Of a stretch of DNA of 64,000 nt, positions 1 through 64,000 are shown piece by piece. Origin of the DNA: Mesorhizobium sp. AR02 (GTDB lineage Bacteria; Pseudomonadota; Alphaproteobacteria; Rhizobiales; Rhizobiaceae); assembly GCF_024746835.1 (NCBI RefSeq), contig NZ_CP080530.1:868001-932000 (forward strand), in the 5' to 3' direction. A program made the position numbers and the translations under genes. Every line of letters begins with the position of its first letter. Positions within the stretch are counted from its first letter, which is position 1. The notes under the pieces were generated by a model. It was not told the DNA's origin. It did not search any database and saw only the letters and a program-made list of their open reading frames with translations.

Positions 1-11
1 TGACGGTTGCG

Positions 12-1319
12 GTGAGCGCTCCTGCGGGCTCTCGCTTCAAGGGGTATGAGACGATCCTGGTGCGCGATCTGGCGTTGTCGGCCGAGGTGGTGCGCTATCG
101 CCGCGAGCGCTGGGTGACACCGACCGGCGAAACGATGGTGGCGCCCTTGCCGGCGGGGATCATCGGCGGCTGGGGCGCGAACCTGCGCCGCTTCATTCTG
201 GCCTGTCACATTCAAGGCCAGGTGACGACGGAGCGGTTGACGGCGTTGTTGACCGGGATCGGGGTCGACATTTCGAAGCGCCAGGTGGTGCGGCTGATTT
301 CGGAGGGCCTGGAGGCCTTCGCGGCGGAGGACCGTGACGTGCTGCGCGCCGGGCTGGCTACGGCGCCCTGGATCACCGTCGATGATACGTCGGCGCGCCA
401 CGCCCACCAGGACGGCTACACCACCCAGATCGGCGATCGCCGCTTCACCGCGTTCCGCACCGGGCGATCGAAGTCACGGGAGGCGTTCCTGGCGACGCTG
501 CGTGCCGGGCACAGCGATTACTTCATCAATGAAGAGGCCCTGGCCTATATGCGCGGCCGCAACCTCGCCGGTCCGGTGATCGCGCGGCTGGCGGCTGCGC
601 CGCACAAGGCATTTGCCGACAGCGCCGCATGGCAGGCGCATCTGGCCGCACTCGGCCTCGACCAGCTCGCGGTTGAGCCCAACCCAGTCAGGATCGCCAC
701 CGAAGGGGCGATGTGGGGAGCGATCCGCCACCACGGCTTTCTCGCCGATACCGTCGTCGTATCCGATGATGCCGGCCAGTTCCGCATCGGCGACCATGCT
801 CTGTGCTGGGTCCACGCCGAGCGGCTCGTCCACAAATTGATACCCGTGACCCCGGATCAACGTCAGGCCGTCGACATCATGCGCCAGTTGATCTGGTGGT
901 TCTATCGCGACCTCAAGAGCTACCAGCGTGCTCCTTGTCCGCGCCACGCGGCGGCCCTGCGCGCCCGCTTCGAGCGCCTGTTCAAACGACGAACCGGCTA
1001 CGTCATGCTCGACCGGCTTCTTGTCGGGCTGCATCGCCGCAAGCATGAACTCCTGCGCGTTCTCGATCGTCCCGAGATCCCACTCCACACCAATGGTTCG
1101 GAAAACGACATCCGCACCTTCGTCACCAAGCGCAAGATCTCCGGCGGAACCGTCAGTGAGGCAGGCAAGAACGCCCGCGACGTCCTGCTCGGCCTGATGA
1201 AGACCTACATCAAGCTCGACGTCTCATTCTTCCGCTATCTCGGCGACCGCCTCGGCATACCAACACAAGAGTCGATTCCGCCGCTCCCGGATCTCGTTAG
1301 GCAAGCCGCTCAAGCCTGA
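12..1319 (+). CDS. DDE transposase, IS66-like (5' end outside window)
   Basis: The reading frame is open for 435 residues and the first visible start codon is a GTG only 11 bases from the window edge, so the true N-terminus is probably missing. The core carries transposase-like features: WITVDDTSARH near residue 120, a central VVSDDAGQF near 250, and a C-terminal TNGSENDIR near 365 that matches the conserved catalytic-Glu block of IS66-type DDE transposases (N-x-x-E-N-x-I-R). The stop is at 1319; no terminal repeat was recognised downstream. It encodes cut-and-paste type recombination of its own element. The family assignment to IS66 rests on these motifs by eye and could instead be a related unclassified group. 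Confidence 0.7.
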   Translation: MSAPAGSRFKGYETILVRDLALSAEVVRYRRERWVTPTGETMVAPLPAGIIGGWGANLRRFILACHIQGQVTTERLTALLTGIGVDISKRQVVRLISEGLEAFAAEDRDVLRAGLATAPWITVDDTSARHAHQDGYTTQIGDRRFTAFRTGRSKSREAFLATLRAGHSDYFINEEALAYMRGRNLAGPVIARLAAAPHKAFADSAAWQAHLAALGLDQLAVEPNPVRIATEGAMWGAIRHHGFLADTVVVSDDAGQFRIGDHALCWVHAERLVHKLIPVTPDQRQAVDIMRQLIWWFYRDLKSYQRAPCPRHAAALRARFERLFKRRTGYVMLDRLLVGLHRRKHELLRVLDRPEIPLHTNGSENDIRTFVTKRKISGGTVSEAGKNARDVLLGLMKTYIKLDVSFFRYLGDRLGIPTQESIPPLPDLVRQAAQA

Positions 1320-1447
1320 CTGCCCGGTAATCTGCCCCGGTTACCTGACGTCGGGTTGAGCAAGCTCAATCCGGCTGCCCTGCGCAATTGCCCGACCTGC
1401 CGAAAAAGGGATGGCGATTGTTGGATTTCATCCGAGCTTCAGTTCTA
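1320..1447. other. Short spacer between two IS elements
   Basis: No gene is visible. The right side ends in the TA dinucleotide used by the neighbouring IS630-type element. Confidence 0.5.
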
Positions 1448-1460
1448 GAGCACGTCCGGT

Positions 1461-1934
1461 TTAATCCGGGTCATAGCCTGCGGCCTTGAAGTAGTTCCGG
1501 CATTCGGCTGGGGTGAAGAGGTCAACGAGCGATCCGACGGCGTTCCACAGGGCTGTGATTGTCCTCTCGGCTTTGGCGCGCATAAGAGCCTTGAGTTTTG
1601 AGAAGGCGTTTTCGATCGGATTGAAGTCGGGGCTGTAGGGCGGCAGGAACATGAGCCTCGAGCCGGTCGTCTCGATCGCGTCGCGCACGCCGGCCGCCTT
1701 GTGCGCCGGCAAATTGTCCATGATGACGACGTCGCCCTCCGACAGGGTCGGAACCAGAACCTGCTCAACATAAGCCAGGAACACGTTGCCGTTCATGGCG
1801 CCGTCGTAGACGAACGGAGCGGTCATTCCTGTCAGCCGTAACGCGCCGGTGAAGGTGGTGGTCTTCCAATGGCCGTGCGGCACGCCGGCCCGGCAGCGCT
1901 CACCGCGCGGCGCACGTCCCCGCAGACGGGCCAT
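1461..1934 (-). CDS. IS630-family transposase, C-terminal catalytic frame
   Basis: This frame holds the DDE_3 catalytic part: VIMDNLPAHK (second Asp region) and LPPYSPDFNPIENAFSKLK, the classic 'PPYSPxxNPIE' block that carries the last catalytic Glu. It starts about 20 bases beyond the end of the N-terminal frame. Together the frames give a protein of normal IS630 length. Confidence 0.85.
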   Translation of the reverse strand: MARLRGRAPRGERCRAGVPHGHWKTTTFTGALRLTGMTAPFVYDGAMNGNVFLAYVEQVLVPTLSEGDVVIMDNLPAHKAAGVRDAIETTGSRLMFLPPYSPDFNPIENAFSKLKALMRAKAERTITALWNAVGSLVDLFTPAECRNYFKAAGYDPD

Positions 1935-1956
1935 CTTGGTCGACAGCCCGGTCTCA

Positions 1957-2454
1957 TCAATGAAGACGAGCTTCGCTGGATCGAGATCGAGCTGGCCGTC
2001 GAACCAGGCGCGACGGCGCTTCAGGATGTCGGGGCGGTCCTGCTCCAGTGCGTGTGCGGACTTTTTTGAACGTCCACCCGTGGCCGCGAAGCCATGCGCT
2101 CAAGGCGCTGCGGCTGATCCGCACCGACCGCTCGTCCCCCAGCCGTTCCACCATTTCGTTCAGCGTGATGTCCTTGCGCTCATCGATCAGCCCGACGATG
2201 AAGGCTTCGTGGGCATCAAGGCTGGACGCGCGTCGGCGGCCTTGCGGGCGAGGCATCCGCTCGCCGATCTTCGCCCGTGCGATCCACCGGATCGCACTCG
2301 ATATGCCGACGCCGAACCGCGCCGCCGCCTGCCGTGCGGACATGCCCGCGTCCGAAGCCTTCAAGACCCGGGATCGAAGATCGCCGCTCAGTGCTCTTGT
2401 CATCATCCACCTCATCAAAGGGGATGTTGAATCACCCATGCAGCCCGACGTCAC
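1957..2454 (-). CDS. IS630-family transposase, N-terminal frame (helix-turn-helix part)
   Basis: The product carries the N-terminal DNA-binding half of an IS630 transposase: a helix-turn-helix stretch around residues 30-60 (DAGMSARQAAARFGVGISSA) and a second winged-helix-like block (LIDERKDITLNEMVERL). The frame ends inside what should be the catalytic domain and the remaining part lies in another frame at 1461-1934. In this family the two frames are commonly joined by a programmed frameshift, so this is probably a normal two-frame element and not a broken one; a simple mutation cannot be excluded. Confidence 0.8.
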   Translation of the reverse strand: MTSGCMGDSTSPLMRWMMTRALSGDLRSRVLKASDAGMSARQAAARFGVGISSAIRWIARAKIGERMPRPQGRRRASSLDAHEAFIVGLIDERKDITLNEMVERLGDERSVRISRSALSAWLRGHGWTFKKVRTRTGAGPPRHPEAPSRLVRRPARSRSSEARLH

Positions 2455-2546
2455 ATCACAATCGATTCATCGATCGCGGGACGTGCTCTAGACACGTGTT
2501 GGCGCTTTCGGATGGACGAGCATCGCCACCTATCAAAACGTCACAG

Positions 2547-4370
2547 TCATTCGACGGTGACCGATTTTGCGAGATTGCGCGGCTGGTCGACATCTGTGCC
2601 CATGAAGAGCGCCGTGTGGTAGGCAAGAAGCTGTATCGGCAGCGAGAAAATTATCGGCGCGATAATCTCGTCGACGGCAGGCAGCACGATCGTATGCATG
2701 GTGTCGAGTTTCGATGCGGCTGCCCCTTTCTCATCGGTGATGAGGATAATCCGCCCGCCACGGGCAGCCACTTCCTGCATGTTGGAGACGGTCTTTTCGA
2801 AAAAGCGATCATGTGGCGCGATAACGATAACTGGCATGTTCTCGTCTATCAATGCGATCGGACCGTGCTTCAACTCACCCGCCGCGTAGCCTTCGGCGTG
2901 GATGTACGAAATCTCCTTGAGCTTCAGCGCACCTTCCATCGCCAGCGGGAAACTGGTGCCGCGGCCAAGATACAGGACGTCACGACACTTTGACAGTTGA
3001 CGCGAGAGGAACTCGATCTGTGGCTGGATGCTGTTGAGTACCTGGCCCATGACGCGCGGGACTTCGGCGAGGCTCCTGACGAGCGCCTGCACCTCGTCTT
3101 CGGTTACGGTTCCGCGGGCCCTGGCGGCGGCGATGGCGAGTGCGGCAAGAACGGCAAGCTGGCAGGTGAAAGCCTTGGTGGAGGCGACGCCGATCTCCGG
3201 TCCGGCAAGGATCGGGAAGACCGCATCGGCCTCCCGAGCGATGGTCGATTCGCGGGCATTGACGATGGCGCCAATTTTCAGCCCAAGCTCCCTGCAGTAT
3301 CTCAGCGATGCCAGCGTATCGGCGGTTTCGCCAGACTGCGAAATGAAAAGTGCCGCCGACTGCGGCGACAACGGGATTTCGCGGTAACGGAATTCGGACG
3401 CAACGTCGATTTCAACCGGCAGGCGCGCATAGCGCTCGAACCAGTATTTTCCGATCAGTCCGGCGAGATAGGCGGTGCCGCAGGCAGAGATCGCCAAGCT
3501 CGGGATTCTGGCGAAATCGATGCCAGAAACCATGTCGGCGCGATTCTCTATGATGTTGATATAGTGACCGAGCGCATGCGCGATGACCTCGGGCTGCTCG
3601 TAAATTTCCTTCTCCATGAAGTGGCGATGGTTGCCCTTGTTGGCGAGATCGGCCGCGGCCGTGGAGGTCTGTCGCGGACGCTCGACAGGATGGCCGTCGA
3701 AATCGAAGATATCGGCGCCCGTCTTGCCGATTACGGCCCAGTCGCCGTCGATGAGATAGGTAATTTCATTGGTGAAGGGAGCAAGCGCGATCGCATCGGA
3801 GCCCAGGAACATCTCGCCGTCGCCGTGACCGATCGCCAGCGGCGGTCCATTGCGCGCCGCCATGATGGTCGATGGATCATCCTCGAAGAGAATGGCTAGC
3901 GCGTAGGCGCCCCTGACGCGTTTCAACATGGCATGCATCGCCTCACCTCGCCCCATGCCCTCCCGGCGGTGTCTTGCCAAGAGATGCGCGACGACCTCAG
4001 TGTCGGTGTCGGTCTGGAACTCGGCTCCCGCCGCCGCCAATTCGTCCTTCAACTCCGCGAAATTCTCGATAATGCCGTTATGGACGACGGCCACACCATC
4101 GCTAAAGTGCGGATGCGCGTTGCGTTCAGTCGGTGCCCCATGGGTTGCCCAGCGCGTGTGGCCGATGCCGATGTTGCCGCTCAGCGGCTCTTCCTTCAGT
4201 CTCGTCTCGAGATTGACGAGCTTGCCCTCGGCGCGCCGGCGGTGCAAGGCGCCCTCGGTGATCGTCGCAACGCCGGCCGAGTCATAGCCGCGATATTCCA
4301 GACGCTTCAACGCGTCGACCAACCGATCCGACACCGGCTGTTGCCCAGCAATGCCAACAATCCCGCACAT
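2547..4370 (-). CDS. nodM: Glutamine-fructose-6-phosphate aminotransferase, symbiotic copy (NodM)
   Basis: This enzyme makes glucosamine-6-phosphate from fructose-6-phosphate and glutamine in the cytoplasm, feeding the N-acetylglucosamine backbone of Nod factors. The start was set at 4370 because the protein then begins MCGIVGIAG, exposing the catalytic Cys2 of the N-terminal glutamine amidotransferase domain, and GGAGA lies just upstream. Length is 607 residues, normal for GlmS. Two SIS sugar-isomerase domains follow (SACGTAYLAG near 300; SQSGETADT near 350; YLGRGTSFPLAMEGALKLKE near 470), and the C-terminus ends LAKSVTVE as in GlmS. A nod box lies about 97 bp upstream, so it is read as the nodulation-specific paralogue NodM and not housekeeping GlmS; that choice rests on the promoter. 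Confidence 0.9.
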   Translation of the reverse strand: MCGIVGIAGQQPVSDRLVDALKRLEYRGYDSAGVATITEGALHRRRAEGKLVNLETRLKEEPLSGNIGIGHTRWATHGAPTERNAHPHFSDGVAVVHNGIIENFAELKDELAAAGAEFQTDTDTEVVAHLLARHRREGMGRGEAMHAMLKRVRGAYALAILFEDDPSTIMAARNGPPLAIGHGDGEMFLGSDAIALAPFTNEITYLIDGDWAVIGKTGADIFDFDGHPVERPRQTSTAAADLANKGNHRHFMEKEIYEQPEVIAHALGHYINIIENRADMVSGIDFARIPSLAISACGTAYLAGLIGKYWFERYARLPVEIDVASEFRYREIPLSPQSAALFISQSGETADTLASLRYCRELGLKIGAIVNARESTIAREADAVFPILAGPEIGVASTKAFTCQLAVLAALAIAAARARGTVTEDEVQALVRSLAEVPRVMGQVLNSIQPQIEFLSRQLSKCRDVLYLGRGTSFPLAMEGALKLKEISYIHAEGYAAGELKHGPIALIDENMPVIVIAPHDRFFEKTVSNMQEVAARGGRIILITDEKGAAASKLDTMHTIVLPAVDEIIAPIIFSLPIQLLAYHTALFMGTDVDQPRNLAKSVTVE

Positions 4371-4466
4371 GTTCGTCTCCGCATTCTTCCCGGCAGCTTC
4401 AGCCCACGTGAGACGACACCCACCCGGCCCGCTTTCATTCAGGATCTTGTAGTAGTATTTGGTAAT

Positions 4467-4513
4467 ATCGGTACAATTGATTGTAAGGATAGCTACCATC
4501 CACTCTATGGATA
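4467..4513 (-). promoter_or_regulatory. nod box (NodD-binding promoter) of nodM
   Basis: On the minus strand the 47-bp block reads TATCCATAGAGTGGATG, then a short spacer, ATCCTTACAATCAATT and TACCGAT, matching the rhizobial nod box consensus (ATCCAY-N-GATG ... ATC-N-AAACAATCRATTTTACCAAT) over its whole length. It lies about 97 bp before the nodM start and points into it. NodD with plant flavonoids is expected to activate it. Confidence 0.88.
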
Positions 4514-5233
4514 GACCAAGACGCGGGCATAGACCAAGACGCGGGCCCTGATCTAAACTCCTCGTTGCGCCTGACACTCTCATGACCGAACGCAAGCTCA
4601 CACCCGCGGCACTAAGCAACAACATCGGTCGGCCGGCCATGCGCGGCCATCCCGGCTACGCACCTCCCCACACAACCGCCGACGCAGTCCTTTCCCTGAG
4701 GTTTCCAATCCACTCGCGTCGGCAGATCGTTGAGGCGCGACGCGCGCTCTGAAGACCCTTTCCATCCAGCTTGACGACGCGGGACTTGAAGACGACGCGC
4801 GCTGCCGGAAGTCGGCGAAGCGGTCGCGCCAGCAAGCACGCGGCCGACGCCCGCACCGCGCCCGATCCGGTTATCGTTACAGGCGCCCGTACGCCTGCGT
4901 TAGCCCCGCGCCGCCGCGCGCGAGATCGGCCGTTGGCAAGACCTGATGCGGATATTTTGGCGCGAGAGGAGCCGGTCGCATGCATCCTTCCGAGCTCGGT
5001 TTAAGGTCGTCGTCGCGCATCGACGCCCGGTTTGAGATCGATTCATTCAAGTTTGGCAGCTGAGCCGGTCCGCGGAAATCGGCGCCATCGCACCTCGATT
5101 CGAACATGCGCTGGCTAGCGCCATGGCGAGACCCATAGCGCCAGCCACATCCAACGGATGTGCAGACAACCGCTTCGGCGCCGAACAGACTGGAATGGCG
5201 CCATAGCCATATTCTTTTCGTGACTTTTCGAAA
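4514..5233. other. Long intergenic stretch, no gene recognised
   Basis: About 720 bp between the nod box and the dioxygenase gene. Short open frames occur on both strands, but none has a convincing ribosome site or recognisable product. No second nod box, tts box or terminator was recognised here. Confidence 0.5.
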
Positions 5234-6208
5234 TCAGCGGATCACAGGCTCGCCATGGAAGCGGCGGCGCGATGGAGGAGAAACGCCGAAGCCGACTTCC
5301 ATCATCAGCCGTGGCCTGCGGGCCGGCACGGTGCCCATATGGAAGCCGAACGGATCCTCGACGAAACCGAGACCGGCCTCCCCGGTCAGCGTGACCGGGC
5401 TCTGCTCCCCGTAGACATCCAGAACCTCTTGCGCGGGATGGCCGACGAGAAGCGTAAGCTGGTGCTTGAGGGCGCGGCGGTTATGACTGCCTCGGACATA
5501 GACATGGGGGCCGGTGCCCTCGTCGACGGGCATCAGGTAGAAGAAGAACTTCAGCATCCGCCAGTCGTCGAGGTCGAAGTGGTATTTGCCAAGCGAAGCC
5601 AGGTTCTTGTCGGCGTCGGAGGCTTGGCCGGTCGGGAAACTCCACCAGACACGCGTGGTGATCAACTTCGCCTGGCCGCCGAGATAGTGCGCGGCGATAT
5701 CCATGAGCAGCGGATCGTTCTGGATGGCGAGTGCCGCCTTGCAGCCCAGAATGCGCTCGAAATAGTGGCCGCTGAGCAACGGACGGCCAAACCGGACCTC
5801 AGCCTCCGCATGCTCCGTCGGCATGAATTCGAGGCGGCGGTCGAAATTGCCGAAGCAAGGTGTGCACCTGGCGAATGCGGCTACATCTTCAGAGACCATT
5901 GTTGGCAAGACGAGACCGGAAAAAAGCCCATCCGACCGCAGAGCGTCGACAACATCCTGGCGATTGACGCCAGCAAACATCGTGTCCTGGGCATTCTGCG
6001 ACACTCGAACAGGCTTTGCACCACGCCAGTGCATTTTCCGTGCCGGCATGGTGCGGGCGAGCATGAACATCGGCAGCCACGCCGGATTCTCTCGAAAATC
6101 CGAGAGATAGGTCGGGATACGCACAGCGATGCGATGGAGCATGCTGCCGTTTCGCGCGATCGCCTCAAGGCTTGCAGCGCCGGCTTTGTCGGGGTGCGTA
6201 TCGGTCAT
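5234..6208 (-). CDS. Phytanoyl-CoA dioxygenase (PhyH)-like non-haem iron oxygenase
   Basis: A 324-residue protein with the layout of Fe(II)/2-oxoglutarate oxygenases of the PhyH type. The probable facial triad is YHFDLDDW (His-x-Asp, near residue 210) and a distal His in FGFHMG (near 295), followed by ARRPRLM, whose Arg would bind 2-oxoglutarate. VDEGTGPHVYVRGSH is the usual strand before the core end. The substrate cannot be read from sequence. It is not ectoine hydroxylase EctD: the EctD signature around the iron site is absent. It follows nodM on the same strand at about 860 bp upstream, too far for an obvious operon. A 15-bp perfect palindrome lies about 112 bp upstream. Confidence 0.7.
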   Translation of the reverse strand: MTDTHPDKAGAASLEAIARNGSMLHRIAVRIPTYLSDFRENPAWLPMFMLARTMPARKMHWRGAKPVRVSQNAQDTMFAGVNRQDVVDALRSDGLFSGLVLPTMVSEDVAAFARCTPCFGNFDRRLEFMPTEHAEAEVRFGRPLLSGHYFERILGCKAALAIQNDPLLMDIAAHYLGGQAKLITTRVWWSFPTGQASDADKNLASLGKYHFDLDDWRMLKFFFYLMPVDEGTGPHVYVRGSHNRRALKHQLTLLVGHPAQEVLDVYGEQSPVTLTGEAGLGFVEDPFGFHMGTVPARRPRLMMEVGFGVSPPSRRRFHGEPVIR

Positions 6209-6669
6209 CAGGGTCCTCGGGGTATGAATGCACTATCAACGAAGCCTTGGTTCTCAGTGCTTCGTCCGTATTACCCAAACCCAATTCCCGCAGTGGAAAG
6301 ACTAACCGCGCGTCAGGTTTTGTGCAATGCACAATAAGCCCGTCATGGGCGGATGCGGACAGATCCCTGCGTGTTTTGGAATAAGCCAAATAGTAGGCTG
6401 TCACCACAATTACACCAGGAACTGTCTGTAGCCGCCGCCCATCAGGTAGCGGCCACGTTGGACGGCGCGACGCACCCTGATCGCGAAGATGGCTGCCCGG
6501 ATGAGACCAATCTTCTTCGACTCGCCGTCTCCCGAACAGGGCAATGGCGATCTCCTAGGATGCTCCGGCAGCGAACCATCTAAAGCCTGGAGCAGGATAC
6601 GCAGACGCCCTCTGCGGGGTTCCGGCGGAAGGCAAGCAGCTACCAGGCGGCCGCAACCATTGATGTCAT
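6209..6669. other. Intergenic stretch with only the palindrome noted
   Basis: About 460 bp without a supported gene. Open frames on the plus strand (6489-7016) overlap a minus-strand candidate and show no family resemblance. Confidence 0.4.
6320..6334. promoter_or_regulatory. Perfect 15-bp palindrome upstream of the dioxygenase gene
   Basis: TTGTGCAATGCACAA is a perfect inverted repeat around one central base, about 112 bp before the dioxygenase start. It may be an operator; the cognate regulator is unknown. Confidence 0.35.
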
Positions 6670-7074
6670 TCAGAAACTACGGGCAGCGACATGGAACTTC
6701 AGGTGCCGCGGCGGCACGATTGCGTCGACATATAGCCGCAACGGGCGGAGAATGGAGGCACCGGAAACGGCGATCTGCAGACTCCGACAGTCCTCCCTCA
6801 GCAGCACGAGCTGCACGCCGGCAGGCGTCAGCAGGATGTCCTTGCCGTATGAGAGCGGAGAAGGATCAAGCGGTTCAAAATCGTGGTCGAGCCCAACCGG
6901 CTCCGCGGCCGCTCGTAGAATACGGGCGCAGTCGCGCGGACCCCAAAAGAACCTTGCCGACGTGGCGTCCGATTGTGACGCGTCCGCGAAAAAGGAGGAA
7001 GCGATCTCAACGCTAGGACGCGGCCTGTGCGCGGTGTCTTCCTTGAGGATGATGTTCAAGTGAACGAGTTTCAC
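6670..7074 (-). CDS. Hypothetical protein, possibly DUF2285-like
   Basis: A 134-residue open frame. The middle (ARFFWGPRDCARILRAA) and the following ILLTPAGVQLVLLREDCRSL look like the 'FW.P' and 'LVLRD' strands of DUF2285 proteins, which occur in rhizobial integrative elements, but the match is loose. No ribosome site is convincing, and a competing frame lies opposite. Function unknown. Confidence 0.3.
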   Translation of the reverse strand: MKLVHLNIILKEDTAHRPRPSVEIASSFFADASQSDATSARFFWGPRDCARILRAAAEPVGLDHDFEPLDPSPLSYGKDILLTPAGVQLVLLREDCRSLQIAVSGASILRPLRLYVDAIVPPRHLKFHVAARSF

Positions 7075-7387
7075 CGCCGTGTGAGAGCTGATCGCAGGCC
7101 TTTAAGAGATTGAGGTATCTCGTGCTTTCTTCGCCTAAGGAGCAGATTTTGTTGGAGACCAATGAACTTCCGCGTTTCGCGCAAGTGGTGCTTACTAGAC
7201 TAAGACTAGGGCTGCGAATCTGGACGTATCTGATCTCCCCGCGCCCCGGCATTGACAACTTTTACCGCAGTTTATCAGTGCTGGGAAAGTTGGACAACGT
7301 ATGATGCTCGAAGTGGGCTTGGATAGCTGCCTTTGCCGTTCTCGACTCCGGTCAAGAGGGATCTTTCGCAGGGCGTGCGTTGATCGG
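7075..7387. other. Intergenic stretch, no gene recognised
   Basis: About 310 bp before the 3' end of the tolC-like gene. A 64-codon plus-strand frame (7110-7304) has no recognisable product. Confidence 0.4.
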
Positions 7388-8794
7388 CTAGCGACCGTCC
7401 GGCGTGCGTAGGCCGATCCACTTGTCCTTGACCGCGTTGTAATGGTCTTCAGGCTTGTATTTTGTCACGTTCAGGCCAAGGCGCTCGACCGACAGACGCC
7501 CGGTCGCCTGTAGGATGGCATAGCTCGCTACCACCACGTCGTGCTCGGCGCTGGCAAGATCGATCTTGCCGGTGATGAGGTCGTTCTGGGCGTTCAACAC
7601 GTCGAGCGTAGTGCGCTGGCCGACATTGCGCTCCTCGATGACGCCGTTCAAGGCAAGCTGCGCGGCTGCGATCGCCTGCCGGTTGGCCGCGACGCTCTGC
7701 TGAGCGGCGGTATAAGCGGTCCATGCCGCGGTCACGGCTTGGCGCACCTGGTCACGGCTGACGTCGACCTTGATCCTAGCCTGGCTGAGCGATTCCTTGG
7801 ACTGGCGCACCAGTGCTGAAGTGCGGCCACCAGAATAAATGGGGACGGTCAGCGTCGCCCCGATGCTGGCCGAATTGGTTGTGCCTTCCGTTCCCGAGGT
7901 GATCACACCGGGCACGGTGTTGCGATAAGCGCTCGAGACGCCGGCGCTTGCGGAAAGCTGGGGCAGCAGCGCGCCTTCGGCCGATTTCACTGAAAACTCC
8001 GCCGCGTCAACCAGAAGCTGGGTGGCGAGGATGGCCGGATGCTCGGCTGATGTGATCGCGATTGCCGCATCGAGGCTCGACGGCAGCAATTTTGCCACCG
8101 GCGCCGCCGGCCTGAGCTTCCCCGGCTCGTCCCCGACGATCTGACGATAGGTTGCCGCACTTGCCAGCGCCCGCGCGCGGACGGCACTCAACTTCGCCAC
8201 TGCGTTGGCGCGCTGGGCATCGGCCTGCGCGACGTCGGTGCGCGTGCCTTCCCCAACCTCGAAGCTCGAACGCGCAGCACGCGCCTGTTCGGTCAGGAAC
8301 TGCAGGTTCTGCTCCGTCAGCACGGCAACTTGCCGATCGCGAATTACGTTCATATAGGCCTGAGCCGCGTTGAAAAGGGTGTCTTGTTCGGCGTTGCGTA
8401 AGCTCTCGACCGAAGCGCCGACCTGCGCTTCGGCAGCCGCGACATTGTTCCTGGTCTGAAAACCGTCGAACAGGGTCTGATCGATTTCGACGCCGAAGTT
8501 GCCTTGGGTTAGGCGCACGCTCCGGTTCGAGCCGTTAAGGTGGCTGCTGGAATACTCGATGTCCGCGGAGCCGGTGATGGTCGGACGCCAGCCCGACTTG
8601 GCGATGGCCACGCCCTCGTCCGTGACGCGTGTGCCGGCGCGGGTCAAATTCAGCGAAGAATTGTTCTGATAGGCCTTAGATAGGGTTCCGAAGATAGTCT
8701 CTGCCGACGCCGTTAACGGCGGTAGGATGCTAGCAGAGCAAAAAATAATGGCAAAAATGCTGTTGCGTACAGTCGGCACAAACATATCCCTCAT
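7388..8794 (-). CDS. TolC-family outer-membrane efflux/secretion protein
   Basis: A 468-residue protein of normal TolC length with a signal peptide (IFAIIFCSASILPPLTASAE, cut after TASA). It shows the internal duplication typical of the family: two blocks of long helices with heptad-like alanine/glutamine patterns (residues about 110-200 and 330-420) separated by beta strands such as VEIDQTLFDGF and ATLTVPIYSGG, whose 'GG' turn is a family hallmark. It would form a trimeric channel through the outer membrane for a type I secretion or RND/ABC efflux system. No inner-membrane partner is adjacent, so the cargo is unknown. An alternative start is Met4 (8785), which has a GAGG just before it. Confidence 0.88.
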   Translation of the reverse strand: MRDMFVPTVRNSIFAIIFCSASILPPLTASAETIFGTLSKAYQNNSSLNLTRAGTRVTDEGVAIAKSGWRPTITGSADIEYSSSHLNGSNRSVRLTQGNFGVEIDQTLFDGFQTRNNVAAAEAQVGASVESLRNAEQDTLFNAAQAYMNVIRDRQVAVLTEQNLQFLTEQARAARSSFEVGEGTRTDVAQADAQRANAVAKLSAVRARALASAATYRQIVGDEPGKLRPAAPVAKLLPSSLDAAIAITSAEHPAILATQLLVDAAEFSVKSAEGALLPQLSASAGVSSAYRNTVPGVITSGTEGTTNSASIGATLTVPIYSGGRTSALVRQSKESLSQARIKVDVSRDQVRQAVTAAWTAYTAAQQSVAANRQAIAAAQLALNGVIEERNVGQRTTLDVLNAQNDLITGKIDLASAEHDVVVASYAILQATGRLSVERLGLNVTKYKPEDHYNAVKDKWIGLRTPDGR

Positions 8795-9039
8795 TTTATT
8801 TCGTCATGGCAACTGCGCCGCATCGGCGGTCGCGATTAACCAGCCGACACGACGTCTCGGGGCCCTTCATGCTCTATGCTTGCGCATAGAGAGAGCCACC
8901 CGAGCGACCCTTTTCATTCCGGTCATTCTGCGTAAAATCGATTGTTTTGATGGAAACCCATCTACATGATGGATATCAACGGAACCAACCGCAAGCTGGA
9001 GGCATAGCGGTACAGCGGATCGGCGATCGCAATAAAGTT
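8795..9039. other. Upstream region of the tolC-like gene
   Basis: No gene recognised. A small hairpin-forming repeat (CTCTATGC...GCATAGAG) lies near 8872-8892. Confidence 0.35.
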
Positions 9040-9336
9040 CACTATCCGGGAGACCGTCATTCGCCTCCGACGGCGGGACTGGTTCGAGAACCAAGGTCGC
9101 CAAAATCGCCGAGCGCATTGCCGCCCTGGGCCGATTTTCGCAAGATGCCGCAAATGCCTTCAAGCGGGACGGGACAAAGCACGGCAACGCCGCACGGTTT
9201 CATGCGCAACGACGATACGCCGCAGGTCTTGCCGACTGGTGTCGCGGTCTTCCCCCGCTGGAATCGGGCCAATCTTGCCGACAAGGCGCGCAAGGTCGGT
9301 ATCCCGGTGTGGCGCATCGGAGGCGGCAGCGCTTAG
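9040..9336 (+). pseudogene. Relic of a DUF2493 (SLOG/YspA-like) protein
   Basis: The 3' part reads FMRNDDTPQVLPTGVAVF followed by NLADKARKVGIPVWRIGG, which matches the C-terminal end of rhizobial DUF2493 proteins (typically APFKRND...LPIGVIVFPG...NLADKARKLGIPV). The preceding segment is recognisable only by switching frame: KIAERIAALG in one and WADFRKMPQMP in another. The N-terminal half is missing. It is a frameshifted remnant. Confidence 0.6.
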
Positions 9337-9539
9337 CCTTGGCCTTGCACTAAGTGCCGTCGCCAAGAATCTGCGAGCTTCTGCTGGCGATCAGCCAGAT
9401 GCGGGACGCTTCGGCGTAAGTTCACGCTTTGCTGCCCTTCGTGAGCCCAATTCACCATCTGGTCGCCTCCGTGCGGGGTGTGTTTCCGCCATCGAAGGAC
9501 AAAGCCGCTGGTGATGCAGCCTGTAGACGTTTACAGCTA

Positions 9540-9909
9540 TCGCGGTGGAAGGGATCAGAACTCGCCTGACCGGAGGCAGCCAGCCGTGCGACGGCCTGGT
9601 TGACCGTTCGCACGCCGAGCTTTGCTTTGGCGTTTTCAGATGGAAGGTCAGGTGCGCTTTGAGACGCCGAGGATCTGGCTGACGTCCCAAGGCGACTTGC
9701 CGCGCGCCGTCCATTTCAGGCATTCGAACTCTCGCGGGTTGAGCGTTGCGCCATCCACCACGTGATCGTTGGCGAGCCTGCGCCGCACATGGATATGAAA
9801 GTTGATCGCCACCAGCTGCGATGCCTTTTCATAACGTGGCAGTGACCGCAAAGAGGCGGACGCGACTCGTCGGAAGCAAAGGTCAGCGCCTGCAAACCGG
9901 CCGCGATGA
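9540..9909 (-). pseudogene. LuxR-family quorum-sensing regulator, truncated and frameshifted
   Basis: The minus strand encodes LNPREFECLKWTARGKSPWD followed by VSQILGVSKRT, the standard LuxR/TraR helix-turn-helix, preceded by part of the linker (LVAINFHIHVRRRL). After SKRT the frame breaks; the continuation (ENAKAKLGVRTVNQAVARLA) is in a second frame. The autoinducer-binding domain is absent because IS6-type copy 1 begins at 9910. It is a relic of a TraR/LuxR-type gene of the kind that controls transfer of rhizobial integrative elements. Confidence 0.72.
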
Positions 9910-10717
9910 GGTGCTGTCACATTGATTGAGGGGTAAGGAAATTGAGGTAGCAGCGCGCCCATGACCGTGAGTGCACCGACCTACAAGAACCACCGCTATC
10001 CGATCGAAATCGTGGCCCGTGCTGTCTGGCTCTACTTCCGCTTCAATCTGAGCCTGCGCGATGTCGAGGAAATGCTGTTCGATCGCGGGATGGTCGTTTC
10101 CTACGAGACCATCCGCCGATGGTGCCGAAAGCACGGCCCTGATTATGCGCGCCGCATACGCCGCAAGTCGCCGACGAAAGATGATGTCTGGCACCTGGAT
10201 GAAGTCGTGGTGCGCATCAACGGTCAGAAATGCTGGTTGTGGAGAGCGGTTGATCAGGACGGATATGTGCTCGACGAGATTGTCCAGACGCGTCGCAACA
10301 GCAAGGCCGCCAAGCGCCTGCTGACGCGACTTCTGAAGAAGCAGGGTCTGCCGCCAAAGCGTACGATCACCGACAAACTGCGCTCCTACGGGGCGGCCCA
10401 ACGCCAGGTCATGCCGAACGTGGAACACCGCTCGCATAAAGGCTTGAACAACCGGGCGGAGAATTCTCATCTGCCGTTCCGAAAACGGGAACGAACGCGA
10501 CAGGGTTTCCGGTCGGTCGGCTCATTGCAGCATTTCGTGTCGATCTTCTCCGCCGTCCGAAATCTCTTCGTCCCATCCCAGACCAACCGCTCCGCAGCAC
10601 AAATTCGAACCCATCGACGCCAGGCAATGGCCGCGTGGGAAGCCGTGAGTGCACGGCCTGCCTGAAAAGCGCGGTGTCGGCCTCACGCGGCCACATTTCA
10701 AACAACGTGACAACGCC
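9910..10717 (+). mobile_element. IS6-family insertion sequence, copy 1
   Basis: An 808-bp element with related ends: GGTGCTGTCACATTGATTGA on the left and, reading inward from the right, GGCGTTGTCACGTTGTTTGA. It carries one transposase gene. The 8 bases on each side do not match, so it is not a simple insertion; one side interrupts a luxR relic and the other an IS66 transposase, implying recombination between IS copies with loss of DNA. Confidence 0.88.
9961..10665 (+). CDS. IS6-family transposase (copy 1)
   Basis: A 234-residue IS6/IS26-type transposase, complete in length. It has the N-terminal helix-turn-helix region (LSLRDVEEMLFDRG), then the DDE core: DVWHLDEVVVRINGQ (first Asp), ITDKLRSYGAA (second Asp) and NNRAENSHLPFRKRERTRQGF (third acidic residue, Glu). 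It mediates replicative or conservative transposition and cointegrate formation, which explains the rearranged junctions in this window. Copies at 28330 and 30404 are nearly identical. Confidence 0.93.
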   Translation: MTVSAPTYKNHRYPIEIVARAVWLYFRFNLSLRDVEEMLFDRGMVVSYETIRRWCRKHGPDYARRIRRKSPTKDDVWHLDEVVVRINGQKCWLWRAVDQDGYVLDEIVQTRRNSKAAKRLLTRLLKKQGLPPKRTITDKLRSYGAAQRQVMPNVEHRSHKGLNNRAENSHLPFRKRERTRQGFRSVGSLQHFVSIFSAVRNLFVPSQTNRSAAQIRTHRRQAMAAWEAVSARPA

Positions 10718-11279
10718 CTATCGGGTTGAGAGACAGGCGCGGGACGAAAAACCGGACAGCGGTGAAACGCAGGCCGACTGCATTCGCCGCTTTCGCCAGA
10801 AACGCAGCGTCCCCATCCTCAATGCTCTCAAGGAATGGCTCGACGAAATCGCCCCGAAGGTCTTGCCCGACAGCAAGCTCGGCGATGCCGTATCCTACAC
10901 CCTGAACCAGTGGGAGTATCTGACGCGCTACACCGAAGATGGCAGGATGCCGATCGACAATAATCTTCTGGAGCGTGACATCAGAATTTTTGCCACTGGC
11001 CGAAAAAGTTGGTTGTTCAGCGACACCGTCGAAGGAGCCAAGGCCAGCGCTGTCATCTGCAGCCTGATGTTGACCTGTCGGGCCTGCGGCGTCGAGCCCT
11101 TAGCGTGGTTGCGCCGCGTCCTCACCGAATTGCCTCAGCGCGCCGAAGACGCCGATATCACCGATCTTCTGCCCTTCAACTTCCCCAAAACCGCCGCAGC
11201 CTGATCCGACATCATGCGTCCGTCTGAAGGCGATCGGGCATCGCAAGAGACGTCAACGTGCGTGGAAATGAGCGTTTAC
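10718..11279 (+). pseudogene. IS66 transposase (TnpC) 3' remnant with right end
   Basis: From just after IS6 copy 1 the plus strand reads the last ~160 residues of an IS66 TnpC (IPNDNN-type motif: GRMPIDNNLLERDIRIFATG, then GAKASAVICSLMLTCRACG), closely similar to the C-terminus of the complete IS66 element at 25704-28288. Its right end (GTGGAAATGAGCGTTTAC, 11262-11279) matches the IS66 terminal repeat. The 5' two thirds and the left end are gone. Confidence 0.85.
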
Positions 11280-11388
11280 CCTTGAACCAGACGACAACAT
11301 GCAGCCCGGCATCGGCGCCCTCAATAGCGATCCTGTGTCCGAACCCGTGTCGGAGGGGCGTTCAGCAGAGTCTCTCGGCACTCACCAT

Positions 11389-12150
11389 TCAGCGGCGCAC
11401 GCGGCGCACTGACTTCCATAGGCGCCGCCCTCGATAAGAGAGGCCAGTGCTTGCTGCTCGGTCATCCGAGAAAGCCTGTCCAACAGCTGTTTGGCTATCG
11501 CGAAGACCTTCAGCAAATCCGGCGGCAACGCGAGATAGCCGATGCGCAACATGGGTAAGAGCGTCTTGAAATCGTACCCAGATAAATGACATTGCTGCCG
11601 CGCTCCAGACTATGCAGTGGGGGCACCGGATTGATGTCGTAGCGGTACTCGCTGTCGTAATCGTCCGTCTATCACATAGGCGTCGTTGCGCCGCGCCCAG
11701 TCCAGTAGCTGATGCCGGCGCGAGATCGGCATAACGCCGCCCAGCGGGAACTAATGTGAGGCGTGACATAGGCCAGCCGCGCCTCGAAGCTTGCCAGTTG
11801 ATCCGTCTCAAGACCATCACCATCGAGAGCAATCGGGATCGGCGATGCACCTGTGCTGGCGAAGATTTGACGCGCCGTCCTGTAGCACGGGTTCTCCACG
11901 AAGAATCGGTCGGCTGGATCAAGCAGCAGGCGCGCGCAAAAATCCAGTTCGATCTGCTCAAAGGTCGCAGCTCAACGTTCGGGTGCGCCAAAGATAGCCC
12001 TGCAATGCCTGGCGCAATCCTTGCGATCCGGGCGGATCACACTCAGTTCGATCGCCAGATTGCGGGATGACGGCAACGAACTGTCGATTTCATCGACACG
12101 GCCAAGTATCTGATCGCTGAGCTGGTAGATCTGGCGCCGTCGACGAGGAC
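11389..12150 (-). pseudogene. MocR/PdxR-type (GntR + aminotransferase fold) regulator, decayed
   Basis: Pieces of one protein appear in several minus-strand frames. Near 12100 lies a GntR-like helix-turn-helix end (VDEIDSSLPSSRNLAIELSV). Then come aminotransferase-fold segments: VENPCYRTARQIFAS, PIALDGDGLETDQ, LAYVTPHI, and DDYDSEYRYDINPVPPLHSL followed by SNVIYLGTIS (the PLP-lysine region of MocR proteins). Several frameshifts and a deletion between the two domains show it is dead. The partner genes it once controlled are not present. Confidence 0.68.
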
Positions 12151-12458
12151 CTCCTCCGCCTCTCGGTCTCGGTAAGGCAGCGCAGGACTCGGTGCCTTTC
12201 GAACGTCGTTGTTGACGTGCACTTTGAGCCCGTCCTGGATCAGATTAGCAGGCGAAAAACGAGCTCGACCAATTGAGCAAATTCGGGTTGGCGCGCGGTC
12301 GCGCAGCCGCCGCTTCACCTGGCCTGGCCTTTCCGGCACCACCGCCGATCGTGTTCCCTCAGACCAGCAAGTGCCGACGCTCAGACCCGTGCCCATGAGC
12401 TCTCAGATTGCGCGTCGGCGAAGAATAGGCTGTCGCTCGGATCTGCGATTCAGCGTTA
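12151..12458. other. Intergenic stretch, no gene recognised
   Basis: About 300 bp between the MocR relic and the syrB-like gene. No supported feature. Confidence 0.4.
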
Positions 12459-13142
12459 TTACAGCCCCAGCTTCCTCTTCAGTTCCGTGTTCTCCTTGCG
12501 CAGGCGTTCCGCGAGTAGGCTCTTCAGTCGCTTGTTTTCTTCCTCGAGCGCGACCAGGTCCTTCAGATTGTCACCATCCGATGCAGGCGCCGCAGCCTTC
12601 TTCCATTGGTAGTAGGTCTGTTCCGAGATGCCGGCCTGCTTTACGGCGTTCTTGTGAGTGGCGCCGCCACTGATAGACTTCTCGATCTGCGCGAGCTTCT
12701 GGGCGCGATCCCTTTCAGAGTAGATCTTCCGCCTGGTCGGCACGGCCGCTGCTGGTGCTTCCTCCGTCTGAGACGCCGTATTGGCGCCATTCTTCCGAGC
12801 AGGCAGCTTAGGCTCAGCCTTCGCCTTCCGCGACCGTGGGGCTTTCTTCTTTTTAGGCGTCTCCACTTTGGCTGCCGGTTCCGTTGCAGTTTTTACTGAT
12901 TCAGCGTCCAGGGGATTTGCCATGAGGTGCTCCGCTCGCGGTATGTGCATGTGTTCAGCATCAAGCGCTACGACACTAGAGTCAACAAGGCGACGATTTG
13001 GCAACTCCATCTCCTTGAGTTCCCTTGTTGTCTCGGCCATTGCTGCGGAGAGATCGACATCGCTCCAGAGGGAACGACCCCGTTTTTGAGAACTGCGCTT
13101 CTGTCTGATCTCCACAGTGAACGGTCGAGTCTGCCGCCTCAT
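12459..13142 (-). CDS. SyrB-like protein with an N-terminal extension
   Basis: The last ~147 residues match rhizobial SyrB proteins: a Lys/Ala/Pro-rich basic segment (AKVETPKKKKAPRSRKAKAE), then RRKIYSERDRAQKLAQIEKS, the helix-turn-helix-like KQAGISEQTYYQWKK (also seen in IS3/IS2 OrfA proteins), and a C-terminal coiled coil (LVALEEENKRLKSLLAERLR). SyrB in Sinorhizobium is a negative regulator acting on syrM. Before this there are ~73 extra residues beginning MRRQTRPFTVEIRQKRSSQK. The start at 13142 was chosen because AAGGAAG lies 6-8 bases upstream; an internal ATG at 12923 also has a GGAG and would give a standard SyrB length. Function as a symbiotic repressor is inferred. Confidence 0.72.
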   Translation of the reverse strand: MRRQTRPFTVEIRQKRSSQKRGRSLWSDVDLSAAMAETTRELKEMELPNRRLVDSSVVALDAEHMHIPRAEHLMANPLDAESVKTATEPAAKVETPKKKKAPRSRKAKAEPKLPARKNGANTASQTEEAPAAAVPTRRKIYSERDRAQKLAQIEKSISGGATHKNAVKQAGISEQTYYQWKKAAAPASDGDNLKDLVALEEENKRLKSLLAERLRKENTELKRKLGL

Positions 13143-13573
13143 AGTTTCTTCCTTGTTAGACACGAATTGCGCAGGAAGTCGCGGCGGACGACGGTTGAAC
13201 GTCTGGCGCTACCTCTGTCGCCCCGAGCTATATGGATCCGACCGCCCGAGCAAGCCTGCTGACGACACACACCCTGAACAGACCGGTCCCTATGAGCAGG
13301 CAGGCTACTCCATCTCGGGTCGTGTCCCATCAGGTTCTCTAATCGCCTTTGTCAACGGGCTCCTTTCTCCTCGTTGATGCAGCGCGTGCCGGGCTCAGGG
13401 TTCTCTCCGGGGTCGATCGCAAGGATCGCCGCTTGTTTGCGTTGGAACGGGTGGGTCGAAGTGGTGTTCGCGGTTCCGTTGGACCGCATGCGTGGGAGCG
13501 ACCTCATCCGTGCAGCGTCCCGGCAAGGACGCATCTCGGGAATTGGAGTTGTTAGGGAATCGAAAGCTCCTCC
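13143..13573. other. Intergenic stretch, no gene recognised
   Basis: About 430 bp upstream of the syrB-like gene; open frames present on both strands but none recognised. Confidence 0.4.
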
Positions 13574-13706
13574 TCAGGCTGCAGCAGCAGAGTGGAGGAA
13601 CGGCTCGTTCGTCTTCCACATGGCGTGGAGGATAACGGCGAGCTTGCACGCCACCGCGATCTTCGCCTTCTTGAAGCCTGCGCCCTTGGCGGCGAGTCTT
13701 GATAGA
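13574..13706 (-). pseudogene. IS110-family transposase, C-terminal remnant
   Basis: The minus strand ends LAAKGAGFKKAKIAVACKLA followed by VILHAMWKTNEPF and a stop. The 'KKAxxAxARKLAVILHxMW' end is characteristic of the transposase_20 domain of IS110 enzymes. Everything upstream is missing. Confidence 0.65.
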
Positions 13707-13786
13707 CCGGAATGCCGAGCTACCGGAGCATATCAAAGCCATTGCCCGCTCCGACCGAATATGTGCGGCGATGTGACGATCCAATT

Positions 13787-13966
13787 CTTGCGCGTCCGAG
13801 TTCTTCGCGCTCACACTCGCGCAGGCGCCAACGATCATCAAGGATGTCGCCACGTGACTGCGATCTGGCGCGATGTTGCCAAGGCGGTGGCCGCCCGATC
13901 GGTAGATGAACCCGAGGCGAGCGCGCCTTGATGCGTGATGATCTCAAGAGGGCATTGGCGCTGTAG
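13787..13966 (+). pseudogene. HipA-like toxin kinase, C-terminal remnant (copy A)
   Basis: Reading across three plus-strand frames gives [20 protein letters not shown], then VTAIWRDVAKAVAARSV, then RDDLKRALAL and a stop. This aligns along its length with the HipA C-terminus at 50130-50290 ([20 protein letters not shown]...[10 protein letters not shown]). Two frameshifts lie within 180 bp. It is a relic of a HipBA-type toxin-antitoxin gene. Confidence 0.6.
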
Positions 13967-14206
13967 GCCTCCTCCGCTGTTTCGGACCATCAGGGGCCAA
14001 TCCCGGCTCGGCTGCTGCTAACGTTGATATCAAAATCTTGATGATGGGCACCGACACTGACCGTTCAGGAGGGTGGCCATCCCTCGTCTGAGTCGCTCAC
14101 CATTCCATCATCTTGAATAAGGTGTCGCTATCCGATGCTGGCCTCCGCCCGCCAGCATTTACACCCTCGTGAATTCCAATTTGATTCTGCTCAACCGCAG
14201 CATGCC
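13967..14206. other. Spacer downstream of kup
   Basis: No gene or clear terminator recognised. Confidence 0.35.
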
Positions 14207-16126
14207 CTAAATCGTCACCTGCGACCCGATCTCGACGACACGTCCGGTCGGGATCTGAAAATACTCCGTTGCGTCGGCCGCCGTGCGCGCCAGCCCGATG
14301 AACAGCTTGTCCTGCCAAACCGGCATGCCGGAATTGGGCGAAGCCTTGAGCGAGCGCCGCGACAGGAAGAACGATGTCGTCATGATGTCGAACTTCCAGC
14401 CCTGCTTGCGGCAGATCGCCAGCGCGCGCGGGATGTTGGGCTGCTCCATGTAGCCGAACGTCAACGTCACTCGCATGAACAGCTCGTTGACCGTTTCCAT
14501 CTTGACGCGCTCGCTGTCGGGCACGACAGGCTGAGGTGCCGTCACCACCGAAAGGATGACGTTCTGCTCATGCAGCGCCTTGTAGTGCTTCAGGCTGTGC
14601 ATCAGCGCGGTCGGTGCACTGAGCGGGTCGCTGGTCAGGAACACGGCGGTGCCGGACACCAGCTGCGGCTTCTTCTTCAAGAGATTGCCGGCAAGGAAAT
14701 CGAGCGGGATCTCGTTGCGACGGGTCTTGTCAAACAGATAGCGGCTGCCCCTCAACCACGTCCACATAGCCAGCACAATGGTGAAGGCCGCGGCCAGCGA
14801 AGCCCAGCCGCCCTCGAACACCTTGACGATGTTGGAGGCAAAGAAGCCGACATCGATGAAGCCGAACAGCGCCGTCAGCGAGACTGCCAGCCACAGCTGC
14901 CATTTCCAGATGCGCGTCATGACGACATAGAGCAGCACCGTCGTCACCAGCATGTTGCCGGTCACCGAAATACCATAGGCCGACGCCAGCTTGCTGGACT
15001 CACCAAAACCGACGACCAGCATCATCACCACCAGCGCCAGCAAGAGGTTGACGCGCGGCATGTAGATCTGGCCGGACTGCCTTTCCGATGTGTGCAGGAT
15101 TTCCAGGCGCGGCAGCATGTTGAGCTGCACCGCCTGCCTGGTCAGCGAAAAGGCGCCAGAGATGACCGCCTGGCTGGCGATCACCGTCGCGGCCGTTGCC
15201 AGCACGACCATCGGGATCAGCGTCCAGCCCTCGTTCATCTCGAAGAACGGATGGCCGACCACGCCGTTCTTTGCCAGCACGAAGGCGCCTTGCCCGGCAT
15301 AATTGAGCAGCAGGCAGGGAAACACGATCGCCAGCCAGGCGAGCACGATCGGCTTGCGGCCGAAATGGCCTAGATCGGCATAGAGCGCTTCGGCGCCGGT
15401 GACCGCGAGGAAGATGGCGCCGATGGTAACGAAGGCGACGTCGGGCGAATTAATCAGAAAGGCGACGATGTAGTGTGGGCTCACCGCCCACAGGATTTCA
15501 GGATCGGCGATGATGTGGTTGAGACCGGAAAGGCCAATGGCCAGGAACCATACTGCGGTCACCGGGCCGGACACCAACCCCACCCCGCCCGTGCCAAAGC
15601 GCTGCACCGCAAACACCATGGCAAGGATGACCAGCGTCAGCGGCACGACATAAGGCTGGAAGGTCGGCGTGACGACATTCATGCCCTCGACCGCCGACAG
15701 CACCGAAATCGCCGGCGTGATGACGGCGTCACCGAAAAACAGCGATGCCCCGACGATGCCGATGCCGAGCATCAGCGCCGAGCGCTTCGGAAAACTGCCC
15801 TGCGCCAGCGCCATCAGCGACAGCACGCCGCCCTCGCCGCGGTTGTCGGCGCGCAGCACGAACATGATATATTTGATGGTGACGATAATCGTCAGCGACC
15901 AGATGATCAGCGACAGAACGCCGAGAATATCGCCGCGCTGGGCGACATTGCCGCCCGACGACGCCACCAGCGCCTCGCGAAAGGCGTAGATCGGGCTGGT
16001 ACCGATATCCCCATAGACGACACCGAGCGCGCCCAGCATCAGAACCTTGGTGCTGTGCTGCTCGACTTCCGAATGGCTCGATTGTTCGACGGGTTCTGCC
16101 TCACTACCAGTATTGGTAAGGGCCAT
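14207..16126 (-). CDS. kup: KUP/HAK-type potassium uptake protein
   Basis: A membrane K+ importer (probably H+ coupled). The protein (639 residues from the chosen start) begins the conserved domain with LMLGALGVVYGDIGTSPIYA, the KUP signature, and has about twelve hydrophobic segments up to residue ~450, followed by a cytoplasmic C-terminal domain ending VVEIGSQVTI. The start at 16126 was chosen because GGAG lies 8 bases before that ATG; the upstream GTG at 16135 would overlap the ribosome site. It looks intact and resembles chromosomal Kup of alphaproteobacteria, so it is an unusual well-kept gene among relics. Whether it is a symbiotic paralogue cannot be told from the sequence. Confidence 0.93.
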   Translation of the reverse strand: MALTNTGSEAEPVEQSSHSEVEQHSTKVLMLGALGVVYGDIGTSPIYAFREALVASSGGNVAQRGDILGVLSLIIWSLTIIVTIKYIMFVLRADNRGEGGVLSLMALAQGSFPKRSALMLGIGIVGASLFFGDAVITPAISVLSAVEGMNVVTPTFQPYVVPLTLVILAMVFAVQRFGTGGVGLVSGPVTAVWFLAIGLSGLNHIIADPEILWAVSPHYIVAFLINSPDVAFVTIGAIFLAVTGAEALYADLGHFGRKPIVLAWLAIVFPCLLLNYAGQGAFVLAKNGVVGHPFFEMNEGWTLIPMVVLATAATVIASQAVISGAFSLTRQAVQLNMLPRLEILHTSERQSGQIYMPRVNLLLALVVMMLVVGFGESSKLASAYGISVTGNMLVTTVLLYVVMTRIWKWQLWLAVSLTALFGFIDVGFFASNIVKVFEGGWASLAAAFTIVLAMWTWLRGSRYLFDKTRRNEIPLDFLAGNLLKKKPQLVSGTAVFLTSDPLSAPTALMHSLKHYKALHEQNVILSVVTAPQPVVPDSERVKMETVNELFMRVTLTFGYMEQPNIPRALAICRKQGWKFDIMTTSFFLSRRSLKASPNSGMPVWQDKLFIGLARTAADATEYFQIPTGRVVEIGSQVTI

Positions 16127-16328
16127 GGACGACACTCCGATAAGCGCGCGGTCCTCTACGCTTGCTGCACTGCAATATCAAGTGCCGTCGCGTAATGACT
16201 CCGTTCTGGCATTGCCAGTCTTCCGCTTGGCAGACTCATCAACCTCGAAGAGAGCGTGAGATCATTGTGAGACCATACTAAAGCTGCGGCTAGGACGCGC
16301 TCGCCATGCTGTCCTGGCGGGCACGTTG

Positions 16329-16361
16329 TCGTCAGGTTCTCGACAGCTTCCCTATGTCAGA
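16329..16361 (+). promoter_or_regulatory. tts box (TtsI-binding promoter) of the effector gene
   Basis: The segment contains GTCAGGTTCTCGACAGCTT followed after 7 bases by TCA, matching the rhizobial tts box (GTCAGcTTnTCGaAAGCTn...TCA) with few mismatches. It lies about 48 bp before the effector start and in the right direction. TtsI is the NodD/flavonoid-induced activator of rhizobial type III secretion genes. Confidence 0.82.
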
Positions 16362-16408
16362 TCCAAGCCCAGCTTCAAACGGGCTTGTATTGCTGAAAGT
16401 GAGAACGG

Positions 16409-19400
16409 ATGGATTTCACCTCGACCAAGCGGGTGCGCGGACAATCGAACAGGACCGGCCTGCAAGAGAGCTCACGTGCGGCTCCGTCCGCAGGTGCGGC
16501 GGCATTTGAGCGGCAACTGAGCGCGATCGCCAATTCAGATGGAGGTGGTGGAGCAATGCCGGCCGGCTCGGCGCCGCCGCCGGCTCAGTCAACGGGGCTT
16601 GGCAGCAACCAGTCTCCTTATCCCCAGGATGCTCCGCTTATTTTGGGGCTCAGGGAAGCCCTCATCAAGAGCAAAGCCTCCGGGTGCACCGTCAATGTCT
16701 ATGTACGTTCTCTTCTCAGCTTTGGCCGCTGGCTCTTCGCAAACAACAAAGATTCCATTAAGGATCGGCTCGACAAGCAGTCGCTGACCGAGGATGCGCG
16801 CGAGTTCATCGGAAAGGGCGATCCCGCGAGACTCCTTACGGCAATAGGTCATCTCCGGACCTCGCAGTCGACGGGGGGCGTCGTGCCGATCCCAGGCCGC
16901 GTTGAGTTGACTCCGTATCTTCAGGACGCGGCTCTCATCGAAGAGTATAGAAACCAAACCCCGACACATAGCGGCAGGAGGCATGCAACTGCTCTCAGGA
17001 GCTTCAGTGACTACCTGCGTCAAAACAACAAGAAGGGCATTGCTGGTCGGCTTTTCGGCGGGGCCTTGGATGGAGATGTCAAGGACTATAAGGAGGACGC
17101 CGGTGATCAGACCATCAGTTCCGCACTGGCTCATCTTCGAAAATCGGACGCCGGCGTTAAAGCGATGAATCTCGAGCGCCATATTCCCCTCGTTCCTGAT
17201 CCCGAGGACGCGGCACTGATGGACCCGAGGCGGATCGGCGAGGCGATTGCGCAGCACAGCGCGTCGCAGGAAGCTGGCAGTTGGCTTGCTGCGGCAGCCC
17301 ACGATCAGGATGTGCCTTTGGAGCTGATGGACGAACAGGGCCCGTCGTCCTCAGCGCTGCGGCCGGCTCAGTCAACTCGGCTTCGGAACCAGCCTCTTTA
17401 TCCTCAGGATGCTCCGCTTGTTTTTGGGCTTAAGGACGCCCTACTCAAGGGCAACGCCTCCAAGCACACCGCCAAGAATACTGTACGTTCTCTTCTCAGC
17501 TTTGGCCGCTGGGTCTTCGCAAACAACAAAGATCCCATTGAGGATCGGCTCGACCACGGGTCGCTGACCGATGATGCGCGCGAGTTCATCGGAAAGGGCG
17601 ATCCCGCGAGACTCCTTACGGGGATAGGTCATCTCCGGACCGCGCAGTCGACGGGCGGAATCGTGCCGATCCCAGGTCGCGTTGAGTTGACTCCGTATCC
17701 GGAGGACGCGGCTCTCATCAAAGAGTACAGGGATAAAGCACCGACGCAGATCGGCAAAGGTGATGCAAACGCTCTTAGGAGCTTCAGTGACTACCTGCGT
17801 CAAAACAACAAGAAGGGCATTGCTGGTCGGCTTTCCGGCAAGGCGTTGGATGGAGATGTCGAGGCCTATAAGGAGGACGCCGATGGTAATCGGAGCATCG
17901 GTTCCGCACTGACTCATCTCCGAGAATCGCACGCCGGCGCTAAAGCGATGGAGCTCGAGCGCCATATTCCCCCCGTTCCTGATCCCGAGGACGCGGCACT
18001 GATGGAGCCGAGGCGGGGCGACGAGGCGATTGCGCTGCACAGCGCGTCGCAGGAAGCTGGCAGTTGGCCAAAGGAGCTTCCTGCGGCAGACCACGATCAG
18101 GATGTGCGTTTGGAGCTGATGGACGAACCCGGCCCGTCGTCTTCGGCGCCGCAGCAGACTCAGTCAGCTCGGCTTCGAAGGAACCAGCCTCTTTATCCCC
18201 AGGATGCTCCGCTTATTTCGGGCCTCAGGGAAGCCCTCATCAAGGGCAACGCCTCCGAGCACACCGCCAACGACTATGTAGGTTCTCTTCTCAGCTTTGG
18301 CCGCTGGCTCTTCGCAAACAACAAAGATCCCATTAAGGATCGGCTCGACCACGGGTCGCTGACCGAGGATGCGCGCGAGTTCATCGGAAAGCGTAATCCC
18401 AAGACACTCCTTCCGGCAATAAATCATCTCCGGACCTCGCAGTCGACGGGCGGAATCGCGACGATCGCAGGCCGCGCTGAGTTGACTCCGCATCCGGAGG
18501 ACGCGGCTCTCATCGCCGCTCTCATCAAAGAGTACAGAGACAAAGCAGCGATACAGACCGGCAAAAGGAATGCAACTGCTCTCAGGAGCTTCAGTGACTA
18601 CCTGCGTCAAAACAATAAGAAGAGCATTGCTGGTCGGCTTTCCGGCAAGGCGTTGAATGGAGATGTCAAGAGCTATAGGAAGGACGCCGGTGGTGATCCA
18701 AGGATCGGTTCCGCACTGAATTATCTGCGACAATCGGACACCGGCGCTAAAGCGATTGAGCGCGAGCGCCACATTCCTCTCGTTCCTGATCCCGAGAACG
18801 CGGGATTGATCGAGCCGACGCGGGTCGGCGACGCCGCTGCGCAGCGCAGCGCGTCGCAGGAAGCTGGCGCTTGGCCAAAGGAGCTTGCTGCGGCAGCCCA
18901 CGATCAGGATGTGCGTTTGGAGCTGATGGACGAACCCGGGCTGTCGTCTTCGGCACCGCAGCCGGCTCAGTCAGCTCGGCCTCGCAGGAAGCAGCAGCCT
19001 CGGCCGCAGCCGCCTCTCTATCCCCAGGATGCTTCTCTTATTTTGGGCCTTGAGCAGGCTCTCATCAATGGTGGTGTCGCCGAACTCACCGTCAAGAACA
19101 ATGTTAGTATTCTTCGCCGGTTTGGTGGCTGGCTCTTCGCAAATCACAAACCGAGCCTTGTTGCTCGGCTCGACAGCAAGTCGCTGAGCGATGGCGGTGA
19201 GGTGCTCGAGTTCATCAGAAAGGGTGATCCCAGGAAACTCGTTGCGGCAATAGGTCATCTCCGGACCTTGCGGTCGACGGGCGTCGTGCCGATCGCAGGC
19301 CGCGCTAAGCTGAATCCTCCCCCCCCCCAGAACGTGACGCTCATCAACTCCGAAAACGCGGCACCGATGGAGCGGAGGCGGGTCGGCGACGCCGCTGCGC

Positions 19401-21352
19401 AGCACAGCGCGTCGCACCGGGCTGGCAGTTTGGCAAAAGAGCTTCCTGCGAAAGCGCACGATCAGGATATGCGTTTGGGGCTGATGGACGCACCTGGCCC
19501 GTCGTCATTTCTAGAGCCCGCCGCGCGCCATGACCAGGCACCGAAACCCGGAGAGTCCAATCACCAGCGGTCCCGGAACGAGCTGATGGGTGCACCTGCC
19601 TCGAGCAACCTCCTGCCAAGCGAGGAGGCCTTCATCGACGATGAGCATGACACAGCTGGGTTGAGGCCAGCGAAGAGGCAGAGGACCCTGGACGTTCCGC
19701 AAGGCCTTGCTGCAGAGCCGCAGCTGAACGGGATCGCTAAGTCAGGCGGTCGCCTGCTGACGCCGGGCCCCACCCATCAACTGGGTGCATCGCCATGGGA
19801 GGCACGGCCGATGATGCAGGGGAGCGGGTACGAAGACGCCGCGGCGCCGCATGCGGTCGCGACGGCCGTCGGGGACGCCGCTGCGCAGCAGGGACCTGCT
19901 ACTTGGCCATTGGTCCGCCCGGAAGGTTACGATCAGGATCTGATGGTTGAAGACGGCCCACCATGGTCCGAGGTTCCCCCTGAGCTGGCGCAGGACATAA
20001 TCCAAGCTGGACGGCAGGAACCTGCCAGGTCCACGTCAACCTGGTCGCTGCAGATGCCGCTCAACATTGATTGGAGTATGTGGCCAGCGTCGGAAGCAGC
20101 GCCAGTGCACTATGTCAGGGCTCGCTCAGACGCCTACGGCGATTTTGAGGCAGCGGTTAATCCCAATCCGCCCGGGCCAGTACCGGGTCATCACCAGGGC
20201 GCTCGACAGCCCGGCTCGCCGCTGGCGCTTTCTCCGCTGCCGGCCTCCTCGGACGACGAAGCTATGGCGTGGTTGAGCGAGGAGTTGGAGCGGCGGCAGA
20301 TGCTCCGCGAGACGGAGTGGCAGCCCATGATGCAAGGGACAGGGTCCGCCGCCGTCTTCAGGCCGGGAGGGCCCGATGACGTTCAGCTCATCCGTCGCGG
20401 GCAACTTTTGCCGATGAGTGAAGCTGCGCCAGCGGCAGCGCCACCGGCAAGAACTACCCAACCCGCCTCGCCAGCAACCGCTAGGCTGCCAGAAACCTAC
20501 CGCGGTCTTCCAGTGGTTGATCTGACGAGGCCAACCACCACCTCCTCCGATGCCCAGATCGGGGCGTCGCATCCGACAGCCTCTTCCAATGTCCCCGTGG
20601 GGTCGGTGCTTGGCGCCGACGAGTGGCTGAGCACCGACCATATCCAGAGGGATTACGATTTGCTGGAGGAGCGGCTGCGGGGGATCGATCCGAGGCTCGC
20701 CGGCCAGACGCAGTTGGTGGATCCCCTCATAGCCAATGGTCCCCTGCGCTTGCGCGGTTTCAGCGAAATCGATAGGGAATACGCATTGCACCGCATTGTC
20801 TATGATCAGGATGGCAACGACACAGCCGATTTCCTGTTCCTGCCCGTGAACAATGCCACTGAGCATAGCCTCGGCACCCATTGGTCGCTGCTGCTGGTTG
20901 ATCGCAGCAACCGGGAAAGGCCGGTCGCCTATCACTACGACTCCCTCCAGCGAGAGGGATACAACGACGCGCCTGCAAGACAGCTCGCAGGGCTGCTGAA
21001 CGCCACCTTGGCGCCAGCCCGCATGGCCAGACAGCCGAACCGTTATGATTGCGGCGTCTTTGTGGTGGACGGCACGCGGGCGCTGGTTCAACGACTGGTG
21101 GACGGGCAGCGGCCGGACCACGAGCCGCTGCACCTCGACAACCTCGTCGCCGATCGGCAGGCGCTGCAAGACCGGCTGAGCTTGCCGCCGGAGCTCCGGC
21201 CGCTGTTGGCATTCGAGCCAGCGGAAATCTGGCGACTGTTGGATGATGAGCCTGCCTCCCCTTCGCCGCCAATTAGTTCGACCTCACATGCGCGAACGGA
21301 CGGTGTTCATCAGCCGACCCAGGCGTCGTGGCTCCCTGAACGCAAAAGATAA
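16409..21352 (+). CDS. NopD/Bel2-5-like type III effector with C48 SUMO-protease domain
   Basis: A 1647-residue protein expected to be injected into plant cells and to cleave SUMO conjugates. Residues 1-65 are Ser/Gly/Ala/Pro rich, as in type III signals. Residues ~68-1030 hold four tandem repeats starting near 68, 328, 593 and 868; each full repeat (~260 residues) contains two related ~100-residue modules, and the fourth lacks the second, giving seven modules. A linker follows with a basic PAKRQRTLD (1087-1095), a candidate nuclear localisation signal. The C-terminal ULP1/C48 domain (about 1400-1610) keeps its triad: His1491 in THWSLLLVD, Asp1511 in YHYDSL, Cys1548 in RYDCGVFV, with Gln1542 six residues before the Cys. 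A tts box lies upstream. Known relatives are NopD and Bel2-5 of Bradyrhizobium and XopD of Xanthomonas. The frame is intact throughout. Confidence 0.9.
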   Translation: MDFTSTKRVRGQSNRTGLQESSRAAPSAGAAAFERQLSAIANSDGGGGAMPAGSAPPPAQSTGLGSNQSPYPQDAPLILGLREALIKSKASGCTVNVYVRSLLSFGRWLFANNKDSIKDRLDKQSLTEDAREFIGKGDPARLLTAIGHLRTSQSTGGVVPIPGRVELTPYLQDAALIEEYRNQTPTHSGRRHATALRSFSDYLRQNNKKGIAGRLFGGALDGDVKDYKEDAGDQTISSALAHLRKSDAGVKAMNLERHIPLVPDPEDAALMDPRRIGEAIAQHSASQEAGSWLAAAAHDQDVPLELMDEQGPSSSALRPAQSTRLRNQPLYPQDAPLVFGLKDALLKGNASKHTAKNTVRSLLSFGRWVFANNKDPIEDRLDHGSLTDDAREFIGKGDPARLLTGIGHLRTAQSTGGIVPIPGRVELTPYPEDAALIKEYRDKAPTQIGKGDANALRSFSDYLRQNNKKGIAGRLSGKALDGDVEAYKEDADGNRSIGSALTHLRESHAGAKAMELERHIPPVPDPEDAALMEPRRGDEAIALHSASQEAGSWPKELPAADHDQDVRLELMDEPGPSSSAPQQTQSARLRRNQPLYPQDAPLISGLREALIKGNASEHTANDYVGSLLSFGRWLFANNKDPIKDRLDHGSLTEDAREFIGKRNPKTLLPAINHLRTSQSTGGIATIAGRAELTPHPEDAALIAALIKEYRDKAAIQTGKRNATALRSFSDYLRQNNKKSIAGRLSGKALNGDVKSYRKDAGGDPRIGSALNYLRQSDTGAKAIERERHIPLVPDPENAGLIEPTRVGDAAAQRSASQEAGAWPKELAAAAHDQDVRLELMDEPGLSSSAPQPAQSARPRRKQQPRPQPPLYPQDASLILGLEQALINGGVAELTVKNNVSILRRFGGWLFANHKPSLVARLDSKSLSDGGEVLEFIRKGDPRKLVAAIGHLRTLRSTGVVPIAGRAKLNPPPPQNVTLINSENAAPMERRRVGDAAAQHSASHRAGSLAKELPAKAHDQDMRLGLMDAPGPSSFLEPAARHDQAPKPGESNHQRSRNELMGAPASSNLLPSEEAFIDDEHDTAGLRPAKRQRTLDVPQGLAAEPQLNGIAKSGGRLLTPGPTHQLGASPWEARPMMQGSGYEDAAAPHAVATAVGDAAAQQGPATWPLVRPEGYDQDLMVEDGPPWSEVPPELAQDIIQAGRQEPARSTSTWSLQMPLNIDWSMWPASEAAPVHYVRARSDAYGDFEAAVNPNPPGPVPGHHQGARQPGSPLALSPLPASSDDEAMAWLSEELERRQMLRETEWQPMMQGTGSAAVFRPGGPDDVQLIRRGQLLPMSEAAPAAAPPARTTQPASPATARLPETYRGLPVVDLTRPTTTSSDAQIGASHPTASSNVPVGSVLGADEWLSTDHIQRDYDLLEERLRGIDPRLAGQTQLVDPLIANGPLRLRGFSEIDREYALHRIVYDQDGNDTADFLFLPVNNATEHSLGTHWSLLLVDRSNRERPVAYHYDSLQREGYNDAPARQLAGLLNATLAPARMARQPNRYDCGVFVVDGTRALVQRLVDGQRPDHEPLHLDNLVADRQALQDRLSLPPELRPLLAFEPAEIWRLLDDEPASPSPPISSTSHARTDGVHQPTQASWLPERKR
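16610..19510 (+). repeat. In-gene tandem repeats of the effector (4 units, ~780-830 bp)
   Basis: Units begin at about 16613, 17393, 18187 and 19013 with the shared sequence TATCC(C/T)CAGGATGCT. The first three units share long identical runs; the fourth is shorter and more divergent. Unit 3 has an extra direct duplication (GCTCTCATC twice near 18506-18525). Confidence 0.88.
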
Positions 21353-21401
21353 CTATTAACCGCGACCATGCGCGTCCTGGTTCGCATGCTCGGCTTTGAT
21401 T

Positions 21402-21443
21402 GGCCTCCCCAGCTTTTTCTGTCCGTAATGTGATCGGGAGGCC
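21402..21443. terminator. Inverted repeat between convergent genes, possible terminator
   Basis: GGCCTCCC at 21402-21409 and GGGAGGCC at 21436-21443 can pair; the loop is long (26 bases) and contains a T-run. It lies between two convergent genes, the expected place for a bidirectional terminator. Weak evidence. Confidence 0.35.
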
Positions 21444-21458
21444 GGGGCGCTGCGGTGC

Positions 21459-22601
21459 TCAGCGGATGTGACGCGCGAGATCTGCGATCCTAACCATCAG
21501 CATTTCCATCGGTCCTCGCTGGAAGACGCGCCGCCAAAGCACCGCGAAAGTGCTGATAACCACGACGAAGCCAAAGAGTATGGACAGGCTCCCGTCTCTG
21601 CCAACCAGATTTTTAAAATAGGCTATTCCCACAATGTGCAGCACATAGGCCGTCAAAGGCATCGAGCCGACCGCGATTATTGGCCAGACCAGCTTTCGCA
21701 GATGCGGGAGCGCATCCATAGCGAGCCAACAAGCCGCAATGACAATCATTGCGCAACCGGTGTTGCCCAGGATCGAGAACGTCGTCTCGCTGTGAGGTGC
21801 GGCAACCCATAGCCAACTCGCTGTGTAGGGAGCGTCCGCGTTCATCCACCAGAGGACGGGAGTCTGGCCAAGTTCCCGCAAATCGGCCAATTCGGCGCTT
21901 ACGCTAGGCAGCAAACGCAGCGCGAGCCAGGATCCCCCATAGCCCAACACGGCCAGCGCGACCCCCGCTAGACCAAGGCGCCAATGCATTGCTTGCGTAT
22001 TAAGGCTAAGGCGCGCGATGGCCATGCCTGCGATCACAAAAGGAACCCAGGTTAAAGCGGGATAATCGCCGCTGACCATGAGCTTGAACACCGGGTCGAA
22101 GGACGCGCCCTTGGGGCCAGACATTGACAAAAGATGGAACCACACTTGCGGGAGAACTAATGCGGTCCCAGCAGCGAGCAAGCCGAGTTGCTGTGCGCTG
22201 AGCCGATGGAGCGGCAGGACCAACAAGAAGCAGATTCCGTAGTATTCCAGGATGACCTCGACGTTCGTATCGAGGCAGGTCAGGATTGAGCCAAGCGCGA
22301 GTAAAACAAGGGCACGAATTGCGACTCTGTCAATGGCCTGTCTGCCGGCTTCCCCCGACTTCGGCTCCTTGCGACCGGTAATCAGGATGATCGAAAAACC
22401 GGCCAATACGGCAAACAGGGCGGACGACCGCCCCTGGGTTAGTTCCATCAGATTCCTGACCAGTCCTTCGTCGGGAATGGGACCCCCGACATGGACGACA
22501 AACATGCCTATGACAGCCAGGCCGCGAGCAAGGTCGATGCCGTCCAGCCGATCTACGGCCGCCCCATCCCTCACGTCCGCAATCGCCGCGTTCATCGCCA
22601 T
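21459..22601 (-). CDS. DUF418/DUF1624-type (YeiB-like) multi-spanning membrane protein
   Basis: A 380-residue protein with about ten hydrophobic segments. The N-terminal RLDGIDLARGLAVIGMFVVH is the start motif of YeiB/DUF1624 and related acyltransferase-like membrane proteins, and the C-terminal GSMPLTAYVLHIVGIAYF with a final WRRVFQRGPMEMLMVRIADL matches the DUF418 domain end. The family is often annotated as a transporter or acyltransferase, but its activity is not established. A near-perfect short repeat (TTGGT(T/C)GTGTTGATC twice, 22618-22660) lies just upstream. No operon partner. Confidence 0.75.
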   Translation of the reverse strand: MAMNAAIADVRDGAAVDRLDGIDLARGLAVIGMFVVHVGGPIPDEGLVRNLMELTQGRSSALFAVLAGFSIILITGRKEPKSGEAGRQAIDRVAIRALVLLALGSILTCLDTNVEVILEYYGICFLLVLPLHRLSAQQLGLLAAGTALVLPQVWFHLLSMSGPKGASFDPVFKLMVSGDYPALTWVPFVIAGMAIARLSLNTQAMHWRLGLAGVALAVLGYGGSWLALRLLPSVSAELADLRELGQTPVLWWMNADAPYTASWLWVAAPHSETTFSILGNTGCAMIVIAACWLAMDALPHLRKLVWPIIAVGSMPLTAYVLHIVGIAYFKNLVGRDGSLSILFGFVVVISTFAVLWRRVFQRGPMEMLMVRIADLARHIR

Positions 22602-22765
22602 GGTAGATTCCTTATGTTGGTTGTGTTGATCATGTTGGTCGTGTTGATCGCGGAGCCGCGTTTATGCTTGCTGTTCAGCTCTTTAGCATGCGGCAAAACA
22701 ACACATCGGCTCACCAAGCCTGTGGCGCGGACCTGACAAACCCGACAAACGGTGTCGCGGAGCCG

Positions 22766-23703
22766 TCATTTTTGTAGGGATGGCGGACCCGAGAGATCCA
22801 CTGAACCGGCGGCGAGAGGCTCAGCGACGGCGGATGATCCGATCAGCACGCCGCGGCACCGCCGGTGACGATCGCCCCGGGTGTCAAGGCCAGGGCGTGA
22901 ACCTGCGATAATCTGTGGTGGTGCGCCTGCGACCAGAACTTTAGTGTGCTCGGGCAGGTTGGCAGCAATATAGTGGACGACATGGGTCTTGCCGGTGCCA
23001 GGATGTCCGTGGAGAAGAATACCCTTGCGCCCCGATTGGCCGAGGCGCTTCAACTCCTCCCGGCATTTAACAAAATCGAAGATGTGCGTATCGAGCTGGG
23101 CCATAGTCGCCTTGGAAAGCACTACGTCGTTCCGGCTTACAGCAGGAAGCTTGTGCACCCGCATTGTTTCCTGCGTGCCCCCGAATTCAGTGGACTCGAA
23201 GGAGACAGCCTTGTTGCGGTAATAGCTCTTGCCCTGCGCCTGGATTGTGCGCAGAAAGCGCTTGGCGAAGGCATGGCCCAGCTCATTAGGCAGATGACCT
23301 ATTTCGACCTGGACCATTGGCCCATAGCGGGTAAGGAACTTCGACAGCATGACTGCTGCAGGCATGTCGTCGTCGATCGCTATCAGCCAAATACCGTTGT
23401 TAATCGAAGGATATGGCTCATCTTCGCCAATGTCGATGCCCTGACGCTGGACGGGCGCCAGTTGCACGACGTGTTTTCCCTCGGAAGTGGTCAAGTCTGA
23501 CAGCTTCATCGGCAAAAACTCGACCATTTGGTGGAAGCCAAGAGCTCAGGGGACCGAGGTGCGATTAGGTCCTCAATAAGGGATTGAAGATCCGGCAGGA
23601 GATGTGCGTTAAACTCCCACCGGGAGCTCACGAGAGCTGTCAAATCATCGGTGTTGAAATGGCGACGAAGTTTCTGCCACACAAAGCGTTCGGGTTCAGG
23701 CAT
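22766..23703 (-). pseudogene. AAA-family ATPase, frameshifted and C-terminally decayed
   Basis: Two minus-strand frames form one protein. The upstream frame (23506-23703, starting MPEPERFVWQKLRRHF) passes into the second (22766-23527, MVEFLPMKLSDL...) by a shift near 23530. The Walker A is clear (GILLHGHPGTGKTHVVHYIA), but the frame after VLVAGAPPQIIAGS no longer follows the family, and the Walker B/DEAD-type acidic block and sensor motifs are absent. Rhizobial relatives are cytoplasmic ATPases of unknown role. Broken on at least two counts. Confidence 0.7.
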
Positions 23704-24009
23704 GACGATGTTCCTTTGAATGTAAAGTTGAGTGGAAGGCCTGGGTCTGTAGATACCTCATATGGTGTCTAAGACAAGAGGAGCAGGGTATATTTAATAA
23801 TATATCTGTTTATTTTATATCAAAGGCGTTATGCCATTGATATTTAGCTAGCAAGAATTGGAAAGATATACAAAAATATATTTGAAAATATATTCTGGTT
23901 TATTTTTCAACTGGTGGAGTTGATGTCGCACTGCACTTAAATGTAAGATTGCGCCGACTTATCGCGACCACTGTACCTAAGCATGAGATTCAATGCCCCT
24001 GAGTCTCAA
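23704..24009. other. AT-rich spacer with IS-end-like direct repeats
   Basis: From 23788 to 23910 the base composition falls to clearly AT-rich (runs such as ATATATTTGAAAATATATTC), unlike the surrounding DNA. Next to it, TGCACTTAAATGTAAGATT (about 23932) and TGTACCTAAGCATGAGATT (about 23973) form an imperfect direct repeat of the kind found at IS21-type ends. No gene. Confidence 0.45.
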
Positions 24010-25573
24010 TGAGACCGGTAATTTCTCTGGGCTCGAATACAGGTTGTTAGGCCCGCGTAGTCCATGAGCGCCGCTTTGTTCGGAGGGAAAGCGATGGCGG
24101 TGGAATGGACGATCACGATCGAGGGCAGGAACGAGTTCGGAGACGTTTGCCGGAAGGCGGTCCGCATCGACAAGAGCTGGGAACGTCTGTTTGACGGCGA
24201 CCTCGGCCTGTCGATCGAGGACAGCAAGACCATCATGGCGGCGCTGCAGAGCGCGGTCGTGAACCATGAGGCGGAGACGTATTCCCTCTTTCGTCGGGTC
24301 TGCCCGGATTGCCACAGGTTTCGGCCGGTCAACGACTACACGACGCGACGGATCCGGACTGTCTTTGGCATCGTGGAGGTGCGCAATCCTCGTTGGATGC
24401 TGTGTCGGGATTGTTACCCAGGCATGGTCGATGCCTTTGCGCCGCTGCGGGAGATCTGCCCGGATCGAGCGACATCCGAGCTGATGGAACTGACGGCGCG
24501 GCTGGGGAGCATGATGCCGTACCGGCAGGCTGCGAGAGTGCTTGCCGAATTCCTGCCCGTTGAGCCGACCGAGACGCATGCCACCGTGCGCAAGCGAACC
24601 ATCAGGATTGGCGAACGGCTCGACGATCAGGTTGCTGAGGAAGAATTGCACGCAAGGGCGCAAACGGACGAACGACGCCAGCTTGAAATGCAGCTTCCCG
24701 GCGATCACCGCAAAGAGTTCGTCATCAGCATCGATACTGCGCATGTTCGCAGCGCCGATTCCAATTCAGCGCGCAACTTCGAGCTCGTTGTCGCCCGATG
24801 CGGCCGCGGCGGACGAGGCGAAGGTGGCGGTCGCTATTTCGTGACCAGCAGCACCGACCAACGGGCAATCCGGGATCGCGCTCTTCATGCTCTTTGGGAA
24901 GTGGGCTACCGCGGCTTTGGCGATGTGACGGTGATTTCGGACGGCGCCGAAATCCTGAAGCGGCTACCCGCGCAATGCCGAAGCCGACGGCCCACATCAT
25001 CGACTGGTTCCACATCGCCATGAAGGTCCAGCCGATGCAGCAGATCGCCGATCATATGGCTCGATCCCGATCGGGTCTCTCTGAAGCGCTTCCCGCAATC
25101 GACCGTGACATCAGAGCGGTGAAGTGGCGCCTGTGGCATGGGCGGGTCGATCGCGCGATCACCGATCTGGAGCAACTCTTGGAGAGGGTGAAGGCTTCGC
25201 AAGGAGACAGCGAGTTCTCCATCGCCCGACTTCAAAGCCTCGGCTTGCAGCTCCTGACCTATATCCGTTCGAACCGCGGCGCGATCGTCAACTATGGCAA
25301 GCGCTACCAAGCCGGCCTTCGCGTCGCAACGACTCTGGCTGAATCGGCGGTGAATTCACTTGTCGGCAAGCGGATGGTCAAGAAACAGCAGATGCGGTGG
25401 TCGCTCCACGGGGCTCACATGCTCATGCAGGTCAGGACGGCAGATCTCAACGGCGAGCTTCGCAATCGATTGCGGGCACCGTTCCGACAGCCAGAGCCGA
25501 ACGTGCCACCACTATTCAAGCCCAAACCGCCTCTCCTGCGCGCCGCCTAACCCCAGAGAAGTTACCGGTCTCA
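24010..25573 (+). mobile_element. ISKra4-family insertion sequence
   Basis: Ends are TGAGACCGGTAATTTCTCTG at 24010 and its near-perfect complement ending at 25573 (one mismatch in about 22 bp). Length is about 1564 bp with one transposase, which is frameshifted. Confidence 0.8.
24094..25550 (+). pseudogene. ISKra4-family transposase, single frameshift
   Basis: The start at 24094 has GGAGGGAAAGCG directly before ATG. The first frame contains the zinc-ribbon-like CPDCHRF ... CRDC pair near residues 75-110 and the catalytic region VISIDTAHVRSAD. At about 24967 the frame breaks within CCC; the second frame continues AMPKPTAHIIDWFHIAMKVQ through VGKRMVKKQQMRWSLHGAHM to the stop at 25550. Restoring one C in the run would rejoin the protein, so this is a one-base deletion or a sequencing error. 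ISKra4 enzymes are DDE transposases; no programmed shift is known to me at this point. Confidence 0.85.
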
Positions 25574-25685
25574 AATGAGCTGGAGTGGCATCGCCGCTCT
25601 CCTCGGTTCTTGCTCTCTCAGTTGAACTTGATGCTCGTCTGCACGAACACGCCGTAGCGCTCTGTCTCCCAATTGGTGACCTGCG
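25574..25685 (-). pseudogene. C-terminal scrap of an outer-membrane beta-barrel protein
   Basis: The minus strand reads VTNWETERYGVFVQTSIKFN and a stop at 25623-25685, an alternating aromatic strand ending in Phe-Asn like the last strand of outer-membrane barrels. The rest has been removed by IS6 copy 2. Confidence 0.35.
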
Positions 25686-25785
25686 GGTGCTGTCACATTG
25701 ATTGTAAGCGCGAATTTCCCCGCACCTTTTGCTGTTGAGTGCTCTGATGCATGAGGTGTCCACCCAAATAGGTGGACACCTTGTG

Positions 25786-26259
25786 ATGGAAGAAGATGAT
25801 CAGAAATTGCAGGTAAGGCTTGTTGGTCGGAACGGGCGACGCCGATACGACCCTGCATCGAAGGACCGTCTTGTCTCGGCCTGCCTTGAGCCTGGCGTGT
25901 CGGTATCGAGGCTTGCGCTCGAACATGGGGTCAATGCGAACCTTCTTCGGAAGTGGATAAAGAAGCGCACTGAGACCCAGTCCCTCCCGCCGTCCTCATC
26001 ACCGGCGTTCATCCCGGTTCAGATTGAAAGCACTTCCGATCGGGTCTTGCTGCGACAGAGCAGCATGGCTGCGGTGGATTTGCCGGCGACCTGTGATGAA
26101 GTGCATGGGTCGGAAGCCAAAAGGGCTGCGCTTTTTTCCTCTCCAGCCAAGGTGAGCGCGTCACTGCCGAACGGCGTGAAGTTGACGCTGGAATGCGGTG
26201 ATGTGGATGCATTGACGGCGACCATCGGAGCACTGGGTCATGTTCAGACTGGGCGCTGA
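25786..26259 (+). CDS. tnpA: IS66 TnpA (Orf1) accessory protein
   Basis: A helix-turn-helix protein of the IS66 set. Conserved block: RRRYDPASKDRLVSACLEPG followed by VSVSRLALEHGVNANLLRKW, the TnpA DNA-binding domain. The start at 25786 was chosen for its place after AGGTGG and for the usual family length (~157 residues); an upstream ATG at 25747 is also possible. It overlaps tnpB by 20 bases, consistent with translational coupling. Confidence 0.85.
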   Translation: MEEDDQKLQVRLVGRNGRRRYDPASKDRLVSACLEPGVSVSRLALEHGVNANLLRKWIKKRTETQSLPPSSSPAFIPVQIESTSDRVLLRQSSMAAVDLPATCDEVHGSEAKRAALFSSPAKVSASLPNGVKLTLECGDVDALTATIGALGHVQTGR

Positions 26260-26593
26260 CCTGAAAGTCTACCTGCACCGCGAGCCGATCGACTTCCGGG
26301 CCGGCATCAACAGCCTTGCGGTTCTGGTCCAAGAGACGATGGCGCTCGATCCGTTTGCTCCAGCGGTTTTTGCCTTCTGCAATCGCCGTCGCGACCGGAT
26401 GAAGCTCTTGTTCTTTGACCGGTCCGGCTTCGTGCTGGTCCTGAAGCGGCTGACCGAGGACAAGTTCCGGTGGCCGCGCCGGGAGGCAGCGGTGGTCACG
26501 CTTACGACCGAGCAATTGCACTGGATCCTCGACGGCATCGATATCGATGCGATGGTCCGCCATCCGGTGCGGCAATATCAGGTTGCCGGTTGA
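26240..26593 (+). CDS. tnpB: IS66 TnpB (Orf2) accessory protein
   Basis: A 117-residue protein with the TnpB signature: VYLHREPIDFRAGINSLAVL, then FCNRRRDRMKLLFFDRSGFV and LKRLTEDKFRWPRR. Intact and of normal length. It is required with TnpA and TnpC for IS66 transposition; its biochemical role is not settled. Confidence 0.93.
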   Translation: MFRLGADLKVYLHREPIDFRAGINSLAVLVQETMALDPFAPAVFAFCNRRRDRMKLLFFDRSGFVLVLKRLTEDKFRWPRREAAVVTLTTEQLHWILDGIDIDAMVRHPVRQYQVAG

Positions 26594-26647
26594 GGGCTCT
26601 CGAATTGAGCGATTGACGCGCCGGCATGCTTTCGATTCAAGAATCTG

Positions 26648-28218
26648 ATGAATCGACCCGGCGAACCGACTGTTGAAGAGTTGATGGCGCGTATTGCTGC
26701 GCTTCGGGCGGAGAACCGTCAACTCACCGAACGCGTCGTCAAACTCGAGGAAGAGCTGGCGCTTGCACGACTGCATCGTTTTGCGCCGCGCAGTGAAAAA
26801 CACATTGACCGCCTCTTCAATGAAGCCGAACAGGCCGCGGATGAGGACGCCGCCGACAACGAAGATGGCGATGTCGTTGTCCTGCCGGACACGGGCTTGC
26901 CGGCGAGCGAAGGGGCGACGGGAAAGAAGCGCGGCCGCAAGGCCTTGCCGGAAAACCTGCCGCGCGAGCGTGTCGAGTATGACCTTCCCGACGCCCAGAA
27001 GGCTTGTCCTTGCTGCCGTCACCAGATGCATCGCATGGGCGAGACCGTTACCGAGCAACTTCATATCGAGGTGAAGGCGAAGGTCCTGCAGAATGTGCGG
27101 TTCAAATATGCTTGCCGTCATTGCGACCGCACCGGGATCAGCACGCCGGTCGTGACCGCGCCGATGCCCACGCAACCTTTGCCGGGCAGCATCGCTACGG
27201 CCTCGACGCTGGCCTTCGCGCTCGTTCATAAGTATGTCGACGGCACACCGCTCTACCGCCTGGCGCAGGCATTCGAGCGCGCCGGCGTTCCTGTCAGCCG
27301 AGGCGCTCTGGGCCACTGGGTGATCGGCTCGAGCGAAAAGCATCTCTCCCGCATCTATGACGCGCTGAAGCTGCGGCTCAGATCGCAGCCCCTCATCCAT
27401 GGTGACGAGACCACGGTCCAGGTGCTGAAGGAAATGGACAGAGAGGCCGCCAGCACCTCGTACATGTGGGCATACCGGAGCGGCCAGGACAGTGACGAGC
27501 CGATCGTGCTGCTCGAATATCAGCCGGGCCGCGGCCAGATACACCCGCAGGCCTTCCTCGGCGATTACCGCGGCATCGTGATGAGCGACGGCTATTCCGC
27601 CTGGCGCACGCTGGAAGGGGCAACGCATCTTGGATGCATGGCCCATTCCAGGCGGCGCTTCGTCGATGCCCTAAAGGCGAGGAAGAAAGGCGGCGGGCCG
27701 CCGGAACAGGCACTCCGGTTCTTCGAACAGCTCTACCGAGTTGAAAGGCAGGCGCGGAACGAAATCCCCGATGACGGCGAAACGCGAGATCACTGCATTC
27801 GCCGCTTCCGCCAGCAACATAGTGTCCCCATCCTCCATGCTCTCAAGGCATGGCTCGACGACATCGCCCCAAAGTCTTGCCGGACAGCAAGCTCGGCGAC
27901 GCCGTCTCCTACACCCTGAACCAATGGGGATATCTGACGCGTTACACCGAGGACGGCAGCATGCCGATCGACAACAATCTTCTGGAGCGCGACATCAGGA
28001 TTTTTGCAACTGGCAGGAAGAGTTGGTTGTTCAGCGATACTGTCGACGGAGCCAAGGCCAGCGCCATCGTCTACAGCCTGATGTTAACCTGCCGCGCCTG
28101 TGGCGTCGAGCCGTTAGCGTGGTTGCGCCACGTCCTCACTGAACTGCCTCAGCGCCCCGAGAACGTGGCTATCGACGATCTCCTGCCCTTCAACTTCCTC
28201 AAAGCCGCCGCAGCCTGA
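26648..28218 (+). pseudogene. tnpC: IS66 TnpC transposase, one frameshift
   Basis: The first frame (26648-27919) begins with a leucine-zipper-like coiled coil (ALRAENRQLTERVVKLEEEL), then a zinc-finger-like CPCCRHQM...CRHC, and the DDE core (LIHGDETTVQVL; GIVMSDGYSAW). Near 27873 one G is missing relative to the homologous remnant at 10860, and the reading continues in the frame 27850-28218 through SMPIDNNLLERDIRIFATG, which holds the last catalytic Glu. As read, the protein loses that residue, so this copy should not transpose by itself. Confidence 0.9.
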
Positions 28219-28329
28219 CCCGACGCGTCCGTCTGAAAGCGATCAGTTGTTGCAAGGGCCGTCAATGTGCGGGGAAATGAGCGCTTACCATTGATTGAGG
28301 GGTAAGGAAATTGAGGTAGCAGCGCGCCC

Positions 28330-29034
28330 ATGACCGTGAGTGCACCGACCTACAAGAACCACCGCTATCCGATCGAAATCGTGGCCCGTGCTGTCTGGCT
28401 CTACTTCCGCTTCAATCTGAGCCTGCGCGATGTCGAGGAAATGCTGTTCGATCGCGGGATCGTCGTTTCCTACGAGACCATCCGCCGATGGTGCCGAAAG
28501 CACGGCCCTGATTATGCGCGCCGCATACGCCGCAAGTCGCCGACGAAAGATGATGTCTGGCACCTGGATGAAGTCGTGGTCCGCATCAACGGTCAGAAAT
28601 GCTGGTTGTGGAGAGCGGTTGATCAGGACGGATATGTGCTCGACGAGATTGTCCAGACGCGTCGCAACACCAAGGCCGCCAGGCGCCTGCTGACGCGACT
28701 TCTGAAGAAGCAGGGTCTGCCGCCAAAGCGTACGATCACCGACAAACTGCGCTCCTACGGGGCGGCCCAACGCCAGGTCATGCCGAACGTGGAACACCGC
28801 TCGCATAAAGGCTTGAACAACCGGGCGGAGAATTCTCATCTGCCGTTCCGAAAACGGGAACGAACGCGACAGGGTTTCCGGTCGGTCGGCTCATTGCAGC
28901 ATTTCGTGTCGATCTTCTCCGCCGTCCGAAATCTCTTCGTCCCATCCCAGACCAACCGCTCCGCAGCACAAATTCGAACCCATCGACGCCAGGCAATGGC
29001 CGCGTGGCAGGCCGTGAGTGCACGGCCTGCCTGA
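28330..29034 (+). CDS. IS6-family transposase (copy 2)
   Basis: A complete 234-residue DDE transposase, differing from copy 1 at only a handful of positions (for example GIVVSYET for GMVVSYET, NTKAARRLL for NSKAAKRLL). The IS66 insertion lies upstream in the terminal repeat, not in the gene, but it displaces the native left end and probably the promoter. Confidence 0.92.
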   Translation: MTVSAPTYKNHRYPIEIVARAVWLYFRFNLSLRDVEEMLFDRGIVVSYETIRRWCRKHGPDYARRIRRKSPTKDDVWHLDEVVVRINGQKCWLWRAVDQDGYVLDEIVQTRRNTKAARRLLTRLLKKQGLPPKRTITDKLRSYGAAQRQVMPNVEHRSHKGLNNRAENSHLPFRKRERTRQGFRSVGSLQHFVSIFSAVRNLFVPSQTNRSAAQIRTHRRQAMAAWQAVSARPA

Positions 29035-29152
29035 AAAGCGCGGTGTCGGCCTCACGCGGCCACATTTCAAACAACGTGACAACGCCACAAGAATCTCTGG
29101 TCGCTGTTTTCACGCATCCCAAGGGAGCCGCCACCCTCTCTCTTGGACGCGA

Positions 29153-29200
29153 AGCCCGCCGCTTGCTCCTCGGACAGTTGCACACGCGGCGGGCTTTTCT
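29153..29200 (+). terminator. Rho-independent terminator without its gene
   Basis: AGCCCGCCG pairs with CGGCGGGCT and is followed by TTTTCTTCTT. The loop is about 25 bases. No gene remains upstream on this strand because IS6 copy 2 ends at 29086; it may be the orphan terminator of a lost gene. Confidence 0.55.
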
Positions 29201-29336
29201 TCTTAGCCTGCACAGCATTCATGGGACATGGTGAGGATACCTGTTAAGCCGAACTCCGGTTAATTGGACATTCTGCGCGTTCAGATAGACGCGGCAACGT
29301 GAACTTTCCATCCTGCACGCATCCCGACTCGCCGCC

Positions 29337-30131
29337 TCAGTCACCGATACGGTTCATGATCCACTCGTGATAAGACGACACGCGCGTATACACACCGTAT
29401 GTCTTTCCGCATTTGTGCCCATGCGATACAATTCCAACCAAGATGGCGTTCTTGCCATGGCCTTTGGTCAGAGGACCTCCACTGTCCCCTTGGCAAGCAT
29501 CGGTCCAGCCGCTTTCGGTTCCGGCGCACATGTTCCCAGGAAAGATCCTTATCCTTTTATATTTGCGGCTGCACGTTTTGTTGTCGACGTACGGGACCTT
29601 GCCCTCTAGGAGCTCGTCTGATGGCTCTCCCTTATATCCTGTAGCTCCCTTACCCGTCACGGTAAGGTCCTCGCCAATACGAATGTGCGTCCTGGGGGTA
29701 GCAAGGCGAATGGCCACTGCGGGTCGCGTACTGTGCACCCGCACGAGCGCCACATCATGCTCCAATGTCTTGTCGTTATATTTTTCGTGAGGAATAAGCT
29801 GCTTTACATCTAACGAATGGCCACCCCTAACAAAGGCTTGGACCTGGTCGACTGTTGCACCCTCTAAACAGTGCGCCGCTGTGAGGATCCATCGCTTTCC
29901 GATCACCGTTCCACCGCACACCTGCCCGTCAATAATGAGTTCGACGTGCCAAGGATGCGCTTCGAACGTGGTCGGCCTGCCGAGCGTGACTTTCTGTTTC
30001 CCTCCAAAAGAACTCGTGGGCTCCGGCGTTGAATCAGGCCCGCCTTGTACAGAAGTTTGAGCATGGGCGTGTTGTCCACCAAAAAGGGCAGCGAGCGCGC
30101 AGAGGGCATGACGACGGGTGAGGTGTTGCAT
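29337..30131 (-). CDS. Secreted trypsin-like serine protease (S1 family)
   Basis: A 264-residue protein. Start at 30131 is supported by CGAGGAAACCG immediately before ATG. It has a signal peptide with an RR at positions 6-7 and a hydrophobic ALCALAALFGGQHAHA cut before QTS. The S1 fold and catalytic triad are complete: WILTAAHC (His), LEHDVALVRV (Asp), CQGDSGGPL (Ser), with Asp in WTDACQGDS at the S1 pocket suggesting trypsin-like (Lys/Arg) specificity. Several Cys pairs fit disulphides. Trypsin-type S1 proteases are uncommon in rhizobia. It sits alone between two inverted IS6 copies, a composite-transposon arrangement, so recent transfer is likely. Substrate unknown. Confidence 0.88.
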   Translation of the reverse strand: MQHLTRRHALCALAALFGGQHAHAQTSVQGGPDSTPEPTSSFGGKQKVTLGRPTTFEAHPWHVELIIDGQVCGGTVIGKRWILTAAHCLEGATVDQVQAFVRGGHSLDVKQLIPHEKYNDKTLEHDVALVRVHSTRPAVAIRLATPRTHIRIGEDLTVTGKGATGYKGEPSDELLEGKVPYVDNKTCSRKYKRIRIFPGNMCAGTESGWTDACQGDSGGPLTKGHGKNAILVGIVSHGHKCGKTYGVYTRVSSYHEWIMNRIGD

Positions 30132-30351
30132 CGGTTTCCTCGTACTATTTTGCATTGCATATGTACGGCCGTGTGCCGTTGGCGCGCCACTCCTGCCTGC
30201 CCACGCATTAGGTGGCAACCCCTCATCTCGGATGTGATTCGGAATGCCGCAGGCAACATGCTTTGTCCTCGATAGGACGCTCTGGTTGCCGTGGGCAGAG
30301 GACTTCTTCGGAAAGCGCGACGACGGCACGGGGCCCGTTATAGGCAGGCTC

Positions 30352-31165
30352 GGCGTTGTCACGTTGTCTGAAATGTGGCCGCGTGAGGCCGATACCGCGC
30401 TTTTCAGGCAGGCCGTGCACTCACGGCTTCCCACGCGGCCATGGTTTGGCGTCGATGGGTTCGAATTTGTGCTGCGGAGCGGTTGGTCTGGGATGGGACG
30501 AAGAGATTTCGGACGGCGGAGAAGATCGACACGAAATGCTGCAATGAGCCGACCGACCGGAAACCCTGTCGCGTTCGTTCCCGTTTTCGGAACGGCAGGT
30601 GAGAATTCTCCGCCCGGTTGTTCAAGCCTTTATGCGAGCGGTGTTCCACGTTCGGCATGAGCTGGCGTTTGGCCGCCCCGTAGGAGCGCAGTTTGTCTGT
30701 GATCATACGCTTTGGCGGCAGACCCTGCTTCTTCAGAAGTCGCGTCAGCAGGCGCCCGGCGGCCTTGGTGTTGCGACGCGTCTGGACAATCTCGTCGAGC
30801 ACATATCCGTCCTGATCAACCGCTCTCCACAACCAGCATTTCTGACCGTTGATGCGCACCACGACTTCATCCAGATGCCAGACATCGTCTTTCGTCGGCG
30901 ACTTGCGGCGTATGCGGCGCGCATAATCAGGGCCGTGCTTTCGGCACCATCGGCGGATGGTCTCGTAGGAAACGACGATCCCGCGATCGAGCAGCATTTC
31001 CTCGACATCGCGCAGGCTCAGATTGAAGCGGAAGTAGAGCCAGACAGCACGGGCCACGATTTCGATCGGATAGCGGTGGTTCTTGTAGGTCGGTGCACTC
31101 ACGGTCATGGTCATGGGCGCGCTGCTACCTCAATTTCCTTACCCCTCAATCAATGTGACAGCACC
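30352..31165 (-). mobile_element. IS6-family insertion sequence, copy 3 (inverted)
   Basis: An 814-bp copy in the opposite orientation: it begins GGCGTTGTCACGTTGTCTGA at 30352 and ends TCAATGTGACAGCACC at 31165. It has no matching 8-bp target duplication. On its right it cuts the hupS gene. Confidence 0.88.
30404..31114 (-). CDS. IS6-family transposase (copy 3)
   Basis: A 236-residue transposase, near-identical to copies 1 and 2 but with MTM at its start because of a short ACCATG duplication, and a few substitutions (GIVVSYET, KRMITDKLRSYGAAKRQLM). DDE motifs are intact (DVWHLDEVVV, ITDKLRSYG, NNRAENSHLPFRK). Confidence 0.92.
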   Translation of the reverse strand: MTMTVSAPTYKNHRYPIEIVARAVWLYFRFNLSLRDVEEMLLDRGIVVSYETIRRWCRKHGPDYARRIRRKSPTKDDVWHLDEVVVRINGQKCWLWRAVDQDGYVLDEIVQTRRNTKAAGRLLTRLLKKQGLPPKRMITDKLRSYGAAKRQLMPNVEHRSHKGLNNRAENSHLPFRKRERTRQGFRSVGSLQHFVSIFSAVRNLFVPSQTNRSAAQIRTHRRQTMAAWEAVSARPA

Positions 31166-31429
31166 GTCGAGCGAGATCATCGACAGCACGACGTCTTTGA
31201 CGAGCGGATGGGCCGAGCGGATGAAGCTCTCCGAACAGCAGGTGCATTCGAGCCCATGCATCCATATGACGGGAACGCGTTCCTTGGTTTCGAGTGCTTC
31301 TGCCATCGCTGTCGCGGCACCCGGGCCGAAGCCGAGGCTCGCGGCCGTCAGGCTGCAGAACTTGGTGAAACTGCGCCGGGTGATCCCTTGGCGACGAATG
31401 ACGTCATATAAGGTTTCGGCAGCTGCCAT
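31166..31429 (-). pseudogene. hupS: Uptake [NiFe]-hydrogenase small subunit, 5' fragment
   Basis: The first ~88 residues of Hup[21 protein letters not shown] with the twin-arginine motif RRSFTKFC, a hydrophobic stretch to ATAMAEALE, then [20 protein letters not shown], which contains the Cys ligands of the proximal Fe-S cluster, and [10 protein letters not shown], after which the reading enters IS6 copy 3. Ribosome site GGAGGAAG is in place. The remaining ~270 residues and hupL are not in the window. HupS with HupL recycles hydrogen made by nitrogenase; here it is inactive. Confidence 0.9.
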
Positions 31430-32146
31430 GTTGCTTCCTCCAGCAATTTCATCCCCATCGCATCGCCCGGATAGACGCCGGGCTCTGCCAGAAATGCTTG
31501 CTGCAAGAAGCGGACCAATTTAGTAGGGGTCAGAGGGATAATCACCCGGTTCGGGATAATGCTGTTTCCGACCCCACTGCGGACGTTGGAGGGTCCGCTA
31601 CCGGGTCGCAGCGCCAGCTCGCGTAGTCACGATTCAAACGGAAGCCAATAGCTGCACCCTTGAGGGGTTACCCAAGGCGGCCCTAAGCCCCAGTGGCGAA
31701 AGCTCAAGATGAATTAGGGCATACGCCTCGGCCCACGCCTTTGCGAGGAGCCCTGGATGCGAGATAGTTCGAGGAACTTTGGCCAAGCATTGGAAGTCCA
31801 CAGCAGGCGCGAAGGGCCATGTCTGCACCGACCCTTATCAAACATCGAGAAAGCCATTGCCAATCAATGAGTTGAACCGTTGAATCTTTTGGTGGCGTTT
31901 TCTGCCTCATCCTCGCTCTCCGATAGCTTCTCGGGTTTGATGTCGCAGCCCATGCCGCAATCATCTCGTTCCAGCGAATGGTCGAATTCTTCGCCATCAC
32001 ATCAGGTAGCAACCGCCACCAGTGCCCCTGCCACTCGCTTTGCGGTTGAGTGGCTTTCAAATGGTCTCACCTTGACTTTCAAATAGTCACGCCGATAATT
32101 TCTATCGGTCACCACTGAAATTTCAACCGGTCAGGAGATCGGAACG
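31430..32146. other. Upstream region of hupS and of the ATPase gene
   Basis: About 720 bp. Apart from the sigma54 promoter at 31502-31519 no feature is supported; short open frames on the minus strand (31634-32060) are not recognisable. Confidence 0.45.
31502..31519 (-). promoter_or_regulatory. Sigma54 (-24/-12) promoter of hupS
   Basis: On the minus strand TTGGTCCGCTTCTTGCAG has GG and GC separated by exactly 10 bases, matching the RpoN promoter consensus (TGG-N-C...TTGCA). It lies about 75 bp before the hupS start. Rhizobial hupS promoters are known to be RpoN- and NifA-dependent. A clear TGT-N10-ACA site was not found within the next 150 bp (one half-match near 31562-31577). Confidence 0.7.
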
Positions 32147-33373
32147 ATGGCTGATTACCCCCGCTTCGTTGAGCAACGCATCAAGGATGCGCTTTCAGAC
32201 ACTCGTGTCGTCTTGGTTGCTGGCCCTCGCCAATCCGGGAAAACGACCCTTGTGAGAAGGATGGCGGGCGCTGACGTTGCGTATCTTACTTTGGACAACG
32301 CGACTACGCTTGAGGCGGCGCAACAGGATCCCGTCGGATTCGTAAGGGGCATTGACCGAGCAGTAATCGACGAAATCCAGCGTGCTCCAGAACTTCTGCT
32401 CGCGATCAAGGAAAGCGTGGATGCCGATCAGCGTGCGGGACGGTTTCTTCTTACGGGTTCCGCCAATTTGATGACGCTTCCCCGTGTCGCGGATTCACTC
32501 GCTGGACGTATGGAGATCGTTCGTTTGCTGCCTCTGGCACAGAGCGAAATTCATGAAAATAGACCGAGCTTTCTCGAAAACCTGTTTCAAAACAAAATAG
32601 CCGCAGTTAAAAATTCAGTCCTCGGCGGAGATCTCGTCGGCGCTGTTCTTGCAGGGGGCTACCCAGAGGCGCTACGGCGCCCATCATGGTCACGGCGGCA
32701 GGACTGGTATGCGGACTACATAGAGGCGATCGTCCAGCGGGACGTTCGCGACATAGCTCAGGTTGATCAAATCAGCCAAATGCCCAGGCTCCTCCGCGTG
32801 CTTGCCGAACATTCTGGGCAGCTAGTGAACTATTCTGCCATCGGCAACTCGCTCGCAATGAATCACGTCACGACACGGAAATACGTGGACATCTTCGAAA
32901 GCCTTTTTCTGGTTCGAACCTTGCAACCTTGGTTCAGCAACAAACTCAAGCGGCTTACGAAAACTCCGAAAATCCACTTCCTGGATTCCGGCCTCCTCGC
33001 CGCGCTCCGGGATTTATCGCCTGATCACATTAGGAGTGACCGCGGAAAGTTCGGAGCATTGCTGGAAACTTTCGTATTCGCCGAAATTCTCAAGCTTGCA
33101 AGTTGGGCTGACGACCGTTTCGAGTTCTCTCAATTTCGGGACAAGCAGCACCACGAGGTCGATATCGTCATAGAGGACAGGAGAGGTCGAGTGACAGGGA
33201 TTGAGATAAAGGCAGCAGCCACAGTCACAAGCTCAGATTTCAAGGGCTTGCGAATGCTGGCAGAAGCATGCGGAGATCGTTTTGTCTCTGGAGTGGTGCT
33301 GTACGACCACGATAAGATTGTCCCATTCGGAGAGCGCCTCCATGCGGCACCGCTTTCGGTACTTTGGGGGTAG
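32147..33373 (+). CDS. AAA-type ATP-binding protein (AAA_14 + DUF4143)
   Basis: A 408-residue cytoplasmic protein of a widespread family. Walker A is VLVAGPRQSGKTTLVRRM (residues ~22-40), Walker B AVIDEIQRAPELLLAIK (~78), sensor-1 like GRFLLTGSANLM (~108). The C-terminal half is the DUF4143 domain, with HHEVDIVIEDRRGRVTGIEI (~345), a restriction-endonuclease-like 'D...E-x-K' strand. The exact cellular role of the family is not established; members are abundant in mobile DNA and archaeal-type gene sets. It stands alone with a start at ATG 32147. Confidence 0.85.
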   Translation: MADYPRFVEQRIKDALSDTRVVLVAGPRQSGKTTLVRRMAGADVAYLTLDNATTLEAAQQDPVGFVRGIDRAVIDEIQRAPELLLAIKESVDADQRAGRFLLTGSANLMTLPRVADSLAGRMEIVRLLPLAQSEIHENRPSFLENLFQNKIAAVKNSVLGGDLVGAVLAGGYPEALRRPSWSRRQDWYADYIEAIVQRDVRDIAQVDQISQMPRLLRVLAEHSGQLVNYSAIGNSLAMNHVTTRKYVDIFESLFLVRTLQPWFSNKLKRLTKTPKIHFLDSGLLAALRDLSPDHIRSDRGKFGALLETFVFAEILKLASWADDRFEFSQFRDKQHHEVDIVIEDRRGRVTGIEIKAAATVTSSDFKGLRMLAEACGDRFVSGVVLYDHDKIVPFGERLHAAPLSVLWG

Positions 33374-33651
33374 AGCAGGTACCGGTGCCGGATGGCCGTT
33401 GCTGCCGAATGCCGGAATTCTTCGCTCGCAATTGCTAGCCCAACATCAACACAACGCGCCGACTGCCGTTGTATCTCGCCGCGAACCGTCTTGCGTTTGT
33501 GGCCCCCTCGCCCTCACGGCCGGTTCAGCGTCGAACGTATCGTGCCGCGATGCATTCAAGGCCGCAACCAGAACGGCACCCGTGCGACCGCGGCAGAAGC
33601 CAGGGGTTACGTGCATCACGGCAAGACAATGGCGTCGGCAAGCCCGCCAGC

Positions 33652-33770
33652 ATCGTCGCAAGTGCGGGCCTGGGAACCGCCATTGTCGAGGCGCTGGTCA
33701 AGCAGCTGGAGGCCAACATCGAGGTCATCAGCGATAAGAACGGCACCAGCGTGTCGGTGACAAGGGCAAC
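33652..33770 (+). pseudogene. HWE/HisKA_2 histidine kinase, ATPase-domain C-terminal fragment
   Basis: The frame reads SAGLGTAIVEALVKQLEANI followed by EVISDKNGTSVSV, the G2-box and last strands of HATPase domains of HWE/HisKA_2 kinases. It has no upstream part. Confidence 0.6.
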
Positions 33771-33849
33771 ACCTTCACCTCGCGCGCGCCGCGGGCGGCG
33801 TAGCGTGATCCATCCGGTGGCGGGAGCCTTGGCGAATTATGGGCGGGCC

Positions 33850-34100
33850 TTTTTGCCAGTCCTGTGCACGACAAGAGCGGCGCCATCGTCCTGCGCCATC
33901 GTCCAGTATTTTACCTCCTTCGTCGATCTGACCAGGCACAAGGAGGAGCAGGCGCAATCCAAAATGCTCATCGACGAATTGAACCATCGGGTGAAGAACA
34001 CGCTGGCAACGGTGCAGTCGATCGTCTGGCAGGCGTCGCGAGCCAATTCCGATCCGCGGGCGATCCGCGAAGCGGTCGAGTCCCGGCTGGATCGGCCAGA
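33850..34100 (+). pseudogene. PAS-HWE histidine kinase fragment
   Basis: A second, separate fragment reads VHDKSGAIV in one frame, then YFTSFVDLTRHKEEQAQSKM and LIDELNHRVKNTLATVQSIV in another: the end of a PAS domain and the phosphoacceptor His region (ELNHRVKN) of HWE kinases. It stops matching after REAVESRL. The order of the two fragments (C-terminal before N-terminal) shows they come from two genes or a rearrangement. Confidence 0.65.
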
Positions 34101-34265
34101 AGGCGATCTGCCTTCTGGCCATAGTCCTCCTCGACCAACCAGGCCCAGCGGACCCATCGGCCGGGATTTTGGCGCTTTGAGAGCGGTGTCTTTCCAGTGG
34201 CCTGTCCCGGCTTCGGTGCTTTTTACTTACCAAGCTGCCTGACCGCCCTTGCTTTGGCCACTCGG

Positions 34266-34306
34266 ATTAGTGTAACCTTGATTACCGTAATCAGGATTAC
34301 GCTAAT
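34266..34306. promoter_or_regulatory. 41-bp imperfect palindrome abutting the next gene's ATG
   Basis: The arms match at about 17 of 20 positions around a central base, with a perfect core TGATTACCGTAATCA. The right arm overlaps the first base of the ATG at 34305. No ribosome site fits between them, so translation may be leaderless or the start may be elsewhere. Likely an autoregulatory operator or the recognition site of the encoded protein. Confidence 0.55.
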
Positions 34307-35702
34307 GTTCGTAGGTCGCGCCCAAGAGCTCTCCCGCCTCCGCAAGGAATTCTCCCTCGCTAGGCCCTCTTTGCTCGTGGTATATGGACGGCGCCGGATC
34401 GGGAAGTCCGCGCTGCTTAAGGAAGCTGCCAAGGACCGTCCCCACGTTCTCTATCAAGCGACGCGTGTCACCCCCACTCTGAATCTGGAGGGCTTCAAGG
34501 CGGAAATCGCCCGCTCGCTCGGCGCCGATCCCCTGTTGGACGGCCTCGGCGATTGGCTGAGCGTGCTGACATACCTCGCGCGTAAGGCCGAGGGAACGCT
34601 TGGGCTGATCGTCGTCCTGGACGAATTCCCCTACCTTGTCGAGGGCGACCAGGCGCTACCATCGATCATCCAAAAATTCTGGGACGCGGTCGTCGCCGCC
34701 GAGGGCAAGCTGAACTTGGTGCTCTGCGGGTCGATGATTGCCCAGATGGAGGATCTGCTGGCCGAGAGGAACCCACTCTACGGGCGCCAAACCCTACCCC
34801 TGGAAGTCAAGGCGCTGCCGCTGCGGGACGCGGCCGGGTTCTTCCCGGATTACCCTGCTGCGGATCGTATTTTTGCCTATGCCATCTTCGGTGGTATCCC
34901 CTTTTACCTAAGGCTCTGCGATCCGAGCGCAAGTCTCGAGGAGAACGTCACCAATTTGCTGCTCGCCGATACTGGGGCGCTGGTAGACGAGCCGAACGTC
35001 CTGCTCCAATCGGAACTTCGGGAGACCCAACGCTACGCCAGCATCCTGGCGGCGATCGCGGACGGCTGCACCAAACTCGGGGAAATCGGCGGCCGTCTCC
35101 GGGACATCAAGGATTCCGTTTCGCTGAGCCCCTACATGAAGCGGCTCGAGCGCATGCGGCTGGTTCGGACCGTACATTCCCTCGACGCCAACCCCAAGTC
35201 ACGGGACACGCGTTACTTCGTGGATGATCCGCTTGTTGCCTTCTGGCATCGGTTCGTTCGGCCGAACATGTCAAGTGTAATGCAGGGCTTCGGTCCCGAG
35301 ATTTGGCGGCACCAAGTGGTGCCGCGGCTGAACGAGTATATGGGCGGCGCGTTCGAGGAAATCTGCCGAGGGCACGCCCGCCGCCATGCGCAGGAGGCTC
35401 TTCCGTCTCCGGCCCAGGAGATCGGTCAAATCTGGGGTGCCGAATATGACATTGACGTAGCCGGACGCTTGCTGGACGGATCGATGCTATACGGCGAGTG
35501 CAAGTGGCGCCGCGGAATGATCGGGGCGGATGTCCTCGCGACACTGATCGAGCGCGCCGGAAGAACCGACTATGGTCGTGGCGTGGAAGATCGCCACTTC
35601 GTCCTATACGCGCGCACCGGTTTCAAGGCAGGTGTCCAAGAGCGTGCCAAGGAGGACGGGCGGATTGTGTTGCTGACGCCCGACACCATGCTCGCCCTCT
35701 GA
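34305..35702 (+). CDS. ATPase_2/DUF234 ATP-binding protein
   Basis: A 465-residue protein from the ATG at 34305, chosen because MFVGRAQELSRLRKEF is the conserved start of the ATPase_2 family ('F-x-x-R-x-x-E-L'). Walker A is VVYGRRRIGKSALLKEAA, Walker B LIVVLDEFPYL, and sensor region LNLVLCGSMIAQMEDLL. The C-terminal DUF234 part ends with a nuclease-like fold: GAEYDIDVAGRLLDGSMLYG then ECKWRR (D...E-x-K). Family members are common in archaea and sporadic in bacteria; function is not established. It is complete. The upstream frame to 34197 comes from the kinase relic and is not counted. Confidence 0.83.
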   Translation: MFVGRAQELSRLRKEFSLARPSLLVVYGRRRIGKSALLKEAAKDRPHVLYQATRVTPTLNLEGFKAEIARSLGADPLLDGLGDWLSVLTYLARKAEGTLGLIVVLDEFPYLVEGDQALPSIIQKFWDAVVAAEGKLNLVLCGSMIAQMEDLLAERNPLYGRQTLPLEVKALPLRDAAGFFPDYPAADRIFAYAIFGGIPFYLRLCDPSASLEENVTNLLLADTGALVDEPNVLLQSELRETQRYASILAAIADGCTKLGEIGGRLRDIKDSVSLSPYMKRLERMRLVRTVHSLDANPKSRDTRYFVDDPLVAFWHRFVRPNMSSVMQGFGPEIWRHQVVPRLNEYMGGAFEEICRGHARRHAQEALPSPAQEIGQIWGAEYDIDVAGRLLDGSMLYGECKWRRGMIGADVLATLIERAGRTDYGRGVEDRHFVLYARTGFKAGVQERAKEDGRIVLLTPDTMLAL

Positions 35703-35711
35703 AATCCTCAG

Positions 35712-35989
35712 TCAAATCGGGCGACGGTCGATGCGGTCCTCCGCCCAGTCACCCTCGCGGTTCAGTCCGACGCGTCCGGCTTTCTCGAGGGTACTGAGGA
35801 TCGGAGACAGGCGCTTGCGATGATGGTGACGGCGCGGATCGTCCCCGGACACCCGTGCCTCGTTGCGAACTCCTGCGAGCATTCGGCGGTCGACATCGGA
35901 TGCTTGGCGGTCCGCAGAATGTCGAGAGTCATCTGGCGCTTGTTTGTCTCGCCGATGACCTTGTCGAGTTCCATGACGCTTTCGGCCAT
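35712..35989 (-). pseudogene. Small winged-helix-like protein, frameshifted
   Basis: The frame from 35989 reads MAESVMELDKVIGETNKRQM followed by TLDILRTAKHPMSTAECSQE, which looks like the start of a small winged helix (helix-turn-helix, 'ILR...PMSTAE'). Near 35830 it shifts; the expected continuation RKRLSPILSTLEKAGRV lies in another frame ending at 35712. No family name is certain. Confidence 0.45.
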
Positions 35990-36034
35990 GGGCAGCCGGC
36001 CGCGGCGCTACTGAGACTGAAGGCCCAGTCGTTC

Positions 36035-36280
36035 CCAGAGCTTGGCGCGCGCATCGACAACCGCAAATCGCGTGATGGGTTCGGGGGCAAGCCACGCATG
36101 CTGGACGCCGAGCAGGTGGTGGAAATCACCGGCCACCCGGTTGGCGACGTTTGCCCTTCCGGCCTCGCCTCGCCACTGCCGGTCTATTGCGATGTGTCGC
36201 TACGCGCCCACGATCACGTGTGCCGGCGGCCGGCGAAACCAAGGCCAGCGGTAAGAATCGGCGTCAAATGGTGCGACACT
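36035..36280 (+). pseudogene. YbaK/EbsC-type aminoacyl-tRNA deacylase, C-terminal fragment
   Basis: The frame reads ARIDNRKSRDGFGGKPRMLD, then AEQVVEITGHPVGDVCPSGL and SPLPVYCDVSLRAHDHV, which matches the C-terminal half of YbaK-domain proteins (RML...E-V-x-x-x-T-G-H-P-V-G-G-V-x-P-F-G ... LPVY-D-SL). The N-terminal half is missing and the frame shifts near 36220. The intact enzyme would hydrolyse mischarged tRNA. Confidence 0.65.
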
Positions 36281-36360
36281 GCCAAGGTGCCGGAGCTGCG
36301 ACGGATACAAGAATCGACTGACAGCGATGAGCAGCAGCGCCAAAGCCCAGTGACAGGCCG

Positions 36361-36717
36361 TTAAGCGCCGGGCAGCGTGCCCTTCGCCGACATCTCGAAG
36401 ACATCGAGCAGGATGGCCAGCCCGACCCCGCACGCGGTCAGGATGAGGCCGGCCATGAAGATGCGGTTGGCGCGTTCGTAGATGGGTCGGCGCAGCGAAC
36501 TCATGTCGAGCAGCTTGGACAGCGCCCGCATCTGCAACGCGATGCCGACCAGTATCGGCACAACGGCGAATAGGTCGTAGAGCCGCCATGGCACGGGGTT
36601 TGCCGCCCAATGCGTGACGAAGCCGAGCGAAAAGGCAAGCAGGATGCCCACGACAGTGATTGTGCCATTGCGGAAAATCGTGTCGATCAGCTCTTCCTTC
36701 GGATCATGCTCGTCCAA
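36361..36717 (-). CDS. Small hypothetical membrane protein
   Basis: About 118 residues from a TTG start chosen because GGGAGGGGAGGGACGC lies just before it; a GTG at 36756 is the alternative. It has about three hydrophobic segments (ITVVGILLAFSLGFVTHWA, LYDLFAVVPILVGIALQM, IFMAGLILTACGVGLAILLD) and an acidic N-terminus (DEHDPKEELIDTI). No family was recognised, and no neighbour suggests a role. Confidence 0.6.
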   Translation of the reverse strand: MDEHDPKEELIDTIFRNGTITVVGILLAFSLGFVTHWAANPVPWRLYDLFAVVPILVGIALQMRALSKLLDMSSLRRPIYERANRIFMAGLILTACGVGLAILLDVFEMSAKGTLPGA

Positions 36718-36839
36718 GCGTCCCTCCCCTCCCTCAGCAGTAAGAGGGCTTTGCACAGTGTGAGACTAAGCTCTCGGGAAAGCCTGTACATCGCCGCCAG
36801 TTAGTCAAGAGGGCTTCTGGCAAAGCGAACAGGTGGCTG

Positions 36840-37165
36840 TGCAGTGAAGTAGCGGAACTGGGCGGTGAAACGCCGTTGACTTTGGCACAGACTGAGACCG
36901 GCGATCGGGGCCTTGTGCCCTATCGCCCCATATGGGCGCTCCTCGTTGTAGTATCTGCGCCAATCCTCCAACTTTTCGAACCCCTTTGGCCTGACTCGCG
37001 CAAGATACCTAACATGATGCCATCGCAACGAGCTGGCGACGGAAGCATTGTCTGCACTTTGGGATCATGCAGGCTTTGCCTTCTCAAAGAGGTCGCGATC
37101 CGTCTCCTCCCAGTAGTGGTCGCATTCATTCTTGATTGCGACTTTCCGTAGCCAGCCCCTGCCAT
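36840..37165 (-). pseudogene. IS3-type transposase C-terminal remnant
   Basis: The minus strand reads FEKLEDWRRYYNEERPYGAI followed by GHKAPI, the standard C-terminal end of IS3 OrfB integrases ('WRxxYNxxRPHxAL'). Upstream pieces (CDHYWEETD) are in another frame. The rest of the element is missing. Confidence 0.65.
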
Positions 37166-38219
37166 TTATTTCCCTAGGATCTGCGATGCAGGTCGAGGCG
37201 TTGTCGCCGTTTCGGCGGGTAAGATAGGCAAGACGACCTCGGGTACCTTTCCGGTCAGCGAGTTAAGGAAGGCAACGAGCAGGTCGACTTCTTCGGCCTT
37301 CAATTCTTCGCCGAGCTGGGTGGTGCCCATAACGGCCACGGCCTGTTTCAGATCCCAAACCTTGCCCGAATGAAAATAGGGCGCGGTGAGTGCCACGTTG
37401 CGCAGCGGCGCCACGCGGAAAACAAACGAATCGTCGGCTGAATTGGTGACGGCAAAGCGGCCCTTGTCGTTTTCCGGCCGTACCTCGGCGCTGGGCTTTT
37501 CAATAAGGCCGAATGCGTAATAGGCCTCCCCGCCAACGTTGATGCCGGCATGGCAGGACGAGCAGCCTTTGTCCATGAAAAGCGCCAGCCCCTGTTTCTG
37601 TTCGGAAGTCATGGCGGCGTCATCGCCATTGAGGATAGAATCGAAGGGCGCCGGCGTGACCAGTGTCGCCTCAAAGGCTTCAACTGCCTTGGCTAAGTTG
37701 TCGAAGGTGACGCGATCGGCCTCACCGGGGAAAGCTGCATTGAACCAATCGACATATTGCGGCATCGACTTGAGCGTCGCGATGACTTGACCCGGAGTGT
37801 TGGCCATTTCGACACCGGCTTGGACCGGTCCCTTGGCCTGAGCCTTCAGGTCTTCGGCGCGACCATCCCAGAACTGCGCGATGTTAAAGACAGCGTTCAG
37901 TACCGTCGGCGTTGCGCGGTCCCTTCTGCCAACCATGGCCGATCGAGGTTTCAAGATTGTCGTCGCCCCCGGTGGCCAAGTTGTGGCACGAATTGCACGA
38001 CAAAACGCCTGACGCCGAGACGCGCGGATCGAAGAACAGTGCCTTACCGAGGGCGATCTTTTCCGGTGTGATCGGGTTGTTGGCGACTGCCGGCGTGGTG
38101 GATGGCAAAGCCTTGAAAGTGGCCAGTGCCGTTTCTCTGAGGTCGGCGGCGATCGGTTCGGCAGCAAAAGCGGTGGCTGCCGGCAAGGCGACAGCCATCG
38201 CAGTGAATAGCATTTTCAT
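37166..38219 (-). pseudogene. Periplasmic di-haem cytochrome c peroxidase, frameshifted
   Basis: The gene starts at ATG 38219 behind GGAGATCATTT and encodes a signal peptide (MKMLFTAMAVALPAATAFA). The first haem site is CNSCH; after NLATGGDDNLETSIGHGWQK the frame breaks near 37907. The second frame continues TPTVLNAVFNIAQFWDGRAE with the second haem site CSSCH and the conserved APLRNVALTAPYFHSGKVWD. Total length (~350) fits the CcpA/MauG family, which reduces H2O2 using c-type electron donors. About two bases appear to be missing, so as read no holoenzyme is made. Confidence 0.85.
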
Positions 38220-38802
38220 AAATGATCTCCGAGCGTTGTGCACGGACGCCATTGTGGGATATGCGGTTCGTAAACGCCCTGCGCTAGATCAACGGCGGGA
38301 GAGGATCAGGCCTGACGGCCAGACTTCGATCGGGCCTGCGATCGAATGGCGGAAGCCGCCACCAGGCTGTGTCGACCGTGGATTCCAACACGTGGCCGGC
38401 GCCATCGCAATTTGCTCGCGCTGACGGCCTGGTTGGTTCCTTGGGGCGTGGCGACGATCACCACAACAATGCCTAGGCGGAAAGCATCATTGAAGACCAT
38501 GAAGGTCGAAGCCGTGTATTCGATGACGTACGAAACCTTCAGCGGCGCGGAACACCTTCGGCCTTTTTCATTTTGCAAAATTCAAACGGACGGGATCGAG
38601 CTTCAAAGCAAACTCCGACCCAGTTACGGGACAGCCAACACCGAGCGGATCAACGTGCATGACGGTGGGATGCGGCGCTATAGACCTCGATGCTGGGATG
38701 AGCATCGCAATAATCCTGTCGAGACAATTGTTGCGTTCAGCGGCAACCCCCACTATGAAGCGACGCTTCGCCGACTATGTTTCAAGCCGCCCGGAGATTT
38801 TC
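38220..38802. other. Intergenic stretch between divergent genes
   Basis: About 580 bp between the divergent peroxidase and MucR genes. No gene recognised; promoters of both are expected here. Confidence 0.45.
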
Positions 38803-39273
38803 ATGACAGAAGAAGCCGACAAAAACATCGACACCCTCATCGAGCTCACAGCCGATGTGGTCTCAGCCTATGTCTCCAACAATCCGGTTCCGGTAGGGGA
38901 CCTCCCTGCTCTGATCGGCCAAGTGCATGCGGCTCTGAAAGGCACGGCCGGAAGCGTCTCCGCAGAAGAGCCGGCGGTCCTTAAGCCTGCAGTCCCGATC
39001 AAGAAGTCGGTGACACCGGACTACATGATCTCCCTTGAGGACGGGAAGAAATTCAAATCGCTAAAGCGCCATCTGTCGACCCACTACGGGCTGACGCCGG
39101 ACGAATATCGCGCCAAATGGGGCCTGCCGGCGGATTATCCCATGGTCGCGCCGAATTACGCCGCGGCGCGCTCGGCATTGGCCAAGACGATGGGGCTCGG
39201 CCGCAAACCGAAGGAGCCGGAAACGCCGGCGCCGGCGCCGGCGAAGCGGACCCGCAAGAAGGTCACGGCTTAA
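38803..39273 (+). CDS. Ros/MucR-family regulator lacking zinc ligands
   Basis: A 156-residue protein; start at ATG 38803 behind CGGAGATTTTC. N-terminal region (MTEEADKNIDTLIELTADVV, VSNNPVPVGDLPALIGQVHA) is the oligomerisation part typical of MucR, and the DNA-binding region reads DYMISLEDGKKFKSLKRHLS then THYGLTPDEYRAKWGLPADY and PMVAPNYAAARSALAKTMGL. In classical Ros/MucR the zinc finger has two Cys where this protein has Ser and Asp (ISLEDGKK). M. loti is known to have such Cys-less Ros/MucR paralogues that fold without zinc. A Pro/Ala/Lys tail ends the protein. It would be a transcriptional regulator or nucleoid protein binding AT-rich sites. Confidence 0.85.
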   Translation: MTEEADKNIDTLIELTADVVSAYVSNNPVPVGDLPALIGQVHAALKGTAGSVSAEEPAVLKPAVPIKKSVTPDYMISLEDGKKFKSLKRHLSTHYGLTPDEYRAKWGLPADYPMVAPNYAAARSALAKTMGLGRKPKEPETPAPAPAKRTRKKVTA

Positions 39274-39341
39274 TTTCGGCAACCGAGATTCGTTTTGGAC
39301 TGTGCTGCTGCCATTGGCATGATCTGCGGGGAATATGAAAA

Positions 39342-39366
39342 GGCGGGGGGAGCAACCCCGCCTTGT
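39342..39366. terminator. Bidirectional terminator between mucR-like gene and cspA
   Basis: GGCGGGG at 39342-39348 pairs with CCCCGCC at 39356-39362. On the minus strand it is followed by TTTTC and on the plus strand by TTGTCT. It lies between the convergent regulator and cold-shock genes. Confidence 0.65.
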
Positions 39367-39524
39367 CTCTCCAGACAGCCTGGTTTCAGGAATTCGCGAC
39401 GGTTTGCAGCACTCTGCTGACCGATTCTCCGGTCAAGCCATGTTCTCGCCCACTCTTGTCGGGCGGGGCAGCCCATCCGGGACGTGCCGCGTGCTTCCGG
39501 CTCTTGCGGGACGCAGCCGAAAAA

Positions 39525-39737
39525 TCAGCCAGCTTTGCTGAGGCTGCCAGCGGATGACTTGCCAGTGCGGCGGTCCTGTTCGATCTCATAGTTGATCTTC
39601 TGGCCGTCTGTGAGGGTTGAGAGGCCCGCGCGCTCGACAGCGGAAATGTGGACGAAAACATCCTGACCGCCATTGTCGGGCTGGATAAATCCAAATCCCT
39701 TGCTGCTGTTAAACCACTTCACTGTTCCGGTCGCCAT
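39525..39737 (-). CDS. cspA: Cold-shock domain protein
   Basis: A complete 70-residue cold-shock protein that binds single-stranded RNA/DNA. Both nucleic-acid motifs are present: KGFGFIQPD (RNP1) and VFVHIS (RNP2). Start at 39737 with [10 protein letters not shown]. It is of normal length and looks functional; the C-terminal [12 protein letters not shown] is a usual variation. Confidence 0.95.
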
Positions 39738-39942
39738 ATGCGTATTCCTTTGTACAATTGCAACGTGGGCAGGCCTTTAGGCCAGTCCGATACATAGCCG
39801 AGACTTTAGGCAAAGCAAAAACGAAAAATTGCGGGGCCCGGCTCGATCTGCTGATGGTGGCTCGCGCCACTGGGTCAACGGCTGGGTGGTTAACGTCGCC
39901 ACCTTGGTGCATAACCCTGGCGAGGCTTGAAGGAGTTCGGAA

Positions 39943-40191
39943 TTGGATTGTTTCAAAAGGATCGAGGCGTTAATCGATGCGGCCAGCGCGGATGCGATCG
40001 ATAGGGCGCGCGTTTTGCTGGATCAGTTGGACGATAAGTCGCAAACAATCGCCCAAGCGATCGACGACTTCCTGCTTGATCTGATGACCCTGGTGTTTGT
40101 TATAGAAAGCACCCAAGAGATGTTCCATTATCCGGCACGGCGGTTGGCACATCTGAAATTGACCAGGGTCAGGCTGTTGTTGGCATCATAG
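39943..40191 (+). CDS. Small hypothetical protein (TTG start)
   Basis: 82 residues from a TTG at 39943 with AAGGAG seven bases upstream, which is the reason to believe it. The product is helical and acidic (RIEALIDAASADAIDRARVL; DDFLLDLMTLVFVIESTQEM). No family was recognised. Confidence 0.5.
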   Translation: MDCFKRIEALIDAASADAIDRARVLLDQLDDKSQTIAQAIDDFLLDLMTLVFVIESTQEMFHYPARRLAHLKLTRVRLLLAS

Positions 40192-40441
40192 CCTTGAGCT
40201 TAGAGCCGGTCGCCGGTTAGAAGGCATCGATCTGTTCGTCGGCTCACCAGCGCGCAAAAACTGCCTGCATGGCGTGTGCAAAATTCCGTCGCCCCCTCAG
40301 CCAGCGGCGGCTGCAACTGCTCACCTTTCCAGCATCGCCGCCCCGATCGGAAAAGGAAACGTTCAATGTCACACGGACATCAGTGAATAGCGAACTCGGC
40401 ATGGCGCCCACGCAAAAGGCCCCTCTTTGTCGCCCACTTAA

Positions 40442-42059
40442 CCCGTCTTATGCACGACGATGGGCTTTTGAGGCTGGCGGATGTAGCTTAAGCGGTTGAT
40501 TTGGCGTAGGATTCGGTTGCTTAGGCCAACCCTTCCACCTCATCTCGGGAGCCACACCCGCCATGACCGAGAATACGTTGCTGCCGCTGTCTTTTCCAGC
40601 CGTCGGACGCAAGAAGATCACAGCTGCGTTTGACGGCGGCCGCATCACCTCGGATGGCGGCGTCATGCTTCTGGCCGCAGCCGAGCGTCGCCTGCAACTG
40701 GCCGACAGGCTGGCCGCGGTGATCCACGATCGGCGCGATCCAGAGCGGGTGACGCACGCCATGGCCGACATTCTGCGCGCCCGCATCTTTGCGATCGCGT
40801 GCGGCTACGAGGACGCCAATGATCTCGACCGACTGCGTACCGACCCGGCCTTCAAGCTCGCCTGCGGGCGGCTGCCCGACAGCGGGATTGATCTGTGCTC
40901 GCAGCCGACCTGCTCGCGGCTGGAGAACCTGCCTGACCTGCGCACCGTCATCCGGCTCAGCTGGGTGCTGGTCGATCTCTGGCTGTCGAGCTATGCCGCG
41001 CCGCCCGCAAGCGTCACGCTCGACATCGATGATACGCTGGATGTCGTTCACGGCCATCAGCAGCTCTCGCTCTTCAACGCCCACTACGACGAGCGTTGCT
41101 TCCTGCCGATCCACATCTACGACGCCGCGACAGGACGCCCGGTCGCCATGATCCTGCGTCCTGGCAAGACCCCGGCGGGCAAGGAGATCCGCGGCCATCT
41201 GCGCCGTCTCGTGCGCCGCATCCGCGCCCGCTGGCCGACCACCCGCATCCTGATCCGTGGCGACAGCCATTACGGCCGGGCGCAAGTCATGGCCTGGTGC
41301 GAGAACAATGCGATCGACTACCTCTTCGGCCTACCCGGCAACAAGGTTCTGCAGCGGCTCGTCGACGAGAGCGCCGACGACATCCGCACCCGCCGCGCGC
41401 TCGAGCGCAAGCCTGTGCTGCGCGGCTATGCCGAGACCCGCTACAAGGCGAAGTCCTGGAAGGCCGAACGCCGCACCTGCGCTCGCATCGAGGCAACCAC
41501 CCTCGGCCTCGACATCCGCTTCGTCGTCACCAATCTCGACAAAGGCTCCGCCGAGCACATCTACGACGTGATCTACTGCGCCCGCGGCCAGGCCGAAAAC
41601 CTGATCAAGATGCACAAGAGCCAGCTCGCATCCGACCGAACCTCCTGCCGCTCACCGATTGCCAACCAGGTCCGTCTTGTCCTGCACACCGCCGCATACT
41701 GGTTGATGCTCACCCTGCGCGAGGCGGTGCCAACGACCCATCATCTGCGCAACGCCGAGTTCGCTACGCTGCGGCTCAGGCTGCTCAAGCTCGGCGCCCG
41801 CGTCATCGAAACCGTCTCGCGCATCCGCCTGGCCTTCGCCGCCGCCTGTCCCGAGGCAAGTCTGTTCCGGGCGATCGCCAGCAATCTGCTACCAACAGGA
41901 CCATGACCGCCGGGGCAGCAGGCCCCGCCGAAACCACACAGCTTCCACCCTCCAGCGCGTTCACAAGTCCAGACACAGCCGCGGTGAAAAAGACGCCGAG
42001 CCGCCACCTGTCCGCCGCTCAGCGGCAAACAAACCCAGATCCGTCATGAATAGGACGGG
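40442..42059 (+). mobile_element. IS1380-family insertion sequence
   Basis: The ends CCCGTC(T/C)TAT-N-CA-N-GACG are inverted at 40442 and 42059, flanked by TTAA on both sides (40438-40441 and 42060-42063), a 4-bp duplication typical of IS1380. Length is 1618 bp with one intact transposase. Confidence 0.88.
40563..41906 (+). CDS. IS1380-family transposase
   Basis: A complete 447-residue transposase. DDE motifs: VTLDIDDTLDVVHG (first Asp), ILIRGDSHYGRAQVMAWCE (second Asp) and YCARGQAENLIKMHKSQLAS (Glu). Ends LLPTGP. Apparently functional, and the flanking duplication is exact, so this insertion is recent. Confidence 0.93.
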   Translation: MTENTLLPLSFPAVGRKKITAAFDGGRITSDGGVMLLAAAERRLQLADRLAAVIHDRRDPERVTHAMADILRARIFAIACGYEDANDLDRLRTDPAFKLACGRLPDSGIDLCSQPTCSRLENLPDLRTVIRLSWVLVDLWLSSYAAPPASVTLDIDDTLDVVHGHQQLSLFNAHYDERCFLPIHIYDAATGRPVAMILRPGKTPAGKEIRGHLRRLVRRIRARWPTTRILIRGDSHYGRAQVMAWCENNAIDYLFGLPGNKVLQRLVDESADDIRTRRALERKPVLRGYAETRYKAKSWKAERRTCARIEATTLGLDIRFVVTNLDKGSAEHIYDVIYCARGQAENLIKMHKSQLASDRTSCRSPIANQVRLVLHTAAYWLMLTLREAVPTTHHLRNAEFATLRLRLLKLGARVIETVSRIRLAFAAACPEASLFRAIASNLLPTGP

Positions 42060-42063
42060 TTAA

Positions 42064-42436
42064 CCACCCAGCACCGAAGAACCCGATCGGCGGAAATTGT
42101 TACGGTTTCTGCTTGTCCCGACGACTGAACGGAGAAGAGAAAAATTCTGATCCAAACTGCCCAAACTGCAAAGTGTGTTTTCGCACTTTCGCAGATGGCG
42201 AAGCATCAGATGTTCTGCCTTCCAATCGGGGCTGCGCCCGATCCTGGCTGCGCCAGGCTGTAATGAGCGAAGTCCATTTCCGTTGCCGAAAATGGCTATG
42301 CAAACACCGTGCGATTTCGGCTCTCGAATGGCAGCATCTATCTCGACGATTGACCCAACGCCTTGAGGTAGGCCGCCACCTAAACTGCGAACAACGACAA
42401 TACTAACCCCAGCCCTGTTCTTGGAAAAACAGGATA
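42064..42436. other. Intergenic stretch, no gene recognised
   Basis: About 370 bp between IS1380 and the carboxylase relic. No supported gene or site. Confidence 0.4.
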
Positions 42437-43020
42437 ATGCAAAAATTACCCTTTGATACAGTTCTGATCGCCAATAGAGGCGAGATCGCCGTACGAATCA
42501 TCAAGACGCTGCGCGAGCTGGAGCTGCGCTCTGCAATTGTCTACCACGATTTCGATGCGGGGACGCCAGCCGTCTCAATGGCCGACGTGGCGGTTCCCAT
42601 AAGCGGTCGCACACCGGTCGCGGCCTATCTCGATAATCATCGCTGCCGCCCACGATTTGAACGCTGGGGCGATTCACCCGGGCTATGGATTTTTGTCGGA
42701 GAATGCGGAATTTGCTCGCAAGGTGTTGGAGGCCGGCATCGTGTTCATTGGGCCTACTCCAGAGAATATCGAATTGATGGGCGACAAGATCCAGGCCCGC
42801 AAGTTCGTTCAGCGGAATGGCTTTCCCGTCGCGCCTTCGGCGATCGAAGAGGATGATCCAGCAACGTTCATTTCGCGCGCACGGTCCATTGGAACGCCTT
42901 GGTGAAACCATCCGCCGGCGGCGGTGGCAAGGGCATGCGGATCGCGCGACATCGATGCATTGGAACACGCCATTGTGCAGGCACGCAGGCGCAGCGGTAT
43001 TTCGGAGATGCTGCGAAGCC
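42437..43020 (+). pseudogene. Biotin carboxylase subunit (acyl-CoA carboxylase), 5' fragment with frameshifts
   Basis: The first frame reads FDTVLIANRGEIAVRIIKTL, the universal biotin carboxylase start. A shift near 42640 leads to NAGAIHPGYGFLSENAEFAR and GPTPENIELMGDKIQARKF in another frame, then VKPSAGGGGKGMRIAR (the ATP-grasp Gly loop) in a third, and ALEHAIVQARR. The match ends near 43015, where a different gene begins. About one third of an AccC/PccA-type subunit is left. Confidence 0.82.
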
Positions 43021-43551
43021 ATGATTATCGATGGCACTGGCAAGGAGTTGCCGCCAGGCGTGACAGGCGAAGTAGCGGTGCCGGTCCCCAACGTCTTCTA
43101 TGAATATTGGCGCGATCAACAAGCGACCCGAGAGGCGCAGCGTGAGGGAGGGTATCGCAGTGGCGATCTCGGTCACCGCGATGCCGACGGTTATTTTTGG
43201 GTCCGTGATCGCAAAAGAACCTGATCATTTCCGGCGGAGAAAACATCTATCCGGCGGAAGTCGAGCGTGTGCTTAACGACCGATGTCGCAGAATGCGCTG
43301 TCGTCGGCCGGCCGGATCCGCGCTGGGACGAAGTACCAGTCGCCTACGTGATCAGGCGGGGGGCTCGGATCGAAGCAGAAGCACTGGCTGCCTATGTGCA
43401 GTCCCAAGTCGCCCGTTTCAAAGTCCCGCGCGAGTTTATTTTCACCAAAGAATTGCCGCGAACGGCGTTGGGCAAAATCCAGCACTCTATTCTGAAAGAG
43501 CGCGATGCCTGCAAAGAGGCAGCAATTGAAGAACAGGGCCTTGCGCGATGA
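43021..43551 (+). pseudogene. AMP-forming acyl-CoA synthetase, 3' fragment with frameshift
   Basis: The frame starts inside the adenylation domain (MIIDGTGKELPPGVTGEVAV), continues GGYRSGDLGHRDADGYFWVR then, after a shift near 43220, LIISGGENIYPAEVERVL, and after another ECAVVGRPDPRWDEVPVAYV, to the C-terminal lysine motif LPRTALGKIQHSILKER. This is the last ~170 residues of an ANL-type ligase (malonyl- or fatty-acyl-CoA type). It is directly joined to the carboxylase relic. Confidence 0.82.
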
Positions 43552-44774
43552 CTGGGTTCTTTTACGGCCACAGGTGAACTTGCGATTCAAGATGAATGCG
43601 GCGGTGACGGTGCCATACGAACTCGGCCTCGGCGAAAGGTTCGGAGGCTATCGCTTGTGATTTCTTTCGCGATTTAGATTTTGGACGTGAAGCGTAATAT
43701 TGAGCGCGCTGCTCATGCCGCCTCACCAATCGCCGTCCGGCCGTCGATCGCCCTTTACGAAATCTCCCAGCTTCGGCTGCCGGCGGGATCAGCAAAGGGC
43801 GTCGCTCAAGGCCGCTTCGTCCTCGCATCCGCCGATATATGATCAATTAAAGGCAATGTCTCAGCGTCCTGAGGATGGCGAATTGCGGTTCCTTGGTCCG
43901 CTCCGGACATTGAAGAAGGCATGCCGATAAGAAACACGCCGAGAGCGTCTCCCGGCGCTGCCTTATTTGTTGGTTTTTCAAAACGGCCAGGCGCTGTCTG
44001 TCGGCTTGGGGGCGCGGCCCAGCGTCTAGCAGCCCCGCGATTTTGTCGGGAGGTGTACACACATTGCCTCGCGATCCCGGATAGCTTTGGGCAACTCTGA
44101 CAACTGATATCAAGCACGCTGCCGAGGCCAGAGCCGGCGATGCCACGCTCTAGCCAGGTGCCATTGAGCGGCCTCCTTGACGTCGGCCTGCCAAGCTCCC
44201 GGTCGCCTCTCCGCCACTGCGAATAGCCTGGCGGCCAGCTCTTTCCTACCGGCCACGCTCCTGACTCCGCTGCTCGTTCAGCGTCGCCCCTGGCCTGCCT
44301 GTCGAGGACAGCGTTCTGCGTCGACCACCATCGTCTCCATTCCAACCCTCTCAGTGCCGCGGCCAGTTCGAGAAGCTTCCTATCCCCTGCCGCGGCAGCA
44401 CGCTCAATCGTCTTCCACCCGAGCAAGATATCGTCTCAAGCCGCAAGCGCTTCGCGTTCGGCGCCGTCCGATGTCCGACAATGTCGGATACGCAACAGAG
44501 CAGAGCCCGATTTATCACATTGCCGAAACGGTTTTCTCATTTGGCACGGCACGTGCGCGGTCATCCGCAAACGCGTCACGGACCAAGGAGAAGCCGTCCC
44601 ATGATCACCTCACCAAAAAATAACGCCCCACGACTCCCGGACGCATCCAAAGATGAGGCTCGAGCAAGGCCTGGCAACATGCAGACGGCTCGGGTGGATC
44701 GGCGCTGCCTATCGGTCCACTTTCTCCCACACGGGGAGACGGGGACGCAGCGCCTTCAAAATAAGGAAATCGCT
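43552..44774. other. Long region without a recognised gene
   Basis: About 1.2 kb. Long open frames exist on both strands (for example minus 43806-44426), but codon use and composition (Arg/Pro/Ser-rich products) look like shadows, and no domain was recognised. It may hold relics too decayed to identify. Confidence 0.4.
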
Positions 44775-46181
44775 TTGCCACGAACCTTGCCGATCGTCCG
44801 GCCACCACAACCGGAGCCATCCACCAAACTTCCGTCTCGGTGGCTGCGCAGGGCATTCATTGAGACCGCCTTGGTTTTCGCGATGACCGCTCCGGTTCTG
44901 GCCGCCACCGACGACGGCAAGGTGACGGATTTCTTGCTCGACAACGGCATGGAGGTGGTCGTCATCCCCGATCACCGCGCGCCGATCGTCACCCATATGG
45001 TGTGGTACAAGGTCGGCAGCGCCGACGAGCCGTCGGGCAAATCCGGCATCGCGCATTTCTTCGAGCATTTGATGTTCAAGGCCACGGCCAATCACGTCGC
45101 CGGCGAGCTGAACCGCGCGGTGGCCGAGATCGGCGGCTCGCACAATGCCTTCACCTCTTACGACTATACCGCCTTCTACCAGAGAGTGGCGCCCTCGGCG
45201 TTGGAGCAGATGATGAGCTTCGAGGCCGACCGTATGCGCAACCTCAGCCTCACCGACGACGATATCAAGACCGAGCGCGACGTGATCATGGAGGAGCGCC
45301 GTCTGCGCGTCGACAACAATCCGCAGGCGGTTCTAGAAGAGGAGGTCAACGCGACGTTGTGGCAGAATCAGCCTTACCGCATCCCGATCGTCGGCTGGAT
45401 GCAAGAGATGGAGCAGCTGAACCGCACCGACGCCGTCGCCTTCTACAACAAATATTATAACCCCAACAATGCCGTGCTGGTGGTGGCGGGCGATGTCGAG
45501 CCGGGGACGGTGAAGGCGCTGGCCGAGAAGACCTATGGCAAGCTCCCGCGTGGACCCGAGCTGCTGCCGCGAGTCCGGCCGGTCGAGCCGGAGCAGAACA
45601 CTAAGCGCACGGTGACGCGCACCGACGCGCGCGTGTCGGTGCCGAACTTTTCGACGCATTGGGTGGTGCCGTCCTATCGCACCGCTGAGCATAGCGAGGC
45701 CGAGGCGCTCGACCTGCTTGCCGAGATCCTCGGCGGCGGCAGCCGCAGCCGGCTCTACCAGCAGTTGGTGGTGAAACAGGGAATAGCCACCGAGGCCAGC
45801 GCCTGGTTTCAGGGCACCATGCTCGACGCCACCAATTTCACCGTCTACGGGGCGCCGCGCGGCGACGCCAAGCTCGCCGACATCGAGGCTGCGGTCGATG
45901 CCGAGATCGCCCGCATCGCCAAGGACGGTGTGACCAATGACGAACTGGACAAGGCCAAGAACCGCCGTGTCCGCTCGGTGATCTTCGCCCGCGACAAGCA
46001 GGACTCCATCGCCAGCATGTATGGCTCCACGCTTGCCACCGGCGGCACCGTAAACGACGTCGAGGAATGGCAGGACCGCATCCGCGAGGTCACCGCCGAT
46101 CAGGTCAAGACGGTTGCCGCCCGCTATCTCGTGTCCGACCATTCGACCACCGGCTATCTCTTGCCCAAGACGGAGAAATGA
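44775..46181 (+). CDS. M16-family zinc metalloprotease, catalytic subunit
   Basis: A 468-residue pitrilysin-type protease. The start at TTG 44775 was chosen because AAGGAAA lies six bases upstream and it gives a signal peptide ([20 protein letters not shown] then LAA). The zinc motif is intact: HFFEHLMF (H-x-x-E-H) with the distal Glu in [11 protein letters not shown]. The second half carries the usual M16 C-terminal domain ([19 protein letters not shown]). The frame extends 98 codons further up to 44481 without a ribosome site. It is expected in the periplasm, acting with the next gene's product, whose start is 4 bases downstream. Confidence 0.88.
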
Positions 46182-46185
46182 AGTG

Positions 46186-47583
46186 ATGATGAACCAACAC
46201 CGTGCCGCCTTTGCACAAGCCCTGCCTTTTCCGCTTTCAGCGGCACAAGGCAGCGTCGCGCGCCTTGCCACCCCGCTGGCCATCCTTTTCATCGCCATTT
46301 TCTTCCTCATCCTGCCGGCGCTCAGGGCCCATGCGGCGATGAATATCCAGGAGGTGAAATCTGAAAAGGGCATCACCGCCTGGCTGGTGGAGGACCATAC
46401 GCTGCCGATCATCACCATCCGCTTCGCTTTCCACGGCGGCTCTACCCAGGACCCGGCCGGCAAGGAGGGGCTGGCGAACCTGATGGCCGGCCTGTTCGAC
46501 GAGGGCGCCGGCGGTCTCGACAGCAATGCCTTCCAGGTGAAGCTTGACGACGCCGGCGCCGAGATGAGCTTCGACGCGGGGCGTGACGGCATCCACGGCT
46601 CGATGCGCATGCTTTCGGAACAACAGGACGCCGCTTTCGATCTGCTCAGGCTCGCGGTCAACAGGCCGCGCTTCGACCAGGAGTCGGTCGACCGCATCCG
46701 CGCCCAGATGCTCTCCGGCATCATCGCCAATGAGCGCGACCCCGAGGCGATCGCTCAGCGCAAATGGCTGCGCGCGATCTATGGCACCCATCCCTATTCC
46801 CGGCCGGACGAAGGGAACAAAGTGAGCCTCGCCGGCATCACGCCGGCCGATCTCGGCGCCTTCCACAAGGCCACTTTCGCTCGCGACGGGCTCCATGTTG
46901 CCGTGGTCGGTGACATTGACGCAAAGAGGCTGAGTGAAAAGCTCGACCAGCTGTTCGGCGATTTGCACGACAAGCAGACGCTCTCCCCCGTTGCCGATGT
47001 CGCCGCCAAACTCGGACAGCAGGTGGAGGTGAACTACGAGCTTCCCCAGACCTCGCTGCGATTGGCTTTTCCTGGCGTCGGACGCAGTGAGCCGGGTTTC
47101 TTCGCCGCGCTGCTGATGAACGATATCCTCGGCGGCTCGCCCTTCACGTCGCGCCTGTGGGAGGAGGTGCGCGAAAAGCGCGGCCTTGCCTATGGCGTCG
47201 GCTCTTATCTGGCCGGCTACGAGCATTCTCATGAACTGCTGGTTACGACGGCGACGCGCTCGGACCGTGCCGCCGAGACGCTGAGCATCGTGCATCAGGT
47301 GGTGAAGGATATGGCGGAGAAGGGCCCGACGGAGGCCGAGCTCGAGGCGAGCAAGAAGCATCTGATCGGCGCCTATGCCATCAACTATCTGGATTCCTCC
47401 AGCTCGATTGCAGCCACGCTCGTCGGATTGCAGCTCGACAAGCTTGGCATCGACTACATCCAGCGCCGCGCCGCCCTCATCGATCAAGTGACACTCGACC
47501 AGGTCAAGGCTGCGGCGAAGAAGCTGCTTACGGCCGAGCCCGCCATTATGGTCGTTGGCCCGCCGCTGGGGGGCAAAGGATGA
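46186..47583 (+). CDS. M16-family protease, non-catalytic partner subunit
   Basis: Starts at ATG 46186 behind GGAGAAATGAAGTG, 4 bases after the stop of the first M16 gene, so the two are a tight operon. A membrane/signal segment (LAILFIAIFFLILPALRAHA) precedes the domain. The position of the zinc motif reads GLANLMAGL, so H-x-x-E-H is missing, while the C-terminal substrate-binding R/Y region is conserved (RLWEEVREKRGLAYGVGSYL). This is the known catalytic/non-catalytic M16 heterodimer layout. Length 465 residues, complete. Confidence 0.88.
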   Translation: MMNQHRAAFAQALPFPLSAAQGSVARLATPLAILFIAIFFLILPALRAHAAMNIQEVKSEKGITAWLVEDHTLPIITIRFAFHGGSTQDPAGKEGLANLMAGLFDEGAGGLDSNAFQVKLDDAGAEMSFDAGRDGIHGSMRMLSEQQDAAFDLLRLAVNRPRFDQESVDRIRAQMLSGIIANERDPEAIAQRKWLRAIYGTHPYSRPDEGNKVSLAGITPADLGAFHKATFARDGLHVAVVGDIDAKRLSEKLDQLFGDLHDKQTLSPVADVAAKLGQQVEVNYELPQTSLRLAFPGVGRSEPGFFAALLMNDILGGSPFTSRLWEEVREKRGLAYGVGSYLAGYEHSHELLVTTATRSDRAAETLSIVHQVVKDMAEKGPTEAELEASKKHLIGAYAINYLDSSSSIAATLVGLQLDKLGIDYIQRRAALIDQVTLDQVKAAAKKLLTAEPAIMVVGPPLGGKG

Positions 47584-48040
47584 ATACAGGAGCCCGTTTC
47601 GACTTCCTTTTCCTCTTGTGAGGTCTTCTCATGGGGAGTGTAGTCCGGTTCGGTGGGCTAGTGGGGTTTTTCAAAAGTCCCGCCGAGCGGTTGGGGGGCC
47701 CTTGCAAGCATCTGCCGGTTCAGGCGGCCGACTTGGCTGATTGTGGCACGCTCCTCCTCACGCCAGCTTCTCTTCGGGTAGGTAGAAGACCCGATCATGG
47801 TCCGCAGATTGAAAGGCGCAGGCCCCCTGCATGCACTGCGTGCGGATGGCGAAGCCGACTTCCGATTTTTTCGCCGAACGAGAACCGCGAGCATCGATTA
47901 GAGAATTCAAAGTATCCTCCCTTTCCAGTTTGGGGACGGTGGTCTACCAGCTGCCTGGCTGAGGCCCTAAGGAACCCGGACGTCGCGGAATACATCGCAC
48001 CCTGCTACATATACCCGCTGCGTCGAGGAGGAATCCGGTA
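47584..48040. other. Intergenic stretch, no gene recognised
   Basis: About 450 bp between the M16 operon and the dehydrogenase. A minus-strand 78-codon frame (47658-47894) is unassigned. Confidence 0.4.
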
Positions 48041-49516
48041 TTGCCCCTGTGCCTGCCGATGATCCGTCACCTGAAATCCCCCGAGCTCTTTGGACCCATT
48101 GATCGCCTGCCGGCACTTGGCACGCGGATTAGCAAGCGAACATTCGAGGTCCTCAACCCGTCGACCGGCGAAGTGCTGGCAGAGCTTCCCGACATGGGTG
48201 TCGAGGAAACATGCGCTGCGATCGACAAGGCGTATGTCGCCCAGCCTGGATGGGCAGGATTGACCGCACGTGAGCGCAGCGACGTTCTGTGGCGTTGGCA
48301 TCAGTTGATCATCGACCACGCCGACGATCTCGCCGCTATACTCACAGCGGAGATGGGCAAGCCGCTTGCCGAAGCCAAATCGGAGGTGTCGCATGCTGCG
48401 GCGTACCTGCAATGGTACGCCGAGGAGGCCAATCGCATATATGGCGAGACGATCTCCGCACCATCGCCGGACCGCCGCATGCTGGTGATCAAGCAACCGA
48501 TCGGCGTCGTGGGAACGATAACACCATGGAATTTCCCAGCCTCGATGGTCGCGCGCAAGATCTCGCCAGCCTTAGCTGCGGGCTGCACCATCGTGCTCAA
48601 GCCCGCTGAGCAGACGCCGCTCGTGGCTGGCGCAATGTTCGCCCTCGCCCACCAGGCCGGCTTTCCCGAAGGCGTCGTCAACCTGATCTATGCGTCCGAA
48701 GGTGATGCGGTTGGCCGTGAACTCTGCGCCAATCCCAAGGTCCGCAAGATCAGCTTCACCGGCTCGACCGAGGTTGGCCGGCTGCTGATGCGCCAGTGCT
48801 CGGACCAGATCAAGAAGGTCAGCCTCGAGCTCGGCGGCAATGCACCTTTCATCGTCTTCGACGACGCCGATATCGACGCTGCGGTCGACGGTGCGATCCA
48901 GGCGAAGTTCCGCAATGCCGGCCAGACTTGCGTGTCGGCGAACCGCCTTTACGTCCAATCGAGCGTTCACGACGAGTTCGTTGAGAAATTCGTGGAGAAA
49001 GTCCGCCGCTTATCGGTTGGTGACGGCTTCGCTGCCGGAGTGGACATCGGGCCGCTGATCGACAAGCATGCTCTGGCCAAGATCGAGTCGCACATCGCCG
49101 ATGCCGTCGCCAAAGGCGGCACAATTCGATGCGGGGGCAATCGCATCGGCAAGGATGGCACGTTTTTCGAACCAACGGTCCTCACCGAGATTTCCAGCGT
49201 GATGGCGGTTGCGCAGGAAGAGACTTTCGGGCCGCTGGCGCCGATCATTCGCTTCGACGATGCGGATCAGGTCGTGCGTGAGGCCAACGACACGATCTAC
49301 GGCCTCGCCGCCTACTTCTATGCCTCAAACCTGAAGCGTGTCTGGCGTGTGGCCGAGGCCCTGGAATATGGCATGGTCGGTATCAACACGGGACGCATGT
49401 CCTCGGAAGCGGCACCCTTCGGCGGGATCAAGCAGTCCGGCATCGGGCGGGAGGGTTCCCGCCATGGCCTCGAAGACTACCTCGAAATGAAATACCTTTG
49501 CATGGGCGGAATCTGA
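48041..49516 (+). CDS. NAD(P)-dependent succinate-semialdehyde dehydrogenase-like aldehyde dehydrogenase
   Basis: 491 residues from a TTG preceded by GAGGAGGAA at the right spacing; an ATG at 48059 is the alternative. Aldehyde dehydrogenase motifs are complete: TITPWNFPASMVARKISPAL (coenzyme), FTGSTEVGRLL, catalytic Glu in LELGGNAPFIVF, catalytic Cys in GQTCVSANR, and the C-terminal PFGGIKQSGIGREGSRHG typical of GabD/SSADH. It oxidises succinate semialdehyde or a related short aldehyde such as aspartate or glutarate semialdehyde. It is a second, intact relative of the frameshifted dehydrogenase at 57528 and could cover for it. No adjacent gabT. Confidence 0.9.
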   Translation: MPLCLPMIRHLKSPELFGPIDRLPALGTRISKRTFEVLNPSTGEVLAELPDMGVEETCAAIDKAYVAQPGWAGLTARERSDVLWRWHQLIIDHADDLAAILTAEMGKPLAEAKSEVSHAAAYLQWYAEEANRIYGETISAPSPDRRMLVIKQPIGVVGTITPWNFPASMVARKISPALAAGCTIVLKPAEQTPLVAGAMFALAHQAGFPEGVVNLIYASEGDAVGRELCANPKVRKISFTGSTEVGRLLMRQCSDQIKKVSLELGGNAPFIVFDDADIDAAVDGAIQAKFRNAGQTCVSANRLYVQSSVHDEFVEKFVEKVRRLSVGDGFAAGVDIGPLIDKHALAKIESHIADAVAKGGTIRCGGNRIGKDGTFFEPTVLTEISSVMAVAQEETFGPLAPIIRFDDADQVVREANDTIYGLAAYFYASNLKRVWRVAEALEYGMVGINTGRMSSEAAPFGGIKQSGIGREGSRHGLEDYLEMKYLCMGGI

Positions 49517-49893
49517 AGCATCTGCTTGCGCGGTTCGCAGATCCGGGAATTGCACGAGCGATCTCCGAAGACGGAAATCGAAAGATCGCTGCTCGATGGG
49601 TGCCGGCGTGCGGCTCTGCAACCCGTGGAGACGCAATTCTGAAGTACTGGCTGGATTGTTCTCTCGACGTGACAAGCGCCTCGTTGTCGGCGAAGAGGGC
49701 GCATGTGGCGCTTGCGATCGACCAGGCGTCCTCACCGGTCGCGTCCCCAGACGTGGTGTAGCTCGGCGGTAGCGAAGCCGCTCGCGAGCGCGCCCTCAAC
49801 AGCGCCGTAGCGAGCGAGCGGCTTTGCGGCGGTCATCGATGTTCCCCGGTAAGGTCGGGTTGCTGACACCAACCTGATTCGAAGGAACCACCG
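49517..49893. other. Spacer before IS256 remnant
   Basis: About 380 bp; the last ~40 bases are probably the leader of the IS256 element. No gene recognised. Confidence 0.4.
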
Positions 49894-50107
49894 ATGACCG
49901 ACGACATGATGAACCTGCGCACGCTCGTGGAGAAGACCCCCGACGCCGATATCTTGCGCGAGATGATCGGCTTTGCCGCCGAGCGGCTGATGGAGCTGGA
50001 GGTGGGCGCCGCCACCGGCGCCGGCTATGGCGAGAAGAACCCGCTGCGGACGGCTCAGCGCAACGGCTATCGCGATCGCGATTGGGAGACGCGGGCCGGC
50101 ACCGCCG
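49894..50107 (+). pseudogene. IS256-family transposase, N-terminal remnant
   Basis: [20 protein letters not shown], then [20 protein letters not shown] and [14 protein letters not shown] is the N-terminal end of an IS256 (mutator) transposase. After residue ~71 the sequence abruptly becomes the reverse complement end of a hipA relic. Confidence 0.85.
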
Positions 50108-50129
50108 AAACTGTGAAGGAATGTCCTTG

Positions 50130-50555
50130 TCACAGCGCCCGCGCCCGCTTGAGGTCGTCGTGCTCGAAGGCGCTGGCCATGCGGTTTATCTCGGCCGAGC
50201 GGGCGCCGACTGCCTTGGCGGCGTCCCGCCATGTCGCGGTCACGGCCGCGACTCCTTTGATAATCGCCCGGGCTTGCGCCAGCGTGAGCGCAAAAACTCC
50301 GACGCAGCCTCCAAAAGATCGAGCGAACAGGTGCCCTCGTCGAGATCAATGTTGGTGGTGAGCACCCGCGCCTTAAGATCGGTCGGGATGGGATTGAGGT
50401 CGTATGCCGGTGAGAGCGACCATCCCGCCTTTCCCAGCCAAAGGAAGCCGTGATTGCGCAGGTGATCGTCGACATTGGAGATCAGCACGTTGAAAACGAC
50501 ACGCCGATAGAGGGCATGGGCGCCCGTCTTTCCCTGTGCGCCGTGTTGCGCAAGG
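50130..50555 (-). pseudogene. HipA-like toxin kinase, C-terminal remnant (copy B)
   Basis: The minus strand reads YRRVVFNVLISNVDDHLRNH then GFLWLGKAGWSLSPAYDLNP, the HipA kinase catalytic loop and DFG-like metal site (SPAYDLNP), and after one frameshift near 50290 continues [20 protein letters not shown] to [10 protein letters not shown]. The N-terminal ~60% of the kinase and hipB are missing; a mini-IS6 abuts its upstream end. Confidence 0.82.
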
Positions 50556-50657
50556 GGTGGTGTCACATTGCCGCGTGGGAAGCCGTGAGTGCACGGCCTG
50601 CCTGAAAAGCGCGGTGTCGGCCTCACGCGGCCACATTTCAAACAACGTGACAACGCC
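50556..50657 (+). mobile_element. 102-bp internally deleted IS6 derivative (MITE-like)
   Basis: It starts with GGTGGTGTCACATTG, one mismatch from the left end of IS6 copy 1, and passes directly into the last ~87 bp of the element (CCGCGTGGGAAGCCGTGAGT ... CAACGTGACAACGCC). About 700 bp with the transposase gene are lost. Both terminal repeats are kept, so a full copy elsewhere could mobilise it. No 8-bp target duplication. Confidence 0.78.
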
Positions 50658-50744
50658 CTCATGATTGTTGGCAAGCTGGTCGACGGTCGATTGGCGGATG
50701 TAGATGTAGGCGCCGCGCGCCAGGTGGTCAGACGTGATCTTCAT
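50658..50744 (-). pseudogene. Serine recombinase (resolvase/invertase), N-terminal scrap
   Basis: MKITSDHLARGAYIYIRQST followed by VDQLANNHEG, the start of large rhizobial serine recombinases including the strand with the Arg-Gln-Ser active-site block (IRQST). Cut by the mini-IS6. Confidence 0.75.
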
Positions 50745-51220
50745 CACCGGCCTCCGTCGCTGCGGCTGCGCCCCGTGCTTCCGACAGCAGCGCGCTCACC
50801 AGTGGCAATAGCTTCGTCCGCTCGGCCGGTGCTATCGGTGCCGGCGGGGTCTTGGGCACAAAGAGATCGAGTTGGCGGTGACAGGATTGACGATGCTTCG
50901 TGCTTGTCTCCTCCTTCGCAACGGGAATCGTCGCGAAGCAAGGTTAGACAGGCATCGAGCTCAAGACGAAGTTCGCGCAGATACGTCAGCGACAGACGGG
51001 GACTCTCCGTCACCATCATCACCTCCGCACGATCCTCCGTCATCCAGATCGGCAACTGCACCAGGGTGCCGTCAAGCTGGCGGATGATCAGAACGACCTC
51101 GTCACCATTGCGATTGCGCCCGGCAACAATAACCGCTTCCCCGTAACGGGGATGAAATCGATATCGGATAATCGCCTCACCCGACTGATAGCGGGCATTA
51201 TGAAGTTGTTGCACCCACAC
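50744..51220 (-). CDS. Hypothetical protein next to recombinase (DUF5372-like)
   Basis: The stop codon overlaps the ATG of the recombinase scrap (TGATG), showing the two formed an operon. Core: YRFHPRYGEAVIVAGRNRNG and LIIRQLDGTLVQLPIWMTED, a small beta-rich domain found upstream of recombinases in rhizobial mobile DNA. The first residues (from GTG 51220) overlap the IS110 fragment, so the native start may have been replaced. Role unknown. Confidence 0.55.
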   Translation of the reverse strand: MWVQQLHNARYQSGEAIIRYRFHPRYGEAVIVAGRNRNGDEVVLIIRQLDGTLVQLPIWMTEDRAEVMMVTESPRLSLTYLRELRLELDACLTLLRDDSRCEGGDKHEASSILSPPTRSLCAQDPAGTDSTGRADEAIATGERAAVGSTGRSRSDGGR

Positions 51221-51878
51221 CTGGAACGCTCATCAGCCGCCGACGGACCTCTTCCTGGCGAACGAGACCGAGAACCTGCTTCGTCAGCCGGGCGAACTCT
51301 CCCAGCATTGTAGCGAGGATCGTCAGCAGTGGCTCGACCAGAGGCATGACAACCGGATCTGTGCCGGCCAACTCGCGCACACGACTGGCGAAGGCGGTTC
51401 GCGACGGCGTGCCCAGCTTGATGCCGGCCTCCCGCAGGATCGCCCGGACCACGTTCTCGATGGTGCGCATTTCGTTCAGCACCGTGCGGCGGGCGACGAG
51501 GAGGGATCGCCAGACACGGCACTGCCGGCTCTTGACGTGCACCTGCTGATACCAGCCGGTGCGCATGATCTGCGCCAGCGCGCGGGCGTCATTCCGATCC
51601 GTCTTGTTTGGCATCGTCTTCATCGCCGCATTGGCCTGCCGGGTCTCGATGCAAATGGCCGGCAGGCCATCGGCGCACATCCCGTCGTGAAGCCAGGCCG
51701 TCAGCGAACACGCTTCGAGACCGATGCGCTCCAGCGGCAGATCGACTTTCCGCAACGCTTCGATCAACGCCTGCGGCTCGCTCGCCGCACGCGCCTCCTT
51801 CACGATCCGCCCGGCCTCGTCGACCACGCAAATCGCGGTCTCTTCCAAAGACACGTCAAGTCCGGCAAAATACTTCAT
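51198..51878 (-). pseudogene. IS110-family transposase, C-terminally truncated
   Basis: 226 residues with the DEDD catalytic domain: YFAGLDVSLEETAICVVDE (Asp), GLEACSLTAWLHDGM (Glu), MPNKTDRNDARALAQIMRTG (two Asp). The frame stops at RLMSVPGVGATTS, exactly where the transposase_20 domain begins, so the catalytic Ser domain is lost. Confidence 0.88.
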
Positions 51879-51996
51879 GGCTGCTCCTCCTGATGTTTGT
51901 GGCGATCTACATCGACCACGTTCTCACATCTCGACAGGAGCAGCCGCCCTCAATCTGGCTCGGGCGAGACCCCAATCACCCCATCTGTTGAAGAAG

Positions 51997-52341
51997 TCAG
52001 GCTCTTTCGCTAACGAAGCCTGAATCGTCGGCGTTGTGGATGTAGAAGTGGCCGACGAGGCGGCCTGCAGTGCCAAAGGCAACCCAGCCGCGGCCACAGG
52101 CTGGGTCGTTCTCATCCTGCCCCTCCCACGAGAATTCCGCGCAGGCTGAGCCATCGCGGGTGCCATATCGGACATCGAGGAAGCCCTTGAGTGCGCCGAA
52201 GGCGATCTCGCCATCCGCCGAGCCTTTGAATGTCAGATGCGCCTCCTCGACGAGATCGAGGAAGTCGTTATCCCAAACATCTATCTCGACGATGCGCCAG
52301 CGGCCGGCAAAGGCCTTGGCGAAGCTGGGAACCTTGGCCAT
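51997..52341 (-). CDS. Passenger/hypothetical protein coupled to the IS5 transposase
   Basis: 114 residues starting MAKVPSFAKAFAGRWRIVEI. Its ATG overlaps the transposase stop (TGATG) and has GGAGA seven bases upstream, so it is translationally coupled. The product is acidic, with conserved-looking blocks DFLDLVEEAHLTFKG, FGALKGFLDVRYGTRDG and FSWEGQDENDPACGRGW. No catalytic motif; function unknown. Intact although its transposase is dead. Confidence 0.7.
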   Translation of the reverse strand: MAKVPSFAKAFAGRWRIVEIDVWDNDFLDLVEEAHLTFKGSADGEIAFGALKGFLDVRYGTRDGSACAEFSWEGQDENDPACGRGWVAFGTAGRLVGHFYIHNADDSGFVSERA

Positions 52342-52920
52342 CAGCCGGTCTCCGCCATGAGCTTTGGCAGTCGCACCAGATTGTAGGCTGCGGCTGCGAA
52401 GGTGAAGGCCCATCCGACACGATCGGGGCCGCGGAATCTGGTCTTGTGCTGGCCGGCCACGACCTTGATCCAACCGAATGCCTCTTCGATGCGCTTCCTG
52501 ATGCGCTGGCTGACGGCATAGCCGCCATGCCGCGTCGTAGGCCTTGTCGGCGCCGAGCGTGATCGCCTGTGGCCGCTCCGCTCGAGGTTCAATCATGTGC
52601 AGTGCGGCCACCCGCTCAGCATGTCCGTCTGCCAGTGTCAGGCAGGCGTCGACCAGCAGGCCGTGGCGGTTCGAGTAGAACGCCTGTAGCAGCATCGCTC
52701 GCAGCAGCTTTTCCGGCGGGATCGAAGGCCGCCCCATCGGCGAATACAGCGCCGCCAAGTCCCGCTCTAACGCCGCCAGCGCCTCGTTCACAATCGCCCG
52801 AATGCGGCGCAACGGATGATCGCGCCGCACCCGAGCCTCGAGATCAACATAACTGAACAGTTCGCCAGACCGTTCGTCTCCGCCGCGCATGCCTCGTTCT
52901 CCGAATCTCTCCGGAGACAC
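52341..52920 (-). pseudogene. IS5-family transposase with internal deletion
   Basis: The N-terminal frame reads YVDLEARVRRDHPLRRIRAI and GRPSIPPEKLLRAMLLQAFY, then ITLGADKAYDAAW. The C-terminal part (GGYAVSQRIRKRIEEAFGWI then KVVAGQHKTRFRGPD, ending PKLMAETG) is in another frame. About 200 residues expected between them are missing, including parts of the DDE core. Confidence 0.85.
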
Positions 52921-52940
52921 TGAATCACGCTAACAGCCTG

Positions 52941-54416
52941 TTAGCGCTCCACGCTGGAAGAAGGCTGCGCTGCAAGAGGCAGCCATGAATGTTCGATCAG
53001 AGCGCGGTGAAGCGCCCTAACAGCGTCGTCAAAGCGGGATTCATCAACTATGAAGATTATATCTACGCCGCGCATGAGCTGGTGGATGCCTAGGACCTCT
53101 ATGCAAGCATCCGCTAGCGCTTGTACAGCAATGGCTGCTAGGTTCTGGAGATTTAGGTCGCTTCCGATGGCCGAGACAATGCTCACCTTCTTTGTAACAA
53201 TATCAGCCGTCGGAAAGCTTTCCTCTAGAGCCTGGACAACGGGCGGGATTACGTCGGGTCCCGCGGCTAGATAATGCGTGATGGTATTTGCGTTTGATGC
53301 CTTAGTGACGACGCGGACGTTATAGCCTTTCAACTTCTTGAGTATGTCCGCATCATAGTCGTTCCCACCCACCATATCCTGCTCGAAAAACTCTAGGGCA
53401 TACACCCCTCTAAGGCCAGTGATAATCTCTGCCTGCGGTGTGTCAGAGACGTAGTCGCGCGTAATGACGGTTCCTTCGTCCCCAGGTTCGAAGGTATTCT
53501 TGAAACGAAGAGGTATATTCGCATGGCGCAGCTCCTTGGCTGCAGCCGGATGTATCGCCTCCACTTCGAGGTTAGCGAGCTGATCGGCGACATCATAGTT
53601 GGTGTGGCCGATGGTGCGGACCCGTGCAATGCCGACAATCTTGGGGTCGGCTGTCGAAAGATGGTACTCCTTGTGGATTATTGCCTCCTTGGCGCCTGTG
53701 CGTACGGCGATCCGGGCGAATGTAAACTCGGTGTAGCCACGGCCATAGAGCTGCACCAGGCCAGCTGGGCATAGGCTGTAGCCCGTGATGATCGGCAGCT
53801 GCTTGCCGAGGTCGATCGCGGATAGCGCCGTCTCGATTCGCTCGTCAAGGCTTATTTCAGTTTCGTCACGCCAGCCCGTCATGTCCACGAAGATCGCCTC
53901 CACGCCAAGTTTCCTGAGGAGCAGTGCCGTGTTGTGGGAACTGTGGGCTTCGCCCTGCGCGGCGAGAACCTCGCGCACGGTATTCAAGTGCTCTTCGAGC
54001 CTGAAGGGGCCATTTGAGCAAAGCCGCTGCAGATCCAACAGGCAGCCGCGCACTCCTTCGATGCGGTCGCGAACAAAATCATCGGCGACGCGCCTTTCCG
54101 GCGAGCAGCCGAAGATCTCCGCATTGATCCTCCTCATCTCCCGATGGGCCTCTGCGAGAGCTTCAACCCAAGCCGATCTTGATCTGTCGCCCGCAAAGCG
54201 CGCATAGGCGCCGGGCGTGCCGGTTTTCTTGTGCTCGAGGAGCAGATCGGTCATTCCACTATAAGCGGATACGACGAATATACGGTTGTAGAGTGCGCTA
54301 CCCTTGCGTTCTCCGATTAGGACGTTCTTGAGTACGGCAGTGGTGTTGGAGATCGACGTGCCTCCGATCTTCTCGACAGTGTGGGCGCTAGGCTCGCGGT
54401 TAGGCAGGAGATTCAC
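52941..54416 (-). CDS. ask: Ectoine-pathway aspartate kinase (Ask_Ect type)
   Basis: 491 residues from GTG 54416, with AAGGA seven bases upstream. It phosphorylates aspartate, the first step towards aspartate semialdehyde. The N-terminus HTVEKIGGTSISNTTAVLKN with RIFVVSAYSGMTDLLLEHKK is specific to the specialised aspartokinases encoded with ectABC, which differ from LysC. Central motifs: GYSLCPAGLVQLYGRGYTEF, IIHKEYHLSTADPKIVG. Two ACT domains close the protein (TKKVSIVSAIGSDLNLQNLA; RGVDIIFIVDESRFDDAVRA). It lies 332 bp downstream of ectC on the same strand and looks intact, unlike ectC. Confidence 0.9.
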   Translation of the reverse strand: MNLLPNREPSAHTVEKIGGTSISNTTAVLKNVLIGERKGSALYNRIFVVSAYSGMTDLLLEHKKTGTPGAYARFAGDRSRSAWVEALAEAHREMRRINAEIFGCSPERRVADDFVRDRIEGVRGCLLDLQRLCSNGPFRLEEHLNTVREVLAAQGEAHSSHNTALLLRKLGVEAIFVDMTGWRDETEISLDERIETALSAIDLGKQLPIITGYSLCPAGLVQLYGRGYTEFTFARIAVRTGAKEAIIHKEYHLSTADPKIVGIARVRTIGHTNYDVADQLANLEVEAIHPAAAKELRHANIPLRFKNTFEPGDEGTVITRDYVSDTPQAEIITGLRGVYALEFFEQDMVGGNDYDADILKKLKGYNVRVVTKASNANTITHYLAAGPDVIPPVVQALEESFPTADIVTKKVSIVSAIGSDLNLQNLAAIAVQALADACIEVLGIHQLMRGVDIIFIVDESRFDDAVRALHRALIEHSWLPLAAQPSSSVER

Positions 54417-54450
54417 CTCAAAATCCTTTTCGGCGAGGTAGGTTGGTCAG

Positions 54451-54513
54451 TTGACAACCCGCGGCACCAGCGCGCCGTCCATACGTCTTGCATGCGCGCT
54501 GACGTCCATACGT
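54451..54513 (-). CDS. Possible 20-codon leader or micro-ORF upstream of ask
   Basis: A short frame (MDVSAHARRMDGALVPRVVN, then stop) has a very good ribosome site, AGAAGGAGAAGAACGT, before its ATG and ends about 35 bp before the ask start. It may be a leader peptide, a coupled micro-protein, or the scar of a deleted gene. Confidence 0.35.
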
Positions 54514-54748
54514 TCTTCTCCTTCTGACGTAGCTCGCAGCGCTGCCATGCCGTGTGAAGGTTCTCCGAAACGCCAGCCATGGGAGGTAGATCGAATCCAC
54601 GCGTCGTCGTACTTTCCTGGTCTGCGGATGTGCTAGCGCAGGGGAAGCCACGGCCTCAGGCATGACGAGCGACCGCGGTGAGGCGAAGGAGCCAAATACG
54701 CTCGATGTCGACGCTCATTAACCTTCTCTGTGGCGACATCAGATCGCC

Positions 54749-55124
54749 TCAGGCAGAGTCGAGAGGATATGCGCCGGTCTCACCATGCACCTCGCTGCCC
54801 GCCAAGGGAGGTACAAAGACGTAGGCCAACACCAATTCGATCTCGGCCCAGCAGGTAGGCGTCATGCTTATCGAACGCGTAAATGATGTTCGGTCGCACG
54901 ACATGGACCTCATCCGCCTGCGGATCCTCGATAGAACCCGTTCCTGAGATGCAGTAGATCGCCCCAAGGTGGTTCCGAAAGTGCATCTTGAGCCGGGGCG
55001 TCCGGATAGATCCTAGTGATATGCCCATCCCATCGTTCTTGAGGAGCATCCGCCCGCTTTCCCAACTCGTCGTCTGGACCCGCCGGGCTGTCAGTTTCTC
55101 CTCATTAAAATCCCTGACGATCAT
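54749..55124 (-). pseudogene. ectC: L-ectoine synthase (EctC), frameshifted and missing a metal ligand
   Basis: The gene starts at ATG 55124 behind AGAGGTGAATC, 10 bases after ectB stops. EctC cyclises N-gamma-acetyldiaminobutyrate to ectoine. It begins MIVRDFNEEKLTARRVQTTS and holds the cupin strands HFRNHLGAIYCISGTG and RPNIIYAFDKHDAYLL. After LL the frame is lost by about two bases; the family C-terminus (AEIELVLAYVFVPPLAGSEV then HGETGAYPLDSA) is in another frame and stops at 54749. The conserved metal-ligand Glu of HLEAVYC is Gly here (HLGAIYC), while the Tyr and His of IYAFDKHD remain. Both defects argue for loss of activity. Confidence 0.85.
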
Positions 55125-55134
55125 GATTCACCTC

Positions 55135-56442
55135 TTACGCTGCCGTGTTCACGGTGCTGCCAATCACGCTTTCGATAGCGTCCTCGAGGATGTCGAGGCC
55201 TTGGCTAAGCTGATCCTCGCCAATGACAAGAGGTGGCAGACACTTCACGACCTCGTCTTTGGGACCAGCGGTCTCGACAATGAGGCCCTTTTGGAAGGCG
55301 GTGCTGATGACTTGACCGGCAACCTCGCCAGACTTCAGATCGATGCCCCGCATCATGCCACGACCCTTGACTGACGCGCGGCTTGGGTCGTATTTCTGCG
55401 CGATCTGCTCAAGGCGGCTTTTCAGCAGATTGCCTTTCTCCGCGACGGACGCAGCAAAGCTGTCTGTCCGCCAGAAGTGCTCAAGGGCTGCCCGGGCGGT
55501 CACAAAAGCATGGCAATTGCCGCGGAACGTGCCGTTGTGTTCTCCCGGCTCCCACTTGTCGAGTTGTCGATCAATTAGGACGAGGGCCATAGGCAGGCCA
55601 TAGCCCGATATCGATTTCGCCAGAGTGACGATGTCCGGGCGGAGACCGGCCGCCTCAAAGCTGAAGAACGCATCGGTCCGGCCAACACCGGCCTGAATGT
55701 CGTCTACGATCAGCAGAGCTCCGTGTTTGCGCGCAATGGCCGCCACCCTGCGCAGCCACTCCGTGCCGGCGACATTCAGGCCGCCTTCGCCCTGAACTGT
55801 CTCGACAATCACCGCCGCCGGGGCGTCCACGCCGCTGGAGGGATCCGAGAGCAGGCGATCAAGGTAATCGGCGGTGTCTACAGCGGATCCAAGATAGCCG
55901 TCATAGGGCAGTCGCGTGACGCCGCCGAGCAGCTGCCCGGCGGCTGCGCGGTGATATCGGTTGCCGGTGCAGGAGAGAGCGCCAAGGCTCGCGCCGTGAA
56001 AGCCATTAGTGAAGGCTATGATGTTGGGCCGACCAGTGATCTTGCGCGCCAGCTTGAGGGCAGCCTCGACCGCGTTGGCGCCGGTTGGACCGGGAAACTG
56101 TACGACGTAGTCTAGTTGTCGCGGTCTAAGAATCGTCTCATCGAATTCCCGCAGAAAAGACTCCTTGGCTTCGTTATACAGATCGAGGCCATGGGTGATG
56201 CCGTCACGCGCAATATAGTCTACGAGTGCGGACTTCAGCTCGGGGGGATTGTGCCCATAGTTTAAACTTGAGCAGCCCATGAGGAAATCGAGATAGGCTG
56301 TCCCATCTCGCGCAAACAGCTGGGCCCCTTGTGCCCTCGCGAAAACGACGGGAAAGCTGCGGGCGTAGCTGCGCACTTCGGACTCAAGATGGTTGAAGAC
56401 CGCAAATTCCTCCTCGCGATCCGGTTTACTTTGGTCAGTCAT
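55135..56442 (-). CDS. ectB: L-2,4-diaminobutyrate:2-oxoglutarate transaminase (EctB)
   Basis: A class III, PLP-dependent aminotransferase that makes diaminobutyrate from aspartate semialdehyde and glutamate. Start at 56442 (MTDQSKPDREEEFAVFNHLE) behind GGGAGGCAACG gives 435 residues. Typical EctB motifs: VQFPGPTGANAVEAALKLAR, FTNGFHGASLGALSCTGN, VIVETVQGEGGLNVAG, LLIVDDIQAGVGRTDAFFSF, PLP lysine in LAKSISGYGLPMALVLID, and HNGTFRGNCHAFVTA. It is intact and first gene of an ectB-ectC-ask operon. A NifA/sigma54-type promoter begins about 175 bp upstream. In normal clusters ectA precedes it; here it is 6 kb away. Confidence 0.92.
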   Translation of the reverse strand: MTDQSKPDREEEFAVFNHLESEVRSYARSFPVVFARAQGAQLFARDGTAYLDFLMGCSSLNYGHNPPELKSALVDYIARDGITHGLDLYNEAKESFLREFDETILRPRQLDYVVQFPGPTGANAVEAALKLARKITGRPNIIAFTNGFHGASLGALSCTGNRYHRAAAGQLLGGVTRLPYDGYLGSAVDTADYLDRLLSDPSSGVDAPAAVIVETVQGEGGLNVAGTEWLRRVAAIARKHGALLIVDDIQAGVGRTDAFFSFEAAGLRPDIVTLAKSISGYGLPMALVLIDRQLDKWEPGEHNGTFRGNCHAFVTARAALEHFWRTDSFAASVAEKGNLLKSRLEQIAQKYDPSRASVKGRGMMRGIDLKSGEVAGQVISTAFQKGLIVETAGPKDEVVKCLPPLVIGEDQLSQGLDILEDAIESVIGSTVNTAA

Positions 56443-56615
56443 CGTTGCCTCCCTATTTGGGTATTGGCTTGGCAGGTCGGCGGGTATGCCTGCAAATGGG
56501 GTCGTGGTCGAACCAGGGAGCTTGCCGAATTGGCGCACCCAAGTCCTGAGCCACAGCTGCGAAGAACAACTTGGACGAACACCGGTGCCGCCCGGCGTCG
56601 CGTTTCACGAAGAGG

Positions 56616-56632
56616 CTCAAAAGTCATGCCAA
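56616..56632 (-). promoter_or_regulatory. -24/-12-like sigma54 promoter of ectB operon
   Basis: On the minus strand TTGGCATGACTTTTGAG matches the -24 element (TGGCA) exactly; the -12 element reads TTGA where TTGC is the consensus. The same sequence occurs before ectA. GG to the -12 position spacing is 10 bases. Confidence 0.68.
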
Positions 56633-56720
56633 TTGCGCCGAAGGAGCCTTAGAAATATTTTACTGAGTTTTGTTCAATGATTTGACCCGGAGTGCAGGAG
56701 GCAACCAGGGCGAAACAATG

Positions 56721-56736
56721 TGTCGCGGATCCAACA
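56721..56736 (-). promoter_or_regulatory. NifA upstream activator site (TGT-N10-ACA) of ectB operon
   Basis: TGTCGCGGATCCAACA is a TGT-N10-ACA site about 90 bp above the -24 element, the usual distance for NifA with an AT-rich IHF-like stretch between. Confidence 0.7.
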
Positions 56737-56899
56737 AACACGACAGTAGGTGTCGGTTGCCCGGCGTTTTCTCAGGAATTGGCGAAGGGGTTTAACAACG
56801 CGCGACTGGGAGCGGATCACATTGCGATCGGCGCTGACGACGGAGCATGCTACAGGCCGGAAATTGAACTGATATAAGTGCGTCAAATGGATACTTAGC

Positions 56900-57391
56900 A
56901 TGGCGTTCCTAAGACTCGATCCGATCGATCTCAAAATCCTCGACGCCATCCAGCGCGACGGGCGCATCACCAAGCTGGCGCTGGCCGACAAGGTCGGCCT
57001 GTCGCCGACCCCGTGCTGGATGCGGCTGCGCAAGCTGGAAAAGGCCGGCATCGTTTCGGGCTATCACGCCAGCGTCGCCATGCGTTTGATCGCGCCGGTC
57101 GCCACCGTGCTGATGGAGGTGACGCTGGCGAACCACCGCCAGGCCGATTTCGACCGCTTTGAACGCGTCATCCGCGCCGTCCCCGAGATCGTCGCCTGCT
57201 GGTCGGTGGGTGGCGGCGTCGACTATGTTCTGAAGGTAATGGCGCGCGACATCGACGCCTATCAGCGGCTGGTCGACGCCTTGCTCGAGCGTGAGATCGG
57301 CATCGACCGTTACTTCACCTACATCGTCACCAAGACGGTGAAGGAAGAGACCGTCTTGCCGGTGGCTAACCTGCTGCCGGCGCGATCGTAA
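56900..57391 (+). CDS. AsnC/Lrp-family regulator, DoeX/AsnC type
   Basis: 163 residues: N-terminal helix-turn-helix (LDPIDLKILDAIQRDGRITK; LALADKVGLSPTPCWMRLRK) and C-terminal RAM/AsnC ligand domain (VPEIVACWSVGGGVDYVLKV). The AsnC regulator followed by an SSADH-type gene is the conserved asnC-ssd pair of ectoine/diaminobutyrate catabolism clusters (DoeX in Halomonas). The next gene here is exactly such a dehydrogenase, so regulation by a diaminobutyrate-type ligand is a reasonable inference. It is divergent from ectB, whose promoter block lies immediately upstream. Intact. Confidence 0.85.
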   Translation: MAFLRLDPIDLKILDAIQRDGRITKLALADKVGLSPTPCWMRLRKLEKAGIVSGYHASVAMRLIAPVATVLMEVTLANHRQADFDRFERVIRAVPEIVACWSVGGGVDYVLKVMARDIDAYQRLVDALLEREIGIDRYFTYIVTKTVKEETVLPVANLLPARS

Positions 57392-57527
57392 CGGGGCACG
57401 CAGAGATATCCTCTTCCCGGGGTGCACAATAGAGAGACTCTCTCTAGGGGCAGGCATCCAAACAGCCTCTCTGTCTGCCCATGGCGAATAGTCTTCCCGT
57501 ATCAGTCCGACCCGGGAGGCCTCGACC

Positions 57528-59022
57528 ATGTCCGCGCACTTTGCCCGCACGATCCGCCATGACGCGCTCGATCGCGTCGCCGACCGCCGGCTGCTGCGCG
57601 AACTCGCCTATGTCGACGGCCACTGGACGGCGAGCGAGGCCGCCGAAAGCTTCGAAGTCACCGATCCGGCCAGCGGCGCCACCATTGCCTTCGTTGCCGC
57701 GCTTGATGCGCAGCAAACGACAGAAGCGATCGATGCCGCTTCGCGCGCCTTTCCCGCCTGGCGGGCTCTGCTACCGCAGGAGCGCGCAAGGATCCTGCGA
57801 AAATGGTTCGAGCTTATCATCGCCGCCAAGGACGACCTGGCGCTGCTAATGACGCTCGAACAGGGCAAGCCACTCAAGGAGTCACTGGGCGAGATCGACT
57901 ATGCCGCCTCCTTCGTCGAATGGTATGCGGAAGAAGCCAAGCGGCTCAACGCCGAGAGTGTCACAAGCCATCTGCTCGGGGCCGAGATGATGGTGCGGCG
58001 CGAGCCGATCGGTGTCGTCGGCGTCGTCACGCCTTGGAACTTTCCGTCAGCGATGTTGACACGCAAGGCGGCGGCAGCACTCGCCGCAGGCTGCACCATC
58101 GTCGCGCATCCGTCCTCGGAAACGCCACTGTCGGCACTGGCGCTGGCCGAACTTGGCGAACGTGCCGGTCTGCCGGCTGGTGTCTTCAACGTCATCACCG
58201 GCAAGGCTTCGACGATCGTTGGGCGCAATGTGCGAGGACGCCCGCGTTCGCGCCATGAGCTTCACCGGCTCGACCGAGGTCGGCCGGTTGATCGCGGCGC
58301 AAAGTGCGCCGACGATGAAGCGGCTGGTGATGGAACTCGGCGGCCACGCTCCGCTGATCGTCTTCGACGATGCCGATATCGACAGAGCTGTGAGCATCGC
58401 TATCGACGCCAAATTCGCCACGTCAGGCCAGGACTGCCTTGCCGCCAACCGCATCTACGTGCAGCGGCCGATCTATGACCGGTTCTGCGCCGCCTTCGCC
58501 CGCCGCGTCGAGACGCTGCGGATCGGCAATGGGCTCGCCGACGAAACCGACATCGGACCGCTGATGCACGAGCGGGCCGTCAAAAAGGTCGAGGAGCAGG
58601 TTGCCGACGCGCTCGCCCGCGGCGCGCGCTGCCTTGTCGGCGGCAAGCTTCACGCGGCGGGATCGCTGTTTTACCAGTCGACGCTGCTTGTGGACGTGCC
58701 CGACGAGGCGCAGATCATGCGCGAGGAGACCTTCGGTCCCGTCGCCGCCGTGACGCCGTTTGACGACGAGGCAGAGGTTGTCGCTCGCGCCAATGCCACC
58801 GAATATGGCTTGGTCGCCTATGTCGTGACCGAGAACGGCGCGCGCCAGCAGCGCATGGGCCGCGCCCTCGACTACGGCATGGTCGCCATCAACCGCGTAA
58901 AGATCACCGGCGCGCCGATCCCGTTCGGTGGCGTCAAGCAGTCAGGCATCGGCCGCGAGGGGTCGCGCCACGGATTAGAGGCCTTCACCGATCTCAAATA
59001 TCTCTGCCTTAATGTAGCCTAG
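57528..59022 (+). pseudogene. SSADH-type aldehyde dehydrogenase (ssd/DoeC-like), one frameshift
   Basis: Starts at ATG 57528 behind GGGAGG. The first frame contains VTPWNFPSAMLTRKAAAALA and runs until GKASTIVG; at the GGG of 58221-58223 an extra G shifts the frame, and the rest (AMCEDARVRAMSFTGSTEVG, LELGGHAPLIVFDDADIDRA, GQDCLAANRIYVQ with the catalytic Cys, PFGGVKQSGIGREGSRHGLE) continues to 59022. Removing one G restores a ~497-residue enzyme. In ectoine catabolism the equivalent enzyme oxidises aspartate semialdehyde to aspartate. As read it is broken, but the position in a G-run makes a sequencing error possible. Confidence 0.87.
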
Positions 59023-59339
59023 GTGTTCGGTCCGGCATGTGATGGATTGGGTTTAGCCTGAAACCTTTGCGGCTGCTCAGTCCAGATTTTGCAGATGTGC
59101 TCGAAGGGGGTTAGGCCACTGAATGTGCAGAAGTCTGTCTACCTCATGGCGAGAAAAGCCAAGCCCCCGACCAAGCGAGGTAAGCGGCGCTCGAGGGTCT
59201 CTTGCGCCAATGATGTTTGAATCGGGACTGTCATTGTTGAGGGTAGCCGCGTCCACAACGCCATAGCCCCCATGGACGAATAGGCCTAGCCAAAAAAACA
59301 TTGAAACACACGATTTGCAAGCCATTGAGGGGTACTCTG
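59023..59339. other. Spacer downstream of the dehydrogenase
   Basis: About 320 bp; a minus-strand frame (59077-59583) covers it but has no recognisable product. Confidence 0.4.
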
Positions 59340-59950
59340 TACGCCCTGTGAATCTACTTCCCGGTTCCGTCCGCATCCGCCGGGTCGTGACGACGCGGCT
59401 CGATCGTCTGATAAATGCGGCGGGGCGGGACACCGAGCCCGGCAACCTTTCCTGCCTCACCTGCCGGTGTCCCGTACTCGTAAGGCTGGAATGGCGAGCC
59501 ACCGGTAAGGTATACGGGCGCCCGTGGATCGCCGCTTCCCTCCGCTTCATCACTTTGTGATATGTTTCGGGCGTCGGCGTCATCTACCGTTTGATGGATG
59601 ATCCGTTGCAACTTTCGGCCTAACACTCCGACTGAACACATATCCCACAGGGCATAGGCTCCTTTGTCGCGGCCTCGAAGGTGACGAGCATTCACAACCA
59701 GTTGGCGCCCGAGCTCGGCGGCGCGGATGCGAATGCTGCGCCAGGCCTCCAACATCGGTAGGACGATAGGAGCAAGCTCGTTCTGGTCGGGAAGAAGGCT
59801 CCGGACATTCTTTTCGAATGTAGTTCCCTTACCTGCGGGAACAAGCAAGCCGAACGTTTTCATGATCCCTCGGCTCTGGTTGGAATGCTCGACGGTGGTC
59901 CGGACCAGCCGGGTGCGTGCTGCCACGAGCGTGCGGGTCATCATGCGTTT
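59340..59950 (-). pseudogene. IS110-family transposase, internal remnant
   Basis: The frame reads SRGIMKTFGLLVPAGKGTTF and APIVLPMLEAWRSIRIRAAE, the linker region of IS110 transposases between the catalytic domains, then loses similarity; YEYGTPAGEAGKVAG near the end recalls the 'Y-x-S-G-E' stretch in another frame. Both ends of the gene are missing. Confidence 0.55.
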
Positions 59951-60075
59951 GGCTCACACCTCTCGGTGGGAGGGGCTTTGCCGTCATTCAACAATGTCGT
60001 CGGCTTTCTCGCCGGTGGCGATGCGCATGACGCGGACGGCGTTGACGATTACGTCGGCAGGGGCGCTTCTGGCTT

Positions 60076-60264
60076 TCAGGTCCGGTTGGCATTTGTGCTG
60101 CCTTTGTTTGGCGGACATGCCGGCAAATCATCGATTTCAGGCTGATAGCCCTTTGCCTCGTATTCGCTGGCAGGGATCTCCAACTCCTTGCCGTCGCCAT
60201 AACGAATCCAAACGCTATCCTGCGTAGCCCATCCGTCTTTGATCTTGCAAACTCCAGCTACCAT
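60076..60264 (-). CDS. Small hypothetical protein with strong expression signals
   Basis: 62 residues, MVAGVCKIKDGWATQDSVWI followed by RYGDGKELEIPASEYEAKGY. AGGAG precedes the ATG by eight bases and a sigma70-like promoter lies just above. The even codon use and signals make a real gene likely. The compact beta-strand pattern and the Cys residues at 6 and 50 are all that can be said; no family recognised. Confidence 0.6.
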   Translation of the reverse strand: MVAGVCKIKDGWATQDSVWIRYGDGKELEIPASEYEAKGYQPEIDDLPACPPNKGSTNANRT

Positions 60265-60288
60265 GCGAAAGCTCCTGGCTTTCCGCTA

Positions 60289-60317
60289 AGCATAGCCGCT
60301 CTCGCATACGGCTTCAA
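60289..60317 (-). promoter_or_regulatory. Sigma70-like promoter of the 62-residue gene
   Basis: On the minus strand TTGAAG and TATGCT are separated by 17 bases, about 25 bp above the ATG at 60264. Confidence 0.45.
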
Positions 60318-61303
60318 ACGCGACTGATGAGTTTATAGATTCAAACTAAGACAACTAGCTCTTAATCGCTGCGCAGTATCTTTGCTTCAGGCGCGGCTGC
60401 AACGAAAGCTCTTCGAGTAACTGGCGGGTGAGCCTTGCCACGCAACACCTGAAGACAGGCGTCCATCGCTACCTCCCGTTTCACGGTCTGACGATCAAGA
60501 TCAACAGCAGGATAGCGGCCGCGTCATTGACATCGAACACGATACGCTCTGAGCTGTGCCGGCCACCCGAAAAACGACCGGCCTCTCAAATCTGCTCAAG
60601 CCGGTCATCTCTGCGCCACCAAGCCGATCATAGGCCAGTTCGCTGCGGGGCCGAGCCGGTTGCGCTGCGAACTGTAAAATGTCGACACAATGCCCTCTGG
60701 ATGCCCAGCGCCGGCCTGTCGATACGGGCGATATGGCACCAAGGACAGTCCCATTCCTTCCAGTCGTTGCAAGCGCTGACCCTCATAGTCGAGATCGAAA
60801 CAGCTGATCGAGCGATGATGGTAGCCAGTTCCTGGGATGCACCACCCGCTACGGCGATTATTTCGGCGAGCCCGGCGGGGAGATGCGCCGCTACCCCCCA
60901 GAGCTCTTCGCGCCGCCCAACGGTAATTTTCTGCTTTTGATGCAGCCTAGCTCAGACCGCCGAGAGGCTGGCGAAGTTTCCTCGCCCTCATCGCGGTGGT
61001 CAACTGCCGCATATTCTTCATCACTATGTCGGCGCGCCAAGCCAGACGCCACGGCCGACATCGTTCTCACCTTCGCCGAAATCACTGCGTTCGACCGGAT
61101 CGACGCGCCCCGAACGCGACCGCGCCTGCAACGGTCCACTCTTGCCGCTTACCTGCTGCAAATTGCCATGCTTATCGGCACCTCGCCCTCAGCGGGTTCT
61201 AAAGCCGCGGGCTAGCTAAGCTAGAACGTCTCGAATGACATCGCGAAGGTATCATAACCGACAGCCTCGGATGACGTCGAAAACCAACAACTGCTATCGG
61301 GTT
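60318..61303. other. Long stretch with at most a GNAT relic
   Basis: About 1 kb. Around 60850-60945 the plus strand reads YFGEPGGEMRRYPPELFAPP and NGNFLLL, reminiscent of the first strands of a GNAT acetyltransferase, but the acetyl-CoA motif is not found. Nothing else was recognised. Confidence 0.35.
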
Positions 61304-61319
61304 TGTCAAGTTCGCGACA
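61304..61319 (+). promoter_or_regulatory. NifA upstream activator site of the 98-residue gene
   Basis: TGTCAAGTTCGCGACA is a TGT-N10-ACA site, with a core related to those of ectA and ectB (TTCGCGACAC versus TCCGCGACAC). Confidence 0.68.
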
Positions 61320-61408
61320 CGACCCGCCTTAGAACGGATGTCCTGCTGTACGCAATTTAACCATTGAAAGCTTTGCGGATAATTTGTGCTGACGCTCTAT
61401 GGGGGCAG

Positions 61409-61425
61409 TTGGCACGATTGTTGAA
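61409..61425 (+). promoter_or_regulatory. -24/-12-like sigma54 promoter of the 98-residue gene
   Basis: TTGGCACGATTGTTGAA has a consensus -24 (TGGCACG) and a -12 TTGA in place of TTGC. It lies 90 bp after the NifA site. Confidence 0.68.
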
Positions 61426-61586
61426 GCTCCAAGTCAAGACCTAGACTAAGACTAGCCATGGGAAATCGCACGTGAGGGCCAGAAGTTCGTGCCACGGGAC
61501 ATGAAGGCATAACGGTGCGCTCGCGGCGCTAGAGGTATTTGAAATGGGCATCGGACAGCGGAAGCCCCATTGGACGAGAAGTTGAC

Positions 61587-61883
61587 ATGAAGACGATGCA
61601 GGAAAAGGACATCCCGGCGTTCGTGCAATCAGTTGTCGATATTGGCTGCGGCATACACGCGATTGGCCACTGGGGATACGTCTTTGGTGATGGCGAGTTA
61701 ACGCCGGCGCAACAGAGGGCCATCGTGCCACAACTGCGCTGGATTGCCGAAACCTACGGCGAACGCGATCATCTCATGGATGAGATAATCGCACATCTGC
61801 GGTCGATCGGACGCTATGTCGAGATTGAGCCGCAGACAGGTGTCCCTGATGGCGGAAACCGGATCCGCCTAAGTCGCCATTGA
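61587..61883 (+). CDS. Unknown 98-residue protein behind a NifA/sigma54-type promoter
   Basis: Starts at ATG 61587 behind GAGAAG. The product, MKTMQEKDIPAFVQSVVDIG followed by CGIHAIGHWGYVFGDGELTP, is compact and mixed helix/strand, with one Cys-Gly-Ile-His and a Gly-His-Trp-Gly that could bind a metal or haem. The second half (QQRAIVPQLRWIAETYGERD) is helical. No family recognised. It is the only open gene after the 61304/61409 promoter, about 160 bp from the -12 element, so it is a candidate member of the NifA regulon. Confidence 0.65.
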   Translation: MKTMQEKDIPAFVQSVVDIGCGIHAIGHWGYVFGDGELTPAQQRAIVPQLRWIAETYGERDHLMDEIIAHLRSIGRYVEIEPQTGVPDGGNRIRLSRH

Positions 61884-62139
61884 AAATGGCGGACTCGGAA
61901 CTTGGCATTTTTTCCCGTTTTTCCTATCAAGTTGATCGTAGCGGAACCAAGCGAAAGGCGCAGATCAAGTAAGAGCATGGGTGCCCATTTCACTGGATCA
62001 CACGCAGAAGCCTGGTCACTCGATTCTTGATGCGAGGCTTCGTAAGCGGGACATTGAGCGCTTCATGGGCAGCGCGAAAGATTGTTCCGCAGCCCTTTCA
62101 TTTTGAGAAGCGCACGGAGGGATCGGATCGCCAAAGGCT
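61884..62139. other. Intergenic stretch, no gene recognised
   Basis: About 260 bp between the 98-residue gene and the second promoter block; nothing supported. Confidence 0.4.
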
Positions 62140-62263
62140 TGTTGTCGGAGCGGGGGCCTGCTCCGTCGTCAGCGCCGATCGCAAGATGATCCGCTACCAG
62201 TCCCGTTGTTAAACCCCGTCGCCATTCCTGAGAAAACGCCGGGACGACATCTACTGTCGTGTT

Positions 62264-62279
62264 TGTCGAATCCGCGACA
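62264..62279 (+). promoter_or_regulatory. NifA upstream activator site of ectA
   Basis: TGTCGAATCCGCGACA is a TGT-N10-ACA site 104 bp above the -24 GG. Confidence 0.72.
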
Positions 62280-62365
62280 CATTGTTTTCGGCCGTGCCTG
62301 CTGCACTCCGGGTCAAGTCATTGAACAAAACTCAGCAAAATATTTCTAAAGCTCCCTCGGCGCAG

Positions 62366-62382
62366 TTGGCATGACTTTTGAG
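62366..62382 (+). promoter_or_regulatory. -24/-12-like sigma54 promoter of ectA
   Basis: TTGGCATGACTTTTGAG, identical to the element before ectB. It predicts a transcript start near 62393, about 45 bp before the ectA start. Confidence 0.7.
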
Positions 62383-62439
62383 AACTCCTCTTCGTGAAAC
62401 GCGACTCGAAGCGACACTGGTGTTCGCCCGGAGGTTTCG

Positions 62440-62989
62440 ATGGTCAGTGATAGCCAGTGCTTCTCGTTGCCACGCAACGTCCCGTTGCCGCGAGTGACAT
62501 TCCGAAGACCGACCGAGATTGATGCAGCTGTTGTATGGGACCTCATTGCGAGGTGCCCGCCACTGGACCGCAACTCGCTGTACTGCGAGCTCCTGCTCTG
62601 CACTGATTTCGCCGACACCTGCGTGCTCGCTGAGCCTGCCGGGGCGGTGGTTGGGTGGATGTCGGCTTATCGGCGGCCGAGCGAGCCCTCGACGCTCTTC
62701 ATTTTGGCAGATTGCCGTGCATCCTGAGAAACGCAACACAGGGGTGGGCAAGGGCCTGATCATCTCAGCCCTGAACAGGCCATCTTGCGAGAGCGTGACG
62801 CAAATCAAAGCCACGGTGACGCTCAGCAACCGGGCGTCCAAGTTGCTCTTCCCAGATGTGGCTCGGGACCTACGCGCGCCAATGCGGCAAGCTCTCCGGT
62901 TCGATCGCCAAGCCCATTTTAAGGGACAGCATGAGAGCGAGCACACGTTCGACATTGCGATACGAGAAGCTCGCGACAATTCGCCCTGA
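62440..62989 (+). pseudogene. ectA: L-2,4-diaminobutyrate N-gamma-acetyltransferase (EctA), one frameshift
   Basis: Starts at ATG 62440 with GGAGGTTTCG upstream. The first frame reads TFRRPTEIDAAVVWDLIARC, then PPLDRNSLYCELLLCTDFAD and TCVLAEPAGAVVGWMSAYRR, specific for EctA (GNAT superfamily). At a TTTT run (62702-62705) one extra T shifts the frame. The continuation FWQIAVHPEKRNTGVGKGLI (acetyl-CoA binding loop R/Q-x-x-G-x-G/A) to FKGQHESEHTFDIAIREARD completes the protein in the second frame at 62989. With TTT the enzyme would be whole (~183 residues). It may be a true mutation or a homopolymer error. Confidence 0.88.
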
Positions 62990-63029
62990 TTTTCAGTGCA
63001 TTTTCAATCTAACGGTAGAGTACCCTGCA

Positions 63030-63740
63030 ATGCATGACCACGCGACCACCCTTGAGGTATCGACATATATCTGCTCGCTTGACCAAAAGGCCCGTAAAGC
63101 GGGCGTTCAATTCAGGATGGGGGAAGATTTTGAGGAGTACCTTTCAATTACCAGTAAGATTTCCGGGAAATATCCTACCTTTCCGAACTTCCGCCCGGAT
63201 TGTTCACAGCTTGAGCCCGGCCAGGCGTTTTGGGTCGTTGGAGAAGATAAATTCGGTAAAGTAGCGCATGTCCAGGCGCTTCGTGTGGATGATCTGGCGC
63301 CTACCACCTTGGCTGACCATCTTGAGTCATTGAAAGCCTGCTATGTGGATCCTGCAAGGCATGCCGGCCCGGGTTCGTCGTGTGTTTGTGTCGCGCCGAC
63401 TGCTCGGATTATAAGCGGGATCGTTGCGTATCACGGCGATTTATGGCTCCGAAGTGACCTTAGAGGACGGGGCTTAGCACCCACGCTTGCAGGTGTCGCT
63501 TTTGGGCTGGCATGGGCGAAATGGTCCCCCGATTTCATCTATGCTCTTGTGCCTACTTGGCTCATCCAAAAGGGAGTCGCCGATCAATACGGCTATCTTC
63601 ACAAAGAAGCACATGGATCCGTCCTGAGTTTACCTGATCGAGACATCGAAGATGATGACTGGCTCATTTGGCTAACTCAACGCGAGTTATCCCAGCTAAT
63701 CAAATGTTCGGCGAATGAAACGATCGAGCGGCTTTCTTGA
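63030..63740 (+). CDS. Hypothetical protein, GNAT-like fold possible
   Basis: 236 residues from ATG 63030, 40 bp after ectA on the same strand, so probably in the ectA transcription unit. The second half (YHGDLWLRSDLRGRGLAPTL followed by AGVAFGLAWAKWSPDFIYAL) looks like the acetyl-CoA binding segment of a GNAT enzyme (R-G-x-G-L-A), and ends KGVADQYGYLHKEAHGSVL. The first half has no recognisable motif. Intact. Substrate unknown; an acyltransferase acting on a product of the neighbouring pathway is only a guess. The ribosome site is weak. Confidence 0.65.
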   Translation: MHDHATTLEVSTYICSLDQKARKAGVQFRMGEDFEEYLSITSKISGKYPTFPNFRPDCSQLEPGQAFWVVGEDKFGKVAHVQALRVDDLAPTTLADHLESLKACYVDPARHAGPGSSCVCVAPTARIISGIVAYHGDLWLRSDLRGRGLAPTLAGVAFGLAWAKWSPDFIYALVPTWLIQKGVADQYGYLHKEAHGSVLSLPDRDIEDDDWLIWLTQRELSQLIKCSANETIERLS

Positions 63741-64000
63741 GCGCAATTTTACTGTCGGATTTAGTCTTTCTCAGAGCTTTCTGATTGGGATCTTGAAGTC
63801 AAGCCGCTCCTGTTCTTCCGGATCGTATCGTCCGCGGTCAGGCGCTTCTCTTCGCGATCGGCGCTGGGCCGCCGCATAATGAGGGCAAGGGGCAAGGCGT
63901 CTCACTCTGTTTCACGACCTTTGAAGGCTTTCGGCCCCAAGGCGGAACTCGGTCGTACGGGCGGAAACAGCCCAGGTGGGAGCATGCGCCACGGCAGACC
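63741..64000. other. Window end, no gene recognised
   Basis: About 260 bp with no supported feature. Confidence 0.4.

Follow-up and report, generated by a model that had tools for sequence, protein, structure and literature searches.

The 64,000-nucleotide stretch of Mesorhizobium sp. AR02 DNA analysed here (the window, C1:868001-932000) probably holds a diaminobutyrate (DABA) module controlled by NifA and sigma-54, descended from an operon of fused ectAB followed by ectC. The genome belongs to the genus Mesorhizobium and comprises 8.9 Mb in 4 contigs, of which C1 (988,422 bp) is taken to be the symbiotic megaplasmid because it carries nifH (C1:113286-114173) and two nifA genes, both above the family cut-off. 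In the mechanism we propose, NifA bound at TGT-N10-ACA and assisted by IHF would activate sigma-54 polymerase at TGGCATGACTTTTGAG in nitrogen-fixing cells, and the transcript would cover ectB and, past a dead ectC, ask; Ask and a housekeeping aspartate-semialdehyde dehydrogenase would provide aspartate semialdehyde, which EctB would convert to L-2,4-diaminobutyrate.

The genes of the locus and their promoter elements are listed in Table 1. The gene identities given by a sequence-only reading of the window hold for ectB and ask, which are intact and score above their family cut-offs; ectC and ectA are recognisable but broken, a defect that the reading missed, and fall below theirs. The ectC match (85.2, cut-off 128) covers positions 1-95 of 130, and its 10-nt deletion is common to the window, strain YC-39 and the MAG in nucleotide alignment. 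ectB-ectC-ask run leftward, and the broken ectA runs rightward 6 kb away, split over two reading frames (74.1 and 61.2 bits, cut-off 120.6) by an extra T in a short T run near 62702, which could be a base-call error. We place the start of ectB at an internal ATG (56442) behind GGGAGG, although the open frame extends up to a GTG at 56538. The aspartate kinase we take to be of the ectoine-associated type. EctB and this ask are present, but a functional ectA-ectB-ectC set is not, and since ectA and ectC are broken the locus is not classed as an ectoine operon. No ectA copy in this strain is both intact and preceded by the NifA block.

Table 1. Features of the ectB-ask locus and of the inverted promoter duplication, in window coordinates.
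Feature	Position	Strand	Basis or remark
ask, ectoine-associated-type aspartate kinase, intact	52941..54416	minus	NF006614 660.7 bits, cut-off 536
ectC pseudogene	54780..55124	minus	10-nt deletion, then -2 shift
ectB, diaminobutyrate-2-oxoglutarate transaminase, intact	55135..56442	minus	TIGR02407 624.7 bits, cut-off 552.2
Remnant of ectA 3' part between promoter and ectB	56508..56577	minus	repeat pair I2 match and alignment
Duplicated promoter region, left arm	56573..56850	minus	repeat pairs I1, I3, I4, I5
-24/-12 element of ectB, TGGCATGACTTTTGAG	56616..56631	minus	A at -12, like this genome's nifH promoter
IHF-like site between ectB activator site and promoter, TCAAATCATTG	56675..56685	minus	footprint alignment
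Putative NifA activator site (TGT-N10-ACA) of ectB, TGTTGGATCCGCGACA	56721..56736 (56736-56721)	minus	sequence check and footprint alignment
Duplicated promoter region, right arm	62156..62429	plus	repeat pairs I1, I3, I4, I5
Putative NifA upstream activator sequence of ectA copy, TGTCGAATCCGCGACA	62264..62279	plus	
IHF-like site of ectA copy, TCAAGTCATTG	62313..62323	plus	footprint alignment
-24/-12 element of ectA copy, TGGCATGACTTTTGAG	62367..62382	plus	
ectA copy, frameshifted	62440..62989	plus	altered 3' end, no ectB after it
GNAT-fold protein, 236 aa, nearly rhizobia-only family	63030..63740	plus	40 bp behind ectA

The TGT-N10-ACA sites and -24/-12 elements reported earlier in front of ectB and ectA were confirmed in their exact coordinates and spacings: an activator site stands upstream of TGGCATGACTTTTGAG in both copies, 89 bp away at ectB and 87 bp at ectA. 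Architecture and spacing are those of this genome's own nifH promoter (TGTCGTGTCCGCTACA, 88 bp, TGGCACGCATCTTGAG). Both blocks also contain a site that resembles the IHF consensus. TGT-N10-ACA by itself was discarded as evidence, as it occurs 7 times in the window against 6.6 expected, which is chance level. The composite pattern (TGTC/TGTT-N9-ACA, 60-90 bp, TGGCAYG-N4-TTGM; these variants and spacings only), sought on both strands of the 8.9 Mb, occurs far above chance, with 17 matches (15 + 2; 14 on C1 and 3 on C2) against 0 for a reversed-pattern control in both genome-wide searches. Three of the 17 lie within the window, before ectB, ectA and ORF 61587. The -24 GG is present, but the -12 position reads GA rather than GC in 11 of 12 aligned blocks, which departs from the usual sigma-54 consensus. 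Because the composite set includes the nifH promoter, this A at -12 is common to the ect blocks and nifH; it is stated also for nifH of M. loti and R. etli (PMC3538637).

Outside this strain, the promoter block recurs before related ectB genes, both in Mesorhizobium and in Sinorhizobium/Ensifer. We aligned 15 upstream regions and took averages over 12 of them, leaving out G466, G467 and a further ectA-like copy in AR02 itself (C1:499-1224), where the block is absent. Among the 12, TGT-N10-ACA is exact in 11 (S. fredii GR64 ends in ACG), the -24 GG and the TTG are found in 12, and A at -12 in 11. Majority identity averages 0.95 for the activator site, 0.96 for the IHF-like site and 0.97 for -24/-12, against 0.87-0.90 for the spacers and leader and 0.75-0.80 for the 120 bp above. 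In a plain scan of 11 loci, 8 showed both sites as a pair, one (L011) had the activator site alone, and two loci of AR07 (L017, L018) had no proper pair. The sequence-only reading had named homologous loci without these elements as its refutation; the 12 aligned blocks carry them, and these two loci and the three regions left out do not. The composite, strict or loose, was present at 0 of 64 other ectB loci (those of 69 with at least 900 bp upstream). The predicted link to NifA and sigma-54 is well supported, by the conservation of the sites, the composite search, the location on a plasmid that also bears nifH and two nifA genes, and results published for related genes in nifA mutants. Window-type EctB (E 1e-190) was found in 11 of 146 Mesorhizobium genomes, and nifH is present in 11/11 of these against 100/146 overall (P 0.013).

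The two promoter blocks are arms of one inverted duplication, 84-93% complementary (I1, 88 nt, 93%; I3, 50 nt, 90%; I4, 43 nt, 93%; I5, 43 nt, 84%), and therefore do not count as independent observations. A fifth pair, I2 (70 nt, 84% inverted match, 56508-56577 versus 62835-62904), reveals that a piece of ectA persists between the left block and ectB. What had been described as a split ectoine gene set is therefore better described as a duplicated and decayed operon of fused ectAB and ectC, here also with ask; a simple split of the operon was discarded in favour of duplication plus decay. Two more partial copies lie elsewhere on C1. The third (C1:499-1224) consists of an open ectA that runs into the initial 43 residues of the EctB part and then into the end of ectC; in the fourth (C1 56489-56609), fragments of ectA and ectB come after the NifA block.

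When one genome per species was scanned, EctB at 87-95% identity was found at 11 loci, 3 of them in AR07; the next relatives are at ~65%. A single open frame of 631-638 codons joins ectA to ectB in M. waimense, M. kowhaii, AR07 plasmid c, UFLA 01-765, G466/G467 and S. fredii GR64, the last with ectAB-ectC ~2.2 kb upstream of nifHDK on its symbiotic plasmid. G466 and G467 are identical at the ectAB locus. The linker, measured for 11 of the 13 fused sequences, spans 19-25 residues in five lengths, all in frame, suggesting that the fusion is actively maintained; the internal ATG behind GGAGG or GGAAG is also retained, and M. ventifaucium has a stop immediately 5' of it. The idea that the fusion is unique to rhizobia was discarded, since Woeseiaceae, Pseudomonadales, Stutzerimonas kirkiae, Motilimonas and others have proteins at 48-61% identity that carry both Pfam domains. 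Decay extends beyond the window: ectC is incomplete in M. kowhaii and broken in YC-39 and the MAG, and one further AR07 copy of ectB is interrupted. An ask gene was seen in 2 of 15 loci searched, the window and YC-39 (dN 0.046, dS 0.11 between them), some contigs ending soon after ectB. From these comparisons the ancestral arrangement appears to have been a NifA promoter, fused ectA-ectB and ectC, here also with ask, in an operon related to alphaproteobacterial ectoine clusters; the window EctB clade nests among alphaproteobacterial ectoine EctBs in a 90-sequence tree.

ectB itself is under purifying selection. Its frame is free of internal stops in 13 of 14 aligned rows, the sole stop (M. ventifaucium) lying 5' of its start codon, and pairwise dN/dS (NG86) is 0.08-0.21, compared with 0.19-0.49 for intact ectA and 0.08-0.25 for intact ectC. 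Between loci lacking a usable ectA (e.g. window, M. sangaii, YC-39, AR07d) the ratio is 0.08-0.15, and among the window, M. sangaii and YC-39, which have one ectA deletion junction in common, it is 0.08-0.09 at dS 0.32-0.36. Dating the loss of ectA from this dS would be unsafe, since the ectB tree rejects a clade of the three (p 0.0009) but not one that includes AR07d as well (p 0.29), which makes recombination likely and the loss not datable. The four partial copies on one plasmid, with two or more broken genes, would fit a decaying relic, its promoters inherited without present function and its ectB being lost; the open ectB frames, the low dN/dS where ectA is unusable, and promoter elements better conserved than their spacers make that explanation rather unlikely.

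By elimination, the product of the window locus is probably L-2,4-diaminobutyrate or something built from DABA. Diaminobutyrate was the first of the alternatives put forward by the sequence-only reading and is the best candidate among them; ectoine, another of them, is not supported, since ectC is a pseudogene and no intact ectA is driven by a NifA block, and with the EctA and EctC steps lost the locus would make no ectoine. We accordingly judge it quite unlikely that bacteroids of this strain make ectoine (or acetyl-DABA) under NifA, as osmolyte or symbiotic metabolite; ectC is defective also in YC-39, the MAG and M. kowhaii. That possibility may nonetheless hold for AR07 plasmid c, UFLA 01-765 and M. 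waimense, where intact fused EctAB and EctC stand behind the NifA block, and likewise for S. fredii GR64, with its last-base change in the activator site. The open-frame third copy, although without a NifA block, counts against a reading in terms of DABA only. That EctB runs in the breakdown direction, drawing nitrogen or carbon from DABA, homoserine-related or other plant amines, is very unlikely: the reaction is reversible and the R. leguminosarum DABA transaminase is tied to the homoserine-rich pea nodule, but its authors have it making DABA in pea bacteroids (PMC10228743), and gene linkage points to synthesis: ask is linked here, and in S. medicae and R. sullae so are asd and genes resembling aspartokinases.

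DABA transaminases are already known from other nodule bacteria. In Paraburkholderia phymatum, ectB (Bphy_7266) falls by log2 -7.58 in nifA-mutant nodules, which contain less 2,4-diaminobutanoate, and a nearby GNAT gene (Bphy_7268) falls too (PMC8305402); this resembles what is proposed for the window, a NifA-dependent transaminase in nodules, but the EctB is of another lineage and the GNAT a different, Pfam-recognised one. An activator site lies there 97 bp before GGGTACGGCTTTTGCC, ~0.5 kb upstream of ectB. In M. loti R7A, msi260 encodes a diaminobutyrate transaminase on the symbiosis island that is silent in a nifA2 mutant (msi260::lacZ, 1339 units in wild type versus 5.1), and its insertion mutant fixes nitrogen normally; the fusion is tabled among genes with NifA/RpoN promoters, although the text states that none precedes it and that direct activation is highly unlikely (PMC3538637). 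We found no NifA composite directed at the msi260 counterpart in the matching M. japonicum stretch. msi260 was discarded as an ortholog of the window ectB, being 46% identical and on another EctB branch. Dat of R. leguminosarum UPM791 is likewise a DABA transaminase on a symbiotic plasmid, making DABA in bacteroids, but its authors found no NifA site (PMC10228743). From the ectABC(-ask_ect) operon, also the source of the ectoine-type ask designation, the window locus retains EctB, an ectoine-type Ask, recognisable EctA and EctC and the order A-B-C-ask; it differs in the fusion of EctA and EctB in its intact relatives, in its dead ectA and ectC, and in putative NifA-type instead of osmotic control (PMC5924519). 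For ectC of B. diazoefficiens (blr2106), an order-wide EctC search gave no obvious match. NifA-dependent diaminobutyrate transaminases are therefore already known in two species; the direct control, the decay and the replacement look new, and the excerpts of open-licence PMC literature covered (including PMC4926349 and PMC8632152) describe neither a NifA promoter driving ect genes in Mesorhizobium nor a GNAT that replaces EctA.

The replacement in question concerns the GNAT-fold protein behind the ectA copy, a candidate for acting on DABA in place of EctA by virtue of its distribution and linkage. It was considered as a sequence relative of EctA and has no detectable relation to it (probability 0.5%); EctA is absent among the 50 matches listed for the GNAT model, which excludes nothing. 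Across the 12 genomes with window-type EctB, the GNAT is missing from all 6 whose EctAB is fused and intact (0 of 6) and present in the remaining 6 (6 of 6). The raw value of 1 in 924 overstates this exclusion, because there are only 2 independent pairs on supported branches, each pointing the expected way, and 5 when all branches are counted. Mesorhizobium sp. 43Arga, by its source label, seems to carry both GNAT and fused EctAB, and counts against a strict exclusion.

Genes for this GNAT also occur in 22 rhizobial plasmid records, of which 15 were examined. ectB lies within ~8 kb in 9 of the 15 (same strand in 7), found by tblastn only in R. jaguaris and as two annotated genes 6.5-7 kb away in Sinorhizobium sp. 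CCBAU 05631; an ATP-grasp ligase adjoins the GNAT in 9, neither was seen nearby in 3, and the R. sullae GNAT is truncated. Both ligases scanned contain LAL_C2, the L-amino-acid ligase domain, and one such ligase lies in this genome at C1:1769-3001, divergent from the third ectA copy. A search of 7 ectB-GNAT loci and of the stretches from P. phymatum and M. japonicum found no EctA, EctC or window-type ask. By a loose pattern, a NifA composite is present at 4 of the 7: it heads tlpA - ectB - GNAT - ligase in R. leguminosarum Norway and in two R. bangladeshense, where an insertion sequence intervenes in one, and asd - aspartokinase in R. sullae, and is absent from S. medicae pMl2, S. meliloti M270 and R. 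binae. Single loose matches mean little, since control loci totalling 818,650 bases already contain 6. The 'uridylate kinase' genes at these Rhizobium-type loci score as aspartate kinases, below curated cut-offs. Rhizobium-type EctB is 57% identical to that of the window and groups in the 90-sequence tree with msi260 and P. phymatum rather than with the window clade; the two separate branches suggest two recruitments.

As a tentative extension of the DABA module, rhizobia may at least twice, from two EctB lineages, have brought DABA synthesis under NifA to make a compound that derives from DABA and is specific to symbiosis, with the GNAT replacing EctA and acylating DABA and the L-amino-acid ligase coupling it to another amino acid; the window would then be a Mesorhizobium locus between the ectoine-type (EctAB fusion) and GNAT-type pathways. 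Little is known of what nodule bacteria produce besides ammonia, and work on nifA mutants of two species names diaminobutyrate transaminases without a direct mechanism. A conserved NifA-type promoter on ectB, an ectB that has outlived ectA and ectC, and a linked GNAT and ligase together point to a candidate for an undescribed symbiotic metabolite.

Mobile-element debris flanks the ect locus, as indicated by the IS110-type transposase and the weak transposase-domain match that lie just past ask (Table). Other genes of the window and a further NifA-type promoter are collected in the same table.

Table. Additional features of the window.
Feature	Position	Strand	Basis
Second dehydrogenase gene, intact	48041-49516	+	
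IS110-type transposase, just past ask	51198-51878	-	
Transposase-domain match, weak, just past ask	51997-52920	-	
Lrp-like regulator, divergent from ectB	56900-57391	+	
Succinate-semialdehyde dehydrogenase gene, seemingly frameshifted	57528-59022	+	
Third NifA-type promoter in the window, TGTCAAGTTCGCGACA - 90 bp - TGGCACGATTGTTGAA	61304-61425	+	Composite pattern search
98-aa ORF downstream of third NifA-type promoter	61587-61883	+	

At L017, a locus on plasmid d of strain AR07, a single long frame upstream of ectB at 6001 runs from the start of a gene of the msi260 type (MDIDIFEAYA; msi260 is the M. loti diaminobutyrate transaminase gene) through an ectA fragment into ectB, and this joined frame is a recombinant between the msi260-type and ectB transaminase loci. 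EctA-EctB fusions (48-61% identity) are also found in Woeseiaceae, Pseudomonadales, Stutzerimonas and Motilimonas (P0032, P0034, P0038, P0044, P0053 and others). Repeated neighbours of the fused ectAB and of ectC at loci L133, L167, L168 and L169 include MocR-type (GntR-aminotransferase) regulators, together with an LLM flavin oxidoreductase; L167 also has a peptidase-like ORF that may be akin to ectoine hydrolase.

In Bradyrhizobium diazoefficiens, blr2106, annotated ectC, stands at log2 -6.5 in nodules of a nifA mutant according to PMC4926349, and blr2108, near it by gene number, appears as a peptide synthetase in a listing from PMC8632152.

The 98-aa ORF has 16 homologs, every named one from Mesorhizobium, among them Mll6261 of M. 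japonicum. The genome-wide composite search placed three NifA promoters on the chromosome-sized contig C2, at 3805192, 3882275 and 3894114, all inside 90 kb, a cluster that perhaps represents a second nif or symbiosis region.
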